Assembly: GCF_900537995.1 (NCBI RefSeq)
Contig: NZ_LR027880.1
Location: 1,062,001-1,126,000 of the forward strand
Direction: 5' to 3'
Source: Roseburia intestinalis L1-82
GTDB lineage: Bacteria > Bacillota > Clostridia > Lachnospirales > Lachnospiraceae
Length of the DNA stretch: 64,000 nucleotides
Below, in pieces: positions 1-64,000 of this stretch. How positions within the stretch are numbered: the stretch's first letter is position 1; every line of letters begins with the position of its first letter. The notes below the pieces were generated by a model. That model was not told the origin of the DNA and did not search any database. It saw nothing but the letters and a program-made list of their open reading frames with translations. A program made the translations under genes and the position numbers.

Positions 1-942
1 TTGCCAGTATATGTACTGGTCGATCGAGCCGCCGGAGCTTTCTATATTTTCAACGACTGCGGTCTCATTGGCTGCGGTTGTGTAATATTTCAACTCAATA
101 TCGTAAGATTGGATAGTCGGAGCAGATACCTCCACTTTGTCGGTCAGCGGGCGAACGTCGTCAGCGTTGCAGGCTGCCAGAACTTTGTCGAGTACAGACT
201 GATCCGGTATTTCTCCACCGTACAAAATGGGCGTAATTACAACAACGCCCGGGCTCGGCGAGCTTACATGTGCGTCGGCCACGGTTGCGTCAGCAGATAC
301 GGCGTAATATTTATATGAGTTTTTAGGCCCGGCCGTGGATCTGCTGGCTGGCGCGAGTCGGATCCTTTCTCTCAGATCCTCGTCGTTTTCCTCGTCGCCG
401 CCTCCGGCTGTTTCCTCAGTGTTGGAAACTCCGTCAATAAATGGGATCATATCAACCAGCACATTGATCTCGCCGACTGGTATGTCGTTGTATGTTGTGC
501 CGCCTTCCTCGCTTTCGACTTCGGCGTCGACATATAAGGAACCAGCCTGCAGGACTGTGGTCTCGGTGGTTTTGAAGTAGCGAGAGTAGTCCGAAGTTAC
601 GCGGGTTCCTTTGGTGATAATGATGTTTTGCGTTACTGCTTCTTTGAGAGAAAAGCGAACCGTTGTTGTCGCCGGTAGTGCTTCGATCCTGAACACTCCA
701 GCAAATTCTCCCAGAGCGTCGAGAACGTCGCCCCTTGCATAGCGGAGAGTTGACTGCTTTGCTGAGTCGTTCATCGTGGAGTAAAGCGCTACAACGAGAG
801 TCGCAAGCGTTTCTCCAAAAATTCGGCGCTCGTCTCCGGGGTATAATTCCTCGGTGACGCCATTCTCTAAAACGTACATGATAAAGTCGTAGATCTGGCC
901 GGCGTCTGTTTCTATGAACTGCAATTCGCTGGTGCTACTCAT
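1..942 (-). CDS. Baseplate protein gpJ-like (3' end beyond window)
   Basis: The reading frame is open from an ATG at 942 to the window edge, so the C-terminus is missing; 314 codons are visible. The product reads as a Baseplate_J family protein: an N-terminal helical part, then the typical stretch rich in S/T/D with 'TRVTSDYSRYF', the acidic 'GGGDEENDEDLRERI' loop, and 'PILYGGEIPDQSVLDKV'. In P2 and Mu, J forms the wedge of the contractile tail baseplate. Its ATG overlaps the stop of the upstream gp25-like gene by 8 bp and follows a GAGGAGGA ribosome site, so the two are translationally coupled. Family assignment is by recognition of pattern and order. Confidence 0.85.
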   Translation of the reverse strand, partial: MSSTSELQFIETDAGQIYDFIMYVLENGVTEELYPGDERRIFGETLATLVVALYSTMNDSAKQSTLRYARGDVLDALGEFAGVFRIEALPATTTVRFSLKEAVTQNIIITKGTRVTSDYSRYFKTTETTVLQAGSLYVDAEVESEEGGTTYNDIPVGEINVLVDMIPFIDGVSNTEETAGGGDEENDEDLRERIRLAPASRSTAGPKNSYKYYAVSADATVADAHVSSPSPGVVVITPILYGGEIPDQSVLDKVLAACNADDVRPLTDKVEVSAPTIQSYDIELKYYTTAANETAVVENIESSGGSIDQYIYWQ

Positions 943-1222
943 TGTCCTCCTCCTCTCTTAGTTTAATTTGTGTTATAGTTGAAAAATCGCCGCCTTGTGC
1001 GTCTGGAGCCTCGAAGTCAATGCCTTCGACTTCGACGCGCGGCTCGTAAGTGTCAAGTACCCACTCAGCCTCCGCGATCGCGTCATATCGCGCCGAGGCG
1101 CTGGGTGCGTCTGTTATTGCTGCGTCGATCCCCTTGATACGATCATAGGGGTTTTCGCCTCGCGTAAGTTTCAGGAGATTGGCCGCGCATTGTCGCGGAT
1201 CTCCGTTGTTGCTTGCCAGCAT
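935..1222 (-). CDS. Baseplate wedge protein, gp25/gpW-type
   Basis: 95-residue protein. The start chosen is the ATG at 1222, because it follows AAGGAGGCGATCAC at good spacing; an upstream in-frame start would add 32 unconvincing residues. The size, the pattern 'LASNNGDPRQCAANLLKLTRGENPYDR' and the location directly before gpJ fit the GPW/gp25 baseplate family. This family forms the lysozyme-like wedge component of contractile tails (P2 gpW, T4 gp25). The gene ends inside the first codons of gpJ. Function is inferred from family and order. Confidence 0.75.
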   Translation of the reverse strand: MLASNNGDPRQCAANLLKLTRGENPYDRIKGIDAAITDAPSASARYDAIAEAEWVLDTYEPRVEVEGIDFEAPDAQGGDFSTITQIKLREEEDNE

Positions 1223-1235
1223 GTGATCGCCTCCT

Positions 1236-1871
1236 TTATGACACGAGGGACAGCGTGCTAATATATACCCAGCCGTCGACCTGCGGGAGGTATGCTTTGT
1301 TTCCGTTGATTTTTCCAACCTTCAGAACTCGCTTTTTTTCGCTGTTGAGAATTTTCTCACCGTCCGCATAGTATGAGCCGGTCAGCTTCACGCTGCTGCC
1401 TACTGATATTGTCACTTTTTTGCCCTTTTTCTTGGCTGCTTTCTTCTCTGCTTTCTTTGCTTCTGAGGCGGCAGCTCGGGCGCCAGATTTTCCACTGGTT
1501 TCTTTCTTGTTTACCTCCTCGAACGTGAGCCCGATCGTGGCGAAGCGGATCCGGCCGTAATCGTCCATAATAACGCCCGAGAGGCTTACCTCTTTTAGTC
1601 TGGTTTCTCTACCAAAGCGACGGCCGTGCATATATAACACGCCGGTGCTTTTAATGAGAGAGCACCACGACTCGTACTCTTTCTGAGGGTTTACTCCGGC
1701 GTTTGCATGTACGTCAATGTCGAAGGTAAAGGGTACGAGCTCGGTTTTTTTCTTTTTGCTCTTGGAGTCGTCACCCTTGATCGTCGTCGAAGTAGAGAAG
1801 TTTTTCAGCGGGTTTACTTTCTTTCTGGAGACTTCGAAGGTTTTGTTTCTCCATTTTGCCATTACTGCCAT
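1236..1871 (-). CDS. Phage tail/baseplate protein with basic linker and C-terminal SH3-like part
   Basis: 211 residues. The N-terminal half (about 1-125) ends in 'DDYGRIRFATIGLTFEEV' and resembles phage tail proteins of the gpU/XkdN-like sort, although I cannot assign it firmly. A Lys/Ala-rich linker (about 126-150) is followed by about 60 residues ('VGSSVKLTGSYYADGE...') that look like a small beta/SH3-type domain. It lies between the 67-residue gene and gp25, where P2-type phages keep spike and baseplate genes. The start at 1871 has AGGAGGCGATCACAC in front. The leader is identical to that of the gene at 17,734 (see findings). Confidence 0.55.
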   Translation of the reverse strand: MAVMAKWRNKTFEVSRKKVNPLKNFSTSTTIKGDDSKSKKKKTELVPFTFDIDVHANAGVNPQKEYESWCSLIKSTGVLYMHGRRFGRETRLKEVSLSGVIMDDYGRIRFATIGLTFEEVNKKETSGKSGARAAASEAKKAEKKAAKKKGKKVTISVGSSVKLTGSYYADGEKILNSEKKRVLKVGKINGNKAYLPQVDGWVYISTLSLVS

Positions 1872-1884
1872 GTGTGATCGCCTC

Positions 1885-2088
1885 CTAGCTCAGTGTTGCA
1901 AATATGAGGCCGGTGTCGTCCTCGAAGCAGACATAAGCCACGGCGGCGCCTTTTTTCAGCGTTGCCGCGTCGATGTTGTCAGCTATCTGGATATTAGGAG
2001 ACACGAGCCGCGTGTCCTTCATCGGGGCCACCTTTGCGGTGTTGCCCTCAATGCTCAGGATCACGCCTTTGTTTATGGTTCCGTCCAT
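1885..2088 (-). CDS. Small tail/baseplate protein (DUF2577-like position)
   Basis: 67 residues. The ATG at 2088 shares one base with the stop of the gpD-like gene (TAATG) and has GGAGGGCTACTA in front, so it is translated by coupling. The sequence is beta-rich and acidic ('VILSIEGNTAKVAPM...AVAYVCFEDDTGLIFATL'). It occupies the slot of small spike or DUF2577-type proteins after the hub gene in Gram-positive myophages. A longer frame starting at 2181 exists but would overlap gpD for nearly 100 bases without a ribosome site. No firm family call. Confidence 0.6.
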   Translation of the reverse strand: MDGTINKGVILSIEGNTAKVAPMKDTRLVSPNIQIADNIDAATLKKGAAVAYVCFEDDTGLIFATLS

Positions 2089-3005
2089 TAGTAGCCCTCC
2101 AGTTTCTTTCTGAAAAATATTTTTGTTTTGTGCTTTCCGTAATCGTGCCGCACTTTGTAAATATAAAAGGCGCCGCTCCATGACGGGGCCTGCTGGTTTA
2201 GTATGTTCACCATTATTCCGGGCGCATATATCGGCATGAGGCTCGCCTCAATGCTGCCGCATACAAGCATTTTATTTTTTTCTCGCAATACTCCGGCAGC
2301 GAAGCGGATCGCCTCGAGGGTGCTCTGGCACTTAATAGGCTTTTGTGGCACCCATATTCGAGAGTTTTCTCCCGGTGCCTTATATGTTCCGGTGTAAGGT
2401 CCGCAAGATACCGTTGCCGATCCATACGATAGGACGCTGTTGTCCTCACATTCTACATGGCAACCGGTCGTGTCGATTGTGATCGCTGGCTCTATTGCCT
2501 CGAGATACGGCTCATAGGCTGCGATCAGTTTACCGTTGTATATTGTGAGGGCTGCACGCTCGAGCGTACATAGGCGGCCGAAGAACTTGAAGTCCTCCTC
2601 GTTTTCTTGCTTCCTGTATTCGTACACATGATCGGATACGCCGTAGCTTTCAAACTCCAGCCCGTGCCGTTTTGCAATTTCTTGGCCGATCTGTGAAAAA
2701 TGAACGCGCTCCCATGCTTTAGAGTTCGGGATCGTACCGCTTGGCGGCATGGAATAGGCGCGCAGGTCGTAGTAGCTGGAGTCAGGAGCTGAGGAGTACA
2801 AAAACATTTTTCCCGTGCCAGTTCCTGAGTCCTTAAATTCAACCGGTGATCCGGTTCTTAAATTCCATTTGTCGAACTGTCCGTCTGTGTCTGATATTCT
2901 GACGCGCAAAGAGTCAGAGCGTCCTCCCGCATACATTTCATGCACGCAGGAGGAGAGCGCCACCTTTTCGGAAACGTCCGTATAATTTAATAACAATTCG
3001 CTCAT
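2088..3005 (-). CDS. Tail hub protein, P2 gpD (late control D)-like
   Basis: 305 residues. It resembles the late-control-gene-D/XkdQ family: an N-terminal beta-rich part ('LLLNYTDVSEKVALSSCVHEM', 'VRISDTDGQFDKWN'), a central domain ('FSQIGQEIAKRHGLEFESYG...YEYRKQENEEDFKFFGRL'), and a C-terminal 'KVRHDYGKHKTKIFFRKKLEGY'. In P2 this is the baseplate hub that joins tube and spike. The start at 3005 is preferred over 3020 because it overlaps the stop of the gpX gene as ATGA and has GGAGGGCGACAGC in front. Confidence 0.85.
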   Translation of the reverse strand: MSELLLNYTDVSEKVALSSCVHEMYAGGRSDSLRVRISDTDGQFDKWNLRTGSPVEFKDSGTGTGKMFLYSSAPDSSYYDLRAYSMPPSGTIPNSKAWERVHFSQIGQEIAKRHGLEFESYGVSDHVYEYRKQENEEDFKFFGRLCTLERAALTIYNGKLIAAYEPYLEAIEPAITIDTTGCHVECEDNSVLSYGSATVSCGPYTGTYKAPGENSRIWVPQKPIKCQSTLEAIRFAAGVLREKNKMLVCGSIEASLMPIYAPGIMVNILNQQAPSWSGAFYIYKVRHDYGKHKTKIFFRKKLEGY

Positions 3006-3229
3006 GCTGTCGCCCTCCACGGTGGTACTGTCTCCGAGGTTTCTGCCTCCTCAACAACGGGGAGCTTTAACTGCACGCCGCCCTCGAATACGATCACGTC
3101 GGCATAGTCCGGGTTGTATTCGATGATGTAATGAGCCAGACGCTCGTCGTTATACATATCTAACGCAAGCAGGTCGAATGTGTCGCCGTCTTGTGTGGTG
3201 TACTCGTAGTATGATGTAACTCTACGCAA
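3002..3229 (-). CDS. Tail protein X (LysM-like, gpX)
   Basis: 75 residues, with the hallmark pattern of the gpX family: 'YTTQDGDTFDLLALDMYNDERLAHYIIEYNP' followed by 'VIVFEGGVQLKLPV', a LysM-like fold. It sits between tape measure and gpD exactly as in P2-type phages. It overlaps the tape measure stop by 8 bp and the gpD start by 4 bp, which is tight translational coupling. Its role is in tail/baseplate assembly, possibly at the hub. Confidence 0.85.
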   Translation of the reverse strand: MRRVTSYYEYTTQDGDTFDLLALDMYNDERLAHYIIEYNPDYADVIVFEGGVQLKLPVVEEAETSETVPPWRATA

Positions 3230-5492
3230 AAGCAGTCACCTCCCTTGTTTGGATCCAGCGCTCCAGCCAGTCGAAGAACTCGGCCTCGTGAGCTTTGAGC
3301 CTCTGCATGAGGTCGTCGTTGTCCTCTGTAACCTTACCGCCAGCAATAACCGGGCTCCATGTGAAGCCGCTAAAATCGTAAACGATAGTGGTAGAAGGCT
3401 GAGATAGCTCAGCCAGAGAAAAGTCGTCAACGCTCAGGAGATTACCCGCGAGGGCTGTCTCTGATTTGTCGTATACGCCCAGCATTTCTCCGGCCTTTTC
3501 CCAGTAGCCTATATTGGCAGCCCTGACACTTCGGTCGAATGAGATAACGGCCTCAGTGCCGGCCTCTCCGGCGATCGTTATGCCTTCAGTAAAGCCACCA
3601 GTCGCAAGCATTGGTATGTTTGGAATACTAAAGCCCATACCACCGACGCCCGGTACCCAGTCCGGGATCTTTATGCCGTTAATGCCATTGATAAAAGTGT
3701 TAATTCCACTAATGATCGCATTGATCGGAGCCTTGAAAATATTTGCAATTCCTGAAACGATACCCGAGAAAATGCTGACAATTCCCTGCCATGCTCCGCT
3801 CCAGTTTCCGGCGAATACATTAGTAATAAAGTCGATAAGGCCCTGAAAAATCTGAGTTATAGACTGCACAATCGGGGCTATTCCCTGAATAGCGGTGCCG
3901 AGTACGCTCGTAAAAATTCCGGCTATAAATTGAAGGGCCGGGGCCAGAAGTTCCAAAACCTGAGAAATAAGCGATCCCAGCACTGAGATTAGAGGGGTGA
4001 TCGCTGTCGCAATCAGGCTCACAATAGGCCCGATTAAATTCATAACGGTGTCGAGTATCGGCATGAGTAAGTTAATCAGCGTCATAAGGATAGGGAGCAC
4101 CGTGTTGAGTAGTTCGATCACAACCGGCAAAACTGCCGATATAATCTGCATGATCGGCGGCAAAATTGCGGTTATGAGCTGCACCAGTACCGGCAAAACT
4201 GCCGCAATGATCTGAGACAGAAGCGGCAGGACGCTGCTCACTAACTGAATAACCAATGGGAGCACTTGCTGGATCATTTGAAGCAGCGGCGGGATCAACT
4301 GCTGGCCGATCGTCTGGGCTGTCTCCAAAAGTACCGGTACAAAATCTTGAAAAAGAGGGATCAGCTGCGGCATTATGTCTTGAATTACCGGGATAATTGT
4401 CTCAGTCAAACCCTGAATAATTGGGATCAGTCCCTCCATAGCTTCACCGACTACCGGCATTAGCTGATTGAGGGTGTCAAACATGGTATTTGCAAGCGGC
4501 TCGAGAGCCACCTGAGCCTGCTGCTTGAACATTTGCAGGCGCTCTGCAAAGTCGTAAGTATCTTCGGCAGCGCCTCCGATAGTCTCGGTGCTTTTTTCAA
4601 GCTCGGCAGTCAGATCGGAGACTGAGAGAGTCCCGTCTCTGATAGCAGCGGCCATGGTTGAGCCGGCTTTTGTTCCGAAAATTTCAGAAGCGATAGTGGT
4701 CGCCTCTGTCATGCTGCCTGCGTTCTTAATCTTTTCGGCATACTGTTCGAGGCCCTCGCTTGCAGATATTCCTTCCTTCGCAAGAGCTCCGACGCCTTTT
4801 TTCATAGCCGCGAGCACTTCGCTGGTATTTACACCGGCCTTGTCAAGCTGTCCGATCAGGGCGGTGGCTTCGTTGAATGAGTAGCCCATTTCTTGAAGTT
4901 GAGGGGCGAACTGCTGCACGCTGCTCATTAAGTCAGTGAAGCCGAGACCGGTTGACTGTGACGCCTTGAACACATAGTCCATAGCGTCGCCCATGTCGGC
5001 CGCGTCGATGTTCCACGCTTGGAAGGCTTGACTTGACTCCTCAATAACGCCGCCGAGGTCGTCCCCTAGCATGTCCGATACTTGGATCGCCTGCTTTGAA
5101 ATGTTTTGTAATTCCGGGCCAGTCAAACCGAGGCGCGTGTTGTAGTCAGCGATCGCCTGACTGGCGTCCTCCATTGTCGTTGGTACGCTTTTATAAACCT
5201 CGTTAAAATCATCGGTGAGAGCGTCGAGAGCGTCCCCGGTGGCTCCGGTTCCGATCCTGATCGTGTCGACTACATTGTCGAATTGCCCGCCGAGATCGAC
5301 GAGATACTTGCCAGCCTCAATGGTAGCCTTTCCGATAGCGACACCCGCAGCAGCAACGCCAGCACCTACGGCGACGGCTTTCAGGTTTATGCCCTCGAGT
5401 GATTTGCTGGCCTCCTCTGCGGCTTTTCCGAGTGTTGGGCTTAATGAGCCCGCAATCTCCACGATCGCTTGTAGTGTTTTGCTACTCGCCAC
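3222..5492 (-). CDS. Tail tape measure protein
   Basis: 756 residues, GTG start at 5492 preceded by GAAGGAGGTGATACC. The N-terminal third has the PhageMin_Tail-type pattern (Ala/Gly-rich helix 'AVGAGVAAAGVAIGKATIEAGKYLVDLGGQFDNVVDTI', then 'FNEATALIGQLDKAGVNTSEVLAAMKKG'). The middle (about 340-560) is a long series of hydrophobic heptad-like segments dominated by I/L/P/V, typical of the membrane-active part. It sets tail length and probably helps DNA entry. It follows the frameshifted chaperone gene, as in nearly all tailed phages. Confidence 0.95.
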   Translation of the reverse strand: MASSKTLQAIVEIAGSLSPTLGKAAEEASKSLEGINLKAVAVGAGVAAAGVAIGKATIEAGKYLVDLGGQFDNVVDTIRIGTGATGDALDALTDDFNEVYKSVPTTMEDASQAIADYNTRLGLTGPELQNISKQAIQVSDMLGDDLGGVIEESSQAFQAWNIDAADMGDAMDYVFKASQSTGLGFTDLMSSVQQFAPQLQEMGYSFNEATALIGQLDKAGVNTSEVLAAMKKGVGALAKEGISASEGLEQYAEKIKNAGSMTEATTIASEIFGTKAGSTMAAAIRDGTLSVSDLTAELEKSTETIGGAAEDTYDFAERLQMFKQQAQVALEPLANTMFDTLNQLMPVVGEAMEGLIPIIQGLTETIIPVIQDIMPQLIPLFQDFVPVLLETAQTIGQQLIPPLLQMIQQVLPLVIQLVSSVLPLLSQIIAAVLPVLVQLITAILPPIMQIISAVLPVVIELLNTVLPILMTLINLLMPILDTVMNLIGPIVSLIATAITPLISVLGSLISQVLELLAPALQFIAGIFTSVLGTAIQGIAPIVQSITQIFQGLIDFITNVFAGNWSGAWQGIVSIFSGIVSGIANIFKAPINAIISGINTFINGINGIKIPDWVPGVGGMGFSIPNIPMLATGGFTEGITIAGEAGTEAVISFDRSVRAANIGYWEKAGEMLGVYDKSETALAGNLLSVDDFSLAELSQPSTTIVYDFSGFTWSPVIAGGKVTEDNDDLMQRLKAHEAEFFDWLERWIQTREVTAFA

Positions 5493-5496
5493 GGTA

Positions 5497-6035
5497 TCAC
5501 CTCCTTCGGCCTTTCTTGTGCTTTAACACTTGCGGTGGTTTGTTTTTCTGCCGACGTTTTTGCTCGGCGGCGAGATCCTCGGCCGCCTCTGCATACTCGA
5601 CTATAAAATCAATTACTCTTTTCCTTTCGAGCTCTGACGTGCTGGTGTGGAAGGTTCTGGAGTAGTCTCTGATTGCTCGTCTGAGCTGTCTGCCCCTGAG
5701 TCTCCCGATCCGATAAAAAAACCTCGGCCGATTTTAGAGAATTTAGTGAGAGACTTGCCCTTGATCCTCTCCATGTCCTCGAATGTGTAAGAAGGGTTTA
5801 CTGCAATGACAGCAGCGAAGCCGATGTATAAATGCAGGGAGTAGTCAAGCTCGACAGCTCCCGCAAGGTTTCCACCTTTTGAGCCGCTGGCTTTCATCTT
5901 GTGGGCCTCAGCCTGCGCATAGAGTTCGCCGCTGATCTCGTCGGTGTCGTAACTCATTTCAGCAACCTGCACGCCGTTGATAAGTACCGGCTTGTTGAGT
6001 GTGATTGTTCCTCTTTCTTCTGTCTGGGTTCTCAT
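5497..6035 (-). CDS. Tail assembly chaperone, -1 frameshift product (about 179 aa)
   Basis: The upstream frame starts at 6035 and reads through 'RGFF' at a run of seven T (plus-strand A7, 5715-5721), read as GGT TTT TTT. A -1 slip there enters a frame open to a TGA at 5497, adding about 72 residues ('YRIGRLRGRQLRRAIRDYS...ERKRVIDFIVEYAEAAEDLAAEQ') that look like real protein. Counting the re-read base gives 180 codons. A shared N-terminus with a frameshifted long form is the conserved design of tail chaperones placed just before the tape measure (lambda G/GT, P2 E/E'). Confidence 0.8.
5613..6035 (-). CDS. Tail assembly chaperone, unshifted product (140 aa)
   Basis: The start at 6035 (ATG AGA ACC CAG) has AAAGGAGGAACCAAAACC in front; an earlier in-frame start would add 18 residues overlapping the tube gene's end region. 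The N-terminal half ('GTITLNKPVLINGVQVAEMSYDTDEISGELYAQAEAHKM') fits the Mu gp41/P2 gpE-type tail assembly family. The C-terminal tail after the slip site is low-complexity S/D/E/P, as expected when the zero-frame end is under little constraint. The short form normally coats the tape measure during tube polymerisation. Confidence 0.85.
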   Translation of the reverse strand: MRTQTEERGTITLNKPVLINGVQVAEMSYDTDEISGELYAQAEAHKMKASGSKGGNLAGAVELDYSLHLYIGFAAVIAVNPSYTFEDMERIKGKSLTKFSKIGRGFFIGSGDSGADSSDEQSETTPEPSTPARQSSKGKE

Positions 6036-6092
6036 GGTTTTGGTTCCTCCTTTTATAGAAAAAGCCGCCGGCGTTCTGCCAGCGGCCATGTT

Positions 6093-6599
6093 TTACAGTA
6101 GTTTGTTAATGTCGCTCATGTAGTCCTTGCCGTCAATTCTGAGGATCTGGCTCAGTCTGTCGACGAGCAGGTACTCATAACCTCCGACAAAGATCTGCAC
6201 GCGGTTCGCGGTGTAGGTGAGCTCGTTTTCCGAAGCGGATCCGATTTCTGCACCGATACCCGGGAGCGCGGTCGGTGGGAATGTTCTGACAAAAGCCTTG
6301 CAGCCCTCCGGCGAGGTGGAGCCGTCCGCTTTGACAACATTCTGTACCCATCTAAACTCAAAGCTGTGCTTGTCGAGCTTTGACATTTTCCCGAGTCCCT
6401 TATCCTCGCCGATCTTTGTGATCGAGAGCTCCATGTTTTCGAGCAGTCCGACAATAGGTACCGTCATTGTTCCCATTGCGTTGAGGTCTGCCGTCATTTG
6501 TGAAATTGCCGGGAGCGTGAAGCTGGTGTCCTTAGCCGTAAGCACACCGCTGTCGTATACGGTGTCAGCAACTACCGCACCTTTTAAGTCTAACCACAT
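6093..6599 (-). CDS. Major tail tube protein (P2 FII-like)
   Basis: 168 residues. The patterns 'LPAISQMTADLNAMGTMTVPIVGLLENMELSITKIGED', 'FVRTFPPTALPGIGAEIGSASENELTYTANRVQIFVGGYEYLLVDRLSQILRIDGKDYMSDINKLL' are those of the P2 FII family of contractile-tail inner tubes. It directly follows the sheath gene, separated by 2 bases, and precedes the chaperone, the standard myovirus order. Start ATG at 6599 with GGAGGTGAGTAAGT upstream. Confidence 0.93.
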   Translation of the reverse strand: MWLDLKGAVVADTVYDSGVLTAKDTSFTLPAISQMTADLNAMGTMTVPIVGLLENMELSITKIGEDKGLGKMSKLDKHSFEFRWVQNVVKADGSTSPEGCKAFVRTFPPTALPGIGAEIGSASENELTYTANRVQIFVGGYEYLLVDRLSQILRIDGKDYMSDINKLL

Positions 6600-6601
6600 A
6601 C

Positions 6602-8083
6602 TTACTCACCTCCTCCAAAATAAGCAGTAAAGCCTTCGTCTGTGTACGATACGCGCGCCGTTCCGCTCTTAAATGGCGGGGTAGGGGTTGCGCTAATATC
6701 CCAGACAAAGTCGCCGTTCATCAGGTTGCTGGTAGGGTTGGCCGTCTCCAAAAATTCAACGGTAGGATCTCCGATAAGAGCGCCGCGGCCCTTTAATGAG
6801 TCGAGTTCCTCCTGCTCGTCAATGAGTATGCTCTGCTGGAGGCTCAGATCCATAGTGCTGTCGATCTGGGTGCCATGGCGGCGCTGGAAGCCGTTAGTAA
6901 TATACATAAGCATACGGATATTAACGTCGAAAATGTAGCGGGCAACACCGTCGGAACCGTACTCGTAGTAGGCTGTGTGAGGTCCCCAGAGCACCCAGAG
7001 GCCGCCCCAAAATACTGCGGTAGTAATTCCCTTTGAATTGAGTTCGTTGCCGTCCTGCTGATCGAAGCCCTCATTTTCAGAGTTGGCCCCAAAATACTGA
7101 GCGGTACACATGATCTCTTTGTTTGACGGGCTCTCCATTGGGATATTGTCATGACTGTTGTCGACTCTCTGCATTGTGACGGTCGCCTGAGTGCTCAGGT
7201 GGTACACTTTGCCAGCATACTGAACCTGCGGCCAGTAAACCTTCGAAAAACCGTTGTTGTAGCCGTTGCTGTCGGCCCATTCCTCGGCCTTTTTGAGCGT
7301 GTCAATGGCAGCCTTCGCCTTGCTGTCGTAAATTGGTAAGTCAGCATTTACAAAAGCGTCCCAGTGGCCGTTTAATTTCTGAACGACCGAGATCATGGCC
7401 TTGTAAACGTCTGGATCTTCACTCCAGAACGGTGCAGCCAGAATGTTGAGCACGGCGTTGAACATGGTGTAGAGTTTAGAGAGAGCCTGCAGTCCGGTCC
7501 TCTTGCCGGAGGCTGTAACGCTTCCGATAATGTCGCTCTTGGTTACGAGAGACGGATCCACCTCTGTGAATGAAGCCTCCACCGTGCCGGTGATAGGATC
7601 GGCGTCATTCAATGACTCAATGACTACGGCACCTTTGGTATAGTTGTAGTCGAGAGAGTAGTCTGCACCCAGCACCTTGTCGGAGAGTGCAAAGGTGTCA
7701 AGAATAATTGTGTCAGTCACATACTCGGCGCGGCCGTTCTTGAATGTGAGCTCGACGGTTGTTTTGACGTCTTTCTGGTGGACGGCCGGATCTAATACGT
7801 TGATGATATAGATCGGCCCCACGTTTCCGATTGTGTTCGCAAAATGGCAGTCGAACGGCTCGCATAATGTGAACTTGTTCCAGTTGCTCGAGTAGCCGAC
7901 TGTTGCCTGCGTTTTTGGCATGTTTTCCAGCTTGATCGGTGTGTTAATCAGGCCCTTCTCCTTATAACCTAAAACAAGGTTAATAGGTGCGGTTCCGATG
8001 TACGCCACAACGGTGTCAACCTGAACGGCGCTTTTTACTTTATCGTTTCCGATCTCGCCGTAAGCTCCGTGTTGATAGCTCAT
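6602..8083 (-). CDS. Contractile tail sheath protein (P2 FI-like)
   Basis: 493 residues, the usual length for the family. It begins 'YQHGAYGEIGNDKVKSAVQVDTVVAYIGTAPINL' and ends 'NPTSNLMNGDFVWDISATPTPPFKSGTARVSYTDEGF', the conserved C-terminal sheath motif region. Polymerises around the tube and contracts at infection. The start at 8083 follows AAAGGAGTGATTTACAG. Its presence establishes that this prophage is a myovirus despite its lambda-type head. Confidence 0.95.
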   Translation of the reverse strand: MSYQHGAYGEIGNDKVKSAVQVDTVVAYIGTAPINLVLGYKEKGLINTPIKLENMPKTQATVGYSSNWNKFTLCEPFDCHFANTIGNVGPIYIINVLDPAVHQKDVKTTVELTFKNGRAEYVTDTIILDTFALSDKVLGADYSLDYNYTKGAVVIESLNDADPITGTVEASFTEVDPSLVTKSDIIGSVTASGKRTGLQALSKLYTMFNAVLNILAAPFWSEDPDVYKAMISVVQKLNGHWDAFVNADLPIYDSKAKAAIDTLKKAEEWADSNGYNNGFSKVYWPQVQYAGKVYHLSTQATVTMQRVDNSHDNIPMESPSNKEIMCTAQYFGANSENEGFDQQDGNELNSKGITTAVFWGGLWVLWGPHTAYYEYGSDGVARYIFDVNIRMLMYITNGFQRRHGTQIDSTMDLSLQQSILIDEQEELDSLKGRGALIGDPTVEFLETANPTSNLMNGDFVWDISATPTPPFKSGTARVSYTDEGFTAYFGGGE

Positions 8084-8098
8084 CTGTAAATCACTCCT

Positions 8099-8719
8099 TT
8101 ACAATAATTTTTCATAGTCTGCGGGTATCTTGCGGGCCAGTCCGTGCTCGAGAGTGAACTGCACCCAGCAAAACCAGTACGGGTAATAGCTCACGAGAGC
8201 CCCGTCCTCAGTAAATGGGCCGTACTCTATGTTGTTTTCCTTGACGAGCCGCAGCCCCGCAATATACTCAGTGTTTTCGATTGCTTGCAGCACCTTGTCG
8301 GTAAAGCTCCAGACGTCCCGCCAGCCCTCGAGGTTTCTTTTGAAATTTTCGCTCGGCTCTCTGCGGTACTTCACGCCGCCGAGCGCCTGCGGATCCTGCT
8401 CTGGTACCGCCATTTCGCTGCCATGCTGCCCCGGGTTCCATGTCGCAAGCGCGAGCTGTATCGTCATTTGACCGATGTGCTGCGCCGGTGCGTGCTTGCC
8501 CTTTAAGAGCTGCACGCATAGCGAAGGAATGGGCGCCGCAACGTCTGGCGGCTTTCTGTCCTGAGTAGGAATGTACATAGCAAAGGCGGCCGGGTGTGCT
8601 GTCTGCACATTGTAGCCGCCGTCGTTTACTTTGTCGTCTGGAACTTTCAGAAGTATGCTGGGGCAGACTTCCTCCTCGAACCATTTGACAATATTGTCAA
8701 GATCGCTTGTTATAGCCAT
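8099..8719 (-). CDS. Phage tail terminator/completion-type protein
   Basis: 206 residues, not firmly recognised. The N-terminus ('ITSDLDNIVKWFEEEVCPSILLKVPDDKVNDGGYNVQTAHPAAFAMYIP') and the position directly before the sheath match the tail completion or connector proteins found there in Gram-positive P2-like phages. Rich in Trp/Tyr, no membrane segment. Start at 8719 has AGGAGGTGCGCT. Role inferred only from order. Confidence 0.6.
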   Translation of the reverse strand: MAITSDLDNIVKWFEEEVCPSILLKVPDDKVNDGGYNVQTAHPAAFAMYIPTQDRKPPDVAAPIPSLCVQLLKGKHAPAQHIGQMTIQLALATWNPGQHGSEMAVPEQDPQALGGVKYRREPSENFKRNLEGWRDVWSFTDKVLQAIENTEYIAGLRLVKENNIEYGPFTEDGALVSYYPYWFCWVQFTLEHGLARKIPADYEKLL

Positions 8720-8729
8720 AGCGCACCTC

Positions 8730-9053
8730 CTAGACCATGCGGGTGTGGTGCAGGGCTATCTGGGTGATCCCCAGATTTTCAGCCCATGAGTCAACAGTAC
8801 ACTCCCGGCCGTCCACATTCAGCGCGGAGCCCGGAGCTTTTTCACCCTCCAGATCTTCGGTTCTGGCAAAAATAAGAGTGTCGGACTCAGCAACGCCCAA
8901 AATGTTGCCGTTTTTCATCGTGACAAGCGTGTCGTTGTCGATAATGATCGTTATACTTTTACCCTCGATTTTATGAACTTCTCCGAAGTCCTCGAGCTGC
9001 ATGAATACGAGATCAATGTCCGACGCTATGAGGTCTTTGAGACTCTTACTCAA
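8730..9053 (-). CDS. Head-tail joining/tail attachment-type protein
   Basis: 107 residues from a TTG at 9053 that overlaps the upstream gene's stop (TTGAGTAA). Other starts are the upstream ATG at 9107, which would overlap far more, or an internal ATG. The protein ('KSLKDLIASDIDLVFMQLEDFGEVHKIEGKSITIIIDNDTLV...ESDTLIFARTEDLEGEKAPGSALNVDGRECTV') resembles the lambda FII/Phage_H_T_join fold group in pattern. Its place between head genes and tail completion gene agrees. Start site is uncertain. Confidence 0.65.
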   Translation of the reverse strand: MSKSLKDLIASDIDLVFMQLEDFGEVHKIEGKSITIIIDNDTLVTMKNGNILGVAESDTLIFARTEDLEGEKAPGSALNVDGRECTVDSWAENLGITQIALHHTRMV

Positions 9054-9528
9054 CCGGATCCATAGCACCAAAAGCCGGAGGGGCTTCGGTGTCGTCCTCC
9101 TCTGCAAAGTAATCGTCGAGCAGCTTAATGACTTCGGCCTTTGTGCGCATATTCTGGGCGTCGAGTCCGTAAGCTCCAGCGAGTGCCTGCAACTCGGTGA
9201 GTCTCATTTTGTCGCTGTACTCTGGTTTTTCTGCTTTTTCACTCTGAGGATCTTCGTCTCCGTCAGCTTCCGGCTCCAGATCCTGCTCTGGTTCCTCTGC
9301 TTCCGGTTCTGCCGGATCCTCTGCCGGCTGCTGCTCGGCGCCGGCGGTTTCTGGTTCTGGCTCCAGCTCGGCCTCTGGGATAATTACGTTTGCATATTCA
9401 GCAACGCCCTGAGTCACGAGCTCGGCCTCTCTCTCAGGATCGAGAGAGAAGGGCTCGGAGTCTTTGTCTTTGGGTAATATGATCCCGTTCTCTTTATAGC
9501 CGTATACTCCGGCGATAATTTTAATCAT
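9046..9528 (-). CDS. Phage head-region protein with acidic linker and SAP/HeH-like C-terminus
   Basis: 160 residues: an N-terminal segment ('IKIIAGVYGYKENGIILPKDKDSEPFSLDPEREAELVTQGVAEY'), a long Glu/Pro/Ala-rich linker (about 50-105), then 'MRLTELQALAGAYGLDAQNMRTKAEVIKLLDDYF', the helix-extension-helix pattern of SAP/HeH domains. Such proteins lie directly after the capsid gene in many Firmicutes phages, with unknown function. Start at 9528 has AAAGGAGTCGCCAA. Confidence 0.7.
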   Translation of the reverse strand: MIKIIAGVYGYKENGIILPKDKDSEPFSLDPEREAELVTQGVAEYANVIIPEAELEPEPETAGAEQQPAEDPAEPEAEEPEQDLEPEADGDEDPQSEKAEKPEYSDKMRLTELQALAGAYGLDAQNMRTKAEVIKLLDDYFAEEDDTEAPPAFGAMDPVE

Positions 9529-9553
9529 TTGGCGACTCCTTTCTTCGCATTTC

Positions 9554-10642
9554 TTACAGTACGCTCGCAGATACCCACGGATTTTTACTTCTAGGAATTA
9601 AGAGCGGGCGACTTGTGACCTTGATCTCTCTGGACTCGGCCTTTACGTCTGCCGTGTACTTAGGAATACGGCGGCCGGTGTAGGTGTGGAACTCGCCGTC
9701 GTCCTGCTCGATCTGGGTAACTGCTCCATAGAGACCGCGGCCTGCTGCCGGGGCTGTCATAATTACGGTACCAGCCGGGAGATATGGAACGATCTGACCG
9801 CTTTCGTCCTCGTAGGTCTCGTCGTAAGTGATAAGTTTTACCATGTGACCGTCTACGTTCAGGACAGCAAAGCAGCAAGCTCCCTCCGGTAAATTCATAG
9901 GCTCGATAGTTCCGAGTATAATGCTGCGGTTGTCGAGGTATTTCTGGATTGTAGGATCCTGCAGCGCGATCTTTGAAACTCCTCGGGCCATTACGCACTC
10001 AGTAGCAGGGAGCCCGTTCTTTGTGAGCATGTAGATCATTTCAGAAAGATCTCCGTAAATGTCAGCGCCGGTTGCGTTCCATTTTACTGCCGGTGTGTAC
10101 TTCGCCGGGTTGGCTGCTTCATCGTAGAAGCGGATCTCGTACTCCTCATAGTCTCCGCTGCCGTACTTATCGGCGTAGTGTCTCAGCACATAGCCGTTGT
10201 TGAGCATACACTGGGCCGCCATGTACTCCTCACGGCCTGAGATCATTGTGTCGAACTCTGTCAGGTCTCTGTTGAGGATCTGGGCCTGTCTCTGCTGAGG
10301 TGTTACGTTCTGGAAGAGCTGCTCGCCGAACCCTTTCTTGTTGAGGTCGTCAATGGTGAGCGGTCTCTGTGGAGCGATAAACGGCGGCACATAACTGAAT
10401 GTCTTGTAACCCTCGCGCTCGATAGTGATACCGCCCTTTCGAGGCATTACGCAGGGTGCGATCTTCTTGCTGCCGTTTCTGTACTCGACGAGGACCTCCT
10501 CACCCGGGAAAATGTCCTCAGACACTCCGTTGACCGGGGCGGTAGTAGGGAAGTAGCGATCTCTTAAAAATGTTCTGTGTGTAGGCATTGCCTGAATTGC
10601 CGCCAGCATAGTGACGGTTCTGTAAATTAACGGTGTAGGCAT
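9554..10642 (-). CDS. Major capsid protein, lambda gpE family
   Basis: 362 residues from the ATG at 10642, which follows AAAAGGAGGACAATCGAA; a longer frame adds 33 residues without a ribosome site. Patterns typical of the Phage_cap_E family are present: 'PTHRTFLRDRYFPT', 'VEYRNGSKKIAPCVMPRKGGITIEREGYKTFSYVPPFIAPQRPLTIDDL', 'GREEYMAAQCMLNNGYVLRHYADKYG'. It follows the decoration and protease/scaffold genes exactly as lambda E follows D, Nu3 and C. Confidence 0.95.
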   Translation of the reverse strand: MPTPLIYRTVTMLAAIQAMPTHRTFLRDRYFPTTAPVNGVSEDIFPGEEVLVEYRNGSKKIAPCVMPRKGGITIEREGYKTFSYVPPFIAPQRPLTIDDLNKKGFGEQLFQNVTPQQRQAQILNRDLTEFDTMISGREEYMAAQCMLNNGYVLRHYADKYGSGDYEEYEIRFYDEAANPAKYTPAVKWNATGADIYGDLSEMIYMLTKNGLPATECVMARGVSKIALQDPTIQKYLDNRSIILGTIEPMNLPEGACCFAVLNVDGHMVKLITYDETYEDESGQIVPYLPAGTVIMTAPAAGRGLYGAVTQIEQDDGEFHTYTGRRIPKYTADVKAESREIKVTSRPLLIPRSKNPWVSASVL

Positions 10643-10661
10643 TTCGATTGTCCTCCTTTTC

Positions 10662-11036
10662 TTACATAGCAGAGTCGAGGAAAATGCCACCGTTGCGGAG
10701 CGCTGCCTCGTCTGCTTCTGTGATAGTGTAGTCGTCGTCAACGATAAGGGCCTCTCTGTTGAAATGGCCGGATCTGTACGCTGTTGTAAATGCGTCGGTG
10801 CTTGTTGCGTCTACCTCGTCGCAGAGAACGCCGAACGGTGTGAGCGTCTCACTTTCTCCGGCTGCTGTGCCGAGAATAACGCATTTTTTTGTTTTGCTGC
10901 TCATTGCAACGACTGTGCCGCGCGCGAGAACTCCTTCTCCGCTCGCGATTGTGACGCCCACGGCGTCAACCGGGAACTTGCCGTCAATAAAAAGATTGTC
11001 AGCGTCGCAAGCTCCAATTTTCTGATCTGCTCTCAT
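10662..11036 (-). CDS. Head decoration protein, lambda gpD family
   Basis: 124 residues from the ATG at 11036 (AAGGAGGGTATCACA upstream). The pattern 'IASGEGVLARGTVVAMSSKTKKCVILGTAAGESETLTPFGVLCDEVDATSTDAFTTAYRSGHFNREALIV' is the HDPD (gpD) family signature, ending 'RNGGIFLDSAM'. gpD-type proteins cap the three-fold sites of the expanded head. It lies between scaffold and capsid genes as in lambda. Confidence 0.9.
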   Translation of the reverse strand: MRADQKIGACDADNLFIDGKFPVDAVGVTIASGEGVLARGTVVAMSSKTKKCVILGTAAGESETLTPFGVLCDEVDATSTDAFTTAYRSGHFNREALIVDDDYTITEADEAALRNGGIFLDSAM

Positions 11037-11049
11037 TGTGATACCCTCC

Positions 11050-11478
11050 TTATTTTGTTGGTGTTGTAGGTGCCGGAACTGCGCCACCGTTAGCGATCAT
11101 AGCAGCGAGCAGGGCTACCTGAGCGTTTTCGTCGGCTGCCTGATCCTTTGGTGCAGGTGCTCCTGAGTTCGGTGTTGTGCCGACTCCGGCTGCTCCAGAG
11201 GCGGTAAAGTCGTCGGCGCTGTTCTGAATGTGCTGAGCTCCGAGCTGGGCCTGCTTTTTCATAGCCTTAAAAGCAAGCTCCTGAGCTGAGCAGGCTGTCG
11301 GTCCGTATTTAGCTTCCTTGATAAGCTCAGGATCTCCGACTGTTGCCTCGATCGTCTCGATTTCCTGCAGTCTGGAACGCTCGGCGGTTACGGCTTCGCT
11401 TGCCGCTGCCTCGCGGGCTGCGTTCTCAATCTGTGTTACGACGTCAGGGTACTGCTGTCTTAATTCTTCTGGTGTCAT
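11050..11478 (-). CDS. Nested capsid scaffold protein (internal in-frame start, Nu3-like)
   Basis: Within the protease gene, codon 278 is an ATG at 11478 preceded by AAAGGAGGTAACACCAAA, as good a ribosome site as any in the phage. It would give a 142-residue protein beginning 'TPEELRQQYPDVVTQIENAAREAAASEAVTAERSRLQEI', helical and charged, ending in a disordered P/T-rich tail. Lambda makes its scaffold Nu3 from the same type of internal start in gene C. The call rests on the ribosome site, the codon phase and the family precedent. Confidence 0.8.
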   Translation of the reverse strand: MTPEELRQQYPDVVTQIENAAREAAASEAVTAERSRLQEIETIEATVGDPELIKEAKYGPTACSAQELAFKAMKKQAQLGAQHIQNSADDFTASGAAGVGTTPNSGAPAPKDQAADENAQVALLAAMIANGGAVPAPTTPTK

Positions 11479-12309
11479 TTTGGTGTTACCTCCTTTTGGT
11501 TTATTTGTTGAAACGCTCTGAGTCGGAGCTGCTGGCTTCGATGTAGGCGTTTTAACGCTGTTAATAATTGGCACATTGCCCGGGAAATTACGAAAACCTT
11601 TGAGAGAGTGCAGCACTCCGTTGACGATAATCTCGTCTTTTTCTGAGCTCATGCACATGCTTGTCTCGCAGCCCTCGCGGATCGAAGTGCAAAAACCATT
11701 TTCGACAGCCTCGCGGCCGGTGTACCATGTTTCCTTCGCCATGATCTGTCGGATCTTCTCGGTTCCGAGGCCGGTTGCGGCGTCGTATGTTTCGGCTGCT
11801 GCCTTGTTGGCTGCTTCGAGTCTCTTATTTACCTCGAGCAGGGCCTTGTGGTTGTAATTTCCCACGAGTGTGAGCAGGGCCTCGTGTACCATGAAAAGGG
11901 CGCCCTCAGCGATTTCGCGAGTTTTGCAGCCCATAGCAATGATAGTGGCGGCGCTGGCCGCAATTCCGTCGATAACTGCAACGGTGTCACCGTTTAACTC
12001 TTTGAGTCTGTTGCAAATTCCGAGTGCGGTGTATAAGTCGCCGCCTACGGAGTTAATTCGCACGGTGATTTTTGCCTTGTCCTTGACCTGAGCCAGATCC
12101 TCGAGAAAGCCTTCCGGTGTGATGTATAAGCCCTCGACCGGCTCACCGGTCCACCAGTCTGTCGGTCTCTGGCTCACAACTTCACCGTACATGGTGATCT
12201 CAGCCTCCTCGTCGCTTACGTCGACAATGTTCCAGAACTTCTGGGCTGCGCCGGCGGGTGGAGCTGCGGGGCCATTAAGAACTCGCAGCGGGATTGTCTG
12301 CTTTTGCAT
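11050..12309 (-). CDS. Prohead protease (ClpP-like) with C-terminal scaffold region
   Basis: 419 residues. Residues 1-230 are a ClpP-type serine protease: 'ITVRINSVGGDLYTALGICN', nucleophile in 'DGIAASAATIIAMG' (Ser119), His142 in 'FMVHEALL'. The rest (about 250-419) is Ala/Gln/Thr-rich with helical charged segments and looks like a scaffold. This is the lambda C/Nu3 arrangement. The gene overlaps the portal end by 35 bp. A strong internal start for a separate scaffold protein is listed next. Confidence 0.9.
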   Translation of the reverse strand: MQKQTIPLRVLNGPAAPPAGAAQKFWNIVDVSDEEAEITMYGEVVSQRPTDWWTGEPVEGLYITPEGFLEDLAQVKDKAKITVRINSVGGDLYTALGICNRLKELNGDTVAVIDGIAASAATIIAMGCKTREIAEGALFMVHEALLTLVGNYNHKALLEVNKRLEAANKAAAETYDAATGLGTEKIRQIMAKETWYTGREAVENGFCTSIREGCETSMCMSSEKDEIIVNGVLHSLKGFRNFPGNVPIINSVKTPTSKPAAPTQSVSTNKPKGGNTKMTPEELRQQYPDVVTQIENAAREAAASEAVTAERSRLQEIETIEATVGDPELIKEAKYGPTACSAQELAFKAMKKQAQLGAQHIQNSADDFTASGAAGVGTTPNSGAPAPKDQAADENAQVALLAAMIANGGAVPAPTTPTK

Positions 12310-13939
12310 GTTGTTGATCCTCCTTTAATGAATTTTGAAGTATAAGAGAGGCGATAGCCTGAGTAGCCTCAGCCTGAGCCTCCGGGGTGGTGCCGTTAGC
12401 TTCCGCGATCATTTCGTTTTCGCGTTTTAACTGGTTCATGTTGGCTTCCCACTGGCCGCCATTCAAGCGGATCGTACTCTGTTCGTGGGTGCTGTACCCG
12501 TGCTGGTTTGCAAGGATCTCGGCGCTGATTTCTTTCGTAGGATCGAGCTGTCCCTGAGACGGTCCGATCCAGTCACTCCCGAGCCATGCTGCACGAATGA
12601 GCGGATCACTGAAAAAGCCGGGCGCCTGAATACGTCCGAGAGCTACAGCCTCAGAGAGCCAGATCTCGTAAATGGGTTTGCAAAAGTCATTAGCAAACCA
12701 CTCTCGGCGCATTTTGAACGCTTTCCATGCTTCCAGCAGTGCGGCTCTACTTGCTGAGTACGAGGCGTTGAACGATTTCAGGAGCAGATCGGCAGGGATC
12801 TCCAGCGCGGCGCCGCATTGTTCGCAGAGTGCTCTAATAAAAGCAGAAAAACCGCTTGCCGGTCTTGTCGGTGCTGCGAACTTGATATCTTCTCCCGGCT
12901 TCATTACGTTAATTGTTCCGGGGCCCATTTCGTAATCGTCAGGATCCGAAGGCTCTATCTCTGAGCCGTTTACTTCATTGAACGGCATTTCATCGGCGCC
13001 GGTGTCGGTTGTGACAAAAGCCGTGAAAAAGCTCTCGACAAGGGCGGCCATGAGCTCGCCCTCTGTGTAGCGTCTCATTTGCAGGAGCGGTTCAATGATC
13101 TGCGCCAGATATGTGACGCCTCTGTATTGCTCAGGTCTTTCGGACTCCATGACATGCAGGACATTAGGGAGCCCGGTTTTTTCACCGTATGCCTCGACTC
13201 TGGTCCATTCAGTTTCGGCCGCCGCGATAATATGCGGGTAGGTGTTGCGGAAATAATACGCTTGTATCATTCCGTTGTCGTTAATCTCTACGCCGTCAAA
13301 GATCCGGTTCCCGTTTTTGGCTTTGCCTTCGGTGGAAAAGCAGTAGTACCCCGAGTTAATCAGCGGGGTGCTGCAACGGTCAGCCTCTACGAGCTGGATC
13401 CTGAGAGAGTACGGACACATAGGAGTCGGATCGACTCGCTTAATGAGCCCGAACACGTCGCCGCTCATTAGCCAGCTCATAAGCGCGAGCTGCTGCATTG
13501 CGTAATAGTCATTTACTCCGGTAGCGTCGCAGGCATTTTTCTTTTCGGCCCAGATTTTGAACTCGGCCTCTGTTTTTTTCTGCCATTCTTTTGCAGCTTC
13601 CTGAGACATTCCCAGACGTTCGGCGTCTATGCGGCTATTTAATTTCAGGCCGCAGCCTATGACGTTTGTGCGGTTGGTTTTAATGGCAGAAGTAGCAACC
13701 GGCGCGGCCATATACAGCATACGAGCGCGCTGCCTTAGCGTGTCGTTGTTGTGGTCTATATCCCATTGAGGGGAGGAGCTGCTTGCTTTGAAACTTTTCA
13801 GCGCCTTTTTCTTCCAGCTTGCGCCGGCCTCTGAATATCCATAGTTTGAAGCTCGCGGGGCTGCTGATCCCGGACGGGCTTCGGGTGTTGCCGCCTGAGC
13901 AGGTGGCCCTTGTGTTTTGCTTGGAGTTATTTGCTGCAT
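12275..13939 (-). CDS. Portal protein, lambda gpB family
   Basis: 554 residues. Conserved features of the Phage_portal_2 family: 'HNNDTLRQRARMLYMAAPVATSAIKTNRTNVIGCGLKLNSRID', 'LVEADRC', 'VLHVMESERPEQYRGVTYLAQIIEPLLQMRRYTEGELMAALVESFFTAFV', 'LKSFNASYSASRAALLEAWKAFKMRREWF'. The dodecameric portal forms the DNA entry vertex. The N-terminal 35 residues are low-complexity P/A/Q. Start at 13939 has AAGGAGGCGAAAACC. Confidence 0.95.
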   Translation of the reverse strand: MQQITPSKTQGPPAQAATPEARPGSAAPRASNYGYSEAGASWKKKALKSFKASSSSPQWDIDHNNDTLRQRARMLYMAAPVATSAIKTNRTNVIGCGLKLNSRIDAERLGMSQEAAKEWQKKTEAEFKIWAEKKNACDATGVNDYYAMQQLALMSWLMSGDVFGLIKRVDPTPMCPYSLRIQLVEADRCSTPLINSGYYCFSTEGKAKNGNRIFDGVEINDNGMIQAYYFRNTYPHIIAAAETEWTRVEAYGEKTGLPNVLHVMESERPEQYRGVTYLAQIIEPLLQMRRYTEGELMAALVESFFTAFVTTDTGADEMPFNEVNGSEIEPSDPDDYEMGPGTINVMKPGEDIKFAAPTRPASGFSAFIRALCEQCGAALEIPADLLLKSFNASYSASRAALLEAWKAFKMRREWFANDFCKPIYEIWLSEAVALGRIQAPGFFSDPLIRAAWLGSDWIGPSQGQLDPTKEISAEILANQHGYSTHEQSTIRLNGGQWEANMNQLKRENEMIAEANGTTPEAQAEATQAIASLILQNSLKEDQQHAKADNPAASS

Positions 13940-13952
13940 GGTTTTCGCCTCC

Positions 13953-14201
13953 TTACCAGTCGCGAGGGACGACTCCGACGGCCCTGCGCTGTGATTTGTT
14001 TTCGAGCGACGCGATCTCGTCCTCCATTTCCTTGATTGCTTTGCGGATAGCTGAGAGATCTGTCTGGTATCTGGTGGCGTTTCGTGTTCCTATACCATAG
14101 GACTGAACGCCGCCGCTGAGCATTTCCTCCTCGCGCTTATAGTAAAGCTCGAGGCGAGTCTTTAATTTGCTGATTTTTTCAGCCTTTTGTTGCTGTCTCA
14201 T
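13953..14201 (-). CDS. gpW-like head-tail joining protein
   Basis: 82 residues. 'KLKTRLELYYKREEEMLSGGVQSYGIGTRNATRYQTDLSAIRKAIKEMEDEIASLE' is the pattern of the small gpW/DUF6148-type proteins. Position between large terminase and portal is that of lambda W, which seals DNA in the head before tail joining. Helical, no membrane segment. Start at 14201 has AAGGAGGTGAACC. Confidence 0.75.
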   Translation of the reverse strand: MRQQQKAEKISKLKTRLELYYKREEEMLSGGVQSYGIGTRNATRYQTDLSAIRKAIKEMEDEIASLENKSQRRAVGVVPRDW

Positions 14202-14212
14202 GGTTCACCTCC

Positions 14213-16105
14213 TTACCAGTCGTCGTACAGCTTCGAGCCGCTGGAGCGTTTTTTCTTTTCTTTTTTCTCGACGGTTTTCAGCGGTTGGCCTTTGAGGCGC
14301 CTTTCTACTGCCGTGAGATCTGGATCCAGTATTCTGAAGGCTGCCATTGCATAATTGCGGCAGTCGAGAGCCTCGTTGCGGTTATGTCCCGGCAGCTTCT
14401 CCCATTGCCATTTGTCGCCGCGTCTGGTTCGGACGAGCGACAGTTTTTCAGATAGCAAGCCAGAAAAGAAAAGAGAGTCATAACCGCGATCCTCTCCGAG
14501 TGGAAAGTGGCAGTATTTGGCTCCCTTTTCTTGCACCTTAATAGCGTTCATTATTTTACTTTTTCCGGCGTCTACTCCCAGAGTGTAGAGCCAGCACTTG
14601 CCGATCAGCTTACCGTCTATGACGATCTTCACCTTTGAAGGTGGGGCGGTGTACGGTATGCCGTCGCCGCCTTTTCCTTTTATGGCAAAAACGCGCTTGT
14701 TTTGTCTGGCCTTGCACTCGGCGTATACCTCCTGCGTAAAGTGGCCGCCGGAGTCCACGCATGTGAATGATACCTTCAGGCCCTTGCCATTCTTGAAGCG
14801 GTAAACATGGTCGATCACATCGTCGAGTCGAGCCCATACCTCTGAGGTATCAGGCCGGCCGTTGATAATTCCCTTTTTTATGCCCCACGTTTCGCCGTAG
14901 AGTCCATGCCCGACCACTTCATACTCGAGGCGGTTGTCCTGAGTGTCAACTCCGACGGTCAGCACCAGAACGTCGTCAGGGAGCTCGGCGTCGTATTGTT
15001 CGCGCCGGCTGAGCATTGCGTCCTCGTCCTCTAAATCTCCGCGATCCTCCCATAACTCACCGAGTAGGGTGTTGAATACAACCTTCAATTTTTCAGGATC
15101 GCCCTGAGCTTCGAGGAACTTCGTGACGATTTTCTCCCACGGAGTCCACGGAGACGAAAAAGCGTTAAGCCAGAAAGAGCGGTGCCCTTTTAGGTATGCG
15201 TCCGGGTTCTCGGCGATCCATTTCGCCGGCTGCTTTTTCATGGTTGCTTCTGTCTGAATACAGCCGCAGCTCGGGCACACCCATGTTATCGACTTGACCT
15301 TGTAGGTCTTTTTATTTCGTACCTTTTTGACTTCATGCTCAAAATGGATATTGTCGAAAACAATATTGTGATACTCCCCGCAATCCGGGCACTTATGACA
15401 CCAGCGCTCCTGAGTACCGGCGAAAAATCCGTTTTCAATGTTGCTGGCTCCCTTAATCGTCGGGGTTGATACCTCGATCGACTTCGCGTTGTAGAAGGTT
15501 GTCTGTCTCGCTTCTGCAAGAGCCCACGGATCGCCCTCAGTTCCTGCGCTGGACGCCCAGCGGTCGCGCTCGTCTCCGATGATGTAGCGGGCTGGAGTAG
15601 AAGCGAGGGCGCTCGGACTGTTGGAACCGGTGATTGTCAACATGCCGCCCGGGAAAGATTTCTGCAATATTGTATTGCCGGAGTCTCTCGTTTTGACGTC
15701 TGAGACCTTTTTCCTCAGCGGCTTCGAGTCTCTTATCATCGGAGCAATACGCAAGCGCGAGAACTTCCGGGCGTCGTCGAGAGTAGGCTGTACATAAATC
15801 GTAGATCCCGGATCCTGATCTATTATGTAGCCGATTATATTGAGCTCTACCTCAGATTTTCCAACCTGAGAGGCGGCTACAACGGTTAGCTTGTTGACTT
15901 TGGGATCCGTGAAGGCGTCCATTATGTCGACAAGGTACGGTGTTCGCTCATTCCTCCACGGGCCTGCCTCTGCTGAGCTTTCAGGAGATAAGCGGCGGTT
16001 TTTCTCAGCCCACTGGGACACTGTGAGGCGCTCGGGTGGTTTGAAATTCTTAACAGCTCGAACGAACGTATTGTTTAAGCTGTCAATTTCATTCTGCCTG
16101 CTCAT
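14213..16105 (-). CDS. Terminase large subunit, lambda gpA family
   Basis: 630 residues, normal gpA size. ATPase: Walker A-type 'AASQVGKSE' (77-85), Walker B 'IIGDE' (175-179). A zinc-ribbon-like insert has cysteines at 236, 239, 242 and 277, 280. The nuclease half starts at 'VLTVGVDTQDNRLEYEVVG', with the acidic 'FTCVDSGG'. It packages DNA into the prohead and cuts cos-type ends. It overlaps the small subunit by 17 bp. Confidence 0.95.
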   Translation of the reverse strand: MSRQNEIDSLNNTFVRAVKNFKPPERLTVSQWAEKNRRLSPESSAEAGPWRNERTPYLVDIMDAFTDPKVNKLTVVAASQVGKSEVELNIIGYIIDQDPGSTIYVQPTLDDARKFSRLRIAPMIRDSKPLRKKVSDVKTRDSGNTILQKSFPGGMLTITGSNSPSALASTPARYIIGDERDRWASSAGTEGDPWALAEARQTTFYNAKSIEVSTPTIKGASNIENGFFAGTQERWCHKCPDCGEYHNIVFDNIHFEHEVKKVRNKKTYKVKSITWVCPSCGCIQTEATMKKQPAKWIAENPDAYLKGHRSFWLNAFSSPWTPWEKIVTKFLEAQGDPEKLKVVFNTLLGELWEDRGDLEDEDAMLSRREQYDAELPDDVLVLTVGVDTQDNRLEYEVVGHGLYGETWGIKKGIINGRPDTSEVWARLDDVIDHVYRFKNGKGLKVSFTCVDSGGHFTQEVYAECKARQNKRVFAIKGKGGDGIPYTAPPSKVKIVIDGKLIGKCWLYTLGVDAGKSKIMNAIKVQEKGAKYCHFPLGEDRGYDSLFFSGLLSEKLSLVRTRRGDKWQWEKLPGHNRNEALDCRNYAMAAFRILDPDLTAVERRLKGQPLKTVEKKEKKKRSSGSKLYDDW

Positions 16106-16679
16106 CGTCCTCGATCATAGCCCAGCCCTGCCGATCCTTTACCCGCTTTTTATACTCCTCTGGATCGTAGTGGTACTGGGAGAGTGACAGAAGGATCTCG
16201 TTTACCTCCTCTTGTATTCTGGCAGAAGTTTCGGCCGGACTTGCAAGCTCCGCGGTATCAACCGCAAGCCGTCCCGGCATAGCCATTAACATGCTGCGGA
16301 TATTAAAAACGAGGTCCGTCGTGATAGCTTCGACGTCCTCAGCTCTGTGCATGGTTCCTTCGAGTTCGGCGAGCTGGAGCTCTGCGACTCTGGCCTTTGC
16401 GCTTTTTATATCTACCTCAGCCTGCAGCTTGTCGGTCTCCAGCTTATCGTTTTGAGCTGACGCTTTGCGATCGAGCTGCGTGCGCAGGTATTTGATGTAG
16501 TCCTTCGTTGCCTCGCCGACATTGTACCGGCGGCCTGCCGGTGTGTCGTGAGTTTTCAGAACTCCGTCTTGTGTGAGCTGCTGGATCCTCCGGGCAGTCA
16601 GCTCAAACAGTTCGGCCATTTTGGTTGTCGGCCAGTAACCCGGAGTCTCGGCCGGTTTTTCTTTTCGTGGTGTTGCCAT
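16089..16679 (-). CDS. Terminase small subunit, Nu1-like
   Basis: 196 residues. N-terminal winged helix-turn-helix ('MAELFELTARRIQQLTQDGVLKTHDTPAGRRYNVGEATKDYIKYLR'), as in lambda Nu1 and MerR-like DNA readers. It is followed by a coiled segment ('DKLQAEVDIKSAKARVAELQLAELEGTMHRAEDVE') and a C-terminal gpA-binding part. Binds packaging sites and recruits the large subunit. The stretch upstream has no gene and may hold the packaging site. Confidence 0.88.
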   Translation of the reverse strand: MATPRKEKPAETPGYWPTTKMAELFELTARRIQQLTQDGVLKTHDTPAGRRYNVGEATKDYIKYLRTQLDRKASAQNDKLETDKLQAEVDIKSAKARVAELQLAELEGTMHRAEDVEAITTDLVFNIRSMLMAMPGRLAVDTAELASPAETSARIQEEVNEILLSLSQYHYDPEEYKKRVKDRQGWAMIEDDEQAE

Positions 16680-17122
16680 GCCTTGCCTCCTTCCCGGCGT
16701 AACGAAACGGCCTAAAATTTTTCTATGAGTCTAGCAAGTTTTTGGGCTCGCAAGCACCGCAGGGAAAAAATTCGCTCAGAAGAACCTATTGAAAATTTTT
16801 TATTTTCTTTTGCCGGGTGCCCGGCGTTCGCGTTCTTTTTTCGCTTGCGTTTCTCTGCGGTGTTGGTGCGCCGACTCGGCGCGCGAGTGGTGACTTGCCT
16901 CGGCTTGCCCGGGCCTGCTGCCGGGGGCTGCGCCTCTGGTGTGGCGTGGCCTTTGGGTGTGGTCCATGTCTGGGCCAGCTTGCCGCGCCTGATGTGGTGG
17001 CTCAGTCTTAGAATGCTGAGCATATAGAAAGAGGCCAGCCGCTCGCATGGTGTGGAGTGGTTGGCCTCTGGTTCTCTGGTGGTGTATGGTGCCCGTGTGG
17101 CTGCGTGTGTGCCCTGTAGAGT
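16680..17122. other. Non-coding stretch upstream of terminase; candidate packaging (cos) region
   Basis: No convincing gene on either strand: short frames exist but lack ribosome sites and have low-complexity, unlike-protein composition. The stretch holds several dyads: a perfect 7-bp palindrome around one base at 16868-16882, GCCGGG-TG-CCCGGC at 16812-16825, and AT-rich tracts near 16795-16810. Lambda-type terminases recognise cos sites just upstream of Nu1, so packaging sites are the best guess. Confidence 0.4.
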
Positions 17123-17734
17123 TCACCCCTGAGCTTTGGCGAGCATTTGCTTGACGTGGTTCTCCAGTCGCTTGCTGAGGCCCTCGTCAATGTTCTGTTG
17201 TATGAGTGGCTGCACCTTTTCGTTTTCGATCATCTGCGGCACGCTCAATGTCTTTATGCTCTTGATAGGGTAGCGGCTTTCGCTTTCCCTCTGGAATGGT
17301 ATCTGTGTAGAGCCTTCGCCTCCTGAGCTGGCAAGGAATACGCCGGCCGGCAGGTTCTTCCGCTGGCCCTTGAATACTTCCTGACTTACCCGGTATGGCT
17401 TCGGCTTTCGCTGGGTGGGCTTCATTTTGAAATGCGTCGGAGTCAGGACTCGGCCCTTGTATGTTAATACAACAGACTCGACGAGGTTGCCCTCAACTTT
17501 GAGCTGGCCGCCGCCTTTTCCTTTGCCGTCAAGCGCCGCCTTTACATCGGCCTTCTTGATAGCATAAACCTCGCACACGGCAGCAGATACCCACGCCTGC
17601 GCTCGGCTCTTTGCGTCTGAGGTGCATTTCTTTATTACCTTTTCAGCGTCTACCCCCGCAATATTGTCCAGCGTTTTGACGAGCTCCTCATAATTTGACA
17701 GCATACAAGTGGTTGTTCCTCTGGTGGCTGCCAT
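17123..17734 (-). CDS. Minor tail protein gpZ-like, displaced before terminase
   Basis: 203 residues from the ATG at 17734 (AGGAGGCGATCACAC upstream). The pattern of the minor_tail_Z family is seen: 'DAKSRAQAWVSAAVCEVYAIKKADVKAALDGK', 'AGVFLASSGGEGSTQIPFQRESESRYPIKSIKTLSVPQM', then 'IQQNIDEGLSKRLENHVKQMLAKAQ'. In lambda, Z lies among tail genes; here it is the first late gene, ahead of terminase. Either it was moved or the family has another role. Confidence 0.7.
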   Translation of the reverse strand: MAATRGTTTCMLSNYEELVKTLDNIAGVDAEKVIKKCTSDAKSRAQAWVSAAVCEVYAIKKADVKAALDGKGKGGGQLKVEGNLVESVVLTYKGRVLTPTHFKMKPTQRKPKPYRVSQEVFKGQRKNLPAGVFLASSGGEGSTQIPFQRESESRYPIKSIKTLSVPQMIENEKVQPLIQQNIDEGLSKRLENHVKQMLAKAQG

Positions 17735-17825
17735 GTGTGATCGCCTCCTCTCAGCCTGAAAACGGCAGCAAAAAACCGCCCGATTTTCTCGCGCGGTTTC
17801 TTTACCCATTTATTGCATTGTAAAA

Positions 17826-17883
17826 ATTATAACACGGCTCAATTTCAAAGTAAATTGCATCTTTTTTGCACCGGTAAATTGCA
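17826..17883 (-). promoter_or_regulatory. Candidate late promoter with activator direct repeats
   Basis: On the minus strand: -10 TATAAT (17826-17831), 17-bp spacer, weak -35 TTTACT (17849-17854). TGCAATTTAC occurs twice, at 17850-17859 (overlapping the -35) and 17874-17883, a 24-bp start-to-start distance. The arrangement fits a weak promoter activated from tandem sites. The neighbouring ArpU/RinA-like gene is the natural candidate activator, driving the structural genes leftwards. Confidence 0.6.
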
Positions 17884-17907
17884 CGCTCAGCCTGCTGCCG
17901 GCGGCGG

Positions 17908-18459
17908 CTAATCAATGGCGGCCGTGCCATATAAACGGACGGAGAGGCTCTTAATAAGGCGCTGGCGGTTCCTCCAGACGGTTGTCGCGTCGCAGCCCAG
18001 TGACTCAGCAATGGCCTCGTTGTCAAGTCCCTCGAAGTAGCGGTCGCTTACTGACTCATAATACGGATCTGGTTTGATGATTTCGAGAGCCTCCTCGAGA
18101 ACATCGACTTCGTGCTGATCCGACTCAATGCAGGCCTGCTTGTCTTTGATAATGGCCTCGAGAGCCTCCTCTGGATCCATGCGGGTGCTACTCTTTGAAA
18201 ATCTGGTGATCGACTTGCTTCTCGCTGGGGTTCCGTAGGTTCTCAGCTCCTCGATCTTTTCCTCGTCGTCCTTAATCTTGACCTTCAGCACCGGGAGGGC
18301 ATAGAGACGAGCCTCGGTGTTTTTAAACGCTGCCTTTGCGTTCTGCGGCTGCTGCAACGGCTTGTATGCGTCCGAGACTGCTGCCGCGGTTTTTTTCGCC
18401 ACCTCGTCTATGTAGCTTTTGATCTCTGGCGGTATGCTTGGTTTTTTCTGTTTTGCCAT
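17908..18459 (-). CDS. ArpU/RinA-like late transcription activator
   Basis: 183 residues. The C-terminus ('YYESVSDRYFEGLDNEAIAESLGCDATTVWRNRQRLIKSLSVRLYG') is a sigma-70 region 4-like helix-turn-helix of the ArpU/RinA family. The middle carries a helical stretch with paired segments 'LRTYGTPARSKSITRFSKSSTR'. Such proteins switch on late genes of Firmicutes phages. It is the last gene before the candidate late promoter. Confidence 0.8.
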   Translation of the reverse strand: MAKQKKPSIPPEIKSYIDEVAKKTAAAVSDAYKPLQQPQNAKAAFKNTEARLYALPVLKVKIKDDEEKIEELRTYGTPARSKSITRFSKSSTRMDPEEALEAIIKDKQACIESDQHEVDVLEEALEIIKPDPYYESVSDRYFEGLDNEAIAESLGCDATTVWRNRQRLIKSLSVRLYGTAAID

Positions 18460-19902
18460 TTATTCATATTCTCCTTCCTTGTATTCTGAGCTTATGCCTA
18501 CATCGTCGAAAATCTCGGCGTATACTGCCGGATCTGCCGGGGCTCCATCTCTTATGAGCTGGATCTGGTCCTTGTTGCCGGTGATCCTGAAATACCGCTT
18601 TACAATTACATCGGTATAGCCGGGCGTTAATTCCATGAGGTAGGCGGTGTGGCCGGTCTTTTCTGCTGCCGCGAGAGTTGTCCCGCTGCCTCCGAACGGA
18701 TCGTAAACCGTTTTTACAAAATCCATGTTGTCGAGTATCATTTCCATAAGCTCGACGGGCTTCTGTGTCGGGTGTAACTCATTCCCGGACCTGCTGCACC
18801 TCAAAACATTGCCGTAGCCTTTGTGACCGTCGAATTTCGCCTTGCCTCTGCTGCCGAACAGACAGAGCTCGTGCTGGCTTCTCCAGCCGACGCCCATGCC
18901 GGGTGTCTCTTTGTCCCATACGATCATCGAACGGACTCCGAAGCCCGATTTCTCAATTATGTCATACAAATAGATCCACATGCGCCAGTCGGTGAACACA
19001 TAAGCAAATAGAGGAGTGATACCCTCGAAGGCTGCGGTCAATAATTTAATATAACCGCGGGTGCTGAGTATGTCGTTTGCAATCTTCGGCGCGTCTGTCT
19101 GGCCTTTTCTCACGGTTCCGATACTTCCGGTAGACTTTCCGCTCTCTTGGTGGCCGCCGCTGCAATACGGTGGATCTGTGAGCATGAGCTCTGGTTCTGC
19201 TCCCGCCAGCAGCTCCTCGCGGTCCTTTGCGTTGGTGGAGTTCCCGCACATGAGTCTATGGCGGCCGAGGATCCACACGTCCCCCAGCTTGCTGACTGGT
19301 TCCTCCGGTGGTGGGAGTACGGTGTCGTCGTCTGCCTCCTCTTTGTCGTGGTCTGCTTCACATAGAGCTGTTGCAAGTTCCTGATAGAATGACTCCTCGT
19401 AGCCGGTCATTTCAAACGGGATCGCTCCGGTGTCTACTGCCTCAAAAGCCTCGGCCAGTTTCACGCTGTCTATTTCCGCAAGCTCCGCGATCCGGTTGTC
19501 TGCCATGAGGTCGGCCAGTTCCTCCTCCTCGCTGGCATAGTTCTGATAGTCGACTGGAGCCTCTTTGAATTTTCCATACTTTGCCGCCGCGAGTCTGCCG
19601 TGGCCCTTTACAATCAGGCCCGATCGGGTGCTCACGGTGATCGGCTGCCTCCAGCCGGTTGCCTTGATGATAGCAGCGAGGGCTCTGATCTGATCGTCCG
19701 GGTGCTTATTGGGGTTTAGAGGGTTTTCTCTGAGTTCCTTTATCGGCACAATTTTGTCATGTGCGCAAAAAACCGGCCGGCCGTCTGCGAACGCTTTTGG
19801 CTCAGCGCTGGTGGTGTAGTCCATGTCGTTGATCTGTATCTCCTGACGGTTGGCCTTCGTCTTTGTCTGGGTGATTTCGAGCGTTTTCTTTGATTTCGCC
19901 AC
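18460..19902 (-). CDS. ParB-domain/DNA methyltransferase fusion
   Basis: 480 residues. Residues 48-150 are a ParB/sulfiredoxin-like domain ('IVPIKELRENPLNPNKHPDDQIRALAAIIKATGWRQPITV...VKGHGRLAAAKYG'). A beta-class DNA methyltransferase follows with catalytic 'LTDPPY' (243-246) and a downstream AdoMet motif 'FGGSGTT' (403-409). The product would be N4-cytosine or N6-adenine methylation, probably protecting phage DNA from host restriction. It abuts the late activator gene without a gap. Confidence 0.92.
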   Translation of the reverse strand: MAKSKKTLEITQTKTKANRQEIQINDMDYTTSAEPKAFADGRPVFCAHDKIVPIKELRENPLNPNKHPDDQIRALAAIIKATGWRQPITVSTRSGLIVKGHGRLAAAKYGKFKEAPVDYQNYASEEEELADLMADNRIAELAEIDSVKLAEAFEAVDTGAIPFEMTGYEESFYQELATALCEADHDKEEADDDTVLPPPEEPVSKLGDVWILGRHRLMCGNSTNAKDREELLAGAEPELMLTDPPYCSGGHQESGKSTGSIGTVRKGQTDAPKIANDILSTRGYIKLLTAAFEGITPLFAYVFTDWRMWIYLYDIIEKSGFGVRSMIVWDKETPGMGVGWRSQHELCLFGSRGKAKFDGHKGYGNVLRCSRSGNELHPTQKPVELMEMILDNMDFVKTVYDPFGGSGTTLAAAEKTGHTAYLMELTPGYTDVIVKRYFRITGNKDQIQLIRDGAPADPAVYAEIFDDVGISSEYKEGEYE

Positions 19903-20280
19903 TTAATCGCCTCCCTTCTGGTTTTCTTCTGGTTCCTGAGTTCCAAAACGAGCGATCGCGAGCTCGTTGTATTTGCTGTAAATAGCCTCGAAGGCTTTTT
20001 TCCATTCCGGCCCGTGTTCGTCGCCTACGGTTACGATATGAGCCAGCTCATGCGCCAGTATTTCCGGGACTGCCTCTGCTGGGATATGTCCTGCCACCTC
20101 TATGAGCGGGAGAGTGCCGTCGTCTGGGAATGTGGTACAACCGACCATTTCTGTGCCGTCCTCTGTGGTGATTTTATCAACCAGTATGGCCTCGTATTCC
20201 GTGCCCGGGTAAATTTCAGCAAAAGCCTGAGCCACGAGGCTGCTCGGATCGTTTAAGAATGGGCTTTTTAATAATTCCAT
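19903..20280 (-). CDS. SprT-like zinc metallopeptidase-type protein
   Basis: 125 residues from ATG 20280 (GCAGGAGGTTATTC upstream); a longer frame extends 58 residues into a non-coding hairpin region. The motif 'ILAHELAHIVTVGDEHGPEWKKAF' gives HExxH plus a downstream His, the SprT-like zinc-binding pattern. Phage members are common but their substrate is unknown. Methylase follows immediately. Confidence 0.75.
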   Translation of the reverse strand: MELLKSPFLNDPSSLVAQAFAEIYPGTEYEAILVDKITTEDGTEMVGCTTFPDDGTLPLIEVAGHIPAEAVPEILAHELAHIVTVGDEHGPEWKKAFEAIYSKYNELAIARFGTQEPEENQKGGD

Positions 20281-20305
20281 GAATAACCTCCTGCGATATG
20301 CGGGA

Positions 20306-20327
20306 GGGCAGCAGGGCCCTCCCTTGA
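20306..20327. other. GC-rich hairpin between genes
   Basis: An inverted repeat GGGAGGGC / GCCCTCCC with a short loop lies between the 247-residue gene and the SprT-like gene. No T-run follows on the minus strand, so it is not a clear terminator; it could slow polymerase or set mRNA stability. Confidence 0.4.
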
Positions 20328-20353
20328 TGATCCCGACATTTATGTCGATGACA

Positions 20354-21097
20354 TTATGCAATGATTGTGATCTTGTCTCTGTCCGGTATGTCTTTGAGTG
20401 CTTCCGTGAGGTACGCCTTGACATTTGCCACCGCCTGAGACTTCCAGACGCCACCGTCAGCAGTCACGAGCTTAAATACTGGAGCGCCGCCTCTGCCTTC
20501 GCTTACTCTGAAAACAAAGTCGCTAGCTGGCTGCTCAACCTCCAGAAATGTGCGGTACGGTATCAGGTTTACCGGGTTCGGTACGAGCACGTTGTCCTTC
20601 GTGGTTATTCCGGTTTTCATAACTGCCTGCTGGGTTGTGCCGGTGTCTGAGAAGGTAGCCTCCTGAGTGTTCACGATATTGCTTGCCAGCATGGTGACAG
20701 CTTCGCGGTCGTCGCTTTCCTTGAAGCATGACTGCATAGAAATGAGAAAGCTCTCCTGATCGTATTCTCTGCCATATTCAAAACGAGGCAGCAGGGCGTT
20801 GACCTCGAAAAGCGTCTCACGGTCGCGCTCAGCAAGCAGGCCAGAGTATAAAAGTACCTTTGTTTCGTTTACTACCTGAATAATCATACGATCGCGCAAT
20901 TCTTCGCGGTTTTCTTTGATGTAGTCCACCAGTGAGGTGAGAGTGGTCGCAGAGATAGGCGCTGCCTTTTCCGGGGCGTCGTATCTTACGAGATCCTTTG
21001 TGCAGTATGTCTTGCCGTTAATCTCGACCGTTTTCGGATCTTCGGCTTTTACTGCCAGTCCTGTGATAAATGCGATAGCTTCCTTTATTCCTTCCAT
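20354..21097 (-). CDS. Phage protein of unknown function (DUF2303-like pattern)
   Basis: 247 residues, soluble, acidic. It starts 'MEGIKEAIAFITGLAVKAEDPKTVEINGKTYCTKDLVRY' and contains 'YDQESFLISMQSCFKESDDREAVTMLASNIVNTQEATFSDTGTTQQAV'. The general plan resembles DUF2303 proteins of other phages (N-terminal start, central helical part, C-terminal beta domain 'FVFRVSEGRGGAPVFKLVTADGGVW'). The resemblance is weak and no function is known. RBS AAGGAGGACAAAACA. Confidence 0.55.
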   Translation of the reverse strand: MEGIKEAIAFITGLAVKAEDPKTVEINGKTYCTKDLVRYDAPEKAAPISATTLTSLVDYIKENREELRDRMIIQVVNETKVLLYSGLLAERDRETLFEVNALLPRFEYGREYDQESFLISMQSCFKESDDREAVTMLASNIVNTQEATFSDTGTTQQAVMKTGITTKDNVLVPNPVNLIPYRTFLEVEQPASDFVFRVSEGRGGAPVFKLVTADGGVWKSQAVANVKAYLTEALKDIPDRDKITIIA

Positions 21098-21110
21098 TGT
21101 TTTGTCCTCC

Positions 21111-21788
21111 TTATGCGTTTACGGCCTTTTGGCCCATTGTAATGACTTTGTGCTGGTTGCTTTTCGGCTGTTCTGCGGTTGTTGGCTGGTCGACCGGTGG
21201 ACGACCGTTCTCAAATACCTCACCCGTCTCAGGATCGAAGTCTCTGCCCGGTACGAGTTCGCCTGCTGCCGCCTCTGCCTTTTCCTGCTCCTGATCGGCT
21301 GGAACCTCTGCCTGCTTTTTATTTCTGTTTTTCAGGTCCAGAGGCTTGCCGGTAGGTGTTGGCTGCTGTTCTGTGGTGCCTGCTGCCGGCTGTGTCGCAT
21401 TAGCAGCGGGAGTGGTAGCCTGAGCCGGTTCTGCTTCCGGTTCCTGAGTCTGTAAATCATTAAAAGACATTTGCCCGCGGATCTGGCCGTCATATTCTGC
21501 GATCTCGATCTGGCCGGTTCTCATATTTACGCCCATAATCATTTGAGTGTCGATCGCTTCGGTTGCTGCGAGCTTGGTCGTGACAGCGATCTGGGTGCTT
21601 ACGAGCTGTCTCGTTTTGTTCGGTGCAAATTTGAGCGTGATCTGGATCTGTCTCTTGGTGGTTGCCTCTGTGTTCGGGTTCTGAATGTTCTCGGCCACCT
21701 GCATGAGTGCCTCGTTGAGCTTTTCGGCAAAAGCACCGCCGGCGAGAGTCTCGAGGTTGATGTTACTCTGTACGCTTGTTTTCTTCAT
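21111..21788 (-). CDS. Phage protein often labelled 'replication terminator protein'
   Basis: 225 residues. The N-terminal 120 residues ('INLETLAGGAFAEKLNEALMQVAENIQNPNTEATTKRQIQITLKFAPNKTRQLVSTQIAVTTKL') match the small phage proteins that carry this name in databases; the name is not backed by function I know of. The C-terminal half is a Pro/Gln/Ala/Thr-rich tail. Located in the early/middle gene block after the replication genes. Confidence 0.6.
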   Translation of the reverse strand: MKKTSVQSNINLETLAGGAFAEKLNEALMQVAENIQNPNTEATTKRQIQITLKFAPNKTRQLVSTQIAVTTKLAATEAIDTQMIMGVNMRTGQIEIAEYDGQIRGQMSFNDLQTQEPEAEPAQATTPAANATQPAAGTTEQQPTPTGKPLDLKNRNKKQAEVPADQEQEKAEAAAGELVPGRDFDPETGEVFENGRPPVDQPTTAEQPKSNQHKVITMGQKAVNA

Positions 21789-21996
21789 TTTCTGGATCCT
21801 CCTTCTTGGTCTTTGAATTGTTCAGCTCGTCAATGCGAAGGCTGAGCTGATAGGTCGCATAAGCTACCATGTGGAGCTCTGCGGCTTTCTTTTTGGCGTC
21901 TTTGTGGGTTACTACGGTTCCGATTGCTGACAAAATCAGGAAAGCGGCCCATAACGCACATACGACGGCGCCGAGCGTGATTTCTGCTGCGGTCAT
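21763..21996 (-). CDS. Small single-span membrane protein
   Basis: 77 residues: a hydrophobic segment at about 5-27 ('ITLGAVVCALWAAFLILSAIGTVV'), then a charged C-terminal tail (K/E/D-rich). It overlaps the upstream zinc-ribbon gene's stop by 4 bp and the downstream gene by 26 bp. Unknown function. Too far from lysis genes to call a holin. Confidence 0.6.
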   Translation of the reverse strand: MTAAEITLGAVVCALWAAFLILSAIGTVVTHKDAKKKAAELHMVAYATYQLSLRIDELNNSKTKKEDPENEENKRTE

Positions 21997-22238
21997 TTCT
22001 TCTTTTCACCTCCTCCCGGTGTGTTTGCGGCTCTGAGAGCGCACTCGGTACAAACTCCAGCGGCTCCCGCTGCCTTTACTTGACGCGCAAGCTCTGACTC
22101 CCAGCACTCCCGGCCGCAGCTCGGGCATGTGACGAGGCGCCAGTCTGGGTGCTTGCTTGCGTCTGGTATATTGGAGCGGAGCGGAAGGCATATAAGCCCG
22201 CCGTCTCCGGGGTTCCACGGTTTTATTGTTATGTTCAT
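21993..22238 (-). CDS. Small zinc-ribbon-like phage protein
   Basis: 81 residues. Two cysteine pairs in 'CPSCGRECWES...VCTECALRA' can bind one zinc. The N-terminus ('ITIKPWNPGDGGLICLPLRSNIPDASKHPDWRLVTCPSCG') reads as a conserved small phage protein. It overlaps the next gene as ATGA. Function unknown. Confidence 0.6.
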   Translation of the reverse strand: MNITIKPWNPGDGGLICLPLRSNIPDASKHPDWRLVTCPSCGRECWESELARQVKAAGAAGVCTECALRAANTPGGGEKKK

Positions 22239-22239
22239 G

Positions 22240-22671
22240 TTATGCCTCCCAGCTCCAGAGCCCCTGCTGGCCTTTTGCTTTTATGGGCTCCGGCAGTTCT
22301 TTGACGTTTCTCAGCTCCCATGCGTAACGGCCGAGAGAATAATCTCCGAGAGCCTTTTCGGTGTCCGGTAGAGTAGAGAGGTATTCTTCTGTTATGAGGT
22401 GGCACGCCACAAGCTCAGCCGTTGCAATTACTTCTCCGTAATTGAAATATGTCAGGAGCTCACCGTTTGCCATGCTTGCTTTTTCCAGCTTCTCAACCAT
22501 GAGTCCGAAGGCTTTCTCTGACAGAAGCGGTACGACTTGTCGTATTGGTTTGACTGCTGCATGGATCGCAATCGGCCCTCTGTATTTTGTAGCCCAGCTT
22601 CTTGTCTCGTTATGTTTTACGCCGGCGGCTATAAATTCGGCCCACGGCTGCCATATTGTTATTGCTTTCAT
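22240..22671 (-). CDS. ASCH-domain protein
   Basis: 143 residues. Starts 'KAITIWQPWAEFIAAGVKHNETRSWATKYRGPIAIHAA' and ends 'YAWELRNVKELPEPIKAKGQQGLW', the ASCH/PUA-like RNA-binding fold. Phage members are widespread; some ASCH proteins act on modified nucleotides, but no substrate can be read from this sequence. Start ATG 22671 follows AAAGGAGCCTAA. Confidence 0.8.
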   Translation of the reverse strand: MKAITIWQPWAEFIAAGVKHNETRSWATKYRGPIAIHAAVKPIRQVVPLLSEKAFGLMVEKLEKASMANGELLTYFNYGEVIATAELVACHLITEEYLSTLPDTEKALGDYSLGRYAWELRNVKELPEPIKAKGQQGLWSWEA

Positions 22672-22683
22672 TTAGGCTCCTTT

Positions 22684-23049
22684 CTAAAAGCAAAATGTTA
22701 GTTGTCCCGTTTCGTCTGCTTGCGTATTCATTGGAATAACAAAGCCTTCCCAGTGCTCATAGGCACGCCCGGTCAGACACTCAGCCGCTAAAATCAGCAC
22801 ATTTATGTCGCTGGCGTTTTTCATCCATGCGTATTCTTTCACATGCCGTTTTATTTGTTCCAGCAGCGGGAGCAGGCCGTCGGCTTCGGCTGCTTTTTCA
22901 ACGAGCCGAGCCCAGTCCTTGATCTCATATACTCCGCTGGGCGTTTTGTACGTTTCCCTGCCTTCTGTGATTTTTCTCCCGTTCTTATCCTTTCCGACCA
23001 CCGTTGCCGTGAACATTCTCGAAGATAGTCTGGTGTAGTTCTCGATCAT
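22684..23049 (-). CDS. Hypothetical phage protein
   Basis: 121 residues, not recognised. Begins with a beta hairpin-like stretch ('RLSSRMFTATVVGKDKNGRKITEGRETYKTPSGVYEIKDWARLVEKAAEADG') and has helices toward the end. Its ATG follows the preceding gene's TAG directly (TAGATG), with GGAGCC as ribosome site, so it is coupled. Confidence 0.55.
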   Translation of the reverse strand: MIENYTRLSSRMFTATVVGKDKNGRKITEGRETYKTPSGVYEIKDWARLVEKAAEADGLLPLLEQIKRHVKEYAWMKNASDINVLILAAECLTGRAYEHWEGFVIPMNTQADETGQLTFCF

Positions 23050-23307
23050 CTAGGCTCCTTTCTGGATAGCTGAGGCGCTCCAGTTCTTCGCGAAGGCCTC
23101 CGTGCTCTGATAAGGGCAAAAGAGCTGACCGTCTCTGGTTTTTACCTCGAAGCGTCCGCGGCTGCGGATATATCTCACGATCAGTTCGTAACGCTGGCCG
23201 GTGACAAATCCCATTGATCCGGTTGTCCCGGTGAATGTCGCAATAATCTGGAGCGATCCGGTTTTACTTTTTGGGTTTTTTAAATCATTAAGCGCGCGTG
23301 TCAGCAT
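23050..23307 (-). CDS. Hypothetical phage protein
   Basis: 85 residues, not recognised; beta-rich ('GSLQIIATFTGTTGSMGFVTGQRYELIVRYIRSRGRFEVKTRDGQLFCPYQSTEAFAKNW'), the shape of a small SH3/OB-like domain. Overlaps the end of the RecU gene by 20 bp and is coupled to the next gene. Confidence 0.55.
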   Translation of the reverse strand: MLTRALNDLKNPKSKTGSLQIIATFTGTTGSMGFVTGQRYELIVRYIRSRGRFEVKTRDGQLFCPYQSTEAFAKNWSASAIQKGA

Positions 23308-23899
23308 TGTGCGTTCCTCCCTTTGTCTTTTTCAAAAATTCCAGCGTACCCAGATGATTGAGGCCGATCTCATAGTCTTGGATCTCGCTGCGTTTCAAGT
23401 GCTTGTGGCCGTATATGTCTTTCATATCTCGCCAGACGCTCCACGGTATGCGGTAGAACTGCTCAAACTTAAAGCTCACGAGCACGAAGCAGCTCGCGCC
23501 CATTTTCTCGTAGTTCTCCAGCAGTTCAGCCTGCCGATCGCTCACGGCAGAGGCTTCGATCTTGTCGGCGTCTGTATGTTTGGCCTCGAAGGCAATGCAC
23601 CGGCCGCCGTTGAGTATTCCCTTGTAGTCGTTCTGGGCTTTTTTGGTGAAAACCGCGACATATTGGCCGCGTCTGCGATCTCCGTATGGTTTCAGAGGTC
23701 GCATAGGCTCCGGCGTTTTCTCAATGTCCGCAATATTCTGGGAGCGGTAGTAGTTGCACGCTGCGGAGATCATATTCTCGAAGCGTTCCCCGGCGTATTT
23801 AGCACGGCGGCCCTGCTGCCGGCGCTCATACTCGATATTTCTCTCGGCTTCGCATGGTGTAGGATCCGGGTAGCCCTCTGAATTTCGTCCGTTGCTCAT
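23288..23899 (-). CDS. RecU-type Holliday junction resolvase
   Basis: 203 residues from ATG 23899, which has GAGGGGGTGCGTGAT in front; a GTG three codons earlier overlaps the upstream stop. RecU signatures: 'AKYAGERFENMISAACNYYRSQNIADIEKTPEPMRPL', 'YKGILNGGRCIAFEAKHTDADKIEASAVSDRQAELLENYEKMGASCFVLVSFK' (nuclease core with E-A-K), and 'YRIPWSVWRDM'. Resolves recombination or replication intermediates before packaging. Confidence 0.9.
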   Translation of the reverse strand: MSNGRNSEGYPDPTPCEAERNIEYERRQQGRRAKYAGERFENMISAACNYYRSQNIADIEKTPEPMRPLKPYGDRRRGQYVAVFTKKAQNDYKGILNGGRCIAFEAKHTDADKIEASAVSDRQAELLENYEKMGASCFVLVSFKFEQFYRIPWSVWRDMKDIYGHKHLKRSEIQDYEIGLNHLGTLEFLKKTKGGTHNADTRA

Positions 23900-23900
23900 A

Positions 23901-24467
23901 TCACGCACCCCCTCTCAACATTGAGGTGCCATTTTTCAGACTGTTCGCAATCATTTCGCCGAGTTCTGAGGCCTCCGTCGGATCTATGTTGATATGAACC
24001 GCAGTAACCTCTCTGAGACTCTTGCCGGCCTCTGCGAGTAGTGGAGCGGCAGCAGGCTGATCGGCGTATGCAGCAGCGGCAGAGACGGCGTGTTTTCTCA
24101 GAGGTCTGCGCTGTGTTACTGCTGCATGATTGTAGATCTCCAGCACGTTCTCGATAAATTCCGGCGGGCCGAAAACTTGGATCTCAATGTCGAGCACTCC
24201 GGCAAGCTGGATCTCGTCATACATTCCTGCAGATACCTTGCAGCCGTAAACTCTGATAAGCTGGCAATGTCTGAGGAGCTGGAGCCCGCAGCGCAGGCCG
24301 AGCTTTCTTTCCTCTGGGTTGGTGTCGTCCACAAACTGCGTAAAATACACATGAGGGGCGAGTGGCAGCAGGCCGTCATTCATTGCCTCGCGGCAGTATT
24401 CCTGCGCCTTGATGATGTTTTTCTCATAGTCACCGCGACACGGTGAGCAAATATAGGCTAATTTCAT
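23901..24467 (-). CDS. DUF4406/nucleoside deoxyribosyltransferase-like protein
   Basis: 188 residues. Residues 1-105 have the pattern of the DUF4406 group ('KLAYICSPCRGDYEKNIIKAQEYCREAMNDGLLPLAPHVYFTQFVDD...GLQLLRHCQLIRVYGCKVSAGMYDEI'), related to nucleoside 2-deoxyribosyltransferases. The C-terminal 80 residues are Ala-rich and not recognised. A role in nucleotide metabolism is possible but not shown. Confidence 0.75.
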   Translation of the reverse strand: MKLAYICSPCRGDYEKNIIKAQEYCREAMNDGLLPLAPHVYFTQFVDDTNPEERKLGLRCGLQLLRHCQLIRVYGCKVSAGMYDEIQLAGVLDIEIQVFGPPEFIENVLEIYNHAAVTQRRPLRKHAVSAAAAYADQPAAAPLLAEAGKSLREVTAVHINIDPTEASELGEMIANSLKNGTSMLRGGA

Positions 24468-24480
24468 TCATTGCCCTCCC

Positions 24481-25043
24481 TTAAATAATTTTTATTGTCT
24501 GGCGACTGCTGCCGGGCTGCCATACGAACCATGAGTAGCTCGTGGCGTCTGTTCCATGTCCGGTAAAGCTCGGGCGCTTATGTAGGGTGTAGAGTCCGGC
24601 GAGCTGGTGATCTTCCTGCTGCCAGAACTCAAAACGCTGGTCGCTTTCCATGAACGCGGTGCGGAGCAGGAAAATGAGCCTGCCGCCCGGTTTAAGTAGC
24701 CCGAGACTTTTCTCAACAAATTCGATCGCCTGATTAAATGGCGGGTTGCCGATGATAAGATCGTACTTTTTCCCGAGGTCCATGCTCAGGAAGTCGTCAA
24801 TAATCACATTGACGCCGAGATCCTGCAGGTGTTGTGCCTCCTCTGGTCTGATCTCCACCGCGTCGATCGAAAAATCGCCGTATTTTTGTAGTGTCTTGAT
24901 TATGTTGCCGCTACCTGCTCCCGGTTCCAGCACCTCGATCCCCCCCTCAGAGGGAAAACGTCGAGAAATGTCTCGATCGTCGAGATTGGTGTCGGGTAGA
25001 AGTCGTGCGGCTTTCTGGTGCTTCCTCGGTTTGTTGCACTCAT
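24481..25043 (-). pseudogene. N6-adenine-type DNA methyltransferase, frame broken at a G7 tract
   Basis: The gene starts at an ATG at 25043 with AAGGAGGTAGATA, reading 'ATNRGSTRKPHDFYPTPISTIETFLDVFPLRG'. At a run of seven G (plus-strand C7, 24940-24946) the frame is lost. The rest continues in another frame from 'IEVLEPGAGSGNIIKTL' through the catalytic 'GNPPFNQAIEFV' to 'SYSWFVWQPG' at 24481. Eight (or five) G would restore one 187-residue methyltransferase. It may be phase-variable, a mutation, or a base-count error. Confidence 0.8.
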
Positions 25044-25054
25044 TATCTACCTCC

Positions 25055-25960
25055 TTATCTGCTGCGCCAGCTCTGGCCCTCCATGACGAGCGCCTCGCAC
25101 ATTTCTCGCAGCCGGTCCACAGTGGCCCTCGCTGTCATGTCGTCCCCATTCTGAGGAGTGAGGCGTTTCTCCAGCTCGGTGTCTGTGTAGTTGCTTGTTA
25201 CAATCGTTGGCTTGTAGCCTTCGTAGCGGGCGTTTATGATCGTGTAGATCTTCGAGACGCCCCAGTCTGTCGGCGGCTCTTTCCCCATATCGTCGATAAT
25301 GAGGAGCGGGACCGTTTCGTAAACTCTCAGGATCTCGCCCTCTGAGATTTCGCGCTTGTCGTATGTAGCCTTGATCCTTGCCAGCATGTCGATCATTGTC
25401 ATGCAAATAACCGGCCGGCCTCTCTGGATCAGGTCGTTGGCAATAGCAGCAGCGAGGTGAGTCTTTCCGACGCCTATGTCGCCCAGTATGAAAAGTCCGT
25501 TTTTCTTCTGGCTCATATTGTCAAAATTCTGGGCGTATCGTATGGCTGTTTCTTTCGCTTTGGCCGTTCTTTCGTCCGGGGTGAGGTAGTTGCTGAAGGT
25601 TCGCTCTAAAAAGCGGCCCCTCATTCCTGAGTCACATCTGAGACGTGACACCCGGCGTCTGATTTCGTCCTCGGCTTTCCGTTTTTCTTCCTGCTCCCGT
25701 TCGAGCCGTTCTTTTTCTCTAGCCTCGACCGCTCCCGGGCAGTTGCAAGGAATAGCGGTGGGGATCCAGAAGATCCGGTCACCCATGTTGCTGAGTTCTT
25801 TGCCTTTGTGATACCGGAGCTTTCCGCAATATTCACACGGCACCGGCTCCGGTGGTGGTTCCGGCCAGTCTCTTTCCTCGCTGCTGTAAAACCAGCCGTC
25901 ACTCGGCTGCTGTGAAGCCGGTGAGCTTATAGCGTGATCCGCTTGGTGGTTCATTGCCAT
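25055..25960 (-). CDS. DnaC/IstB-like helicase loader ATPase
   Basis: 301 residues from ATG 25960 (AAAGGAGGCCCGGACA upstream). N-terminal part has a cysteine pair 'CEYCGKLRYH' and later 'PCNCPG', a possible zinc site, then a charged coiled stretch. The AAA+ core has Walker A 'GDIGVGKTHLAAA', Walker B 'LLIIDDMGKE' and 'VTSNYTDTEL' (sensor 1). Loads replicative helicase at the phage origin together with the initiator gene upstream, which it overlaps. Confidence 0.92.
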   Translation of the reverse strand: MAMNHQADHAISSPASQQPSDGWFYSSEERDWPEPPPEPVPCEYCGKLRYHKGKELSNMGDRIFWIPTAIPCNCPGAVEAREKERLEREQEEKRKAEDEIRRRVSRLRCDSGMRGRFLERTFSNYLTPDERTAKAKETAIRYAQNFDNMSQKKNGLFILGDIGVGKTHLAAAIANDLIQRGRPVICMTMIDMLARIKATYDKREISEGEILRVYETVPLLIIDDMGKEPPTDWGVSKIYTIINARYEGYKPTIVTSNYTDTELEKRLTPQNGDDMTARATVDRLREMCEALVMEGQSWRSR

Positions 25961-26750
25961 TGTCCGGGCCTCCTTTGTCGTCATATTTGCCTTCCAGCAC
26001 TTTGCACATGTTTGTCGGTTTCATTATCCAGTCGAAGTCAGCCCGCCAGTTGCGATCGTTTTCGCCTTTCATAAAGCTGCTCGCCTCGGTTTTTCTGAAT
26101 AGTGTCTCGAATGTCTCAATATTCGGGTAGGTCTTAAATCTTGCGGCCACCGCCTTGCGTCTGGCTCCGTCAATCTTCTGGATCTTCGAGAAGCTGACGC
26201 AAATCTCGTTGTATAACTGCATGATTTTCACATACGGAGTCGGATCTGATTTAGCAGGTGCCGCTGCTTCGTGCTCTGGAGGAGCACTTAAAGGATCCTT
26301 TATATCTCTAGTCTTATCTACTCTAGTCTTGTCTACTCTGCCAGCGGTTGTTTGTTGGTCGTCCAGCGGTCGTCCTTCGGTCTTTTTAGCAGCCGCTCGG
26401 CGGCGTCTGGAGCGTTCCTTTTCGGCTTCACGCTGCTGGATCAGAGTGCCTGCATATTCCTCCCAGTCGTGGATCGTGAGAGTAGCAGGATCCTCGTCGC
26501 CCTGATCCAGCAAACCCGCAGAAATAAAGGCTTGCAGCAGTTCGTCGGCGTCTCCGTCCCACTGTGCTGCGCGGGCTATATTCCGCGCGCTTATCTCCGA
26601 GATATTGCCGTCCGGGGCATTATCGAGAGCCCAGAGCCAGAACGAAGTCAGGAGCCCGATCATGTAGGGTGGAGCTATTTCGAGAGCGTCGGCTGCGTCT
26701 AAAATTTTTCTATGCTGTCTAATTGATTGATAAATTTTCAACCATGCCAC
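25899..26750 (-). CDS. DnaD-like phage replication initiator
   Basis: 283 residues from a GTG at 26750 preceded by GGAAGGAGGAAACGCC. The N-terminus ('AWLKIYQSIRQHRKILDAADALEIAPPYMIGLLTSFWLWALDNAPDG') is a winged-helix replisome organiser pattern. A basic linker with tandem 'RVDKT' follows, and the C-terminal domain resembles DnaD ('YPNIETFETLFRKTEASSFMKGENDRNWRADFDWIMKPTNMCKVLEGKYDD'). GGTCGTCC repeats inside the gene and just upstream are candidate iterons. Confidence 0.82.
   Translation of the reverse strand: MAWLKIYQSIRQHRKILDAADALEIAPPYMIGLLTSFWLWALDNAPDGNISEISARNIARAAQWDGDADELLQAFISAGLLDQGDEDPATLTIHDWEEYAGTLIQQREAEKERSRRRRAAAKKTEGRPLDDQQTTAGRVDKTRVDKTRDIKDPLSAPPEHEAAAPAKSDPTPYVKIMQLYNEICVSFSKIQKIDGARRKAVAARFKTYPNIETFETLFRKTEASSFMKGENDRNWRADFDWIMKPTNMCKVLEGKYDDKGGPDNGNEPPSGSRYKLTGFTAAE
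26357..26375. repeat. GGTCGTCC pair inside the initiator gene
   Basis: Two exact GGTCGTCC copies at 26357-26364 and 26368-26375, 11 bp apart start to start. The same octamer and the same 11-bp spacing recur upstream of the gene, which suggests one binding protein. Confidence 0.55.
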
Positions 26751-26772
26751 GGCGTTTCCTCCTTCCTTTTTT

Positions 26773-26836
26773 GGTCGTCCTTTTTCTTGGCGTGTCTTTC
26801 TGTTTTGGTCGTTTGTCGGTCGTCCGGTGGTCGTCC
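26773..26836. repeat. GGTCGTCC cluster upstream of initiator: candidate origin iterons
   Basis: Exact copies at 26773-26780, 26818-26825 and 26829-26836, plus a variant GGTCGTTT at 26807-26814. The last two exact copies are 11 bp apart and are followed by a CCACCGG/CCGGTTGACCGG dyad. The cluster lies in the short gap between ssb and the initiator start. Iterons in or beside the initiator gene are usual for phage origins. Confidence 0.55.
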
Positions 26837-26860
26837 ACCGGTTGACCGGTAGGGCGAAAA

Positions 26861-27283
26861 TCAATTAAAAGGGAGTTGATCGTCTGCGCCCTCCGGTATA
26901 TTCATAAAACCGTCGCCGCTTGCAGGACCGGTTGGAGGCTCCTGCTGGTTGCTGTTTTTGTTCTTACTTTCTGCAAACTCGGCCTCCTCAACAACAACCT
27001 CGGTAGTGTATACCTTGCAGCCCTCACGGTCGGTGTAGCTTCCCGTCTGGATCCTGCCGGTTATTGCGATCTTTGTGCCTTGTCTCAGGTATTTCTCAGC
27101 AAATTCGGCGTTATTTCTAAAGGCAACGCACTGGATAAAGTCGGCAGTTGCTTCGCCTCCGTCTTTTCTGCCTCTGCGGTCCACGGCGAGAGTGTAGCGG
27201 GCTATCGCCATAGGCTCATTGCCTTGCGTGTATCGTACTTCGGGATCTCTGGTGAGCCTCCCCATTAAAATGACTTTGTTCAC
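26861..27283 (-). CDS. ssb: Single-stranded DNA-binding protein
   Basis: 140 residues with a full OB-fold pattern: 'NKVILMGRLTRDPEVRYTQGNEPMAIARYTLAVDR', 'DFIQCVAFRNNAEFAEKYLRQGTKIAITGRIQTGSYTDREGCKVYTTEVVVEEAEF', and the acidic tip 'DDQLPFN' that binds partner proteins. Phage replication and recombination role, next to the ERF annealing gene, which it overlaps as ATGA. Confidence 0.95.
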   Translation of the reverse strand: MNKVILMGRLTRDPEVRYTQGNEPMAIARYTLAVDRRGRKDGGEATADFIQCVAFRNNAEFAEKYLRQGTKIAITGRIQTGSYTDREGCKVYTTEVVVEEAEFAESKNKNSNQQEPPTGPASGDGFMNIPEGADDQLPFN

Positions 27284-28083
27284 TGTCTATTTCCTCCATT
27301 CCTCAGCTCTCTGGCTGTGTCGTCCATGCGCTTGCAAATGTCGTCATACTCTGCCCGAGTCATGTCGGCTGGTTTCTTGCTGTATAAATAATTGATCCTG
27401 CCGTCTGTCTGCTCTTTGGAGAGCCCGGCGTCCTGAGCTTTCCGGTACATTCTGTCGAGCTGGGCCGCTGTGAGCTTTTTCTCGGCTCCATTCTGGCCGC
27501 TCTGAGCGGTTTTATTGCCTTGTTGGCTCTGTTGATTGCCTGCGGCATTTCTGACCGGCTGTGAGGCTGTTTGAGCGCTTGGCTTGCCCTTCATGTCTGG
27601 ATCAGTCTCGCCCATGTCAATGCTGAATTTTTCAAAAAGATAATATTTTATAGCATAGGTCCACGCGCTGCCTTTAGCTTTGGCCGGATCGTCGTTCCAT
27701 GCGATTGCATGAGTCTGGGCCTCGTCGGTGTCGTCCTCGTTGTCTGCATTGGTCCAGCGCATTGTCAGATCGGACTCATAAAGGAACATAAGGCCGCCGT
27801 GCTGCGTGTTCATGGTTTTAATTTGGGCGTTTTCCTCCTGAATAATGTCGAAGTTGACGCCGAGCTCATTCATCGTGGGAGTGATAGCTCTCCAGACGTC
27901 GTCAATCTTTGCAAACTTATAGGGAACCTCCTCGCTGTGCTGGCCCTTTTCAATCCTCGGGATCTGGCGCCGCAGTTCGATGAATTTCTCCTGCAGGCTC
28001 ATTACCTCGATCGGTTTGTCCCGCCGCGTCTGGAATGAGGCAACCGGGGAGCCCGCTGCGGTTTCTTTCTGTTCTTCTTGCAT
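27280..28083 (-). CDS. ERF-family single-strand annealing protein
   Basis: 267 residues from ATG 28083 (AAGGAGGAGAAACCAC). The ERF pattern is clear: 'KFIELRRQIPRIEKGQHSEEVPYKFAKIDDVWRAITPTMNELGVNFDIIQEEN', 'SDLTMRWTNADNEDD', 'GSAWTYAIKYYLFEKFSI'. The C-terminal part after a Gln-rich linker carries 'LDRMYRKAQDAGLSKEQTDGRINYLYSKKPADMTRAEYDDI'. Promotes annealing recombination of phage DNA with the SSB next to it. Confidence 0.9.
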   Translation of the reverse strand: MQEEQKETAAGSPVASFQTRRDKPIEVMSLQEKFIELRRQIPRIEKGQHSEEVPYKFAKIDDVWRAITPTMNELGVNFDIIQEENAQIKTMNTQHGGLMFLYESDLTMRWTNADNEDDTDEAQTHAIAWNDDPAKAKGSAWTYAIKYYLFEKFSIDMGETDPDMKGKPSAQTASQPVRNAAGNQQSQQGNKTAQSGQNGAEKKLTAAQLDRMYRKAQDAGLSKEQTDGRINYLYSKKPADMTRAEYDDICKRMDDTARELRNGGNRQ

Positions 28084-28132
28084 GTGGTTTCTCCTCCTTA
28101 TGCCGCCGCACATAGGCGGCGGGATTTATGAT

Positions 28133-28762
28133 TTACTGAATTACGAAGCAGACCGGGACGTAAAGCTCGGTGCTGGCGCTCCAGTCGTAGGAGTGCCCGT
28201 GGTAGCTGACGGACACGCAACCAGTCGAGCCGCCACTCCTGACAGAAGCGGTCCAGTACCAATCAGGTGATCCACCTTTTCTGTTGCACTTGATACGGTT
28301 GCGGCGGTCCTTGTAGTATTCGATCTGGCTGTATGTGTCGTCCTCTGAATAGCAGCAGTCCCCGAACAGCTCCGACTCGGTGGGTAAAAAGAGGCGACAG
28401 AGTGAGCTCTCGCCGTTTTCCTGCTTACGCTCAACCTCGGCGATCACATTGCGAAGCTCCTCCGGCAGACTGTTGAAAACTTCCTCGTTTAAGTAGCGCT
28501 TGACGTCTGAGTCTGCGAAGCCTCCGGCGTTTCTGTTGTTCTGGTTGTAGGCAACCTCTACCGGCAGGCAATCCTTACTCTCGAAGCGAGCCCAGCCCGG
28601 GCCCATGTCAACGACTACGAGATCCATTTCCTCGCCGTCGAGGGTTTTCTCTGTGATAATGTCGCCGATCTTTAATGTGCCGCCGCCTCCTTTTATCAGG
28701 TTAGCGAGTCCTTTCCATGTTGTTTCTGTCTCTGTTGTGGTTGTCTGAATTAACTTAGGCAT
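28133..28762 (-). CDS. DUF6273-like protein with lectin-like C-terminal fold
   Basis: 209 residues from ATG 28762 (GGAGGGAAAGAAA). The protein has an N-terminal beta part ('GDIITEKTLDGEEMDLVVVDMGPGWARFESKDCLPVEV') and a 'SDVKRYLNEEVFNSLPEELRNVI' helix. The C-terminal domain is rich in W/Y/S/G ('PDWYWTASVRSGGSTGCVSVSYHGHSYDWSASTELYVPVCFVI'). This is the DUF6273 type, related to the FGE/C-type-lectin-like folds used as variable proteins in some phages. Unusual here among early replication genes. Confidence 0.7.
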   Translation of the reverse strand: MPKLIQTTTTETETTWKGLANLIKGGGGTLKIGDIITEKTLDGEEMDLVVVDMGPGWARFESKDCLPVEVAYNQNNRNAGGFADSDVKRYLNEEVFNSLPEELRNVIAEVERKQENGESSLCRLFLPTESELFGDCCYSEDDTYSQIEYYKDRRNRIKCNRKGGSPDWYWTASVRSGGSTGCVSVSYHGHSYDWSASTELYVPVCFVIQ

Positions 28763-28952
28763 TTTCTTTCCCTCCGTTCTGAATTGTTGAAATAGCAAGC
28801 TCGAGAGCCTCAACCTCTGTTCTGAGCTGACTTTCTTCGTTCATGAGCTCTGTGAGCCTTTCCTTTTTAGGCTGCAAAATAGCAGTTATCTGGGCTATGG
28901 CTGGGTTTTCAGTCTGCGCCTGAGCGCTGGTTGCTTTGTTCATTTCTTCCAT
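28755..28952 (-). CDS. Small coiled-coil protein from internal start after methylase
   Basis: 65 residues. ATG 28952 follows AAAGGAGGACACCACA. The product is an Ala/Glu/Gln-rich helix ('ITAILQPKKERLTELMNEESQLRTEVEALELAISTIQ'). The same frame runs through from the C-terminal methylase piece without a stop, so the protein could be made alone or as a tail on it. The ribosome site argues for separate synthesis. Confidence 0.65.
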   Translation of the reverse strand: MEEMNKATSAQAQTENPAIAQITAILQPKKERLTELMNEESQLRTEVEALELAISTIQNGGKENA

Positions 28953-29295
28953 TGTGGTGTCCTCCTTTAATATTCCGACGTGGCTCAAAAAGTCCGTTAT
29001 CGACTCAGCTACGCCGGTTGCAACGGTTGTGGTTACTGCATTACCGAATTGCTTATAAGCCTGAGAGTCTGAGACTACCTGCTCCCAATGTTCCATAGGA
29101 AACGCCTGCAGGCGTCCGTATTCCGTTGGGGTTAGCTTTCTGACTCTGTATCGTTTTTTATCTAAAATTTTCACTTGTCTACACCCCCCCCCCGCAAGTC
29201 GTAAGGGTAGGGGCCAGACCGTCAGGATCGTACACTCGCCGAATGGAGTCTTGCCCCTTTATATCCAGCAAGCCGATCATTTCAAGTTTTGGCAT
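28755..29295 (-). pseudogene. C5 methyltransferase C-terminal part (motifs IX-X), frame broken at a G10 tract
   Basis: An ATG at 29295 with AAAGGAGGACGAAA opens 'PKLEMIGLLDIKGQDSIRRVYDPDGLAPTLTTCGGG', then a run of ten G (plus-strand C10, 29184-29193) shifts into a stop. The next frame continues as 'VKILDKKRYRVRKLTPTEYGRLQAFP' (motif IX) and 'YKQFGNAVTTTVATGVAESI' (motif X). One G fewer would give an uninterrupted 179-residue product. It overlaps the end of the catalytic part's continuation by 14 bp, as coupled genes do. Confidence 0.75.
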
Positions 29296-29487
29296 TTTCG
29301 TCCTCCTTTGATAGTTCAATGACAGCAGTCATGCCTTGACGCCCGAAGCCTTTCGAGTCTCTTGCCTGAAGGCAATTTGCTGTATCGGTGAACTTCTGTA
29401 ACTTGGTGGCGTAGTCTGTCACCGTTACTCCGATGTGCTCAACAGTATGTGCTGGTAGTTGTGCTTCTTGGTCAACGACCCCCCCCG
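29282..29487 (-). pseudogene. C5 methyltransferase, out-of-frame continuation of the catalytic part
   Basis: After the G8 tract the alternative frame encodes 'YATKLQKFTDTANCLQARDSKGFGRQGMTAVIE', a stretch typical of C5 methylases between the target-recognition region and motif IX, and stops at 29282. It is in frame with the catalytic part if the tract has seven G instead of eight. A different frame after the tract ('SLTKKHNYQHIL') also looks like this family, so a second small indel is possible. Confidence 0.65.
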
Positions 29488-30473
29488 CCAACTCGAAGGG
29501 TTTTGCCGCAACCGTTTGGATCCAGTAGGCCGGTCTCGGTGCATATCTCGGAGACAATAACGCCGTTTTCGTCGTCCTCCTCAGTTTGAATAATTACGCC
29601 GTGGAGATCCTGAGCTGTAAGCGTAAACATCGGATCTTCGTCGTCTTTGGCTCGCCGACCGTTCTGCCTTTTCTCGATACGGTCTGGCGTAATGGTTGCG
29701 TGTACTTTTCCGAGAGTCTCCAGCCTTTTGAGAGCCTGCTCGATGATTTTCTGGGCTTTCTCGTTTGGAATGTAAAACCTCTCAGGGACGTTATCGTCCA
29801 GAAAAAGCGACAGTTTGGGAACATTTTCAGGATCTTCGTTTTGCGCTGGCATTTGTAAAACGTCCGGCAGGTCGTCTCTGGTGGCTGCTATGTAGTAGCG
29901 TTCCCGGTTCTGGGCCACATTCCAGAATTTTGAATTGTATAATTTAACATGAGCGATATATCCGCGCTGTTTTAATTCTGCTGTAAGCACTGGAATGTAT
30001 GGAGTTAAGCCCTTTACATTTTCCGCAACGAGCACGGCTGGGAGTGAGTTCGGTGCGTGTTCTCTGGTTTCGTCAATCAGGCGCATTATTTCATAAAAGC
30101 ACCCGGAGCGGCTGGCCGCTTTATAGTTTTTCGAGCCGCAATTCGGGCAGGTTGTCTGCCCTGTGAAATTACTCGGATCAATAGCAAAATCGCTGTCACA
30201 ATCTTGGCATTTAAGCAGTAGCCCGGCTTGTTTACCGGCGACGCTCAGATCTTGGCAAGGGAACCCAAAAGCCCAAACATGAGCAAAAGGGACGTCCTGC
30301 CATGTCATTTCTTTAATATCTGCCTGCTTTACATGGTGTCCGACATTGTGGTCGTAGCTCTGCACCGCATATTTGTCAAAATCCCACGCACCGGCTATTT
30401 TGTAGCCAGCATTGAGGAACCCGACGCCCATGCCTCCGCAGCCGCAGAAAAAGTCATTTACTATCGGTTGCAT
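29472..30473 (-). CDS. C5-cytosine DNA methyltransferase, catalytic part (motifs I-VIII)
   Basis: 333 residues in the frame as given. Motif I 'DFFCGCGGMGVGF', motif IV 'GFPCQDLSVAG' (catalytic Cys73), motif VI 'ENV' (151-153), motif VIII 'QNRERYY' (188-194). A zinc-ribbon-like insert with C89, C92, C109, C112 lies between motifs IV and VI. The frame ends at a G8 tract (plus-strand C8, 29479-29486) before motifs IX and X. As it stands the protein lacks the C-terminal half of the AdoMet domain and the rest of the recognition part. Confidence 0.85.
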   Translation of the reverse strand: MQPIVNDFFCGCGGMGVGFLNAGYKIAGAWDFDKYAVQSYDHNVGHHVKQADIKEMTWQDVPFAHVWAFGFPCQDLSVAGKQAGLLLKCQDCDSDFAIDPSNFTGQTTCPNCGSKNYKAASRSGCFYEIMRLIDETREHAPNSLPAVLVAENVKGLTPYIPVLTAELKQRGYIAHVKLYNSKFWNVAQNRERYYIAATRDDLPDVLQMPAQNEDPENVPKLSLFLDDNVPERFYIPNEKAQKIIEQALKRLETLGKVHATITPDRIEKRQNGRRAKDDEDPMFTLTAQDLHGVIIQTEEDDENGVIVSEICTETGLLDPNGCGKTLRVGGGGR

Positions 30474-31265
30474 TTATTCCTCCTTCTCCGCATAGAAGCG
30501 GTGGTTGTTAATTGTCATTATGTAGCGCTGTGACTCGTGGAACTTACTCGCCACAAGATCGGGATTGTAAAAGTATTTGATCGGCTCGGTGCTTGCTATC
30601 ATTCCGAAGTCAAACACATACCGAACGGCCTGCATTGCCTCCGTTGACGGCTCCGGTCTTTTCTTGGAATAGGAGTAGCGGGCTGCTGCCTCTGCCGGTC
30701 GGATCCCGTCGTCCTCGCACGCCTGCAGGATACACTGGCAAATTGCAATTTTACCCGCCAGCGGTTCGCCCTCGGCCTCTGCTGTGACGATCTGGGCCAC
30801 CTCGTAGCGCTCGGCGTCTGTCAGTTCGTACCGGAGTTCAAAACCGGTCTCAGAGGCCCACGATCTCGCGAGCTCCTCCATGTTTACCGCGTGAGGTTCC
30901 CCGTCCTCTGTCAGATATGCGAAGTAGTAGCCGTCCGGCTGCGTTTCGTCCTGAATTATGAGAGTAGTCTCCTGCGGTGTCTCTGTTGTTTCTGCTGCCG
31001 GAGCGTTTACCGGTTCTTTTTTCTTGCTGCAAGATACCAGACTCACGGTAACGGTCACAACGAGCACCAGAGCGGCGCCTGCTGCCAGTCTGGCGAGGAA
31101 AACCTCGCGGCGCCTATTGGCTTTTCTGCGTTTTCGTGCTATAATTTCTCTGTGATCTTTGAAATTATGGACGGGCTCAGGCGAGAGCACCGTCTCCTTC
31201 TTCGCGGTCACTTGGGCTGGACGTTCTGGGCGTCTGGCCCTTTTTATGTCCTCATGTGTTTGCAT
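30474..31265 (-). CDS. SleB-like cell wall hydrolase with N-terminal membrane anchor
   Basis: 263 residues. A basic cytoplasmic start ('RARRPERPAQ...RKRRKANRRREVFLARL', about 60 residues), a hydrophobic span (about 58-77) ending in 'SLVSC', then an acidic linker. The Hydrolase_2 (SleB) domain follows: 'RYEVAQIVTAEAEGEPLAGKIAICQCILQ...KKRPEPSTEAMQAVRYVF'. Lies in the early block, not near tail or lysis genes, so it may act on the wall of the lysogen or early in infection. Confidence 0.8.
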   Translation of the reverse strand: MQTHEDIKRARRPERPAQVTAKKETVLSPEPVHNFKDHREIIARKRRKANRRREVFLARLAAGAALVLVVTVTVSLVSCSKKKEPVNAPAAETTETPQETTLIIQDETQPDGYYFAYLTEDGEPHAVNMEELARSWASETGFELRYELTDAERYEVAQIVTAEAEGEPLAGKIAICQCILQACEDDGIRPAEAAARYSYSKKRPEPSTEAMQAVRYVFDFGMIASTEPIKYFYNPDLVASKFHESQRYIMTINNHRFYAEKEE

Positions 31266-31530
31266 TGGTCTGTATGCCTCCTTTTGGTTCGTAGTTTCTC
31301 AGCTCGCAGAGGGCGAGCGTGAAGTCTTGGAAGGCGAGCTGCTTCACCAGATCGGCCACCAGCAAAACACGGTACCAGCCGGAGCGGTACGTCGCCGTGT
31401 CCTCTGGCTGCATTTCTGTGGCCCGCTCGAGCTTTCTGTCTGCATAAGACTCAGCCCGCTGCATTTCCTTGTCTGGGACCTCTTGGCCCAGTATCTCAAA
31501 AACCGCCTCGCGGCTGTATTCTTCGGCCAT
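31252..31530 (-). CDS. Hypothetical phage protein
   Basis: 92 residues from ATG 31530 (AAAGGAGGCGCGCAACAC). Not recognised. Mostly helical: 'EEYSREAVFEILGQEVPDKEMQRAESYADRKLERATEMQPEDTATYRSGWYRVLLVADLVKQLAFQDFTLAL'. Overlaps the hydrolase start by 14 bp and follows the 31-residue membrane peptide gene. Confidence 0.6.
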   Translation of the reverse strand: MAEEYSREAVFEILGQEVPDKEMQRAESYADRKLERATEMQPEDTATYRSGWYRVLLVADLVKQLAFQDFTLALCELRNYEPKGGIQTNANT

Positions 31531-31546
31531 GTGTTGCGCGCCTCCT

Positions 31547-31642
31547 TTACTTTTTGTCGTTGTCTTTTCCACCTTTGTTGTTGTAGCTGATAATTACCAG
31601 CGTTACGCAAATAATCAGGGTAATAAGTACGCCGTTACTCAC
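31547..31642 (-). CDS. 31-residue membrane peptide
   Basis: GTG start at 31642 with GGAGGTGGATCTT in front. The product is a short N-terminus, a hydrophobic span 'VLITLIICVTLVIISY' and a charged tail 'NNKGGKDNDKK'. It overlaps the 3' end of the exonuclease gene by 8 bp. Small single-span peptides of this type are common in phages, with unknown roles. Confidence 0.65.
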   Translation of the reverse strand: MSNGVLITLIICVTLVIISYNNKGGKDNDKK

Positions 31643-32324
31643 AAGATCCACCTCCATTCATAAGATCCGGCAGTCTGCACCCGAGCTTGTAAGACTGGGG
31701 CATGTATGTGATCTGTCTCAATTTCCGGCCGGTTATGCCGTACTTCGGGTTGTAGCCCAGAAGGTCGATGTAGTCCGTCAGGTCGTCCCGTTCTTCGCTC
31801 ATGGCCTTAGTCACCTCGTAGAGCGCCAGAACGTCGTCGATCGCTCTGTGGCTGTTCTGGACCTTGTCAGCGAGGCCGTAGTGTTCGATCGCGTTCGCCA
31901 GCTTGTGCGGGTATGCCGCGCGGTCCTTGTATACTGTCAGGGAGTCGAGTGCCCGGAGCTTTGGAGCTTTCGGAACCATGCCGCAGCGCTTGAACATTTC
32001 CAGAATGAAAAGCAGGTCAAACTGGATATTGTGAGCCACCAGCAGCACCTCGCTGTCACTGTGGAGCATATTGCAGAAGATCCTGCAGGCTTCGCGGTAG
32101 TCGATCCCTTTATCTGCCAGCATGTCGTCGGTGATATGAGTCAGCTCGACGATCTTCTCCGGTATCTTTTCGCCCTCCGGCAGCTTGCAAAAAGCGTCGA
32201 TTTTGAGCTCTATGCCGTTTTCGGTTACGAGAGCAGCAGCCAGCTCGATGATCTGATCCTTTTCAGGATCGAGGCCGGTTGTCTCAGTATCGAAAAATAC
32301 AATTTTCTTAAACTGCTGCAACAA
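31635..32324 (-). CDS. DnaQ-like 3'-5' exonuclease (DEDDh)
   Basis: About 229 residues. The upstream frame has no good ATG; TTG at 32324 or 32321 inside the end of the Dam gene, with GAGGAAA upstream, is the likely start. Exo I 'VFFDTETTGLDPEKDQIIELAA', Exo II 'VLLVAHNIQFDLLFI', Exo III 'NSHRAIDDVLALYEV' give D, E, D, H, D. Related to the DNA polymerase III epsilon domain; probable role in phage replication or repair. The start is uncertain. Confidence 0.82.
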   Translation of the reverse strand: MLQQFKKIVFFDTETTGLDPEKDQIIELAAALVTENGIELKIDAFCKLPEGEKIPEKIVELTHITDDMLADKGIDYREACRIFCNMLHSDSEVLLVAHNIQFDLLFILEMFKRCGMVPKAPKLRALDSLTVYKDRAAYPHKLANAIEHYGLADKVQNSHRAIDDVLALYEVTKAMSEERDDLTDYIDLLGYNPKYGITGRKLRQITYMPQSYKLGCRLPDLMNGGGSCE

Positions 32325-33054
32325 TTTCCTCGCGCTCGAGCACCTCCTTCGCAACGAATAGCTTTTCGGTGGCTGCTATCGTCTTATTTTGGTTCATGGT
32401 GCGGGTTACGCTGTGGATCCACACCGGCACGAAGTCGTCAGGAGCTTCCTGCTCGCTGATTAGTACAATGTTGTCATGGCTCCAGAGCCGTGCGACTCTC
32501 CAGAAGTCCGCGTGGTCGAAAATTTCAACCGATTTATACTGCTTTGTGTTCTCGTAGGGTGGATCCATGTAAATGACGCACCCGGTCGGGTTCCATGCCC
32601 GGTAGTCCTTATGTAAGAAAATGACGTCCTTCAGCTTGTCCCGCTGCGCCTCGATGTTGCGCCGGCCCTCGTCCTGATAGTCACGGAGTCCTCCGGTTGT
32701 CTGAGTCTTGCCAGAGTAGCCGCCGTCGAAAAATCTGCCATTATACGAAGCCACAAAACCGACATAGCCTGCGTACCATTCCGGGTAGTCGTCGCGGTTG
32801 GCTCGGACTTTGGCGTATTCCTCGCGCTCGATGTAGCCCGGGAGCTCGCCGCCTGCCTGAATGTGCTGCATGAGGGCGATCAGGTACTTGTTGCAATCGC
32901 TGGCGATCCGCTGCGGGGCTTCGATCTTGTCGATCACATTGCAGCCGCCGCAGAATGGCTCGAGATAGGTCTCATAGCCGGAGCGCTCGATCTGTTCCTG
33001 AATGATCGGCACGATGTAGCGGGCGACTTTCGCCTTGCTTCCCATGTATTTCAT
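32308..33054 (-). CDS. DNA adenine methylase, Dam/D12 class
   Basis: 248 residues. AdoMet motif 'YLEPFCGG' (30-37), catalytic 'DPPY' (164-167), and D12-class pattern 'FVASYNGRFFDGGYSG', 'FDHADFWRVARLWSHDNIVLISEQEAP'. Alpha-class N6-adenine methyltransferase, likely protecting phage DNA. It is followed by the exonuclease gene with overlap and preceded by the 69-residue gene (ATGA overlap). Confidence 0.92.
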   Translation of the reverse strand: MKYMGSKAKVARYIVPIIQEQIERSGYETYLEPFCGGCNVIDKIEAPQRIASDCNKYLIALMQHIQAGGELPGYIEREEYAKVRANRDDYPEWYAGYVGFVASYNGRFFDGGYSGKTQTTGGLRDYQDEGRRNIEAQRDKLKDVIFLHKDYRAWNPTGCVIYMDPPYENTKQYKSVEIFDHADFWRVARLWSHDNIVLISEQEAPDDFVPVWIHSVTRTMNQNKTIAATEKLFVAKEVLEREEIVAAV

Positions 33055-33260
33055 AGGGCTGCTGCCTCCTTTCTTTGTTGTCTCTGTTTCTTCCAGTTTT
33101 GATAGTCTGCCATAACGGCAGGATCCTCGAACGCTCTCGACATTCCGCTGATTATGGTCCTGCAGAGCGCGTCGCTCTCATTTTCCGGGAGTGTATCGAG
33201 TTCGATGTTGATATTTTGCGGGGTTCTGGATCCCACGCTTTTGAGTGGTTTCATTGCCAT
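33051..33260 (-). CDS. Hypothetical phage protein
   Basis: 69 residues from ATG 33260, which follows GGAAGGAGCGACTTT. Not recognised: 'PLKSVGSRTPQNINIELDTLPENESDALCRTIISGMSRAFEDPAVMADYQNWKKQRQQRKEAAAL', helical and charged. Overlaps the zinc-ribbon gene by 83 bp in another frame, an unusually long overlap; both have ribosome sites. Confidence 0.55.
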   Translation of the reverse strand: MAMKPLKSVGSRTPQNINIELDTLPENESDALCRTIISGMSRAFEDPAVMADYQNWKKQRQQRKEAAAL

Positions 33261-33402
33261 AAAGTCGCTCCTTCCTCTGCTTGGTTTCACACACCGGGCA
33301 GACGTACCCACTCGGAGGGATAACGGCCAGAGCGCTGATCTGCCAGTCCTTACCGCATATTCGGCAGGCTGCTTGTCTCGCTTGTGAGTTCTTTCTTGCC
33401 AT
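33178..33402 (-). CDS. Zinc-ribbon phage protein
   Basis: 74 residues. ATG 33402 has GAGGAGGTCCCCTA. The protein has 'CRICGKDW...GYVCPVCETKQRKERLYG', two CxxC pairs about 20 residues apart, a clear zinc ribbon. The last 25 residues overlap the next gene and are probably not functionally important. Confidence 0.65.
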   Translation of the reverse strand: MARKNSQARQAACRICGKDWQISALAVIPPSGYVCPVCETKQRKERLYGNETTQKRGIQNPAKYQHRTRYTPGK

Positions 33403-34004
33403 TAGGGGACCTCCTCGTCGTCGCCGGCCTCGGTGTCGTCCTGCTCCTCTGGGGTATCACACCCGAGAGAGTGGAGCAGCTTGCGGGCTCTGTCTCTTGC
33501 CATGCGTTTGATCTTGGTTCTGTACTTCTTGCGGATCCGGCGCTTTTTGTGGTGTTCTGCCATGTACCACCAGTGGCGATCATTGCACCAGATACGGTCC
33601 ACCGCGTCGCGTACAATCTTCACAATTTTACCGGCCAGCTCTTTGATCCAGTCGAACACCGGGGAGAGCATGCGCTCTATGATTTCTTTGAGCTCCTCGA
33701 GCTTCTCACTGAGCTGTCGAATATCGTCCGGGATCTGTATGCCGTCGTCTGGGGAGCAGTCTCTAAAATAATCGGGCAGCGGCGGGGCGGTGAGGCCTCG
33801 GCAAAATTCCGCGGTAGTTATTCCGCTGCGGCTTGTGTGCTGCATTACATTAAAGAGGACCGTCTCAAAGTCTGAGGGGTGGCTGCTTACGGTTTGCAGG
33901 ATCCGGTTGCGGTATTTCTTGCGGATCCGGTATTTTCTGCCATGCTCAGCGAAGTGGATCCACTTGCGCGGTATGTAAGTAGGGTAGTAGTCTTTTGCTT
34001 TCAT
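33402..34004 (-). CDS. Basic phage protein with a duplicated RIRKKYR module
   Basis: 200 residues, not recognised. A 20-residue block occurs twice: 'FAEHGRKYRIRKKYRNRI' near residue 18 and 'MAEHHKKRRIRKKYRTKI' near residue 147, each after a Trp/His context. Between them lies a helical acidic stretch ('DDIRQLSEKLEELKEIIERM'). The basic repeats suggest nucleic-acid binding. First gene of the leftward early operon, behind the operator at 34025-34041. Confidence 0.6.
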   Translation of the reverse strand: MKAKDYYPTYIPRKWIHFAEHGRKYRIRKKYRNRILQTVSSHPSDFETVLFNVMQHTSRSGITTAEFCRGLTAPPLPDYFRDCSPDDGIQIPDDIRQLSEKLEELKEIIERMLSPVFDWIKELAGKIVKIVRDAVDRIWCNDRHWWYMAEHHKKRRIRKKYRTKIKRMARDRARKLLHSLGCDTPEEQDDTEAGDDEEVP

Positions 34005-34024
34005 TGTGCACCTCCGTTTCCTAA

Positions 34025-34041
34025 CTTACGCGGTGCGTAAG
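34025..34041. promoter_or_regulatory. Repressor operator, perfect palindrome CTTACGC-GGT-GCGTAAG
   Basis: A 17-bp perfect dyad that overlaps the stop codon of the Cro-like gene and lies just before the first early gene. The same half site recurs three times between the two repressor genes, so this is probably an operator for one or both of them, acting on readthrough or a promoter of the early operon. Confidence 0.7.
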
Positions 34042-34265
34042 ATAAGGCTAAAAAAAATACGGCCGGCCTTTTCTGGCGGGATCTCCAGAGAAAATACGAG
34101 CTTTTCCATGACGTCGGACGAGGGCTGCACTTTCCCGTTTAATATGTTGCTAAGTGTGTTTCTATTGATCCCGGTTTTCTCCGCGAGCTCCTTAATTGTT
34201 TTGATTTCTTTCTCTGCCATGATCTTTTTGATCTCGATGTAGTCGGTTTTATAAATTTCTGCCAT
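34026..34265 (-). CDS. Cro/CI-type helix-turn-helix repressor
   Basis: 79 residues, a single HTH_3 domain: 'IKTIKELAEKTGINRNTLSNILNGKVQPSSDVMEKLVFSLEIPPEKAGRIFF'. Diverges from the CI-like gene across 178 bp holding three GCGTAAG sites, the standard lysis-lysogeny layout; this one, on the lytic side, should act as Cro. RBS AAGGAGGCACACA. Confidence 0.85.
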   Translation of the reverse strand: MAEIYKTDYIEIKKIMAEKEIKTIKELAEKTGINRNTLSNILNGKVQPSSDVMEKLVFSLEIPPEKAGRIFFSLILRTA

Positions 34266-34287
34266 TGTGTGCCTCCTTTCTTAAAAA

Positions 34288-34304
34288 CTTACCTACTGCG
34301 TAAG
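34288..34304. promoter_or_regulatory. Operator copy CTTAC-CTACTGC-GTAAG
   Basis: 17 bp with the same outer half sites as the operator at 34025. It lies 22 bp upstream of the Cro-like start codon and so overlaps its likely promoter. Confidence 0.65.
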
Positions 34305-34334
34305 GTTATAGTAACACCAGCAAGCAAGCGTGTC

Positions 34335-34393
34335 AATACTTTTTGCGTAAGTTTTTTGATATTATGCATAGTATTAGTTGCGTTTTGCGTAAG
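34335..34393. promoter_or_regulatory. Two further operator half-sites (GCGTAAG) before the CI-like gene
   Basis: GCGTAAG at 34345-34351 and 34387-34393 in the same orientation, 42 bp apart, each with a degenerate left half. Between them is a TATTATGCATAGTATTA dyad. These probably control the rightward repressor promoter. Confidence 0.6.
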
Positions 34394-34443
34394 TTTGTGA
34401 TATTCTAAGGGTGTTCTAAATAAGAAGGAAGGAGGTGCCAGAC

Positions 34444-34791
34444 ATGGCCGAGATCAACGACCGAATAAAGGAGCGGCGGCTCGCAGCCGGCAAAACGCTG
34501 TTAGAAGTGGCTGAGTATTTAGGAGTCAAAGAAGCGACAGCGCAGCGGTACGAGAGCGGAGAAATAAAGAACATTAAGCATGAGACGATCGTCTCACTGG
34601 CTCAGCTCTTTAATTGTTCTCCGGCGTACCTTATGGGCTGGGAGTCAAAGGCGGTTGTCAATGATTTCCCGCTATCTGATATAGAGAAGGAAATAATCAT
34701 AGCATACCGCAAAACCGACGCAATAGGCAAGGCTTGTGTGCTTCGCACGCTCGGCGTTGACGAAAAAGGGGACAATCAAAAAATGGCATAA
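34444..34791 (+). CDS. CI-like phage repressor (short, no peptidase domain)
   Basis: 115 residues from ATG 34444, 8 bp after GAAGGAGG. HTH at 'KTLLEVAEYLGVKEATAQRYESGEIKNIKHETIVSLAQLFNCSPAYLMGWE'. There is no LexA/CI-type autoprotease domain, so induction cannot go through RecA-driven self-cleavage; another signal or antirepressor is needed. Probably keeps the prophage silent. Confidence 0.85.
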   Translation: MAEINDRIKERRLAAGKTLLEVAEYLGVKEATAQRYESGEIKNIKHETIVSLAQLFNCSPAYLMGWESKAVVNDFPLSDIEKEIIIAYRKTDAIGKACVLRTLGVDEKGDNQKMA

Positions 34792-34853
34792 ATTACCATA
34801 AGAAACGCCCCCGAACTTCCCGAGAGGGAAATGTTATAAAACTTGATTTTACA

Positions 34854-34896
34854 TAACCGACGCGGCCGGCCCAGAACTCCGGCCGATGATCGGTTA
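34854..34896. promoter_or_regulatory. Nested inverted repeat in the leader of the TM2 gene
   Basis: TAACCG (34854) pairs with CGGTTA (34891) and, inside it, CGGCCGG (34863) with CCGGCCG (34879). The structure ends just before the ribosome site AAGGAGG of the next gene. No T-run follows. It may be a terminator remnant of the repressor transcript, an RNA control element, or a protein site. Confidence 0.5.
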
Positions 34897-34923
34897 CAAT
34901 AAAAGCGAAGGAGGTCCTTATAT

Positions 34924-35511
34924 ATGGGAATGAGATTTAGAAAGAGCAAAAAGATCGCGCCGGGTGTTCGCCTGAACCTGAGCGCAAAGAGCGCAAGCGT
35001 ATCAATCGGCCCGAAGGGTTTCAAGAAAACATTCAGCACCAGCGGCAGAGTGACAACAACGGTGGGGATCCCGGGTACCGGGCTTTCCTACTCCACAAGT
35101 AAGAAAACGGGCCAGACTGCTGCCGGTTCCACCTCTCAGGAGGCGCCTGCTGCCCCCGTGGTGGCTTCCAATAAAAACAAGTGGGTAACTCTTGCCCTCT
35201 GTGTGTTCCTCGGCTTCTTTGGGGCTCACCGCTTCTATGTTGGCAAGGTCGGCACCGGAGTCCTTTATATTTTCACTGTCGGCGGTCTGGGCTTCGGCTG
35301 GATCATTGACATGGTTATGATCTGTTGCAACAAATTCACCGACAGCACCGGCGCGGTGGTTGGTCTGAAGGTTGCTGAGTATACCAGACAGCCGGATCCT
35401 GATCTTGCAGAGGCTTCTCTGGAGGAGCAGCGGGAGGCAGCGGCCGAGACTGCCAGAGCTTACGGCTATACCGTAATAGAGTCAGGCGCTCAGGATAATG
35501 CCGACAAGTAA
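34924..35511 (+). CDS. DUF4236-TM2 membrane protein (lysogenic accessory gene)
   Basis: 195 residues. N-terminal DUF4236 ('MRFRKSKKIAPGVRLNLSAKSASVSIGPKG...TSGRVTTTVGIPGTGLSYSTSKK'), a Pro/Ala linker, a TM2 domain ('KWVTLALCVFLGFFGAHRFYVGKVGTGVLYIFTVGGLGFGWIIDMVMIC'), and a charged tail. Good ribosome site AAGGAGGTCCTTATAT. Placed between repressor and integrase, where lysogenic conversion genes sit; it overlaps the integrase start by 14 bp. Confidence 0.85.
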   Translation: MGMRFRKSKKIAPGVRLNLSAKSASVSIGPKGFKKTFSTSGRVTTTVGIPGTGLSYSTSKKTGQTAAGSTSQEAPAAPVVASNKNKWVTLALCVFLGFFGAHRFYVGKVGTGVLYIFTVGGLGFGWIIDMVMICCNKFTDSTGAVVGLKVAEYTRQPDPDLAEASLEEQREAAAETARAYGYTVIESGAQDNADK

Positions 35512-37156
35512 AAACACGGCTCGAAAATATGCCGCAGGAGGTAGCTCGGATAATTCCTGCGGCGTAGAGCCATTACGGGCGGTCATATACGCAAGATATT
35601 CCAGCAGCGGCCAGCGTGAGGAGTCGATCGAGGGACAGCTCCGCGACTGCTACGAGTTCGCCAAAAAGCACGGCATTATTGTCATAGGCGAATACATCGA
35701 CAAGGCAATGACTGGACGAGTGGACCGGCGGCCAGACTTTCAAAGAATGATGAAGGACAGCGAGAAGGGTCGCTTTAATTGCGTTTTGCTCTGGAAAATG
35801 GACCGTTTTGCCCGGAACCGTTACGACTCAGCCATGTATAAATATAAGCTCAAAAAGAACGGGATCCGTATTTTCTACGCAAAAGAGACCATACCGGACG
35901 GCCCGGAGGGTATTATATTAGAGTCAGTAATGGAGGGCTACGCTGAGTATTACAGCGAAAACCTCGCCCAGAACGTGAAGCGCGGCAACTACGACAGCGC
36001 GCTGGAGCTCAAAACACTGGGAAAGACCTGCCTCGGGTTGAAAACCGGCCCAGACGGTCGCTATATGATAGATCAGGCCGAGGCCGCTATCGTTCGCAGG
36101 ATCTTCGAGGAGTATGCCGAGGGTGAGCGCGCGAAGGATATATACGAGAGACTAAACTCAGAGGGCTACCGGACGAGCCGGGGCGGTAAATTCAACAAGA
36201 ATAGCCTCCGGCGTATTCTATCGAATAAAAAATATATTGGTGTCTATGAGTATGAGGACATTTATGTCGAGAATGGGATCCCGGCCATAATTACCGATCG
36301 GGATCTATTTGAGAGGGTTCAGAAAATGCTAAAAATAAACCACGACGCACCGGCCAGAGGCAAGGCGCAAAATTTCCTGCTTACAACAAAATTGTTTTGC
36401 GGGCTTTGTGGTTCTCCGATGATAGGCGACGGCGGCACCAGCCACACCGGGAAAGCATACGCCTATTACTCATGTACGAAGCGCAAGCGCGGCCGGAGCT
36501 GCAAGAAGGAGTCGGTGCCTAAAGACTGGATCGAGGACCTTGTTGTCGGCGAGCTTGTCAAGATCGTACACAACGACGAACTGATCGAGCAGATTGCCGA
36601 TCGCGTCATGGAGTACCAGAAAAGAGAAAAGGATCAGTCCGGCCTTCATGCGTTGGAGATCCGGCAGAAAGAAAACGAGAAAGCAATCAGCAACATGCTG
36701 GCAGCCATTGAAGCCGGCATAATTACCCCGAGTACAAAAACCCGGCTCATGGAGCTGGAGGCTGATCGCGCGGACATTGAAAAGGGAATAGCTCACGAGC
36801 TCTTAGCAGAGCCAGAGTTCGAGCGGGATCAAATTATCTACTTTTTAGAGAGGTTCCGCTCTGGAGATATAAACGACGAGGCGTACCGCATTATGTTGGT
36901 CGATACGTTCCTAAATTCCGTCTATTTGTACGACGACGATCATCTGGTTTTAGTGATGAATTACTCAGGAGAGAATTGCAAGGTTGATCTCAAACTGGTG
37001 GAAGGCGCTGTCAGTGGTGACGGTTGCAAAGGTTCAGCTTTTGCGCCGTCAAGCGCATTGAAAAAAGATTCAGTTTTTACTGGATCTTTTTTCTTATTCA
37101 TGATAATAGAATGTTCACGGAGCGCGCATTCTATTATTTGCTCTTGGATGAGATAA
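35498..37156 (+). CDS. Large serine recombinase (phage integrase), C-terminus reading into host DNA
   Basis: 552 residues. Resolvase domain about 27-175 with catalytic Ser35 in 'YARYSSSGQREESIEGQ', recombinase domain about 185-300, zinc ribbon 'CGLCGSPM...YYSCTKRKRGRSCKKE', coiled coil about 360-450. The normal end appears to be near residue 520 ('AFAPSSALKK'). The last 30 residues lie on a terminator hairpin and on a repeat also found in host DNA at 59393, so the stop codon is supplied by the chromosome. Integrates or excises the phage. Confidence 0.93.
   Translation: MPTSKNTARKYAAGGSSDNSCGVEPLRAVIYARYSSSGQREESIEGQLRDCYEFAKKHGIIVIGEYIDKAMTGRVDRRPDFQRMMKDSEKGRFNCVLLWKMDRFARNRYDSAMYKYKLKKNGIRIFYAKETIPDGPEGIILESVMEGYAEYYSENLAQNVKRGNYDSALELKTLGKTCLGLKTGPDGRYMIDQAEAAIVRRIFEEYAEGERAKDIYERLNSEGYRTSRGGKFNKNSLRRILSNKKYIGVYEYEDIYVENGIPAIITDRDLFERVQKMLKINHDAPARGKAQNFLLTTKLFCGLCGSPMIGDGGTSHTGKAYAYYSCTKRKRGRSCKKESVPKDWIEDLVVGELVKIVHNDELIEQIADRVMEYQKREKDQSGLHALEIRQKENEKAISNMLAAIEAGIITPSTKTRLMELEADRADIEKGIAHELLAEPEFERDQIIYFLERFRSGDINDEAYRIMLVDTFLNSVYLYDDDHLVLVMNYSGENCKVDLKLVEGAVSGDGCKGSAFAPSSALKKDSVFTGSFFLFMIIECSRSAHSIICSWMR
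35531..35563. other. 9-bp stem hairpin at the start of the integrase gene
   Basis: GCCGCAGGA at 35531 and TCCTGCGGC at 35555 form a perfect stem around a 15-base loop. It falls in codons 12-22, before the conserved resolvase part. It could limit translation or be a recombination-related site. Confidence 0.4.
37061..37092. terminator. Bidirectional terminator at the prophage right junction
   Basis: AAAAAAGAT-T-CAGT, TTTT loop, ACTG-G-ATCTTTTTT, with A and T runs on both sides, working in either direction. It lies inside the annotated 3' end of the integrase frame and is followed at once by the dispersed repeat that follows other host terminators, so it is likely host DNA. Confidence 0.7.
37094..37133 (+). 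repeat. 40-bp terminator-linked dispersed repeat, copy 1
   Basis: Begins TTATTCATGA and ends GCATTCTA, with an inner dyad TAGAATG / CATTCTA. Identical to the copy at 59393-59432 at 37 of 40 positions. Both follow a terminator directly. Confidence 0.8.
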
Positions 37157-37167
37157 AAATTAAATAT

Positions 37168-37400
37168 GGGCGAAATATATAGAAGATAGAGGTGATTTCA
37201 TCCATTTTATAATAGAAATTCATTTAACATACAAGAAAATGGGTGAAAAAGGATGAGATTTCATTATAATAGCCCACGAAAATCAAAAAGTCAGGGTGAA
37301 AACAGCAGAAATGAAGGAGTTTCGCCCAAAATGATAGAGGAAGAAGTTGAAAATAGAAAATAATGGGTGAAAGTGGTTTGAAAGATGGAAATTTAGCCCG
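37168..37400 (+). repeat. Dyad-symmetric GGGYGAAA motif element, copy 1
   Basis: AT-rich non-coding DNA with GGGCGAAAT (37168), TTTCATCCA (37196), GGGTGAAAA (37241), CCCACGAA (37273), GGGTGAAAA (37294), TTTCGCCCA (37320), GGGTGAAAG (37365) and TTTAGCCCG (37392). Offsets mirror around the centre. A second copy in reverse at 62441-62672 has the same motifs at the same offsets within 1-2 bp, with unrelated sequence between. It fills the gap between the integrase and tRNA-Gly. No gene is seen here. Confidence 0.75.
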
Positions 37401-37594
37401 TTCATCTGGTGGATGTCTGTTATGTGTGGATCAGAGTGAAAGCAGAGTAAATTTAAACGGAAACCCCATTCACAAATTCGCAGGAAAGCTTTGAAAAAGC
37501 ACTGTGTGATCAGTAAAAAAGTGTAATTAATTTTTACATTGCAATAAAAAAATGGAAAACCTTGTAAACCAAAGTTTCCCATCATTAAGAGAAG

Positions 37595-37667
37595 AGCGCG
37601 AGACGGGACTCGAACCCGCGGCCCCGACCTTGGCAAGGTCGTGCTCCACCAACTGAGCCACTCGCGC
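37595..37667 (-). tRNA. tRNA-Gly (GCC anticodon)
   Basis: 73 nt on the minus strand: acceptor GCGCGAG pairing with CTCGCGC, D-arm GCTC-AGTTGGTGGA-GCAC, anticodon arm GACCT-TGCCA-AGGTC giving anticodon GCC, T-arm GCGGG-TTCGAAC-CCGT. No encoded CCA. It lies beside the prophage but is not interrupted by it, as expected for a serine rather than tyrosine integrase. Confidence 0.95.
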
Positions 37668-37853
37668 ATATGTAAATTGTTTTGTATCTGTCTGTCAGAC
37701 ACATTCGATATCATACTATGGGAAACAGGATTTGTCAACAAATTTTTTGAAATAGTTATAATGAAAGCTGAAAATCATGTATTTTGGAGAAAAAACCATT
37801 TTTTGATTTAAAAAAGAATTAATAATATTCATCTATATATTAAGTAGGAAAAA

Positions 37854-37862
37854 TGCTATAAT
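37854..37862 (+). promoter_or_regulatory. Extended -10 promoter for the exporter operon
   Basis: TGCTATAAT, an extended -10 element, lies about 50 bp before the first adaptor gene in very AT-rich DNA; no good -35 is seen. Confidence 0.5.
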
Positions 37863-37913
37863 ACGGGATGTCTGATTAGCAGGATGCAGACAGTGGACAT
37901 TTAAGGAGGAACT

Positions 37914-39434
37914 ATGGAAAAGAAAAAAATAATTATCCCGGTTGTAACCATTGCAGTGATTGGAGCAGTTGGAGGAACCGGTTATTATTATCGTGACAAT
38001 GTGATAGATATGGCAACAGAGGCATTTGATGTAGTTGCAGAGAAGATTCCGTTTTTACAGTCGGGAAAATCGGATGATAAAGTGTATGTTGAAAAAGTTT
38101 CCAAGATTATGAATACATATACAGGAAACACCAACCGGTATAATGGTGTTGTGGAGTCACAGGACAGTTATGAGGTAAATGTGGATTCGTCACGTACCAT
38201 CAAAGAGATTCTTGTAAAAGTGGGGGATGAGGTAGAAGAGGGGCAGACACTTGTCACCTATGATACCAGCGAACTTGAGATGCAGGTGAAACAGGCAAAA
38301 CTTGAACTCGAGGGAATCCAGAATGAGATTGACAGTTCCAATAAAAAGATAGCCACATTGACCGATGAATTAAATAAAACGACAGATGAGGACGATAAAT
38401 TTTCACTGACGACAGATATTCAGTCGGAGGAAAATTCCATCGAGGAGAATAAACTTGATCTTGAGAGCAAGAACCTTGAAATATCAAAATATGAAGACCA
38501 GATCGATGCATCGTCTGTTGTCAGCAAAAAATCTGGCGTGGTAAAGGAAATCAACGAGAACGGTACAGACAGTAATGGCAATAATGCTGCGTTTATGACG
38601 ATTCTTCAGACAGGTGAATACCGTGTAAAAGGAAGTATCGATGAGCAGAATGTATGGATGATCTCAGATGGACAGGCGGTCATCATACGTTCGAGGGTGG
38701 ATGAAAGTCAGACATGGAATGGAACGATTTCAAAGATTGATACAGATAACGTGCAGAAAAGTGATGACGATTCATCTTCAGACAGTAGTGTCTCTGCAAC
38801 AAAGTACCCGTTTTATGTGGAACTTCCATCTGCAGAGGGATTGCTGTTAGGACAGCATGTATATATTGAACTTGACGAAGGTCAGGACGATCAGCAGAAA
38901 GAAGGAATCTGGCTGTATTCCAACTATGTTGTTCAGGATGACAGCGGTGCTTATGTCTGGGCGGCAAATGATAAGAAACGTCTGGAAAAACGTTATGTAG
39001 AACTTGGTGAATACGATGAAGATCTTGCAGAGTATGAGATTTTATCCGGACTTTCGCTGGACGACTATATCACATGGCCGATGGAAGGACTCTATGAGGG
39101 TGTAACGACCGTGACAGATGTGAGCGAGGTCGATTATTCTTCGCCTCTTTATAATCAGGATGGCACCGAGATGCTTGATTATGGCACTGAGATGCTTGAT
39201 TACGGTACGGAGATGTTGTATGAAAACGGAATGTACGATACGGAAATGATGATCGATAATGGTATGCAGAATTATGTAAATGGCGATATGGAAGATGGAT
39301 CAGGTTATGATGGAGCTGACGATGGCGATTCTGCGGATGATGCGGAATATGATGACTCTGATTACGATGATTCTGACTATGAGGATTCTGATGATTCCTA
39401 TGATGATTCCAATGATATGGAGGTAGGGGAATGA
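37914..39434 (+). CDS. HlyD/MacA-like membrane fusion protein with acidic repeat tail
   Basis: 506 residues. An N-terminal membrane anchor ('IIIPVVTIAVIGAVGGTGYYY'), a lipoyl half ('TIKEILVKVGDEVEEGQTLVTYDTSELE'), a coiled coil (about 115-200), the second lipoyl half ('VSKKSGVVKEINENG') and a beta-barrel part. The C-terminus adds three 7-residue repeats ('GTEMLDY') and a run of D/Y/S. Works with the ABC genes downstream. RBS AAGGAGGAACT. The tail is unusual for the family. Confidence 0.9.
   Translation: MEKKKIIIPVVTIAVIGAVGGTGYYYRDNVIDMATEAFDVVAEKIPFLQSGKSDDKVYVEKVSKIMNTYTGNTNRYNGVVESQDSYEVNVDSSRTIKEILVKVGDEVEEGQTLVTYDTSELEMQVKQAKLELEGIQNEIDSSNKKIATLTDELNKTTDEDDKFSLTTDIQSEENSIEENKLDLESKNLEISKYEDQIDASSVVSKKSGVVKEINENGTDSNGNNAAFMTILQTGEYRVKGSIDEQNVWMISDGQAVIIRSRVDESQTWNGTISKIDTDNVQKSDDDSSSDSSVSATKYPFYVELPSAEGLLLGQHVYIELDEGQDDQQKEGIWLYSNYVVQDDSGAYVWAANDKKRLEKRYVELGEYDEDLAEYEILSGLSLDDYITWPMEGLYEGVTTVTDVSEVDYSSPLYNQDGTEMLDYGTEMLDYGTEMLYENGMYDTEMMIDNGMQNYVNGDMEDGSGYDGADDGDSADDAEYDDSDYDDSDYEDSDDSYDDSNDMEVGE
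39162..39221 (+). repeat. 21-bp tandem repeat coding for GTEMLDY
   Basis: Three units of 21 bp (39162, 39183, 39204) encode GTEMLDY, GTEMLDY, GTEMLY, followed by looser echoes ('DTEMMID'). Unequal crossing-over would change the copy number in frame. Confidence 0.7.
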
Positions 39435-40120
39435 TACTGAATCTGCAGAATATTTACAAGGATTATCAGCAGGATAAGCTGGTCGTTCCGGTATTAAAAG
39501 ATGTTTGTCTTACCGTGGAAGAGGGAGAGTATGTTGCGATCATGGGACCGTCCGGTTCCGGAAAGACAACACTTATGAATATCATAGGCTGTCTGGATAA
39601 GCCGACGAGCGGGACTTATGAGCTGGCAGGAGAGGACGTCTTAAAGTTAAAAGACAAGCAGCTGTCAGATTTAAGACTGCGCAGTATCGGGTTTGTATTT
39701 CAGAGTTTTCATCTGATGCCGAGAGAGACTGCGGTGGAAAATGTATCACTGCCGCTTAGTTATGCCGGCGTGAAAAAAAAGGAGCGCAGGGAGCGTGCAA
39801 TCAAAGCACTGGAACGTGTCGGACTTGGTGACAGGGTGGACTTTCGTCCGACGCAGCTTTCCGGTGGACAAAAACAGAGGGTTGCGATTGCGAGAGCAAT
39901 GGTCAATAATCCAAAGATCTTACTTGCGGATGAACCTACCGGAGCACTTGATTCCAAGTCAGGAGAGCAGATCATGGAACTGTTCCAGAAACTCAATGAA
40001 GAGGGTGTTACGATCGTTATGATCACACATGATCCGCATATCGCATCCAATGCAAAACGCATGGTGAAAATCATTGACGGGGAGATTTTTGAGGGCGATG
40101 AAAAGGAGGATGCATCATGA
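39431..40120 (+). CDS. MacB/LolD-type ABC transporter ATPase
   Basis: 229 residues, a complete ATPase: Walker A 'GPSGSGKTT', Q-loop 'FVFQSFHLMP', signature 'LSGGQKQR', Walker B 'ILLADEPTGALD', H-loop 'MITHDPH'. Overlaps the first adaptor gene as ATGA. Pairs with the FtsX-type permease at 41889, as in MacAB-like exporters of peptides or lipophilic compounds. Confidence 0.95.
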   Translation: MILNLQNIYKDYQQDKLVVPVLKDVCLTVEEGEYVAIMGPSGSGKTTLMNIIGCLDKPTSGTYELAGEDVLKLKDKQLSDLRLRSIGFVFQSFHLMPRETAVENVSLPLSYAGVKKKERRERAIKALERVGLGDRVDFRPTQLSGGQKQRVAIARAMVNNPKILLADEPTGALDSKSGEQIMELFQKLNEEGVTIVMITHDPHIASNAKRMVKIIDGEIFEGDEKEDAS

Positions 40121-41874
40121 AATTAAAAAAAGTAATCGCAGTCATTGTCGTACTTGCCGTCACTGTTGGTGCAGTCACCGGAGGAATTTATGGTTATAAG
40201 TCGTATCAGAAGAAGAATCTGGTGGCAGAAGTACAGTCTGTTTCCAGTTTAAACTATGGATATTATGGGAACTCTGAAACAAGCTATGGTGTTGTGACGA
40301 ATGATTCTTCCCAGGAAGTATATTTAGATGATTCCAACAAAGTGCAGGAGGTTTATGTTTCAAAAGGCGATACAGTGAAAGAGGGAGATCCGCTGATCCA
40401 GTATGATACATCGGAGGCAGAGATCGATATCCAGAGGAAAAACCTTGAGATCAGTACAACAGAAAACAGTCTTGCGAAGGCACAGCATTCTTTAGAGTCA
40501 TTAAAAAACACAAAACCGGTGGATAAGACACGGCCTTCTACTGCCAGTACTGCATCCTCGTATATAAATAAAAAGCTGCAGGAATTAGAGCAGAAGAAAG
40601 CCTACATAGAGTCACTGCCGGAAAAGGATGCGAAGGATAACCGCATTTATAATTATGTGACGGAAGATTCGGAGCCATATAATAAAGACACGGCAGATGG
40701 GACAGCAGAGAATCCTTACATTTATTATTGTAATAAAGATGTTTTTGCATATGGAAGTTTTTACAATTCGCTGCGGCCGCAGAAAAAATCAGATGGCACC
40801 TATACGGATGGAAAATATGTAAAGTTTATTATCTGCAAAAAAGACAGCGATGGGAAAATGGTGTTTGAAAGTGTGGAAACAGGAGATGAAGTGGTGGATG
40901 ACAGTACTGAGTCGAATGGTGACACAAAAGAAGTTACAGTACAGAAATATGAGCCTGTGGCAGATGACAGTATTTCACCGAATGTAAAAGATGTCGATGG
41001 AAGTACCATGCCTATGGACTATGATAAAAGCCGGTCCTGGTATGTTTTTTCAGGAGAAGAAGTTGGAAAAAGTCTTCAGGATTATCTGGATGAACTTGAG
41101 AATGAAGATAACTGGAACGATGAAGATGACTGGGAAGAGCCGGAAGGATATACCGAAAAAGAACTTGCAGAGGCAATCAATGACAAAGAATCAGAAGTAA
41201 AAAAACTGGATATACAGCTTCGCAAGTTAAAACTGGAGCTGGAAACGTTACAGGACAGCATCAATGATGGTGTGGTTTATGCAAAACTTGATGGTGTTGT
41301 GAAATCTGTGGGAGATCCGGATCAGAAACAGGATGATGGGAATGCCTTTCTTGTGGTAACCGGAGATGACGGACTGTACGTGAGCGGTACGATCAGCGAA
41401 CTTTTGTTAGATGAAGTCAAACCGGGAACGGTTGTTACCGCAAATTCATGGGAATCCGGAATGACATTTGAGGCAACCGTAACGAGCGTATCGGATTATC
41501 CTGTGAGTGGCAATTCCTGGGGAGAAGGAAATCCGAATGTTTCTTATTATCAGTATACTGCATATATGGAAGACAGTTCTGCACTGAAAAATGGAGAATA
41601 TGTGGATCTTGCAATTCAGACAAATCAGTCAGAAACAGGCGGAATTTACCTTGATAAGGCATATGTGAGACAGGAAGATGGAAAATCATATGTTATGATC
41701 GCGGATGAGAGTGATCATCTGAAAAAACAATATGTTGTAACCGGAAAAACAGTATATGGTACTGCAGTTGAGATCAAATCAGGACTGACAGAGGATGACA
41801 GGATCGCCTTCCCTTATGGAAAGACAGCAGTCGAGGGAGCAGCAGTAACAGAGGATGAAAGTATTGAATATTAA
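40117..41874 (+). CDS. Second HlyD-like membrane fusion protein
   Basis: 585 residues. N-terminal anchor ('VIAVIVVLAVTVGAVTGGIYGY'), lipoyl half ('VQEVYVSKGDTVKEGDPLIQYDTSEAE'), coiled coil, a large insertion (about 165-330) rich in D/E/S/Y, second coil ('ELAEAINDKESEVKKLDIQLRKLKLELETLQD'), lipoyl half 'VVYAKLDGVVKSVGDP', and a membrane-proximal C-terminal part. The insert is absent from typical MacA proteins. Overlaps the ATPase gene as ATGA. Confidence 0.9.
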   Translation: MKLKKVIAVIVVLAVTVGAVTGGIYGYKSYQKKNLVAEVQSVSSLNYGYYGNSETSYGVVTNDSSQEVYLDDSNKVQEVYVSKGDTVKEGDPLIQYDTSEAEIDIQRKNLEISTTENSLAKAQHSLESLKNTKPVDKTRPSTASTASSYINKKLQELEQKKAYIESLPEKDAKDNRIYNYVTEDSEPYNKDTADGTAENPYIYYCNKDVFAYGSFYNSLRPQKKSDGTYTDGKYVKFIICKKDSDGKMVFESVETGDEVVDDSTESNGDTKEVTVQKYEPVADDSISPNVKDVDGSTMPMDYDKSRSWYVFSGEEVGKSLQDYLDELENEDNWNDEDDWEEPEGYTEKELAEAINDKESEVKKLDIQLRKLKLELETLQDSINDGVVYAKLDGVVKSVGDPDQKQDDGNAFLVVTGDDGLYVSGTISELLLDEVKPGTVVTANSWESGMTFEATVTSVSDYPVSGNSWGEGNPNVSYYQYTAYMEDSSALKNGEYVDLAIQTNQSETGGIYLDKAYVRQEDGKSYVMIADESDHLKKQYVVTGKTVYGTAVEIKSGLTEDDRIAFPYGKTAVEGAAVTEDESIEY

Positions 41875-41888
41875 TCAGGAGGAACAGG

Positions 41889-43142
41889 ATGTTTGAGAAT
41901 ATAAGATTATCTTTTCAGGGAATCTGGTCCCACAAGATGCGTTCCTTTCTGACCATGCTTGGAATTATCATAGGTATCGCAGCGATCATTGCGATCGTAT
42001 CGACGATCAAAGGAACGAATGAACAGATCAAAGAAAACCTGATCGGCTCCGGAGAGAATACAGTGGAAGTGTCTCTTTATCAGGGCGAGTGGGAATACGA
42101 GATGGATTACAACGGAGTGCCGCAGGGAGTGCCGCTTGTAACGGATGAGGTCATGAGTGACATCAAAGATCTCGATCATGTAGAGAATGCATCTGCATAC
42201 TTAAGCAGACAGGATTACAGCGGAGTGTATCATTTAAATACGGCTTTTTCCGGTGGATATGTGCGCGGAATCGACAACAGCTATTTTGATACCTGCAATT
42301 ACATTATGAAAGAGGGACGTGCTTTTACGGATGAGGATTTCAAAAAGTATAAGAAAGTAGCTATATTGGATACGGATTCCGCAAATGCCCTGTTCCAGGG
42401 AGAAGATTCGGTCGGAAATACGATCGAGATCCAGAAAGAGCCTTATACGGTAATTGGAATCGTGACAAAGGCGAAGGTGTTCGAGCCGGTCATCAATTCC
42501 ATTGATGATTATTATACCTATGCACAGGATACGGCAGGTTCTATTTATATTCCAAATACGACCTGGCCGATCATCTATCAGTATGATGAACCGCAGAATG
42601 TTGTGATCCGTGTGGACAGTACCGATAATATGACATCCGCAGGAAAAGCATGTGCAGATGTGCTCAATAATTATCTGTCACCCAAAGATGATACGATCCA
42701 GTACAAAGCAAAAGACCTGTTAGAGCAGGCACAGCAGATTCAGGAACTCAGCAGTTCCACTAATACGATGCTGATCTGGATTGCGGGAATTTCCCTGATC
42801 GTCGGTGGTATCGGTGTCATGAATATCATGCTGGTATCCGTCACGGAGCGTACACAGGAAATTGGATTAAAAAAGGCGATCGGTGCAAGAAAGTCAAAAA
42901 TCCTGAATCAGTTTTTGACGGAGGCAGCGGTGCTTACGAGTTTAGGCGGTGTGCTTGGTGTGATCGTAGGTATTATATTAGCGGAGATCATTTCCTATGT
43001 GACAACGATGCCGGTTGCGATCAGTATTCCGGCAGCGATCGGTTCTGTACTGTTTTCCATGGTCATCGGTATCGTATTCGGAGTTTTCCCGTCCTATAAG
43101 GCGGCAAACTTAAATCCGATCGACGCATTGCGCCACGAATAA
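41889..43142 (+). CDS. MacB/FtsX-type ABC permease
   Basis: 417 residues: TM1 near 15-35 ('RSFLTMLGIIIGIAAIIAIVSTI'), the large extracellular MacB_PCD domain, then three TM helices ('LIWIAGISLIVGGIGVMNIMLVSVTERTQEIGLKKAIGARKSKIL', 'AAVLTSLGGVLGVIVGIILAEII', 'IGSVLFSMVIGIVFGVFPSYKAANLNPIDALRHE'). Forms the membrane part with the ATPase upstream; the last motif is standard. RBS AGGAGGAACAGG. Confidence 0.95.
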   Translation: MFENIRLSFQGIWSHKMRSFLTMLGIIIGIAAIIAIVSTIKGTNEQIKENLIGSGENTVEVSLYQGEWEYEMDYNGVPQGVPLVTDEVMSDIKDLDHVENASAYLSRQDYSGVYHLNTAFSGGYVRGIDNSYFDTCNYIMKEGRAFTDEDFKKYKKVAILDTDSANALFQGEDSVGNTIEIQKEPYTVIGIVTKAKVFEPVINSIDDYYTYAQDTAGSIYIPNTTWPIIYQYDEPQNVVIRVDSTDNMTSAGKACADVLNNYLSPKDDTIQYKAKDLLEQAQQIQELSSSTNTMLIWIAGISLIVGGIGVMNIMLVSVTERTQEIGLKKAIGARKSKILNQFLTEAAVLTSLGGVLGVIVGIILAEIISYVTTMPVAISIPAAIGSVLFSMVIGIVFGVFPSYKAANLNPIDALRHE

Positions 43143-43169
43143 GCACTTTGACAGCGGTGCAGATCTGAA

Positions 43170-44357
43170 ATGGAGATTAACGTGAAAAAAATCGTGATGT
43201 TTGAAGGGGGCGTGGAGACGCTCGCATATTTCTCAAAACAGATGGCAGAACAGTTTGTAAAAATGGGATATGCAGTGTTCTTCTACAACCTGAAAGATGA
43301 AAAGGGAAGTGCCAAAAGGCTGAGAAAATTTATAAAACCCGGTGAGACCGTGATGATCACGTTCAATTTTCAGGGACTCGAAAAGGAAGATGGCGTTTAC
43401 AGTGAAAAAAGCGGTTATGTGTGGGATGAGTATAAGATCCCGTGTTACAATATAGCGGCGGATCATCCTTACTATTACGATAACCGCCTGCATGATCTGC
43501 CGAAAGGATATCATCACATCAGCATTGACCGGAAACAGGAGGCATATTTCTTAAAATATTATCCCGAATATCAAAGTTTTGGATTTCTTCCGTTAGCGGG
43601 AACCGGGCTTGACGGGGCACTTGAGGTACCTTATGAAAAACGGGATATCGATGTGATCATGACCGGAAATTATACACCGCCTTCGTTTTTTGAACAGCAT
43701 ATCAACTGGATCAATGATGAGTATGCGGCGTTTTACCGCGGGATCATTGAGGAATTATTAGAAAAGACGGACCAGACAGTTGAGGAGGCAGCACTGCGCC
43801 ACTGTGAGCGGGAGATGGGAGAAGTTGCACCGGATGATTTCCGGCTTGTGATGCACAAGATGATCTTCATTGATCTGTATGTCCGCAACTACTGGCGCGG
43901 AATGGTCATAAAGACACTGGCAGAGGCGGGAATCACCGTGGATGTCATTGGAAAAGGCTGGGAGGAACTTGAATGTTCTGCCATGCAGAATGTGAGGATC
44001 CATCCGCAGACTGATTCCCTGACTTGCTTAGAGCAGCTTTCGCACGCAAAGATCTCGGTCAATGTGATGCCGTGGTTTAAGGACGGTGCGCATGACCGTG
44101 TGTTTAATTCTATTTTAAACGGGGCAGTCTGTGTCTCGGATACCAGCCGGTACCTCAGTGAAGAGTTAAAAGAGGGTGAGGGTGTTTCCTATTATGATCT
44201 GAAGCATTTAGAGCAGCTCCCGGTAAAAGTCAAAGACCTGCTGGCAGATGAAAAGCAGATGAGAGACATTGCCATGCGGGGAGTGGAAAAGACAGCAGAA
44301 AAGCATACCTGGGCACAGCGTGCAATAGAGCTGGAAGAAAAAATCAGGGTATATTAG
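43170..44357 (+). CDS. CgeB/DUF3880-type glycosyltransferase-like protein
   Basis: 395 residues. N-terminal part with Rossmann-like features and a C-terminal glycosyltransferase-1-like part ('VIGKGWEELECSAMQNVRIHPQTDSLTCLEQLSHAKISVNVMPWFKDGAHDRVFNSILNGAVCVSDTSRYLSEELKEGEGVSYYDL'), the GT-B pattern of CgeB and spore maturation proteins. It follows the exporter operon by 27 bp and may be cotranscribed; the substrate is unknown. Confidence 0.75.
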   Translation: MEINVKKIVMFEGGVETLAYFSKQMAEQFVKMGYAVFFYNLKDEKGSAKRLRKFIKPGETVMITFNFQGLEKEDGVYSEKSGYVWDEYKIPCYNIAADHPYYYDNRLHDLPKGYHHISIDRKQEAYFLKYYPEYQSFGFLPLAGTGLDGALEVPYEKRDIDVIMTGNYTPPSFFEQHINWINDEYAAFYRGIIEELLEKTDQTVEEAALRHCEREMGEVAPDDFRLVMHKMIFIDLYVRNYWRGMVIKTLAEAGITVDVIGKGWEELECSAMQNVRIHPQTDSLTCLEQLSHAKISVNVMPWFKDGAHDRVFNSILNGAVCVSDTSRYLSEELKEGEGVSYYDLKHLEQLPVKVKDLLADEKQMRDIAMRGVEKTAEKHTWAQRAIELEEKIRVY

Positions 44358-44360
44358 ACT

Positions 44361-44389
44361 TGCATTACGGAAATAATGAGTGTATAATA
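44361..44389 (+). promoter_or_regulatory. serS promoter
   Basis: TTGCAT (44361-44366), 17-bp spacer, TATAAT (44384-44389). It starts four bases after the preceding gene's stop and feeds the T-box leader. Confidence 0.8.
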
Positions 44390-44395
44390 ACGTCA

Positions 44396-44680
44396 GAAAT
44401 TGGCAGTGATGGAAGCTGCGGCAGCAGGAATGTTTCAGAGAGCCGGTGGATGGTGAGAACCGGTACAGGAAAATGCCTTTCCACTTCCGGAGTCAGTGAT
44501 GAAAGTCACGGGGTCGTATCCCATAGCATACGAATCGAGAGGTCATTGCAAAAGGATTTCCACAAAAAGCTTTGGATAAGAATGCTGCAGTGACAAGATG
44601 GGTGGCAACGCGGAAGAGTGATTTATAGCCTTTCGTCCCATGTGCAGGATGGCACACAGGGCGGAAGGCTTTTTGTGTTA
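44396..44680 (+). ncRNA. T-box leader riboswitch (serine)
   Basis: The stem I region contains 'AGAGAGCCGGTGGATGGTGAGAACCGG', typical of T-boxes. The T-box sequence itself is GATGGGTGGCAACGCGG (44597-44613). The terminator stem AGCCTTTCGTCCC (44627) / GGGCGGAAGGCT (44659) with a T-run follows. Uncharged tRNA-Ser binding would favour the antiterminator and raise serS expression. The TCC just before GGAGTC in the stem I 3' side is a candidate specifier, uncertain. Confidence 0.9.
44627..44676 (+). terminator. T-box terminator before serS
   Basis: Stem AGCCTTTCGTCCC / GGGCGGAAGGCT followed by TTTTTG; competes with the antiterminator formed by the T-box sequence at 44597-44613. Confidence 0.85.
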
Positions 44681-44769
44681 TCAGGAAAAATGTCAGACAG
44701 AGATTTGCTGTCCGGCAAAATCAGAAATTTACAAAAAGAAGCGGCAGGTTCCGCAGAAAGAGGAGAACG

Positions 44770-46059
44770 ATGATCGATTTAAAATTTTTAAGAGAGAATC
44801 CGGAAGTTGTAAAACAGAACATTAAAAATAAGTTTCAGGATCACAAACTTCCGTTAGTAGATGAGGTAATTGAACTTGATGCAAAGGCAAGAGCTGTACA
44901 GCAGGAAGCAGACGATTTGCGTGCAAGCAGAAATAAACTGTCAAAACAGATCGGACAGCTGATGGGGCAGGGAAAAAAAGATGAGGCAGAGGCAGTAAAA
45001 GCACAGGTAAATGCCAATGCAGCACGTCTTGCAGAGTTAGAGGAGCAGGAAAAAGAACTGCAGGAGAAAGTAACCAGGATCATGATGACGATCCCGAACA
45101 TCATCGATCCGTCCGTACCGATCGGAAAAGATGACAGCTGCAATGTAGAGATCGAAAAATTTGGCGATCCGGTCGTACCGGATTTCGAGATCCCATATCA
45201 CACAGACATCATGGAGCGTTTCAATGGTATTGATCTTGATGCGGCAGGAAAAGTTGCAGGAAACGGTTTCTATTATCTGATGGGTGATATCGCGCGCCTT
45301 CATTCTGCAGTGATTTCCTATGCGCGTGATTTCATGATCGACCGTGGATTTACTTATGTCATTCCGCCGTTTATGATCCGAAGCAACGTTGTTACGGGCG
45401 TTATGAGCTTTGACGAGATGGATGCGATGATGTACAAGATCGAGGGCGAGGATCTCTATCTGATCGGTACTTCCGAACATTCCATGATCGGTAAATTCAT
45501 CGACACGATTAACGACGAAGAAAAACTTCCATACACACTGACTTCCTACTCTCCATGTTTCCGTAAAGAGAAAGGTGCACACGGTATCGAGGAGCGTGGT
45601 GTATACCGTATCCACCAGTTCGAGAAACAGGAGATGATCGTGGTCTGCAAACCGGAAGAATCTAAGACGTGGTATGATAAATTATGGCAGAACACGGTAG
45701 ACTTATTCCGCAGTCTGGATATCCCGGTTCGTACTTTAGAGTGCTGCTCCGGTGACCTTGCTGACTTAAAGGTAAAATCCTGTGATGTTGAGGCATGGTC
45801 TCCAAGACAGAAGAAATACTTTGAGGTCGGAAGCTGCTCGAACTTAGGAGATGCACAGGCAAGACGTTTAAAGATCCGTGTGAAAGGTTCCGATGGAAAC
45901 AAATATTTTGCACATACCTTAAACAACACGGTTGTTGCACCGCCTAGAATGCTGATCGCATTTTTAGAGAACAACTTAAATGAGGACGGAAGCGTCAATG
46001 TACCGAAGGCATTACAGCCGTACATGGGCGGAAAAGAGAAACTGGTTCCTTTGAAATAA
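44770..46059 (+). CDS. serS: Seryl-tRNA synthetase
   Basis: 429 residues, the family's usual size. N-terminal tRNA-binding coiled coil (about 25-110, 'DELRASRNKLSKQIGQLM...ELEEQEKELQEKV'), class II core with motif 2 ('FRKEKGAHGIEERGVYRIHQFEKQE') and motif 3 ('NTVVAPPRMLIAFLENN'). Charges tRNA-Ser. Controlled by the T-box upstream. RBS AGAGGAGAACG. Confidence 0.98.
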   Translation: MIDLKFLRENPEVVKQNIKNKFQDHKLPLVDEVIELDAKARAVQQEADDLRASRNKLSKQIGQLMGQGKKDEAEAVKAQVNANAARLAELEEQEKELQEKVTRIMMTIPNIIDPSVPIGKDDSCNVEIEKFGDPVVPDFEIPYHTDIMERFNGIDLDAAGKVAGNGFYYLMGDIARLHSAVISYARDFMIDRGFTYVIPPFMIRSNVVTGVMSFDEMDAMMYKIEGEDLYLIGTSEHSMIGKFIDTINDEEKLPYTLTSYSPCFRKEKGAHGIEERGVYRIHQFEKQEMIVVCKPEESKTWYDKLWQNTVDLFRSLDIPVRTLECCSGDLADLKVKSCDVEAWSPRQKKYFEVGSCSNLGDAQARRLKIRVKGSDGNKYFAHTLNNTVVAPPRMLIAFLENNLNEDGSVNVPKALQPYMGGKEKLVPLK

Positions 46060-46116
46060 GAAGAAATAGCTGTGGGGACGAGATCCTGAAACAGTGAAAA
46101 ATATAAGTTATAACAA

Positions 46117-46155
46117 AAGAAGTGTATGTTCGGTGATTCCCGACATACACTTCTT
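46117..46155. terminator. Bidirectional terminator between serS and cyclophilin gene
   Basis: AAGAAGTGTATGT...ACATACACTTCTT with A- and T-rich flanks serves both converging genes. Confidence 0.85.
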
Positions 46156-46157
46156 TG

Positions 46158-46174
46158 TTTATGACAATAGAATG
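46158..46174 (+). repeat. Partial copy of the terminator-linked repeat
   Basis: TTTATGACAATAGAATG directly follows the terminator and matches the first half of the 40-bp repeat (37094, 59393); the second half is absent. Confidence 0.55.
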
Positions 46175-46175
46175 A

Positions 46176-46694
46176 TTAGCATTTCTCCGGTTCCGGATAA
46201 TCTACACCGAAAGTTTCAACGGTAACAGTTTTCATGCGCTGTGGCTCTAATGGTCTGTCACTGTAATCAGTTGCTGTCTCTGCGATCTTATTTACGATAT
46301 CCATTCCCTCAGTGATCTTGCCGAAAGCCGCATAAGCTCCATCTAAATGTGGAGAAGTTTTGTGCATGATGAAGAACTGGCTGCCGGCGGAATCCGGATG
46401 CATAGCTCTTGCCATGGATAAAACGCCCTCTGTGTGTTTCAGGTCATTTTTGAAACCGTTCTGGGAAAACTCACCTTTGATGTCATAGCCAGGTCCACCC
46501 ATGCCGGTTCCGTCCGGACATCCGCCCTGGATCATGAATCCTTTGATCACTCGGTGGAAGATCAGTCCGTCATAATAACCGCTTTTAATTAAACTGATGA
46601 AGTTGTTGACAGTATTCGGGGCGATTTCCGGATACAGTTCCGCTTTCATGATATCGCCATTTTCCATTTCAATCGTAACGATTGGATTTGCCAT
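46176..46694 (-). CDS. Peptidyl-prolyl cis-trans isomerase, cyclophilin type
   Basis: 172 residues, cytoplasmic. Cyclophilin signature 'FHRVIKGFMIQGGCPDGTGMGGPGYDIKGEF', 'GVLSMARAMHPDSAGSQFFIMHKTSPHLDGAYAAFGKITEGMDIVNKIAE'. Catalytic Arg in 'FHRV', with Phe/Gln in 'SQFFI'. Protein folding enzyme. Start ATG with AAAGAGGTACGCAATT in front. Confidence 0.96.
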   Translation of the reverse strand: MANPIVTIEMENGDIMKAELYPEIAPNTVNNFISLIKSGYYDGLIFHRVIKGFMIQGGCPDGTGMGGPGYDIKGEFSQNGFKNDLKHTEGVLSMARAMHPDSAGSQFFIMHKTSPHLDGAYAAFGKITEGMDIVNKIAETATDYSDRPLEPQRMKTVTVETFGVDYPEPEKC

Positions 46695-46925
46695 AATTGC
46701 GTACCTCTTTTCAAAATAATAGTGCCTGCAGATGCTTGTAACATCATTACAGGATACCGCTTTATTGTAGCCGAAAAAAAACGAGTAGTAAAGTAAATAA
46801 TTTAAGAAAATCTTTGCTTGAATTAAGACTTCTTACAGGGTAACATAATACAGAGAAGTTTCGTACGAAAATGGGATAAGATATTTTACGATATAAAACA
46901 GTTCAGAATTGGGAGGATTGGATAT

Positions 46926-47828
46926 TTGGGTCGTCAGAAAAGAAAGGAGTACGCATTTTATGCAGTGTTAGCCGGAACATTTCTGCTGATCGCAGGAGCG
47001 TATGGTTCCGGTGAAAAGTCTGTGCAGCAAAATGCGAAAGAGATGGGAGCGGTGGCAGAGAAGGCAGTCGCCGAACCGGAGTATGTGCCGGCAGTCAGAC
47101 TGTATGCCGGGATTTTTACAAAATTAGACGGGGAAGAGTATGCCGTGATCGAAAAAAATAAGGACATTCTGGTGGCTGCCGCAAACCGGGGATATTTTGA
47201 TGAGTCGGATGTTTATTCATTTTTACAGGGACCAAAGTCCTGGGGAGAGGGACGGGCATGGTCCGGTGAATGGAGCAATCAGTATGTGCGCGGCAATTAT
47301 TTTGGCAATTTCGGGTGCGGATTGTGCTGTATGGCAAATATATACAGTACATTTTCAGGTCATACCTGTTCGCCGTGGGACATGTTTTTGTATGCAAGAG
47401 AGGTCTCCGGTTACACACCGACGAAAAAGATCGGTGCGATCGGCTGGGGCGATATGAAAACTGTCATGCGCAAATGTGGATTTGATGCGGAGCTATACAC
47501 AAAGCCGCAGGATTACGAAACTTTTCGGGATCAGGTCAGATCTGCAAAGAGTGTAGTTGTTTTGGTCAGCAGCCATGATGACAATACTTACTGGAAAAAG
47601 ACGGGTGGTCATTATGTAAATATCAGTCTTTATAAGGAAGATACCGATGAAGTGTTTCTTGCAGACCCGGCGGATCCTGATGGAAACCGGAATTATATAC
47701 CGCTGCGCTATGTATATGATGCTTTAAAAACAGTCAGTAAATATCAGTATTTGCTGGTAAATGGATATTCCGAGGAACAGAACCAGTGGAAACAGGATGG
47801 AATTGATGAGGCGTGGGTTGCACCGTGA
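46926..47828 (+). CDS. Anchored C39-type papain-like protein
   Basis: 300 residues from a TTG at 46926 after GGGAGGATTGGATA. Signal anchor about 10-27. Papain-like C39 pattern: 'NFGCGLCCMANIYS' (Cys131), 'GGHYVNI' (His229), 'LADPADPDGN' (Asp247). Extracellular peptidase or C39_2-type protein; the substrate is unknown. Its neighbour downstream is a surface GH3 enzyme. Confidence 0.75.
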   Translation: MGRQKRKEYAFYAVLAGTFLLIAGAYGSGEKSVQQNAKEMGAVAEKAVAEPEYVPAVRLYAGIFTKLDGEEYAVIEKNKDILVAAANRGYFDESDVYSFLQGPKSWGEGRAWSGEWSNQYVRGNYFGNFGCGLCCMANIYSTFSGHTCSPWDMFLYAREVSGYTPTKKIGAIGWGDMKTVMRKCGFDAELYTKPQDYETFRDQVRSAKSVVVLVSSHDDNTYWKKTGGHYVNISLYKEDTDEVFLADPADPDGNRNYIPLRYVYDALKTVSKYQYLLVNGYSEEQNQWKQDGIDEAWVAP

Positions 47829-47905
47829 GAATGACATCTGTTATAATGGCGGTAAGTTTGTGAAAAGTGAATTTTGGTTACAGATTTTGTTAGAATGGAG
47901 AAGAT

Positions 47906-49198
47906 ATGAATCAGGAAGAAAGAAGGCAGAAAAGACAGGATGAGTTCAAACATGCAGCAGTGGTGGTTACCGTATTTGTACTGGTCTTGGCAGTAATGAT
48001 CATTGGGGCGGCAGCTGCCCTGCATAAGTTTTTGCCAAAGGGCACAAAGGAAGTAAAGACACCGGACACACAGAGCACGGAAATTTCAGATGATACACAG
48101 ACATCACAGAATGGAAGTGACGTGGCAGAACCTGCCGTGGACCCGTTAGATGAGCAGGCAGCGCAGCTTGTATCAGGGATGTCCTTAGAGGATAAGGTGG
48201 CGCAGATGTTTGTCATAACACCGGAAGCGCTGACGGGATATACCAGTGTGACGGCGGCCGGAGATACGACCAAAACAGCATATGAAAGCAGACCGGTCGG
48301 AGGTCTGATCTATATGGCAGACAATCTTCTCAGTACAGAACAGACGACAGAAATGCTTACCAATATGCAGAACATTGCAATGGAGCGGACGGGACTGCCG
48401 GCATTCTTAAGTGTGGACGAGGAAGGCGGAACGGTTGCAAGAGTAGCGGCAAATGAAGCATTTGGCGTGACAAATGTTGGAAACATGAGTGATATCGGTG
48501 CGGCTGGTGATGCGCAGAAAGCATACGATGCCGGTGTTACGATCGGAACCTATTTAAAACAGCTTGGCTTTAATGTGGACTATGCGCCGGTAGCAGATGT
48601 TCTCACCAATCCGGGTAATACAGCGATCGGAACCAGATCGTTTGGTTCGGATGCGTCTGTGGTGGCAGATATGGTCACAAAAGAACTTGAGGGACTAAGC
48701 AGTCAGGGCGTTTTCGGCGCAGTAAAACATTTTCCAGGTCAGGGAGGTGTCTCCGGGGATTCCCATGACGGAGCGGTGACGTTGGACAAGTCCTTAGAAG
48801 AATTGATGCAGACGGAACTTGTTCCATTCCAGAAAGCGGTGGAAAACGGTGTATCGTTTGTGATGGTCGGACACATTTCCGTTCCACAGGTAGTCGGGGA
48901 TAACACACCGGCATCCCTGTCACAGATGATGGTGAGTAATGTGCTGCGGGAGCAGCTCGGCTATCAGGGGATCGTGATCACGGATGCCATGAATATGGGT
49001 GCAATTACCGGAACTTACACAGCAGACCAGGCAGCAGTCATGGCAGTCAATGTAGGCGTGGATATGATCTTAATGCCGCAGGATTATGAGACAGCATATA
49101 ATGGACTGCTTCAGGCGGTACAGGATGGAACGATTACGGAGGAACGCATCGACGAATCTGTGGAGCGCATTGTAAAAGTGAAGCTGCAGATGCAGTAA
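47906..49198 (+). CDS. Glycoside hydrolase family 3, NagZ-like, membrane-anchored
   Basis: 430 residues. A cytoplasmic basic start, TM about 17-38, acidic linker, then the GH3 domain: 'KVAQMFVITPEAL', 'LPAFLSVDEEGGTVARV', 'NVDYAPVADVLTNPGNTAIGTRSFGSD', catalytic 'KHFPGQGGVSGDSHDG' (H/D of NagZ type), 'ITDAMNMGAIT'. Probably releases N-acetylglucosamine from wall fragments outside the membrane. RBS GAATGGAGAAGAT. Confidence 0.9.
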   Translation: MNQEERRQKRQDEFKHAAVVVTVFVLVLAVMIIGAAAALHKFLPKGTKEVKTPDTQSTEISDDTQTSQNGSDVAEPAVDPLDEQAAQLVSGMSLEDKVAQMFVITPEALTGYTSVTAAGDTTKTAYESRPVGGLIYMADNLLSTEQTTEMLTNMQNIAMERTGLPAFLSVDEEGGTVARVAANEAFGVTNVGNMSDIGAAGDAQKAYDAGVTIGTYLKQLGFNVDYAPVADVLTNPGNTAIGTRSFGSDASVVADMVTKELEGLSSQGVFGAVKHFPGQGGVSGDSHDGAVTLDKSLEELMQTELVPFQKAVENGVSFVMVGHISVPQVVGDNTPASLSQMMVSNVLREQLGYQGIVITDAMNMGAITGTYTADQAAVMAVNVGVDMILMPQDYETAYNGLLQAVQDGTITEERIDESVERIVKVKLQMQ

Positions 49199-49205
49199 AC
49201 TAAAC

Positions 49206-49234
49206 TTTACAAACAACGAAAAAAATAGGATAAT
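49206..49234 (+). promoter_or_regulatory. Candidate promoter for mecA-like gene
   Basis: TTTACA (49206-49211), 17 bp, GATAAT (49229-49234), about 43 bp before the start codon. Confidence 0.5.
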
Positions 49235-49276
49235 AGTAATAAAATTTACATATGAGATACGAATGGGGAATACGAC

Positions 49277-50035
49277 ATGGAAATAAAGCGCGTAGGAGAA
49301 AATAAAATCAGATGTGCCTTGACCGAGGACGAGATCCGGAAGATGGGATTTGATATTGATGAGATCATTGGCAATGGAGAAGCAACACAGAAGTTTATGC
49401 GTGTTGTTTTAAAAATCGTGGAGGAACAGGAGAATATCAGCCTTGAAAATATTTCTCCGATGGTAAAAGCAGAGCTGCTTTCCGATCACAGCATGGCAAT
49501 CACATTTGGCGGAGATTCCGATCTGAGTTTTCAGCAGCTGATGGATGCGATTTCGGATCTGGTTGGGCAGATGACACCGGAGAAAATGCAGGAGTTTAGA
49601 AACCTGAGCAAAGAAGAACGTCAGGGAGTGTTAGACGCATTCTTAGACCAGAAGAAGGACACACAGGAACAGAGAGTAGCAGAAGAGAAACAGGAAAAAG
49701 AAAATAAAAAGAAGCCATCAAAACAACAGAAAGAGCTGAAAAAACGGCAGATGATCTGCGCACTCCGGTTCTTTAATTTGGATGAGGCATCACGCATGGG
49801 AAGAGCTTGTTTTGAGGAGATTTTTCCAAAGAGCAGCCTTTACCGGTTAGAGGGTGCATACTATCTGATCATGGACTTTTCGAAGTTCCCGAGGGACGAA
49901 ATGAGGGCGTTTGCATTCGGTGCAGTCGAGTACGATGCGGGCAGAATTTCAGAGATAGGACAAATTTCCTATATCCGTGAACACGGAGATTGTATTGTTA
50001 AAAAAGAGGCGCTGCAAACGCTGATGGCGTTGTAA
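49277..50035 (+). CDS. MecA-like adaptor protein
   Basis: 252 residues. N-terminal MecA part ('MEIKRVGENKIRCALTEDEIRKMGFDIDEIIGNGEATQKFMRVVLKIVEEQE'), a charged K/E linker (about 125-155), and C-terminal MecA domain ('MICALRFFNLDEASRMGRACFEEIFPKSSLYRLEGAYYLIMDFSKFP'). Adaptors of this type bring substrates to ClpCP. The domain order is normal for the family. Confidence 0.85.
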   Translation: MEIKRVGENKIRCALTEDEIRKMGFDIDEIIGNGEATQKFMRVVLKIVEEQENISLENISPMVKAELLSDHSMAITFGGDSDLSFQQLMDAISDLVGQMTPEKMQEFRNLSKEERQGVLDAFLDQKKDTQEQRVAEEKQEKENKKKPSKQQKELKKRQMICALRFFNLDEASRMGRACFEEIFPKSSLYRLEGAYYLIMDFSKFPRDEMRAFAFGAVEYDAGRISEIGQISYIREHGDCIVKKEALQTLMAL

Positions 50036-50256
50036 CAAATGAATAAAAGATAGTTTGTAAATAGGCAAAACAGGAAAATCCATCTTTAAAATTTGGTGAA
50101 ATTGCCGAACAAGTTGAGGTCCTAAATTTTACCAGATATGCTATTATGTCATAGGTGCGTGCACGGCATCTGGTTATACTTATGACAAAAGATCTATCAT
50201 ATTCAGGTAGGTCAGAGATGACAGTATAGAATAAGAGCAGGAGATGGAGAGGCGTT

Positions 50257-50439
50257 ATGAGCAGAGAGCAGCTTTTGGAACTCGAAGACATGAAAAGGGG
50301 ACTTTTAGTACAGGCATATCGCATGAAACAGGAGTGCCCGCATATGTCGCCAGTGGGATTAGAGCATGAAATGTATGTGGCTATTATGGCAGAGGTAAGA
50401 GATATTACAGCCAGAATACAAAGGTCTGCAGAAGCATAG
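50257..50439 (+). CDS. Small hypothetical protein
   Basis: 60 residues, helical: 'EQLLELEDMKRGLLVQAYRMKQECPHMSPVGLEHEMYVAIMAEVRDITARIQRSAEA'. RBS GGAGATGGAGAGGCGTT. Not recognised. The 220 bp in front holds no other gene; a TTGAGG / TATGCT pair with 17-bp spacing (50114-50142) may be its promoter. Confidence 0.6.
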   Translation: MSREQLLELEDMKRGLLVQAYRMKQECPHMSPVGLEHEMYVAIMAEVRDITARIQRSAEA

Positions 50440-50471
50440 CGGAACAAAAAAGTAAATATTGTATGAATGAT

Positions 50472-50525
50472 ACAAAAGAAGGATCAGTCAATGGAATGAG
50501 GTACGTTGGCTGATCCTTCTTTTGT
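50472..50525. terminator. Strong bidirectional terminator before the V-ATPase operon
   Basis: ACAAAAGAAGGATCAG (50472) pairs with CTGATCCTTCTTTTGT (50510), a 16-bp perfect stem with T-rich tail. Confidence 0.9.
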
Positions 50526-50581
50526 GTCGAAAAAAAGAGTCTGTTTTACATATTGACTGAAAAAATAGAGGAAATAATGCC

Positions 50582-50610
50582 TTGCTATCAGATTAAGAAA
50601 TGAATATAAT
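50582..50610 (+). promoter_or_regulatory. V-ATPase operon promoter
   Basis: TTGCTA (50582-50587), 17-bp spacer, TATAAT (50605-50610), 60 bp before the first start codon. Confidence 0.65.
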
Positions 50611-50670
50611 TAATATATCAGTAATTTTTGGGGAACGTAATAGACAGCAGAAAGGATACGGGGGTTATTC

Positions 50671-50982
50671 ATGAATGAGATCATTACGAAACTTGATGAG
50701 ATCGAAAAGAAGGCAGAGTCAATTCTGACGGAGGCAGCTGCAGAAAAAGAAAAGATGTTAAAACAGTTAGAATTTGATAAACGTGAGATGGATGGACGAT
50801 ATACTTCCATGAGACAAAAACAGGAAGAAGAGATAAAACAGCAGCTTTTATCCGAAGCTGAGACTAAAATTACACGGCAGAGAGAACATTATGAAGCGGC
50901 AAAAAGACGGTTAGAAGAGGATTTTGCGCAGAAGAAGGATTCTCTTGCGGAGGAGATTTTTGAGAGCATTATAAGTCCCTGA
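50671..50982 (+). CDS. V-type ATPase subunit G/H (peripheral stalk)
   Basis: 103 residues, almost wholly coiled coil: 'IITKLDEIEKKAESILTEAAAEKEKMLKQLEFDKREMDGRYTSM'. As first gene of the V-ATPase operon this fits NtpF/AhaH-type peripheral stalk subunits that pair with subunit E. RBS AAAGGATACGGGGG. Confidence 0.8.
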   Translation: MNEIITKLDEIEKKAESILTEAAAEKEKMLKQLEFDKREMDGRYTSMRQKQEEEIKQQLLSEAETKITRQREHYEAAKRRLEEDFAQKKDSLAEEIFESIISP

Positions 50983-51039
50983 TGTGTGCGTGGCGGGTGG
51001 CAGAGAAGAAAAAGCAGCGTGACGGAATGGGGGAAGAAG

Positions 51040-52074
51040 ATGGCAGGAGGACTGTTAGAGTACAGTGGTCTTGTGACAAAGACAAAAGCGATGCGTGCAA
51101 GACTGCTTGGTGCGGATGATTATACGGCAATTTCTGAATATGAGTCTGTGACAGACTTTATTGCTTTTTTGCGGGAGCAGCCTGCTTATGCGCCGGTATT
51201 TGAACGGCACGGGGAAGTGGCACACCGCGGTCAGGTGGAGGCGGTGATCCGGGATTCGCTGTATATGGATTACTGTAAGCTGTACCGGTTTTCCGGTGTA
51301 CAGCCAAGAAGAGCATTGCAGTTTGTGTTTTCACGCTATGAGATCAATGTGATAAAAAACTGTCTGCAGTCTGCGATGGAGGGAAACGGGCGGGAGATCA
51401 CCGTAAGCGGAGGATTTTTTGAACGGCATGCAGATTTTGACTTAAAAGCGGTGATGGCGGCAAACAGTGTGCAGGAGCTGATACAGGCGGTGACAGGAAC
51501 GGAATATGAAAGCCTGTTAAAGGAATTAGAATCTGCAGCAGAAAAGAGTTATGCAGATTATGCATTTGCACTTGATATTTATTATTATAAAAAAGTATGG
51601 AAAGAAATCACAAAGGTTTCCGATAAGGAGACAAGGCAGATCTTAGAACAGATTTTCGGGACAGAGATCGACTGGCAGAATCTGATGTGGATGTACCGTG
51701 CAAAGCGGTTTTATTCGATGGGAGAAGCGGATGTGAAAAAACACCAGATCCCGGTAAGCTACCGATTGAGATCTGCTGAGACGAAACGGCTTTTAGAGAC
51801 GGAAACTGCAGAGCAATTTGTGGAATTTGTCCGGCAGACCACATATTTTCGTGGAAAACAGGCGGTGCTAGAGCCGGAGGATGAACTGACGTGGGAGAGA
51901 GTCATGATAAGGACATATGAGAAAATATGCAAAAAGCATCCAATGTCCGTGGCACCGGTTCTGCGTTATCTGTATGAAAAAGAGCACGAGATCGATCTTT
52001 TAACGACGGCACTTGAAGGAATCCGTTACCGTATACCGCCGTATGAGATCCGTGATCTGATCTTTGCGATGTAA
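51040..52074 (+). CDS. V-type ATPase subunit C
   Basis: 344 residues from ATG 51040; a GTG at 50986 in frame would add 18 unconvincing residues. AC39-type pattern: 'YSGLVTKTKAMRARLLGADDYTAISEYESVTDFIAFLREQPAY', 'YDCKLYRF'-like region, 'KVWKEITKVSDKETRQILEQIFGTEIDWQNLMWMYRAKRFY', and the end 'IRYRIPPYEIRDLIF'. Links the central stalk to the membrane ring. Confidence 0.88.
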   Translation: MAGGLLEYSGLVTKTKAMRARLLGADDYTAISEYESVTDFIAFLREQPAYAPVFERHGEVAHRGQVEAVIRDSLYMDYCKLYRFSGVQPRRALQFVFSRYEINVIKNCLQSAMEGNGREITVSGGFFERHADFDLKAVMAANSVQELIQAVTGTEYESLLKELESAAEKSYADYAFALDIYYYKKVWKEITKVSDKETRQILEQIFGTEIDWQNLMWMYRAKRFYSMGEADVKKHQIPVSYRLRSAETKRLLETETAEQFVEFVRQTTYFRGKQAVLEPEDELTWERVMIRTYEKICKKHPMSVAPVLRYLYEKEHEIDLLTTALEGIRYRIPPYEIRDLIFAM

Positions 52075-52125
52075 GTATAAGAATCATTGCGGTAGACACT
52101 GTGATGATGGGATGGAGGGGTGCAA

Positions 52126-54063
52126 GTGGTAGAGAAAATGAAGCTGCTTCATATCACCGGGCCGAAATATGATATCGACCGTGTGATGGAGCAGTACCTG
52201 AGCAGATATGAGATACATTTTGAAAATGCCGCATCCGGATTTGGTATATCCGGTCATGTGAGACCGTTTGCAGAGACAAATATCTACAAGGATGCATGCA
52301 CAAAGGCACAGGCGTTGTGGGAACACTTAAAGGACGAGCCCGGTGGGGCAGCAGACTATGCCATGCCGGTAAAAATGGAGCCAGCGGAAGCGGAAAAAGT
52401 GGTGGAAGCGGCATACCGGCTGACAGATGAGATCGTGAAACGGCAGGAGGAAATGCGGAAGGAACGAATGGAGAATCAGAGCCTGATGGATCAGATCGCA
52501 CCGTTTCGGCGGCTTGATTACGAATTTAAAAAAATTCTGGAATTTCAGTTTATCGCATTCCGTTTTGGAAGAATCGCAAGAGAGCATTATCAGAAACTCG
52601 AACGCTATATCCATGATACCGATCATGTATTATTTTATGAATGTGACAGTGACGAGGCATATGTGTGGGGCGGCTATTTTGTGCCAAGAGTCTACGCAAA
52701 AGAAGTAGATGCGGTGTGTCTGTCGTTTCATTTTGAGCGCATCTATATACCGGATTCTTTTGATGGAACACCGGAGAGTGCTTATCAGGAGGCATTGCAG
52801 AAAAAACAGGCATATGACGAGGAAGAGCAGAAGTTAAAAAAGCAGCTTCATGATACCTTGGAAAAACATGCCGGAAAGATCACGGGTGCATGTGCCGCAT
52901 TAGAGCATTACTGCAACAATTTTGATGTGCGTAAGTTTGCAGTCTGCACGACACCCGGAAGAAAGCCGGGAGAGCAGACCGAATACTACATTTTATATGG
53001 ATGGATGAGCGCAGATGATGCCAGAAAATTAGAAAAAGAGACGGCGGAAGATTCAAAGATCCATGTGATGGAGGAGGATGTGGAGGAGCATATGTCCGTC
53101 AGTCCGCCGACAAAATTAAAGAATCCTGCGCTGTTTAAGCCGTTTGAGATGTTTGTGGAAATGTACGGACTTCCGGCATACCAGGAGATGGATCCAACCA
53201 TATTTATTGCGCTTACCTACACGCTGATGTTCGGGATCATGTTCGGGGATGTCGGGCAGGGACTGTGCCTTTTGATCGGAGGATTTGTTTTTTACCGGAT
53301 CAGGCACATGAACCTTGGAGCAATTCTATCGTTAGCAGGCATCTGGTCTACGGTATTCGGTTTTATGTATGGCAGCGTGTTTGGATTCGAGGATATCTTA
53401 AAGCCCGTGTGGATGCGTCCGATGGATAACATTATGACGACACTGATGTTAGCGATCGGATTTGGAATGTTTCTGATCCTGGCTGCGATGGTCTTAAATA
53501 TCATCAATGCCGTGCGTGCGAAAGATGTGGGACGGATTCTTTTTAGTCCGAGCGGAGTCGCGGGTATTTTGTGTTACGGATGTGCGGTTTTATGCATTGT
53601 ACTTTATGCATTTGAAAAACCGGTTCCGGCTACTGGCATTCTTGCTGTTTTTGTCGGAGTGCCGCTCATTGCAATCCTTTTGAAAGAACCGCTTACAAAT
53701 CTGCTTGAACGAAAGAAAAAGCTGTTTCCGGAAGGCGAGAGCAAGGCGATGTTTTTTGTGGAATCTCTCGTGGAATTGTTTGATGTGGTATTAAGTTATG
53801 CGACGAACAGTATATCCTTTGTCCGTGTCGGAGCGTTTGCGCTCAGTCATGCGGGCATGATGGGAGTGGTGCTGACGCTCGCCGGATATGAGAGTGGTTC
53901 GCCGAACTGGATCGTTGTGGTACTTGGAAATATCGTCGTGACAGGTCTTGAGGGACTCGTCGTAGGGATCCAGGTATTAAGACTTGAATATTATGAGATG
54001 TTCAGCCGTTTTTATCAGGGAACCGGAAAGCCGTTTGTGGCATTTTCCGGAAACAGGAAATAG
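52126..54063 (+). CDS. V-type ATPase subunit I (membrane stator)
   Basis: 645 residues from GTG 52126, after GGAGGGG; GTG 52120 and ATG 52138 are alternatives. N-terminal half is cytosolic and coiled. C-terminal half (about 370-640) has seven or eight membrane spans ('LTYTLMFGIMFGDVGQGLCLLIGGFVFY', 'GMFLILAAMVLNIINAV', 'NSISFVRVGAFALSHAGMMGVVLTLAGY', 'GLEGLVVGIQVLRLEYYEMFSRFYQGTGKPF'), with the conserved Arg in 'FVRVGAFALSHA'. Forms the ion half-channels. Confidence 0.95.
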   Translation: MVEKMKLLHITGPKYDIDRVMEQYLSRYEIHFENAASGFGISGHVRPFAETNIYKDACTKAQALWEHLKDEPGGAADYAMPVKMEPAEAEKVVEAAYRLTDEIVKRQEEMRKERMENQSLMDQIAPFRRLDYEFKKILEFQFIAFRFGRIAREHYQKLERYIHDTDHVLFYECDSDEAYVWGGYFVPRVYAKEVDAVCLSFHFERIYIPDSFDGTPESAYQEALQKKQAYDEEEQKLKKQLHDTLEKHAGKITGACAALEHYCNNFDVRKFAVCTTPGRKPGEQTEYYILYGWMSADDARKLEKETAEDSKIHVMEEDVEEHMSVSPPTKLKNPALFKPFEMFVEMYGLPAYQEMDPTIFIALTYTLMFGIMFGDVGQGLCLLIGGFVFYRIRHMNLGAILSLAGIWSTVFGFMYGSVFGFEDILKPVWMRPMDNIMTTLMLAIGFGMFLILAAMVLNIINAVRAKDVGRILFSPSGVAGILCYGCAVLCIVLYAFEKPVPATGILAVFVGVPLIAILLKEPLTNLLERKKKLFPEGESKAMFFVESLVELFDVVLSYATNSISFVRVGAFALSHAGMMGVVLTLAGYESGSPNWIVVVLGNIVVTGLEGLVVGIQVLRLEYYEMFSRFYQGTGKPFVAFSGNRK

Positions 54064-54077
54064 GAGGAGAAAAAGAT

Positions 54078-54491
54078 ATGGCAGCAAAAATAACACTGGT
54101 GGCAATTTTAATTTTCAGTATGGTGATCCCTTTTCTGGGATATGTGCTCGGAAACAGGAAAGAGAAAAGTTTTAAGGCATCTCTTGCGGTAAATTTGGTT
54201 CTGTTTTTCGGAACAGTTGTGGTGGCAGATATGCTGCTTTTCAGCGGGCATATCTATGCAGCATCCGATACCGCGGCATCCGCAGCAGAGGGATGGAGAT
54301 ACATGGCGGCAGCACTGTCAACCGGACTTTCCTGTATCGGTGCCGGTGTAGCAGTTGCGAGTGCGGCATCCGCAGCAATCGGAGCACTGAGCGAGGATTC
54401 AAGTATTATGGGTAAGGCGCTGATCTTCGTTGCGCTGGCAGAATCTATCGCATTGTATGGACTTTTGATCTCATTTTCCATTCTGGGATAA
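54078..54491 (+). CDS. V-type ATPase subunit K (c-ring proteolipid)
   Basis: 137 residues, four spans. The C-terminal pair carries 'LSCIGAGVAVASAASAAIGALSED' and 'ALAESIALYGLLI' with the ion-binding Glu. The first pair is not a recognisable duplicate and has no Glu. The Gln that helps bind sodium in the first helix of sodium-type c subunits is replaced by Ala, so ion choice cannot be read from it. RBS AGGAGGAGAAAAAGAT. Confidence 0.9.
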   Translation: MAAKITLVAILIFSMVIPFLGYVLGNRKEKSFKASLAVNLVLFFGTVVVADMLLFSGHIYAASDTAASAAEGWRYMAAALSTGLSCIGAGVAVASAASAAIGALSEDSSIMGKALIFVALAESIALYGLLISFSILG

Positions 54492-54518
54492 AAGAGACGG
54501 GAAGGATGGCGGATTTCC

Positions 54519-54827
54519 ATGAGGATGTATTTGATCAGCGACAATATAGACACATACACGGGGATGCGGCTTTCCGGTGTTGATGGTGTGGTCGTGCATG
54601 AGAGAGAAGAACTTGAAGAAGCGCTTTCCTTTGTGACGGGACAGCCGGATATCGGGATCGTACTGCTGACAGAAAAACTCGGCAGGGATTTTCCGGAACT
54701 GGTAAATGATTTAAAACTGAGCCGGAGGACGCCGCTGTTTGTGGAGATCCCGGACAGGCATGGAAGCGGCAGAAGCAAGAATTTTATTACGGATTATGTC
54801 AGTCAGGCAATCGGGCTGAAACTGTAA
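54519..54827 (+). CDS. V-type ATPase subunit F
   Basis: 102 residues. ATP-synt_F pattern: 'MYLISDNIDTYTGMRLSGVDGVVV', 'DIGIVLLTEKLGRDFPELVNDL...TPLFVEIPDRHGSGR'. Central stalk component with subunit D. The ATG at 54519 is followed by a second ATG two codons on; either may start. Confidence 0.88.
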   Translation: MRMYLISDNIDTYTGMRLSGVDGVVVHEREELEEALSFVTGQPDIGIVLLTEKLGRDFPELVNDLKLSRRTPLFVEIPDRHGSGRSKNFITDYVSQAIGLKL

Positions 54828-54842
54828 ACGGGGGATGGATGC

Positions 54843-55409
54843 ATGGAGATCAATGAAAAACTGGAAGTTTTTTTTGGAGCTGCGATCGGTGCTGCAAACA
54901 GCCAGAGCGAGTCGATGCTCGATGAGCAGAAAAATATTTATCAGTCGGCAATGGAAGAACATGAGCAGTCCTGCCGTGATGCACTTAAAAGCTCAAGACG
55001 CATTTTCTTAGAAAAACAGAAAAAAGAAGTAAACCGCAGGAATGCAGAGCAGACAATGGCGTGGAAAAAGGATTATCAGGCGCTCAAAGAGCAGAAGACG
55101 GAAGAATTGTTTGAGATGGTGAAGGAAAAGCTTTTATCGTACCGCCGGACGGATGCGTATGAAGCATTTCTGCTTGCACAGATAGGTAAGGCAAAAGAAT
55201 TTGCACAGGGAGAGGATCTGACCGTATTTATCAGTCCCTCAGATCAGGAGAGACAGGCCGTCCTTGAAGAGAAGAGCGGATGCAGGGTAGAGATCGCTGA
55301 GGATGAGTTTTCCGGCGGCATGCGGGCAGTCATTCCGGCAAAGAACGTTCTGATCGACGAATCATTTGCAGAGAGAATGAAACATGCGGGAGAGATATGC
55401 TGGATATGA
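54843..55409 (+). CDS. V-type ATPase subunit E
   Basis: 188 residues. N-terminal coiled coil ('YQSAMEEHEQSCRDALKSSRRIFLEKQKKEVNRRNAEQTMAWKKDYQALKEQKTEELFEMV') and C-terminal globular part ('EDEFSGGMRAVIPAKNVLIDESFAERMKHAGE'). Pairs with the first gene's product in the peripheral stalk. Confidence 0.85.
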   Translation: MEINEKLEVFFGAAIGAANSQSESMLDEQKNIYQSAMEEHEQSCRDALKSSRRIFLEKQKKEVNRRNAEQTMAWKKDYQALKEQKTEELFEMVKEKLLSYRRTDAYEAFLLAQIGKAKEFAQGEDLTVFISPSDQERQAVLEEKSGCRVEIAEDEFSGGMRAVIPAKNVLIDESFAERMKHAGEICWI

Positions 55410-55471
55410 TGTAAAACTGTTATGTGCCGGGAGACAGCACAAAAACAGAGAGCAGTTTGAGAGGATCAGAT

Positions 55472-57238
55472 ATGGGTATAACAGGAAAGATATACGGGAT
55501 CAACGGACCGGTTATCACGATACAGGGAAATCTTGGTTATAAAATGAATGAGATGGTATATGTCGGAGAGCACCGTTTAGTCGGGGAAGTAATCCGGCTG
55601 TCGAAGGAAAAGACGACCATCCAGGTATATGAGGAGACATCCGGATTAAAGCCGGGTGAGGAAGTGGCCGGTGCGGGCTGCGCCATCAGTGTAAAATTAG
55701 CTCCCGGAATTTTAAATAACATCTTTGATGGTATTGAACGTCCACTGCAAAAAATCGCAGAAAAAAGCGGAGCGTTTATCCCAACGGGAGCGCAGGCAGA
55801 TGCACTGGATCGGGAGAAATTATGGGAGACGCATATCACCGTACAGGAAGGTGACGAGGTGGCAGGGGGTTCTATCATAGCGGAGGTGCCGGAGACAAAG
55901 TCGATCGTACACCGTGTGATGCTTCCGCCCGGAGTATCCGGAACAGTGACGGCGGTAAAACCGGATGGAGATTATACGATCTGTGATGAGATCGTAACGA
56001 TACGCACTACAGACGGCGGTACAAAGGCACTTACCATGACACAGGAGTGGCCGATCCGCAAACCGCGTCCGGTTAAAGACCGGTATCCGGCAGACCGGCC
56101 GCTTGTGACCGGACAGCGTATCTTAGATACACTTTTCCCGATCGCAAAGGGCGGCACGGCGGCATTGCCGGGAGGATTTGGTACCGGAAAAACGATGACG
56201 CAGCACCAGCTTGCAAAATGGTGTGATGCGGACATTATCATTTATATCGGCTGTGGGGAACGTGGAAATGAGATGACCAATGTTTTGGAGGAATTTGGAG
56301 AATTAAATGATCCAAAGACCGGCAATCTTCTGATGGACCGCACCACGCTGATCGCAAATACTTCGAACATGCCGGTGGCGGCGCGTGAGGCGAGCATTTA
56401 TACCGGCATCACGTTAGCGGAATACTACCGCGACATGGGTTATCATGTAGCAATCATGGCAGATTCCACGTCGCGCTGGGCAGAGGCATTAAGAGAGCTC
56501 TCCGGAAGGCTTGAGGAGATGCCGGCGGAGGAAGGTTTCCCTGCATATCTGGCATCGAGGCTTTCGGCATTTTATGAGCGCGCCGGGTATGTGCAGAATT
56601 TAAACGGTTCGGATGGCAGTGTGACGATCATCGGGGCGGTGTCCCCGCAGGGAGGCGATTTTTCGGAGCCTGTCACACAGAATACCAAGCGCTTTGTTCG
56701 CTGTTTCCTTGCACTGGACAAATCACTTGCCTATGCAAGACATTATCCTGCGATCAACTGGCTGACCAGTTATTCAGAGTATATTCCTGATCTGACGGCA
56801 TGGTATGAGACGAATGTTGGCCCGACATTCGTGCAGTGTCGGAATGAGATCTTGAATCTTCTGACGATGGAAAATCGTCTGAATGAGATCGTAAAGCTGA
56901 TTGGAAGTGATGTGCTTCCGGACGATCAGAAGCTGGTGCTTGAGATTGCGCGTGTGATCCGGCTTGGATTTTTGCAGCAGAATGCATTCCACAAAGAGGA
57001 CACCTATGTGCCGATGGAAAAACAGCTTCGCATGATGGAGATCATCCTTCATCTTTACGACCGCTGCAAGGCACTGATCGACCGGAACATGCCGATGGCG
57101 CTTCTTCGGGAAAGTGATATATTTGAGAAGATCATTTCCATTAAATATGATGTGGCAAATGACAAACTAGAGCAGCTAAACCTGTATGATGATAAGATCG
57201 AAGAATTTTATCAGCATCTGATGGCGGAAAATGCGTAA
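55472..57238 (+). CDS. V-type ATPase catalytic subunit A
   Basis: 588 residues from ATG 55472 (GAGAGGATCAGAT upstream); a frame 16 codons longer exists. Starts 'GITGKIYGINGPVITIQGNLGYKMNEMVYVG'. Walker A 'GGFGTGKTM', Walker B region 'YHVAIMADSTSRWAEALRELSGRLEEMPAEEGFPAYL', plus the non-homologous region of A-type subunits ('VHRVMLPPGVSGTVTAVKPDG'). Hydrolyses or makes ATP. Confidence 0.97.
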   Translation: MGITGKIYGINGPVITIQGNLGYKMNEMVYVGEHRLVGEVIRLSKEKTTIQVYEETSGLKPGEEVAGAGCAISVKLAPGILNNIFDGIERPLQKIAEKSGAFIPTGAQADALDREKLWETHITVQEGDEVAGGSIIAEVPETKSIVHRVMLPPGVSGTVTAVKPDGDYTICDEIVTIRTTDGGTKALTMTQEWPIRKPRPVKDRYPADRPLVTGQRILDTLFPIAKGGTAALPGGFGTGKTMTQHQLAKWCDADIIIYIGCGERGNEMTNVLEEFGELNDPKTGNLLMDRTTLIANTSNMPVAAREASIYTGITLAEYYRDMGYHVAIMADSTSRWAEALRELSGRLEEMPAEEGFPAYLASRLSAFYERAGYVQNLNGSDGSVTIIGAVSPQGGDFSEPVTQNTKRFVRCFLALDKSLAYARHYPAINWLTSYSEYIPDLTAWYETNVGPTFVQCRNEILNLLTMENRLNEIVKLIGSDVLPDDQKLVLEIARVIRLGFLQQNAFHKEDTYVPMEKQLRMMEIILHLYDRCKALIDRNMPMALLRESDIFEKIISIKYDVANDKLEQLNLYDDKIEEFYQHLMAENA

Positions 57239-57303
57239 GGGGCGGTTGAACACAAAAATGTAGATTCGTGTGAAGAATAAGCTGCTCAGAAATGAGGATT
57301 GAT

Positions 57304-58680
57304 ATGGCGATTGAGTATCTTGGACTGAGTGAGATCAATGGACCACTGGTTGCAGTAGAAGGTGTAAGAGGCGCTTTCTATGATGAGATCGTGGAGTTGG
57401 TCGTGGAAGGAAAACAGAAAAAATTAGGGCGCATCGTGGAGATCAATAATGACTATGCGGTCGTTCAGGTGTTTGAGAGCACGGAGGAGATGTCCCTTTT
57501 AAATACGCATGCAAGGTTAACAGGCAGACCGCTGTGTGTGGGGCTGTCGGAGGAAATCTTAGGAAGAACATTCAACGGTCTGGGGCAGCCGATCGACGGG
57601 CTCGGCGCGGTGCACGCCGAGGTTGTGCGTGACGTCAACGGACAGCCGATGAATCCGTGCAGCAGGGAATATCCGAGAAACTATATCAGAACCGGTATCT
57701 CTGCGATCGATGGACTGACGACTTTGATCCGTGGACAGAAACTGCCGATCTTTTCAGGCAACGGTCTGCCGCATGATGAGCTTGCAGCCCAGATTGTGGA
57801 ACAGGCCAGTCTTGGGGATGGCGAAAACGAGGACGAACCGTTTGCAGTCGTGTTTGCCGCGATGGGAGTCAAATATGATGTGGCGGAGTATTTTAAGCGC
57901 CGTTTTGCAGAATGTGGTGTAAGTGACCATGTTGCGATGTTTTTAAATCTCTCCAATGATCCGGTTGCAGAGCGTCTGATCACGCCGAAGGTAGCGCTGA
58001 CAGCCGCCGAGTATCTCGCGTTTGAGAAAAATATGCATATCCTTGTAATACTGACCGATATGACTTCGTTTGCAGAGGCGATGCGTGAAGTTTCGGCGCA
58101 GAAGGGAGAGATCCCAAGCAGGAAAGGCTATCCGGGATATCTGTACAGTGAGTTTGCAGCACTTTATGAGAGAGCCGGGATCGTAAACGGTGCATCCGGT
58201 TCCGTCACACAGATTCCGATCCTGACAATGCCGAATGACGATATCACACATCCGATCCCGGATCTTACCGGATATATCACCGAGGGGCAGATCGTACTGG
58301 AACGTTCCCTTCACCAGAAAAATATTTATCCTCCGATCAATGTACTGCCGTCACTGTCGCGTCTGATGAAGGACGGTATCGGTGAAAAATATACCAGGGA
58401 AGACCATCAGGATCTTGCAAACCAGCTCTTTTCCTCCTATGCCCGTGTCGGCGAGGCGAGAGATCTTGCGAGTGTCATCGGCGAGGACGAGCTTTCTGAT
58501 ACCGATAAACAGTATCTGAAATTTGGTACAGCTTTTGAAAAAGAATTTATCGGGCAGGGAAAAGACGAAAACCGTTCGATGGCGGAAACGCTGGATATCG
58601 GCTGGCGGCTGCTGCATATCCTGCCGCGTGGAGAATTAGACCGTATTGATACAAAAATTCTTGAAAAGTACTGGGATTAG
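57304..58680 (+). CDS. V-type ATPase subunit B
   Basis: 458 residues from ATG 57304, which has GAGGATTGAT in front. '[28 protein letters not shown]', '[15 protein letters not shown]', degenerate P-loop '[23 protein letters not shown]' as in all B subunits, '[38 protein letters not shown]'. Non-catalytic nucleotide-binding partner of A. Confidence 0.97.
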
Positions 58681-58693
58681 GAGGGGATGACGC

Positions 58694-59335
58694 ATGGATC
58701 CGAATACGTTTCCGACGAAGGGAAACCTCATATTGGCAAAAAATGCGCTCGCATTGTCAAAACAGGGATTTGACCTGATGGATAAAAAAAGAAATATCCT
58801 GATCCGGGAACTGATGGAGTTGATCTCAGAGGCTTCGGATATCCAGAACCAGATCGATGAGACATTTTCCAATGCCTACCAGGCACTGCAGAAAGCCAAT
58901 ATCCAGATGGGAATCCATCAGGTAGAACAGATTGCAAAAGCGGTTCCGGTGGAAAACTCCATCCGTATCAAACGTCGCAGTGTCATGGGGACGGAGATCC
59001 CGAAAGTAGAGTATGAAAAAAAGAAACAGGTGCCGGCGTATTCTTTTTATCATACAAGGATGTCATTAGATGAAGCGTGCCAGCAGTTTGAAAAGGTAAA
59101 AGAATTAACGATCCACCTTGCGGAGATCGAAAACTCTGCATACCGCCTTGCCTATAATATCAAAAAGACGCAGAAACGCGCGAATGCACTCTCGAACATT
59201 ACAATTCCGAAGTATGAAAAACTGTCGCGTGAGATACAGGATTATCTGGAGGAAAAAGAGAGGGAAGAGTTCACAAGACAGAAAGTTGTAAAGAAAAACC
59301 GGATGAAAAATGCAGGTTCCGGGATGATGTCATAA
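58694..59335 (+). CDS. V-type ATPase subunit D (central shaft)
   Basis: 213 residues. 'FPTKGNLILAKNALALSKQGFDLMDKKRNILIRELMELI' is the conserved N-terminal helix of the shaft; the C-terminal helix ends 'RANALSNITIPKYEKLSREIQDYLEEKEREEFTRQKVVK'. RBS AGGAGGGGATGACGC. Last gene of the operon. Confidence 0.95.
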   Translation: MDPNTFPTKGNLILAKNALALSKQGFDLMDKKRNILIRELMELISEASDIQNQIDETFSNAYQALQKANIQMGIHQVEQIAKAVPVENSIRIKRRSVMGTEIPKVEYEKKKQVPAYSFYHTRMSLDEACQQFEKVKELTIHLAEIENSAYRLAYNIKKTQKRANALSNITIPKYEKLSREIQDYLEEKEREEFTRQKVVKKNRMKNAGSGMMS

Positions 59336-59357
59336 GAATAATGAATGAAAAATAAGA

Positions 59358-59396
59358 AAGCCGAAAGCGGAATGAAGTGTCGCTTTCGGCTTTTAT
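59358..59396 (+). terminator. Terminator of the V-ATPase operon
   Basis: AAGCCGAAAGCG...CGCTTTCGGCTTTT; followed at once by the dispersed repeat. Confidence 0.9.
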
Positions 59397-59432
59397 TCAT
59401 GACAATAGAATGTTCGCGGAGCGTGCATTCTA
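59393..59432 (+). repeat. 40-bp terminator-linked dispersed repeat, copy 2
   Basis: TTATTCATGACAATAGAATG...GCATTCTA; 37 of 40 bases equal to the copy at 37094-37133, and likewise directly after a terminator. Confidence 0.8.
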
Positions 59433-59434
59433 GC

Positions 59435-59459
59435 CTAACATTTTATGACAAAATGTTAG
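59435..59459. terminator. Inverted repeat after the EAL/HDOD gene
   Basis: CTAACATTTT-ATGAC-AAAATGTTAG, perfect 10-bp arms, just beyond the stop of the leftward gene. No U-run follows on that strand; with the dispersed repeat it may still end transcripts. Confidence 0.5.
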
Positions 59460-59467
59460 GTAGCAGA

Positions 59468-60703
59468 TTATTTTTTGTAGGTGTCAGAAAACAGATCACG
59501 GTACCATTTCAGGGCAGCAATATAGGCATCATACACAGTCTGTGTGTCAAGGTTTTCCAGGATCATAAGCCGGGAAACTTCGGACCAGTTACCTGCCTCA
59601 TATTGTTTGATGAAATATAAAGGTTCCGCAAAAATACCACTCTGACGGATGAGAGCATCTTCGATGTCGCGTGAAACTTTGACAAGCGAGAGTGCTTCCT
59701 CCATTGGTTTATCGAGGATGATATCAAGCACGGAAAACAGTCCGGTTAAGAATAGTTCGGAAGCTTTGCCGCCAAGCTCAAAGGCAGGGGCAAGATTTTC
59801 TGCAAACTTTGCACGCAACAGGGATAAACGCGTAAGCTCGTTTGGCTTGTCAGAACACAACTGATTGACAACGGCGGTGTTGATCCAGCGTTTCAGTTCT
59901 TTCTGTCCAAGCATGGCAGCTGCGTGCCGGATGGAAGTGATCTCAGAGTTGACAGCCATATGATTGACCATGCGAAGCAGTGAGATGACAAGAGCGGTGT
60001 CATGACCGATGATATCTGCCGCTTTGGTGAGGTCAAAGTCCTCTGTATTAACCAGATTCATAAGTTCAATGTAATTGATCTTTAACGGAGCTACGTCATG
60101 GTTTCCCTTTGTGACAGGGAGTCTGTAAAAACTTCCCTCATATAAAGTGCAGCTCTTATCCTGACAGATTGCATCAAATGTCTCTGTTTTGGTTATATTT
60201 GAAGCACAGAGCCTGATGTTTGGATAAACTTTATTGAAATAAATACGTGCTTTGCTGATGTCAATCTCTTCACAGTCTAACATGACATAATCCATCAGTA
60301 CGAGCAGATCATGGTAAGCTTCGTAACTTGATACAGGAAGCTTGCGGATGGCAAATCGATACCCCATCTTTTTCAGTGCTTTTACACGGTCAATATACAT
60401 TGGTGTGCATGGGATATTTCCTTTTAACAGCAATACGAAAAACTCGTGCGGCAGGCCACACTGGGAAGGAATATCGGAAAAAATCGATATTTCATTTACC
60501 GGAACAAAGATTTCTTTTGCCGGGGAAAGTGTTTCAAGTCCCATATTTAAGATCAGTTCAAATCCTTCAATCTGGGCGGCGCCATCATTGCTTCCGCTTC
60601 CCAAAAGATTCGGGTGAAGCAGAAAATTTGCTTTCTGTGTATACAGAGAATATGCGCTGACTTTTATGTTTTCATCAAATAGAGGTATTAATGTAACCAG
60701 CAT
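59468..60703 (-). CDS. YuxH-like EAL/HDOD signalling protein
   Basis: 411 residues. The N-terminal 200 residues are EAL-like in layout ('YSLYTQKANFLL', 'VLMDYVMLDCEEIDISKARIYFNKVYPNIRLCASNI'), but the EAL catalytic motif and its acidic metal ligands are not seen, so probably inactive. The C-terminal HDOD domain is 'PLKINYIELMNLVNTEDFDLTKAADIIGHDTALVISLLRMVNHMAVNSEITSIRHAAAMLGQKELKRWI'. Likely a regulator, perhaps sensing cyclic-di-GMP. Confidence 0.85.
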   Translation of the reverse strand: MLVTLIPLFDENIKVSAYSLYTQKANFLLHPNLLGSGSNDGAAQIEGFELILNMGLETLSPAKEIFVPVNEISIFSDIPSQCGLPHEFFVLLLKGNIPCTPMYIDRVKALKKMGYRFAIRKLPVSSYEAYHDLLVLMDYVMLDCEEIDISKARIYFNKVYPNIRLCASNITKTETFDAICQDKSCTLYEGSFYRLPVTKGNHDVAPLKINYIELMNLVNTEDFDLTKAADIIGHDTALVISLLRMVNHMAVNSEITSIRHAAAMLGQKELKRWINTAVVNQLCSDKPNELTRLSLLRAKFAENLAPAFELGGKASELFLTGLFSVLDIILDKPMEEALSLVKVSRDIEDALIRQSGIFAEPLYFIKQYEAGNWSEVSRLMILENLDTQTVYDAYIAALKWYRDLFSDTYKK

Positions 60704-60915
60704 AGGCGTTCTCCTTATAGCATGGAATCTTTTGTGAAGAAACCATGTGAAACGTTAACATTTATCTACTTTTACTATACTATAAATCTGTGAAAAAAGA
60801 CACATTTTTTTGAAATTAATAAACAGAAAACTTATTTTATGAAAAATAATTGAAAATACTTGATATTTCAGAATGAATGTGGAAAACTAATGACAGAAGA
60901 ATGGGAGGGATTTGC

Positions 60916-62385
60916 ATGTTAAAACAATGGGAAAAAACAGAGCGTCCGTCAGATGCAAAACTGGAGGAACGGCTGCAGGAAGCACGGAGAAAACTGCAGG
61001 AGCAGCAGCTCAAGGTAAAAGAGCACGGACTGCCGGTGCTTGTGCTTGTGGAAGGATGGGGAACCGCAGGTAAAGGCTCACTGATCGGTCAGATTATTAA
61101 AAACATTGATCCGAGATTCTTTAAAGTAGCGTCCATGGCGGCACCGACGGAGGAAGAAAAGAGAAAACCGTTTTTGTACCGCCACTTTGTAAAAATACCG
61201 GAGAGCGGCAAGTTCAGCTTTTTAGACTCCGGCTGGATGGATGAGATCATGGGTGAAAGACTGCATGAAAAGCTTGGAGACGAGGCATATGCGCACCGCA
61301 TTGAGAGTGTCAAGCGGTTTGAACGCCAGCTGACAGATAACGGTTATCTCGTCGTGAAATTATTTTTGCAGGTGTCTAAAAAGGAACAGGAAAAACGGAT
61401 CGAACATCTTTCTAAGGAGAAGGATACCAGATGGCGTGTCAGCAGGAATGACCGCTGGCAGAATGAGCATTATGAGAAATGCCTGAATGCATTTGATTCC
61501 TATTTAAAGGAAACAAATCTGCCGTCAGCACCGTGGTATATCATTGATGCAGAATCAAAAAAATGGACGGAGTTACAGGTACTTGAGATTCTGACGGAAG
61601 GAATTGATGTGGCGCTTGCCAATAATGCGATGGCGGTGCCAATTTTACAGAATGTATTTTCTATGGAAAAAATGCCCCTGTTGTCGGAGATCCCACTGGA
61701 TAAGACAATTGGAGAGGACGAGTATAAAAAAGAACTGAAACGTCTCCAGAACCGCTTAGGAGAGCTTCATAACCGTCTGTACCGCAAAAAAGTTCCGGTC
61801 ATCATTGCATATGAGGGATGGGATGCAGCAGGAAAGGGCGGCAATATCAAGCGGATCACCGGAGCACTCGATCCGAGAGGCTATGAAGTACATCCGATCG
61901 CAAGCCCGGAGCCACACGAGAAGGCGAGACATTATCTCTGGCGTTTCTGGACGAGGCTGCCAAAGACAGGACATATCGCGATCTTTGACCGCACCTGGTA
62001 TGGCAGAGTCATGGTGGAGCGTCTTGAGGGGTTCTGCAGCGAAAATGACTGGAAACGTGCCTATAACGAAATTAATGAATTTGAAAAGGAACTGCACGAC
62101 TGGGGCTCTGTTATCATCAAGTTCTGGGTGCAGATCGACAAGGATACACAGTTAGAGCGTTTTAATGAGAGACAGAACACTCCGCAGAAGCAGTGGAAGA
62201 TCACAGATGAGGACTGGCGTAACCGTGAAAAATGGGATCAGTATGAAGATGCAGTCAATGAGATGATCCAGAAAACCAGTACGACATATGCGCCCTGGCA
62301 TATCTTAGAGTCAGTGGATAAACGGTATGCAAGGATCAAAGCATTAAAGATCGTGATCGAGGAGTTAGAAAAAGTGCTGGAGTGA
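60916..62385 (+). CDS. Polyphosphate:AMP phosphotransferase (two-domain PPK2)
   Basis: 489 residues from ATG 60916 (GGGAGGGATTTGC upstream). Two PPK2 domains: the first with 'VEGWGTAGKGSLIGQIIKNIDPRFFKV', the second with 'AYEGWDAAGKGGNIKRITGALDPRGYEVHPIASPEPHEKARHYLWRFWTRLPKTGHIAIFDRTWYGRVMVERLEG'. Two-domain PPK2s convert AMP to ADP using polyphosphate. The second domain keeps the full catalytic set. Preceding 200 bp is AT-rich with no gene. Confidence 0.93.
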   Translation: MLKQWEKTERPSDAKLEERLQEARRKLQEQQLKVKEHGLPVLVLVEGWGTAGKGSLIGQIIKNIDPRFFKVASMAAPTEEEKRKPFLYRHFVKIPESGKFSFLDSGWMDEIMGERLHEKLGDEAYAHRIESVKRFERQLTDNGYLVVKLFLQVSKKEQEKRIEHLSKEKDTRWRVSRNDRWQNEHYEKCLNAFDSYLKETNLPSAPWYIIDAESKKWTELQVLEILTEGIDVALANNAMAVPILQNVFSMEKMPLLSEIPLDKTIGEDEYKKELKRLQNRLGELHNRLYRKKVPVIIAYEGWDAAGKGGNIKRITGALDPRGYEVHPIASPEPHEKARHYLWRFWTRLPKTGHIAIFDRTWYGRVMVERLEGFCSENDWKRAYNEINEFEKELHDWGSVIIKFWVQIDKDTQLERFNERQNTPQKQWKITDEDWRNREKWDQYEDAVNEMIQKTSTTYAPWHILESVDKRYARIKALKIVIEELEKVLE

Positions 62386-62440
62386 TGTATGTGGAAAGGT
62401 GCAGATGTTTTTGAAGTCTGTCAGGCAAAATGAAATACGT

Positions 62441-62672
62441 TGGGCGAAACAAGTACAGGATATGCTTGTTTCGCCCGTTTTTTTGTAAAGCAGTTGACAT
62501 AATATTGTCAAATGGGCGAATTAAAAGAACTTTTTTTGAAAAACAGCCACATATATCGAAATTCGTGGGTGTTTTGTATGATACAGGATCGTTTTCACCC
62601 AATATCATACAAATTCATAAAATGAGACAGTATTTTTGGATGAAAAGATTGAAGTAACATATCATTTCGCCC
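62441..62672 (-). repeat. Dyad-symmetric GGGYGAAA motif element, copy 2 (reverse)
   Basis: On the plus strand: TGGGCGAAA (62441), GTTTCGCCC (62468), TGGGCGAAT (62513), TTCGTGGG (62562), TTTTCACCC (62592), TGGATGAAA (62637), ATTTCGCCC (62664). Read on the minus strand the motif offsets from the first motif (0, 27, 72, 103, 151, 196, 223) equal those of the copy at 37168 to within 2 bp. It fills the gap between the PPK2 gene and the broken gene; no gene is seen here. Confidence 0.75.
62442..62485 (+). terminator. Terminator of the PPK2 gene (end of the motif element)
   Basis: GGGCGAAACAAG...CTTGTTTCGCCC followed by a long T-run: an efficient terminator that is also the first motif pair of the element. 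Confidence 0.8.
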
Positions 62673-62730
62673 ATTTCACATTTATGGTGTAATGGAAATA
62701 TTCAATTTTTATCCATAAAGCAACTGGAAG

Positions 62731-63420
62731 TCATGCGATCCACCAGGTGCCGTCTGCCGCCTGATACAAATCGCCAACTTCTTCAGAAAGCGTATTTCCA
62801 CTGAAATCTTTTACAATAACTTTGTAGTAAAGATCATAATTGTCTGTGGCACAGTCATTTTTGTCATTCCAGCCTTCTTCCACCCAGGATTCAAAATATA
62901 TTTTTTCATCTTCTATAAAAAGGGCGCTTTCATGACCGGTTATCGGAAAAGAAATTTTCTCGGGATAATAACATACAAAGGTGTCCTCCTGACTGATGAT
63001 GTGTACCGGATTTCCAATGATGCAAAGTTTATACAGGCTCACTTCTTCTGTACTAAGTTCTGTCTCTTTTTCTAAAAGTTTTCCGGGAATATAGCGGTAC
63101 AGAGAGATTTTCTTTTCGTCATAATCGCCCTGCAGAAAATAGTAAAAACCCTCTGCATAGACAGGATTGCTGTAAATGACATTTCTTTTTTTTGCAAACG
63201 GTTTGAAAACTTTACCGGACTCAAAATCAAAAAACAGAATGACTGAACCCTGATATCCTCCGGATTTTGACTATTCGATCAGGTCATAAAAGTCATTGGT
63301 ATCCAGAGATTTCGCTTTAAAAAATAAAAGCCCCTGTTCTGCCTGTGAATTCCAGGCAAAGCAGGGGATATCAATTTGGGGTATTAAATTACTGTTTTTT
63401 TCTGTATAATCACTCAAAAA
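62731..63420 (-). pseudogene. Decayed gene of unknown function, cut by an IS and holding a stop
   Basis: One frame runs from the IS edge to 62731 with an in-frame TAG at 63271-63273. Before it: 'YTEKNSNLIPQIDIPCFAWNSQAEQGLLFFKAKSLDTNDFYDLIE'; after it 'GGYQGSVILFFDFESGKVFKP...YSNPVYAEGFYYFLQGDYDEKKISLYRYIPG'. The repeated 'YYFLQGD', 'SLYRY', 'SLYKLC' pattern looks like beta-propeller-type repeats. The 5' end is missing. A GTG at 63042 could start a 103-residue remnant. Confidence 0.7.
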
Positions 63421-64000
63421 GGACACCTTTTATTGTATAATTATGTTATGGAACAAAACATACGAAAGAAGGTGTCCTGAATGAAAAATTAGCATTGAAG
63501 AAACTGCTAACTTATATGAAGAGTGTATATAAAATCCCGCAAAAAATCAAGTGTTTAACGGACGAAAGAAAAAGAAAATCTATTCCATTGTTTAACATTG
63601 TCATGCCGGTACTGCTTTTTCTGATGCTGCAGTATGAAAGTTTCCATACCATTTTTTCAACCCCGGAAAGCATGTCGAAAAGACTGAAAAACTGTCTGAG
63701 CCGAAAAAAACACACAGGGGAAACCGAATACTTTTACCGGAGTGTGGTGTGCATGATTATAGGTAAATCGCCACACGTAATTCTGGGGCAGGAAATGTTA
63801 AAACCAAGGGATGGTTCTGGGAAAGACGAAGGAGAACTGACAGGCGGAAAAAGGTTGATTGAGCAGCTGAAGAAACGGCATGGACATTTTGCGGATGTGA
63901 TTGTGGCGGATGCGTTATATCTGAATGCTTCATTTATCAACATTCTGAAGGAAAATGGTCTGGAAGGGGTGATACGCCTGAAAGACGAAAGAAGAATGAT
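63421..64000 (+). mobile_element. Insertion sequence, left part (runs off window)
   Basis: Starts with GGACACCTT (63421) repeated inverted as AAGGTGTCC (63469), and interrupts the decayed gene at its first base. The transposase frame follows. The right end lies beyond the window. Confidence 0.7.
63495..64000 (+). CDS. DDE transposase, partial, probably with internal deletion
   Basis: Open from TTG 63495 to the window edge. 'YRSVVCMIIGKSPHVILGQEMLKPRDGSGKDEGELTGGKRLIEQLKKRHGHFADVIVADALYLNASFINIL' is a clear DDE_Tnp_1/IS4-type core with a catalytic Asp in 'VADALY'. The part before it ('KRLKNCLSRKKHTGETEYF') joins abruptly: the stretch with the first catalytic Asp that normally precedes 'SVVCM' is not there, so an internal deletion is likely. 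Confidence 0.6.
   Translation, partial: MKKLLTYMKSVYKIPQKIKCLTDERKRKSIPLFNIVMPVLLFLMLQYESFHTIFSTPESMSKRLKNCLSRKKHTGETEYFYRSVVCMIIGKSPHVILGQEMLKPRDGSGKDEGELTGGKRLIEQLKKRHGHFADVIVADALYLNASFINILKENGLEGVIRLKDERRM

Follow-up and report, generated by a model that had tools for sequence, protein, structure and literature searches.

The closest described counterparts of the array analysed here are the REP, BIME and REPIN sequences with their RAYT (TnpA-REP) genes, and several features given in the accessible parts of the sources are common to both systems: a gene flanked by its own repeats together with gene-less intergenic copies (PMC2817692, PMC3116915, PMC8266576), as well as regular spacing, several gene-repeat pairs per genome and species-specific repeats. 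The differences are that RAYT is a Y1 tyrosine transposase whereas the enzyme here is PD-(D/E)XK-like, that REPs are recognised as single-stranded hairpins whereas the arms here appear to behave as double-stranded, helically phased half-sites, and that REPs occur in >100 copies per genome, as stated in the accessible part of PMC2817692, compared with eight near-full copies in the host here. A further likeness is to the PADLOC profile PDC-S68 (PDLC05065), a candidate for phage defence, in which the C-terminal domain of the protein here corresponds to positions 1055-1217 of 1221 (E 2.5e-31) and which is matched by 26 of 26 members of our alignment, but these proteins do not have its N-terminal part of about 1,000 positions and the two have one domain in common; we found no open-licence paper naming PDC-S68. 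Tn7 TnsA and the homing endonuclease I-Bth0305I have 11–18% identity with the protein and middling Z, a likeness of fold at best and not of function. CRISPR and other repeat-spacer arrays are also regular arrays beside a nuclease gene, and the 71–72 bp unit spacing seen here resembles that of a CRISPR repeat plus spacer; in contrast to CRISPR, just 4–8 bp arms are kept rather than whole repeats, gene-less copies are dispersed, and unit-spacer logic was not seen in these arrays. A search of the open-licence literature found no account of such arrays or of the gene.

The array lies in the window, by which we mean the whole 64,000-nucleotide stretch of the Roseburia intestinalis L1-82 genome that was analysed, and at 37168-37399 it consists of four palindromic units of 34–36 bp starting at offsets 0, 73, 126 and 197. 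It and the second copy in the window comprise the following features:

37168..37203, + strand: unit 1, GGGCGAAA ... TTTCATCC, 36 bp, right arm degenerate
37241..37275, + strand: unit 2, GGGTGAAA ... AATAGCCC, 35 bp, second-type right arm
37294..37327, + strand: unit 3, GGGTGAAA ... TTTCGCCC, 34 bp
37365..37399, + strand: unit 4, GGGTGAAA ... TTTAGCCC, 35 bp
37166..37401, + strand: whole array, matched with E 6.7e-45 by the six-copy sequence model, which includes this copy
62441..62674, - strand (our reading): second array copy, found by the six-copy model outside its training set
62441..62477, + strand: second copy, outer hairpin with a T run after it, terminator-like, from the terminator scan

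Units 2 to 4 start with GGGY and end with RCCC, the end of unit 1 being ATCC, and the second-type arm AATAGCCC was also found in other copies. The second copy matches the model on the + strand with E 1.5e-12 and, partially, on the - strand with 2.1e-5; the element is near-palindromic, and its - orientation is our reading of the GCCCACG centre. The intrinsic terminator scan returned one terminator in this copy, compared with 0.3 ± 0.5 in shuffles, and the hairpin lies downstream of a gene with its end at 62385. Beside the first array, ending 11 bp before it, is an open frame at 35498-37156 that we take to be a large serine recombinase from the way it reads. This array possibly sits at the border of an integrated element.

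The original prediction placed GGGYGAAA motifs or their complements at eight offsets in the first copy and seven in the second, with conserved spacing and mirror symmetry. Exact motifs stand at 0, 73, 126, 152 and 197 from 37168 and single-mismatch motifs at 28 and 224, while offset 105 has no GGGYGAAA match and is the right arm of unit 2, AATAGCCC, a second arm type. In the second copy (motif span 62442-62672) motifs are exact at 0, 27, 151 and 223 and have one mismatch at 72 and 196, with no match at 103. The spacing is indeed conserved, the second copy having the same layout in opposite orientation, and the mirror symmetry is real, a consequence of the gaps of about 37, 18 and 37 between the four palindromic units. 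The spacers are unrelated, as had been claimed, between the two window copies but not across the family, where other copies share internal sequence (70% mean column identity across six copies, including a partial one); likewise, the geometry bears out the view that this was no plain duplication, but the copies form one dispersed family with partly shared sequence. GGGYGAAA occurs 13 times in the window compared with 4.9 ± 2.3 times in shuffles, 1 of 100 of which reached 13; motif number alone is weak evidence, and the paired pattern is decisive.

That pattern, searched as GGGYGAAA-N15..22-TTTCRCCC, was found at 10 places in the 4.49 Mb genome, and TTTCRCCC-N32..42-GGGYGAAA at five, with none in the reversed control of either search. 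One of the five, at 1295574, falls outside all copies, and one of the ten (G000:C1:3600091-3600123, L010) is an isolated perfect GGGTGAAAACAC hairpin that is terminator-like and is not an array copy. A model built on sequence only from six copies gave 16 matches at E <= 1 in the host genome in all, with eight near-full copies at E 6e-46 to 1.5e-12 plus several partial ones; six of the eight are in the model, the copy at 3597139-3597372 and the second window copy being absent from it. The copies are scattered in extragenic DNA between unrelated genes. In one copy, at G000:C1:4028439-4028521 (L012, L026), the quartet is followed by part of a further unit block, so that arrays seem able to gain or lose units. 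The gap between ecfT and truA, which contains an array, is 686 bp in the host genome; a TruA match was obtained in 56 relatives and the ecfT-truA locus was returned for 29, of which 28 have gaps of 12–226 bp and one, G472, has a gap of 613 bp, and we read the 686-bp gap as a probable array insertion. Similarity among copies stops at the outer arms, and inspection by eye showed no target-site duplication.

The arms are almost confined to Roseburia intestinalis in their exact form, an exact-arm search of 397 genomes of the family giving nine matches in the own genome and one each in nine others, with one match in one genome in the control. The sequence model R1 was not useful across 60 relatives, its matches at E <= 0.01 in 12 genomes drawing their signal from G000 (the host) and G018, and the R1 loci inspected outside these two genomes (L035, L036, L037) showed no array. 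The geometry is more widespread. A geometry-only pattern fixing just TGGGY, RCCCA and two gap ranges matched 11 of 60 congener genomes, with 0 matches in all 60 in the reversed control, and we dropped the idea of a species-only family after it had matched these other congeners. Three of the 11 (G011, G028, G477) have a single match, that of G477 falling within a 464-codon open frame. The congener G018 has the same spacing with different arms, GGGACATA, GGGCGACA and GGGCATAT, and a family of closely similar scattered copies. In that genome we also observed several arrays with differing arms in succession within one intergenic stretch (G018:C5:20001-20960, L073) and, beside a GGGACATA quartet, a tandem array of GGGCTATA...CGCCC units with a shorter period (G018:C7:52760-53165, L066). 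The original prediction had named a lack of copies in related genomes, or random regions scoring equally well, as evidence against it; in fact there are more copies as well as related families, and the control patterns gave no matches.

Arrays of this geometry accompany one gene. A scan of the collection gave 452 encoding stretches, and within 500 bp of the best 80 of these 452 genes GGGY..RCCC pairs of 33, 34 and 35 bp numbered 109, 50 and 20, compared with 2.7, 1.3 and 0.7 expected from far flanks and at most six for each of the other lengths between 20 and 59; control flanks of 29 truA genes had three, zero and zero. Within 700 bp, 49 of the same best 80 loci had at least one unit and 42 at least two, and at least two units occurred upstream in 18 of the 80 and downstream in 34. 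Several of the 31 loci without units have the same geometry with arms GGACATA, GGTCATA or GGCATA (L161, L171, L192, L216, L226), and the remaining loci among those 31 have no clear array. Among congeners the gene was present in 10 of 11 pattern-matched genomes, G477 being the sole exception, versus 19 of 49 others (Fisher p 0.002), with units at 17 of 24 congener gene loci. The gene directly adjoins arrays in G000, G458 and G012, lies 12 bp from an array on contig C33 of G018, and has matches at both sides on contig C60 of G478. It is found in 13 of 196 genomes of the class, 7 of the 13 outside the family; the length spectrum of GG arms near class-wide homologs has no peak at 33–35, and one flank each of two class-wide loci that were read had no clear array. 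Exact inverted repeats of 25–39 bp near class-wide genes numbered 161 versus about 27 scaled, with other arms and lengths than the GG-arm units, over 18 loci that include family members and about half of which contribute most of the enrichment. We are nearly certain that the association of gene and arrays is real, and we lean toward the window element being a gene-less copy of the array family belonging to this PD-(D/E)XK-type nuclease gene.

The family of the neighbour protein has at least 2,135 members and no clear Pfam model. The protein has about 258 residues, an N-terminal coiled coil and a C-terminal nuclease-like domain, and its conserved motifs are RSKSE, PDFT and WEHFG, the third standing in place of ExK; E156, PD185-186 and W200-E201 are invariant in 26 of 26 aligned sequences. 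Pfam, NCBIfam and PHROGs gave no clear family, one homolog has a precomputed PF20586, and a sequence search for a solved structure found none (best E 0.93), while the structural neighbours are I-Bth0305I, TnsA and Bax1. By motifs and fold the protein is PD-(D/E)XK-like, and its nuclease function is predicted. The only gene copy found in the host genome has an in-frame stop, with an intact homolog present in databases, and therefore the local Roseburia intestinalis system may be inactive. The start position, taken between a GGAG core 4–12 nt upstream and a conserved [ILVF][YFH] downstream, could be scored in 57 of the loci L161-L240 (23 of 80 could not) and was ACG in 24 of the 57, ATG in 16, TTG in five and another codon in 12; in only 2 of 36 non-standard cases did another standard start codon lie in frame within 60 nt and have a ribosome-binding site. 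One genome may contain many copies, as in G028 with seven gene-family matches (contigs C10, C16, C18, C43; L282-L286), where the flanking repeats differ among the gene copies read.

Whether the palindromes act as DNA or as RNA can be addressed from the arms and their spacing. Over 202 units at 45 loci, six duplicate loci having been removed, arm complementarity (left against right, positions 4, 5 and 6) was 0.85, 0.80 and 0.57 for arms of one unit, 0.83, 0.79 and 0.54 for arms from different units of the same locus, and 0.49, 0.52 and 0.40 for arms from different loci, and no unit-specific covariation indicating compensatory change within stems was found in this set. Arms match because of a common locus consensus and not because each stem is kept up. 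Neighbouring unit centres are about 42, 52, 62, 71, 81 or 92 bp apart, these six modes taking in 123 of the 130 spacings below 95 bp, and quartets such as 72-53-72 or 81-51-81 occur at 8 of 80 loci (best 80 of 452). The best spacing period is 10.0–10.1 bp (R 0.81, or 0.75 for the 93 unique values), while R was at most 0.35 in 2000 uniform sets and the observed value was reached in 68 of 2000 sets with six random modes of similar occupancy; far flanks gave just 11 spacings, too few as a phasing control, and some of these are possibly arrays too. Complementarity and the period of about 10 bp both suggest that the half-sites lie on one face of double-stranded DNA, and recognition of the arms as double-stranded DNA rather than as RNA hairpins is likely; both results also argue against the folded single-stranded hairpin by which REPs are recognised. 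Rfam gave only tRNA at the gathering score and weak, chance-level matches at E <= 5. The original prediction had offered bound protein arrays or an RNA of linked hairpins; the latter gains no support, with no Rfam family and no covariation, and the former receives indirect support from helical phasing, locus-specific half-sites and the nuclease-like neighbour gene, which suggest protein binding.

The arms mostly vary by gene copy. Arm likeness out of 6 was 2.26 between different gene copies of the same genome (17 pairs), 2.12 between different genomes and 3.01 within a locus; exceptions with alike arms in one genome are L180/L186 and L161/L174, along with L230/L233, which are near-duplicates. 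Comparison with dispersed arrays compiled by hand in six genomes put the own genome first for 5 of 10 gene loci, with 1 in 6 expected. A Mantel test of protein identity versus arm similarity was negative, and alike arms were seen above 70% protein identity only (seven pairs). Protein identity is thus a poor predictor of arms, and therefore arms drift fast. Co-evolution of enzyme and arms is suggested by these data, short of proof.

Taken together, these patterns are consistent with a protein that would bind the inverted half-sites as an oligomer on one face of double-stranded DNA, the gene-flanking array possibly serving as source for the dispersed ones. That the arms are recognised by the nuclease-like protein itself is probable. 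It may also cut at or near array sites, the step of which we are least sure, after which repair or strand transfer could copy arrays into new intergenic places, which is as uncertain; we give even chances to the protein being the cause of array spread. An alternative explanation could be an operator, with the protein or a host regulator bound to the arrays and regulating its own gene or neighbours and the nuclease moving none, the dispersed copies arising via ordinary recombination or a different enzyme. Arrays on either side of the gene, helical phasing as expected from cooperative regulator binding and the one copy that is also a terminator-like site would all fit, but dispersed arrays adjoin many unrelated genes and vary between related species, which is spread-like and resembles no fixed regulon, and we consider the operator unlikely.

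Spread by an unrelated transposase, the arrays being ordinary MITEs whose adjacency to the gene reflects a common insertion preference, might account for dispersed intergenic copies with roughly palindromic ends and for the closely similar family in G018. This would not account for an enrichment bound to one gene family across many species and missing at the control gene, for arms that differ by gene copy, or for the lack by eye of target-site duplication, and we regard it as improbable. Slightly less credit is due to the possibility that an array transcript of linked hairpins serves the nuclease as guide, antitoxin or structural RNA: palindromic units do adjoin a nuclease gene, their loops vary, and the frequent non-standard start codon would suit a gene of low expression, but within-unit complementarity equals that between units of one locus, spacing follows the period of about 10 bp, arrays are found both upstream and downstream of the gene, and Rfam has no family for them at the gathering score. 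Least credible of all is that the arrays are the REP sequences of a Y1 (HUH) transposase, despite the similar organisation described in the accessible part of PMC2817692 and despite PF01797 matches in G000, G012 and G028 among the pattern-matched genomes. The regular neighbour is a different enzyme, and PF01797 has no match in G010, G011, G018, G458, G473, G475, G477 or G478, one of which, G473, is 99% complete; a RAYT origin, lacking a match in 8 of 11 pattern-matched genomes, was abandoned as unsupported.

The reading in which the nuclease-like gene and its arrays form one system would make this a bacterial repeat system of a kind not recognised before. It could well be, at odds that we consider balanced, a new class of element in which a single PD-(D/E)XK nuclease gene, often apparently with an ACG start, addresses its own phased palindromic arrays in double-stranded DNA and spreads them, with a half-site dialect for each gene copy, several orthogonal systems within a genome and a like arrangement with different arms in additional families of clostridia. 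If this is true, it would be a second, independent arrangement of the REP/RAYT type, with an unrelated enzyme and double-stranded recognition. The frequent ACG start raises a separate question on translation control, and the many gene copies with differing arms would make enzyme-repeat co-evolution directly testable. A protein family with at least 2,135 members would also acquire a role, and intergenic repeats in common gut bacteria would be accounted for.
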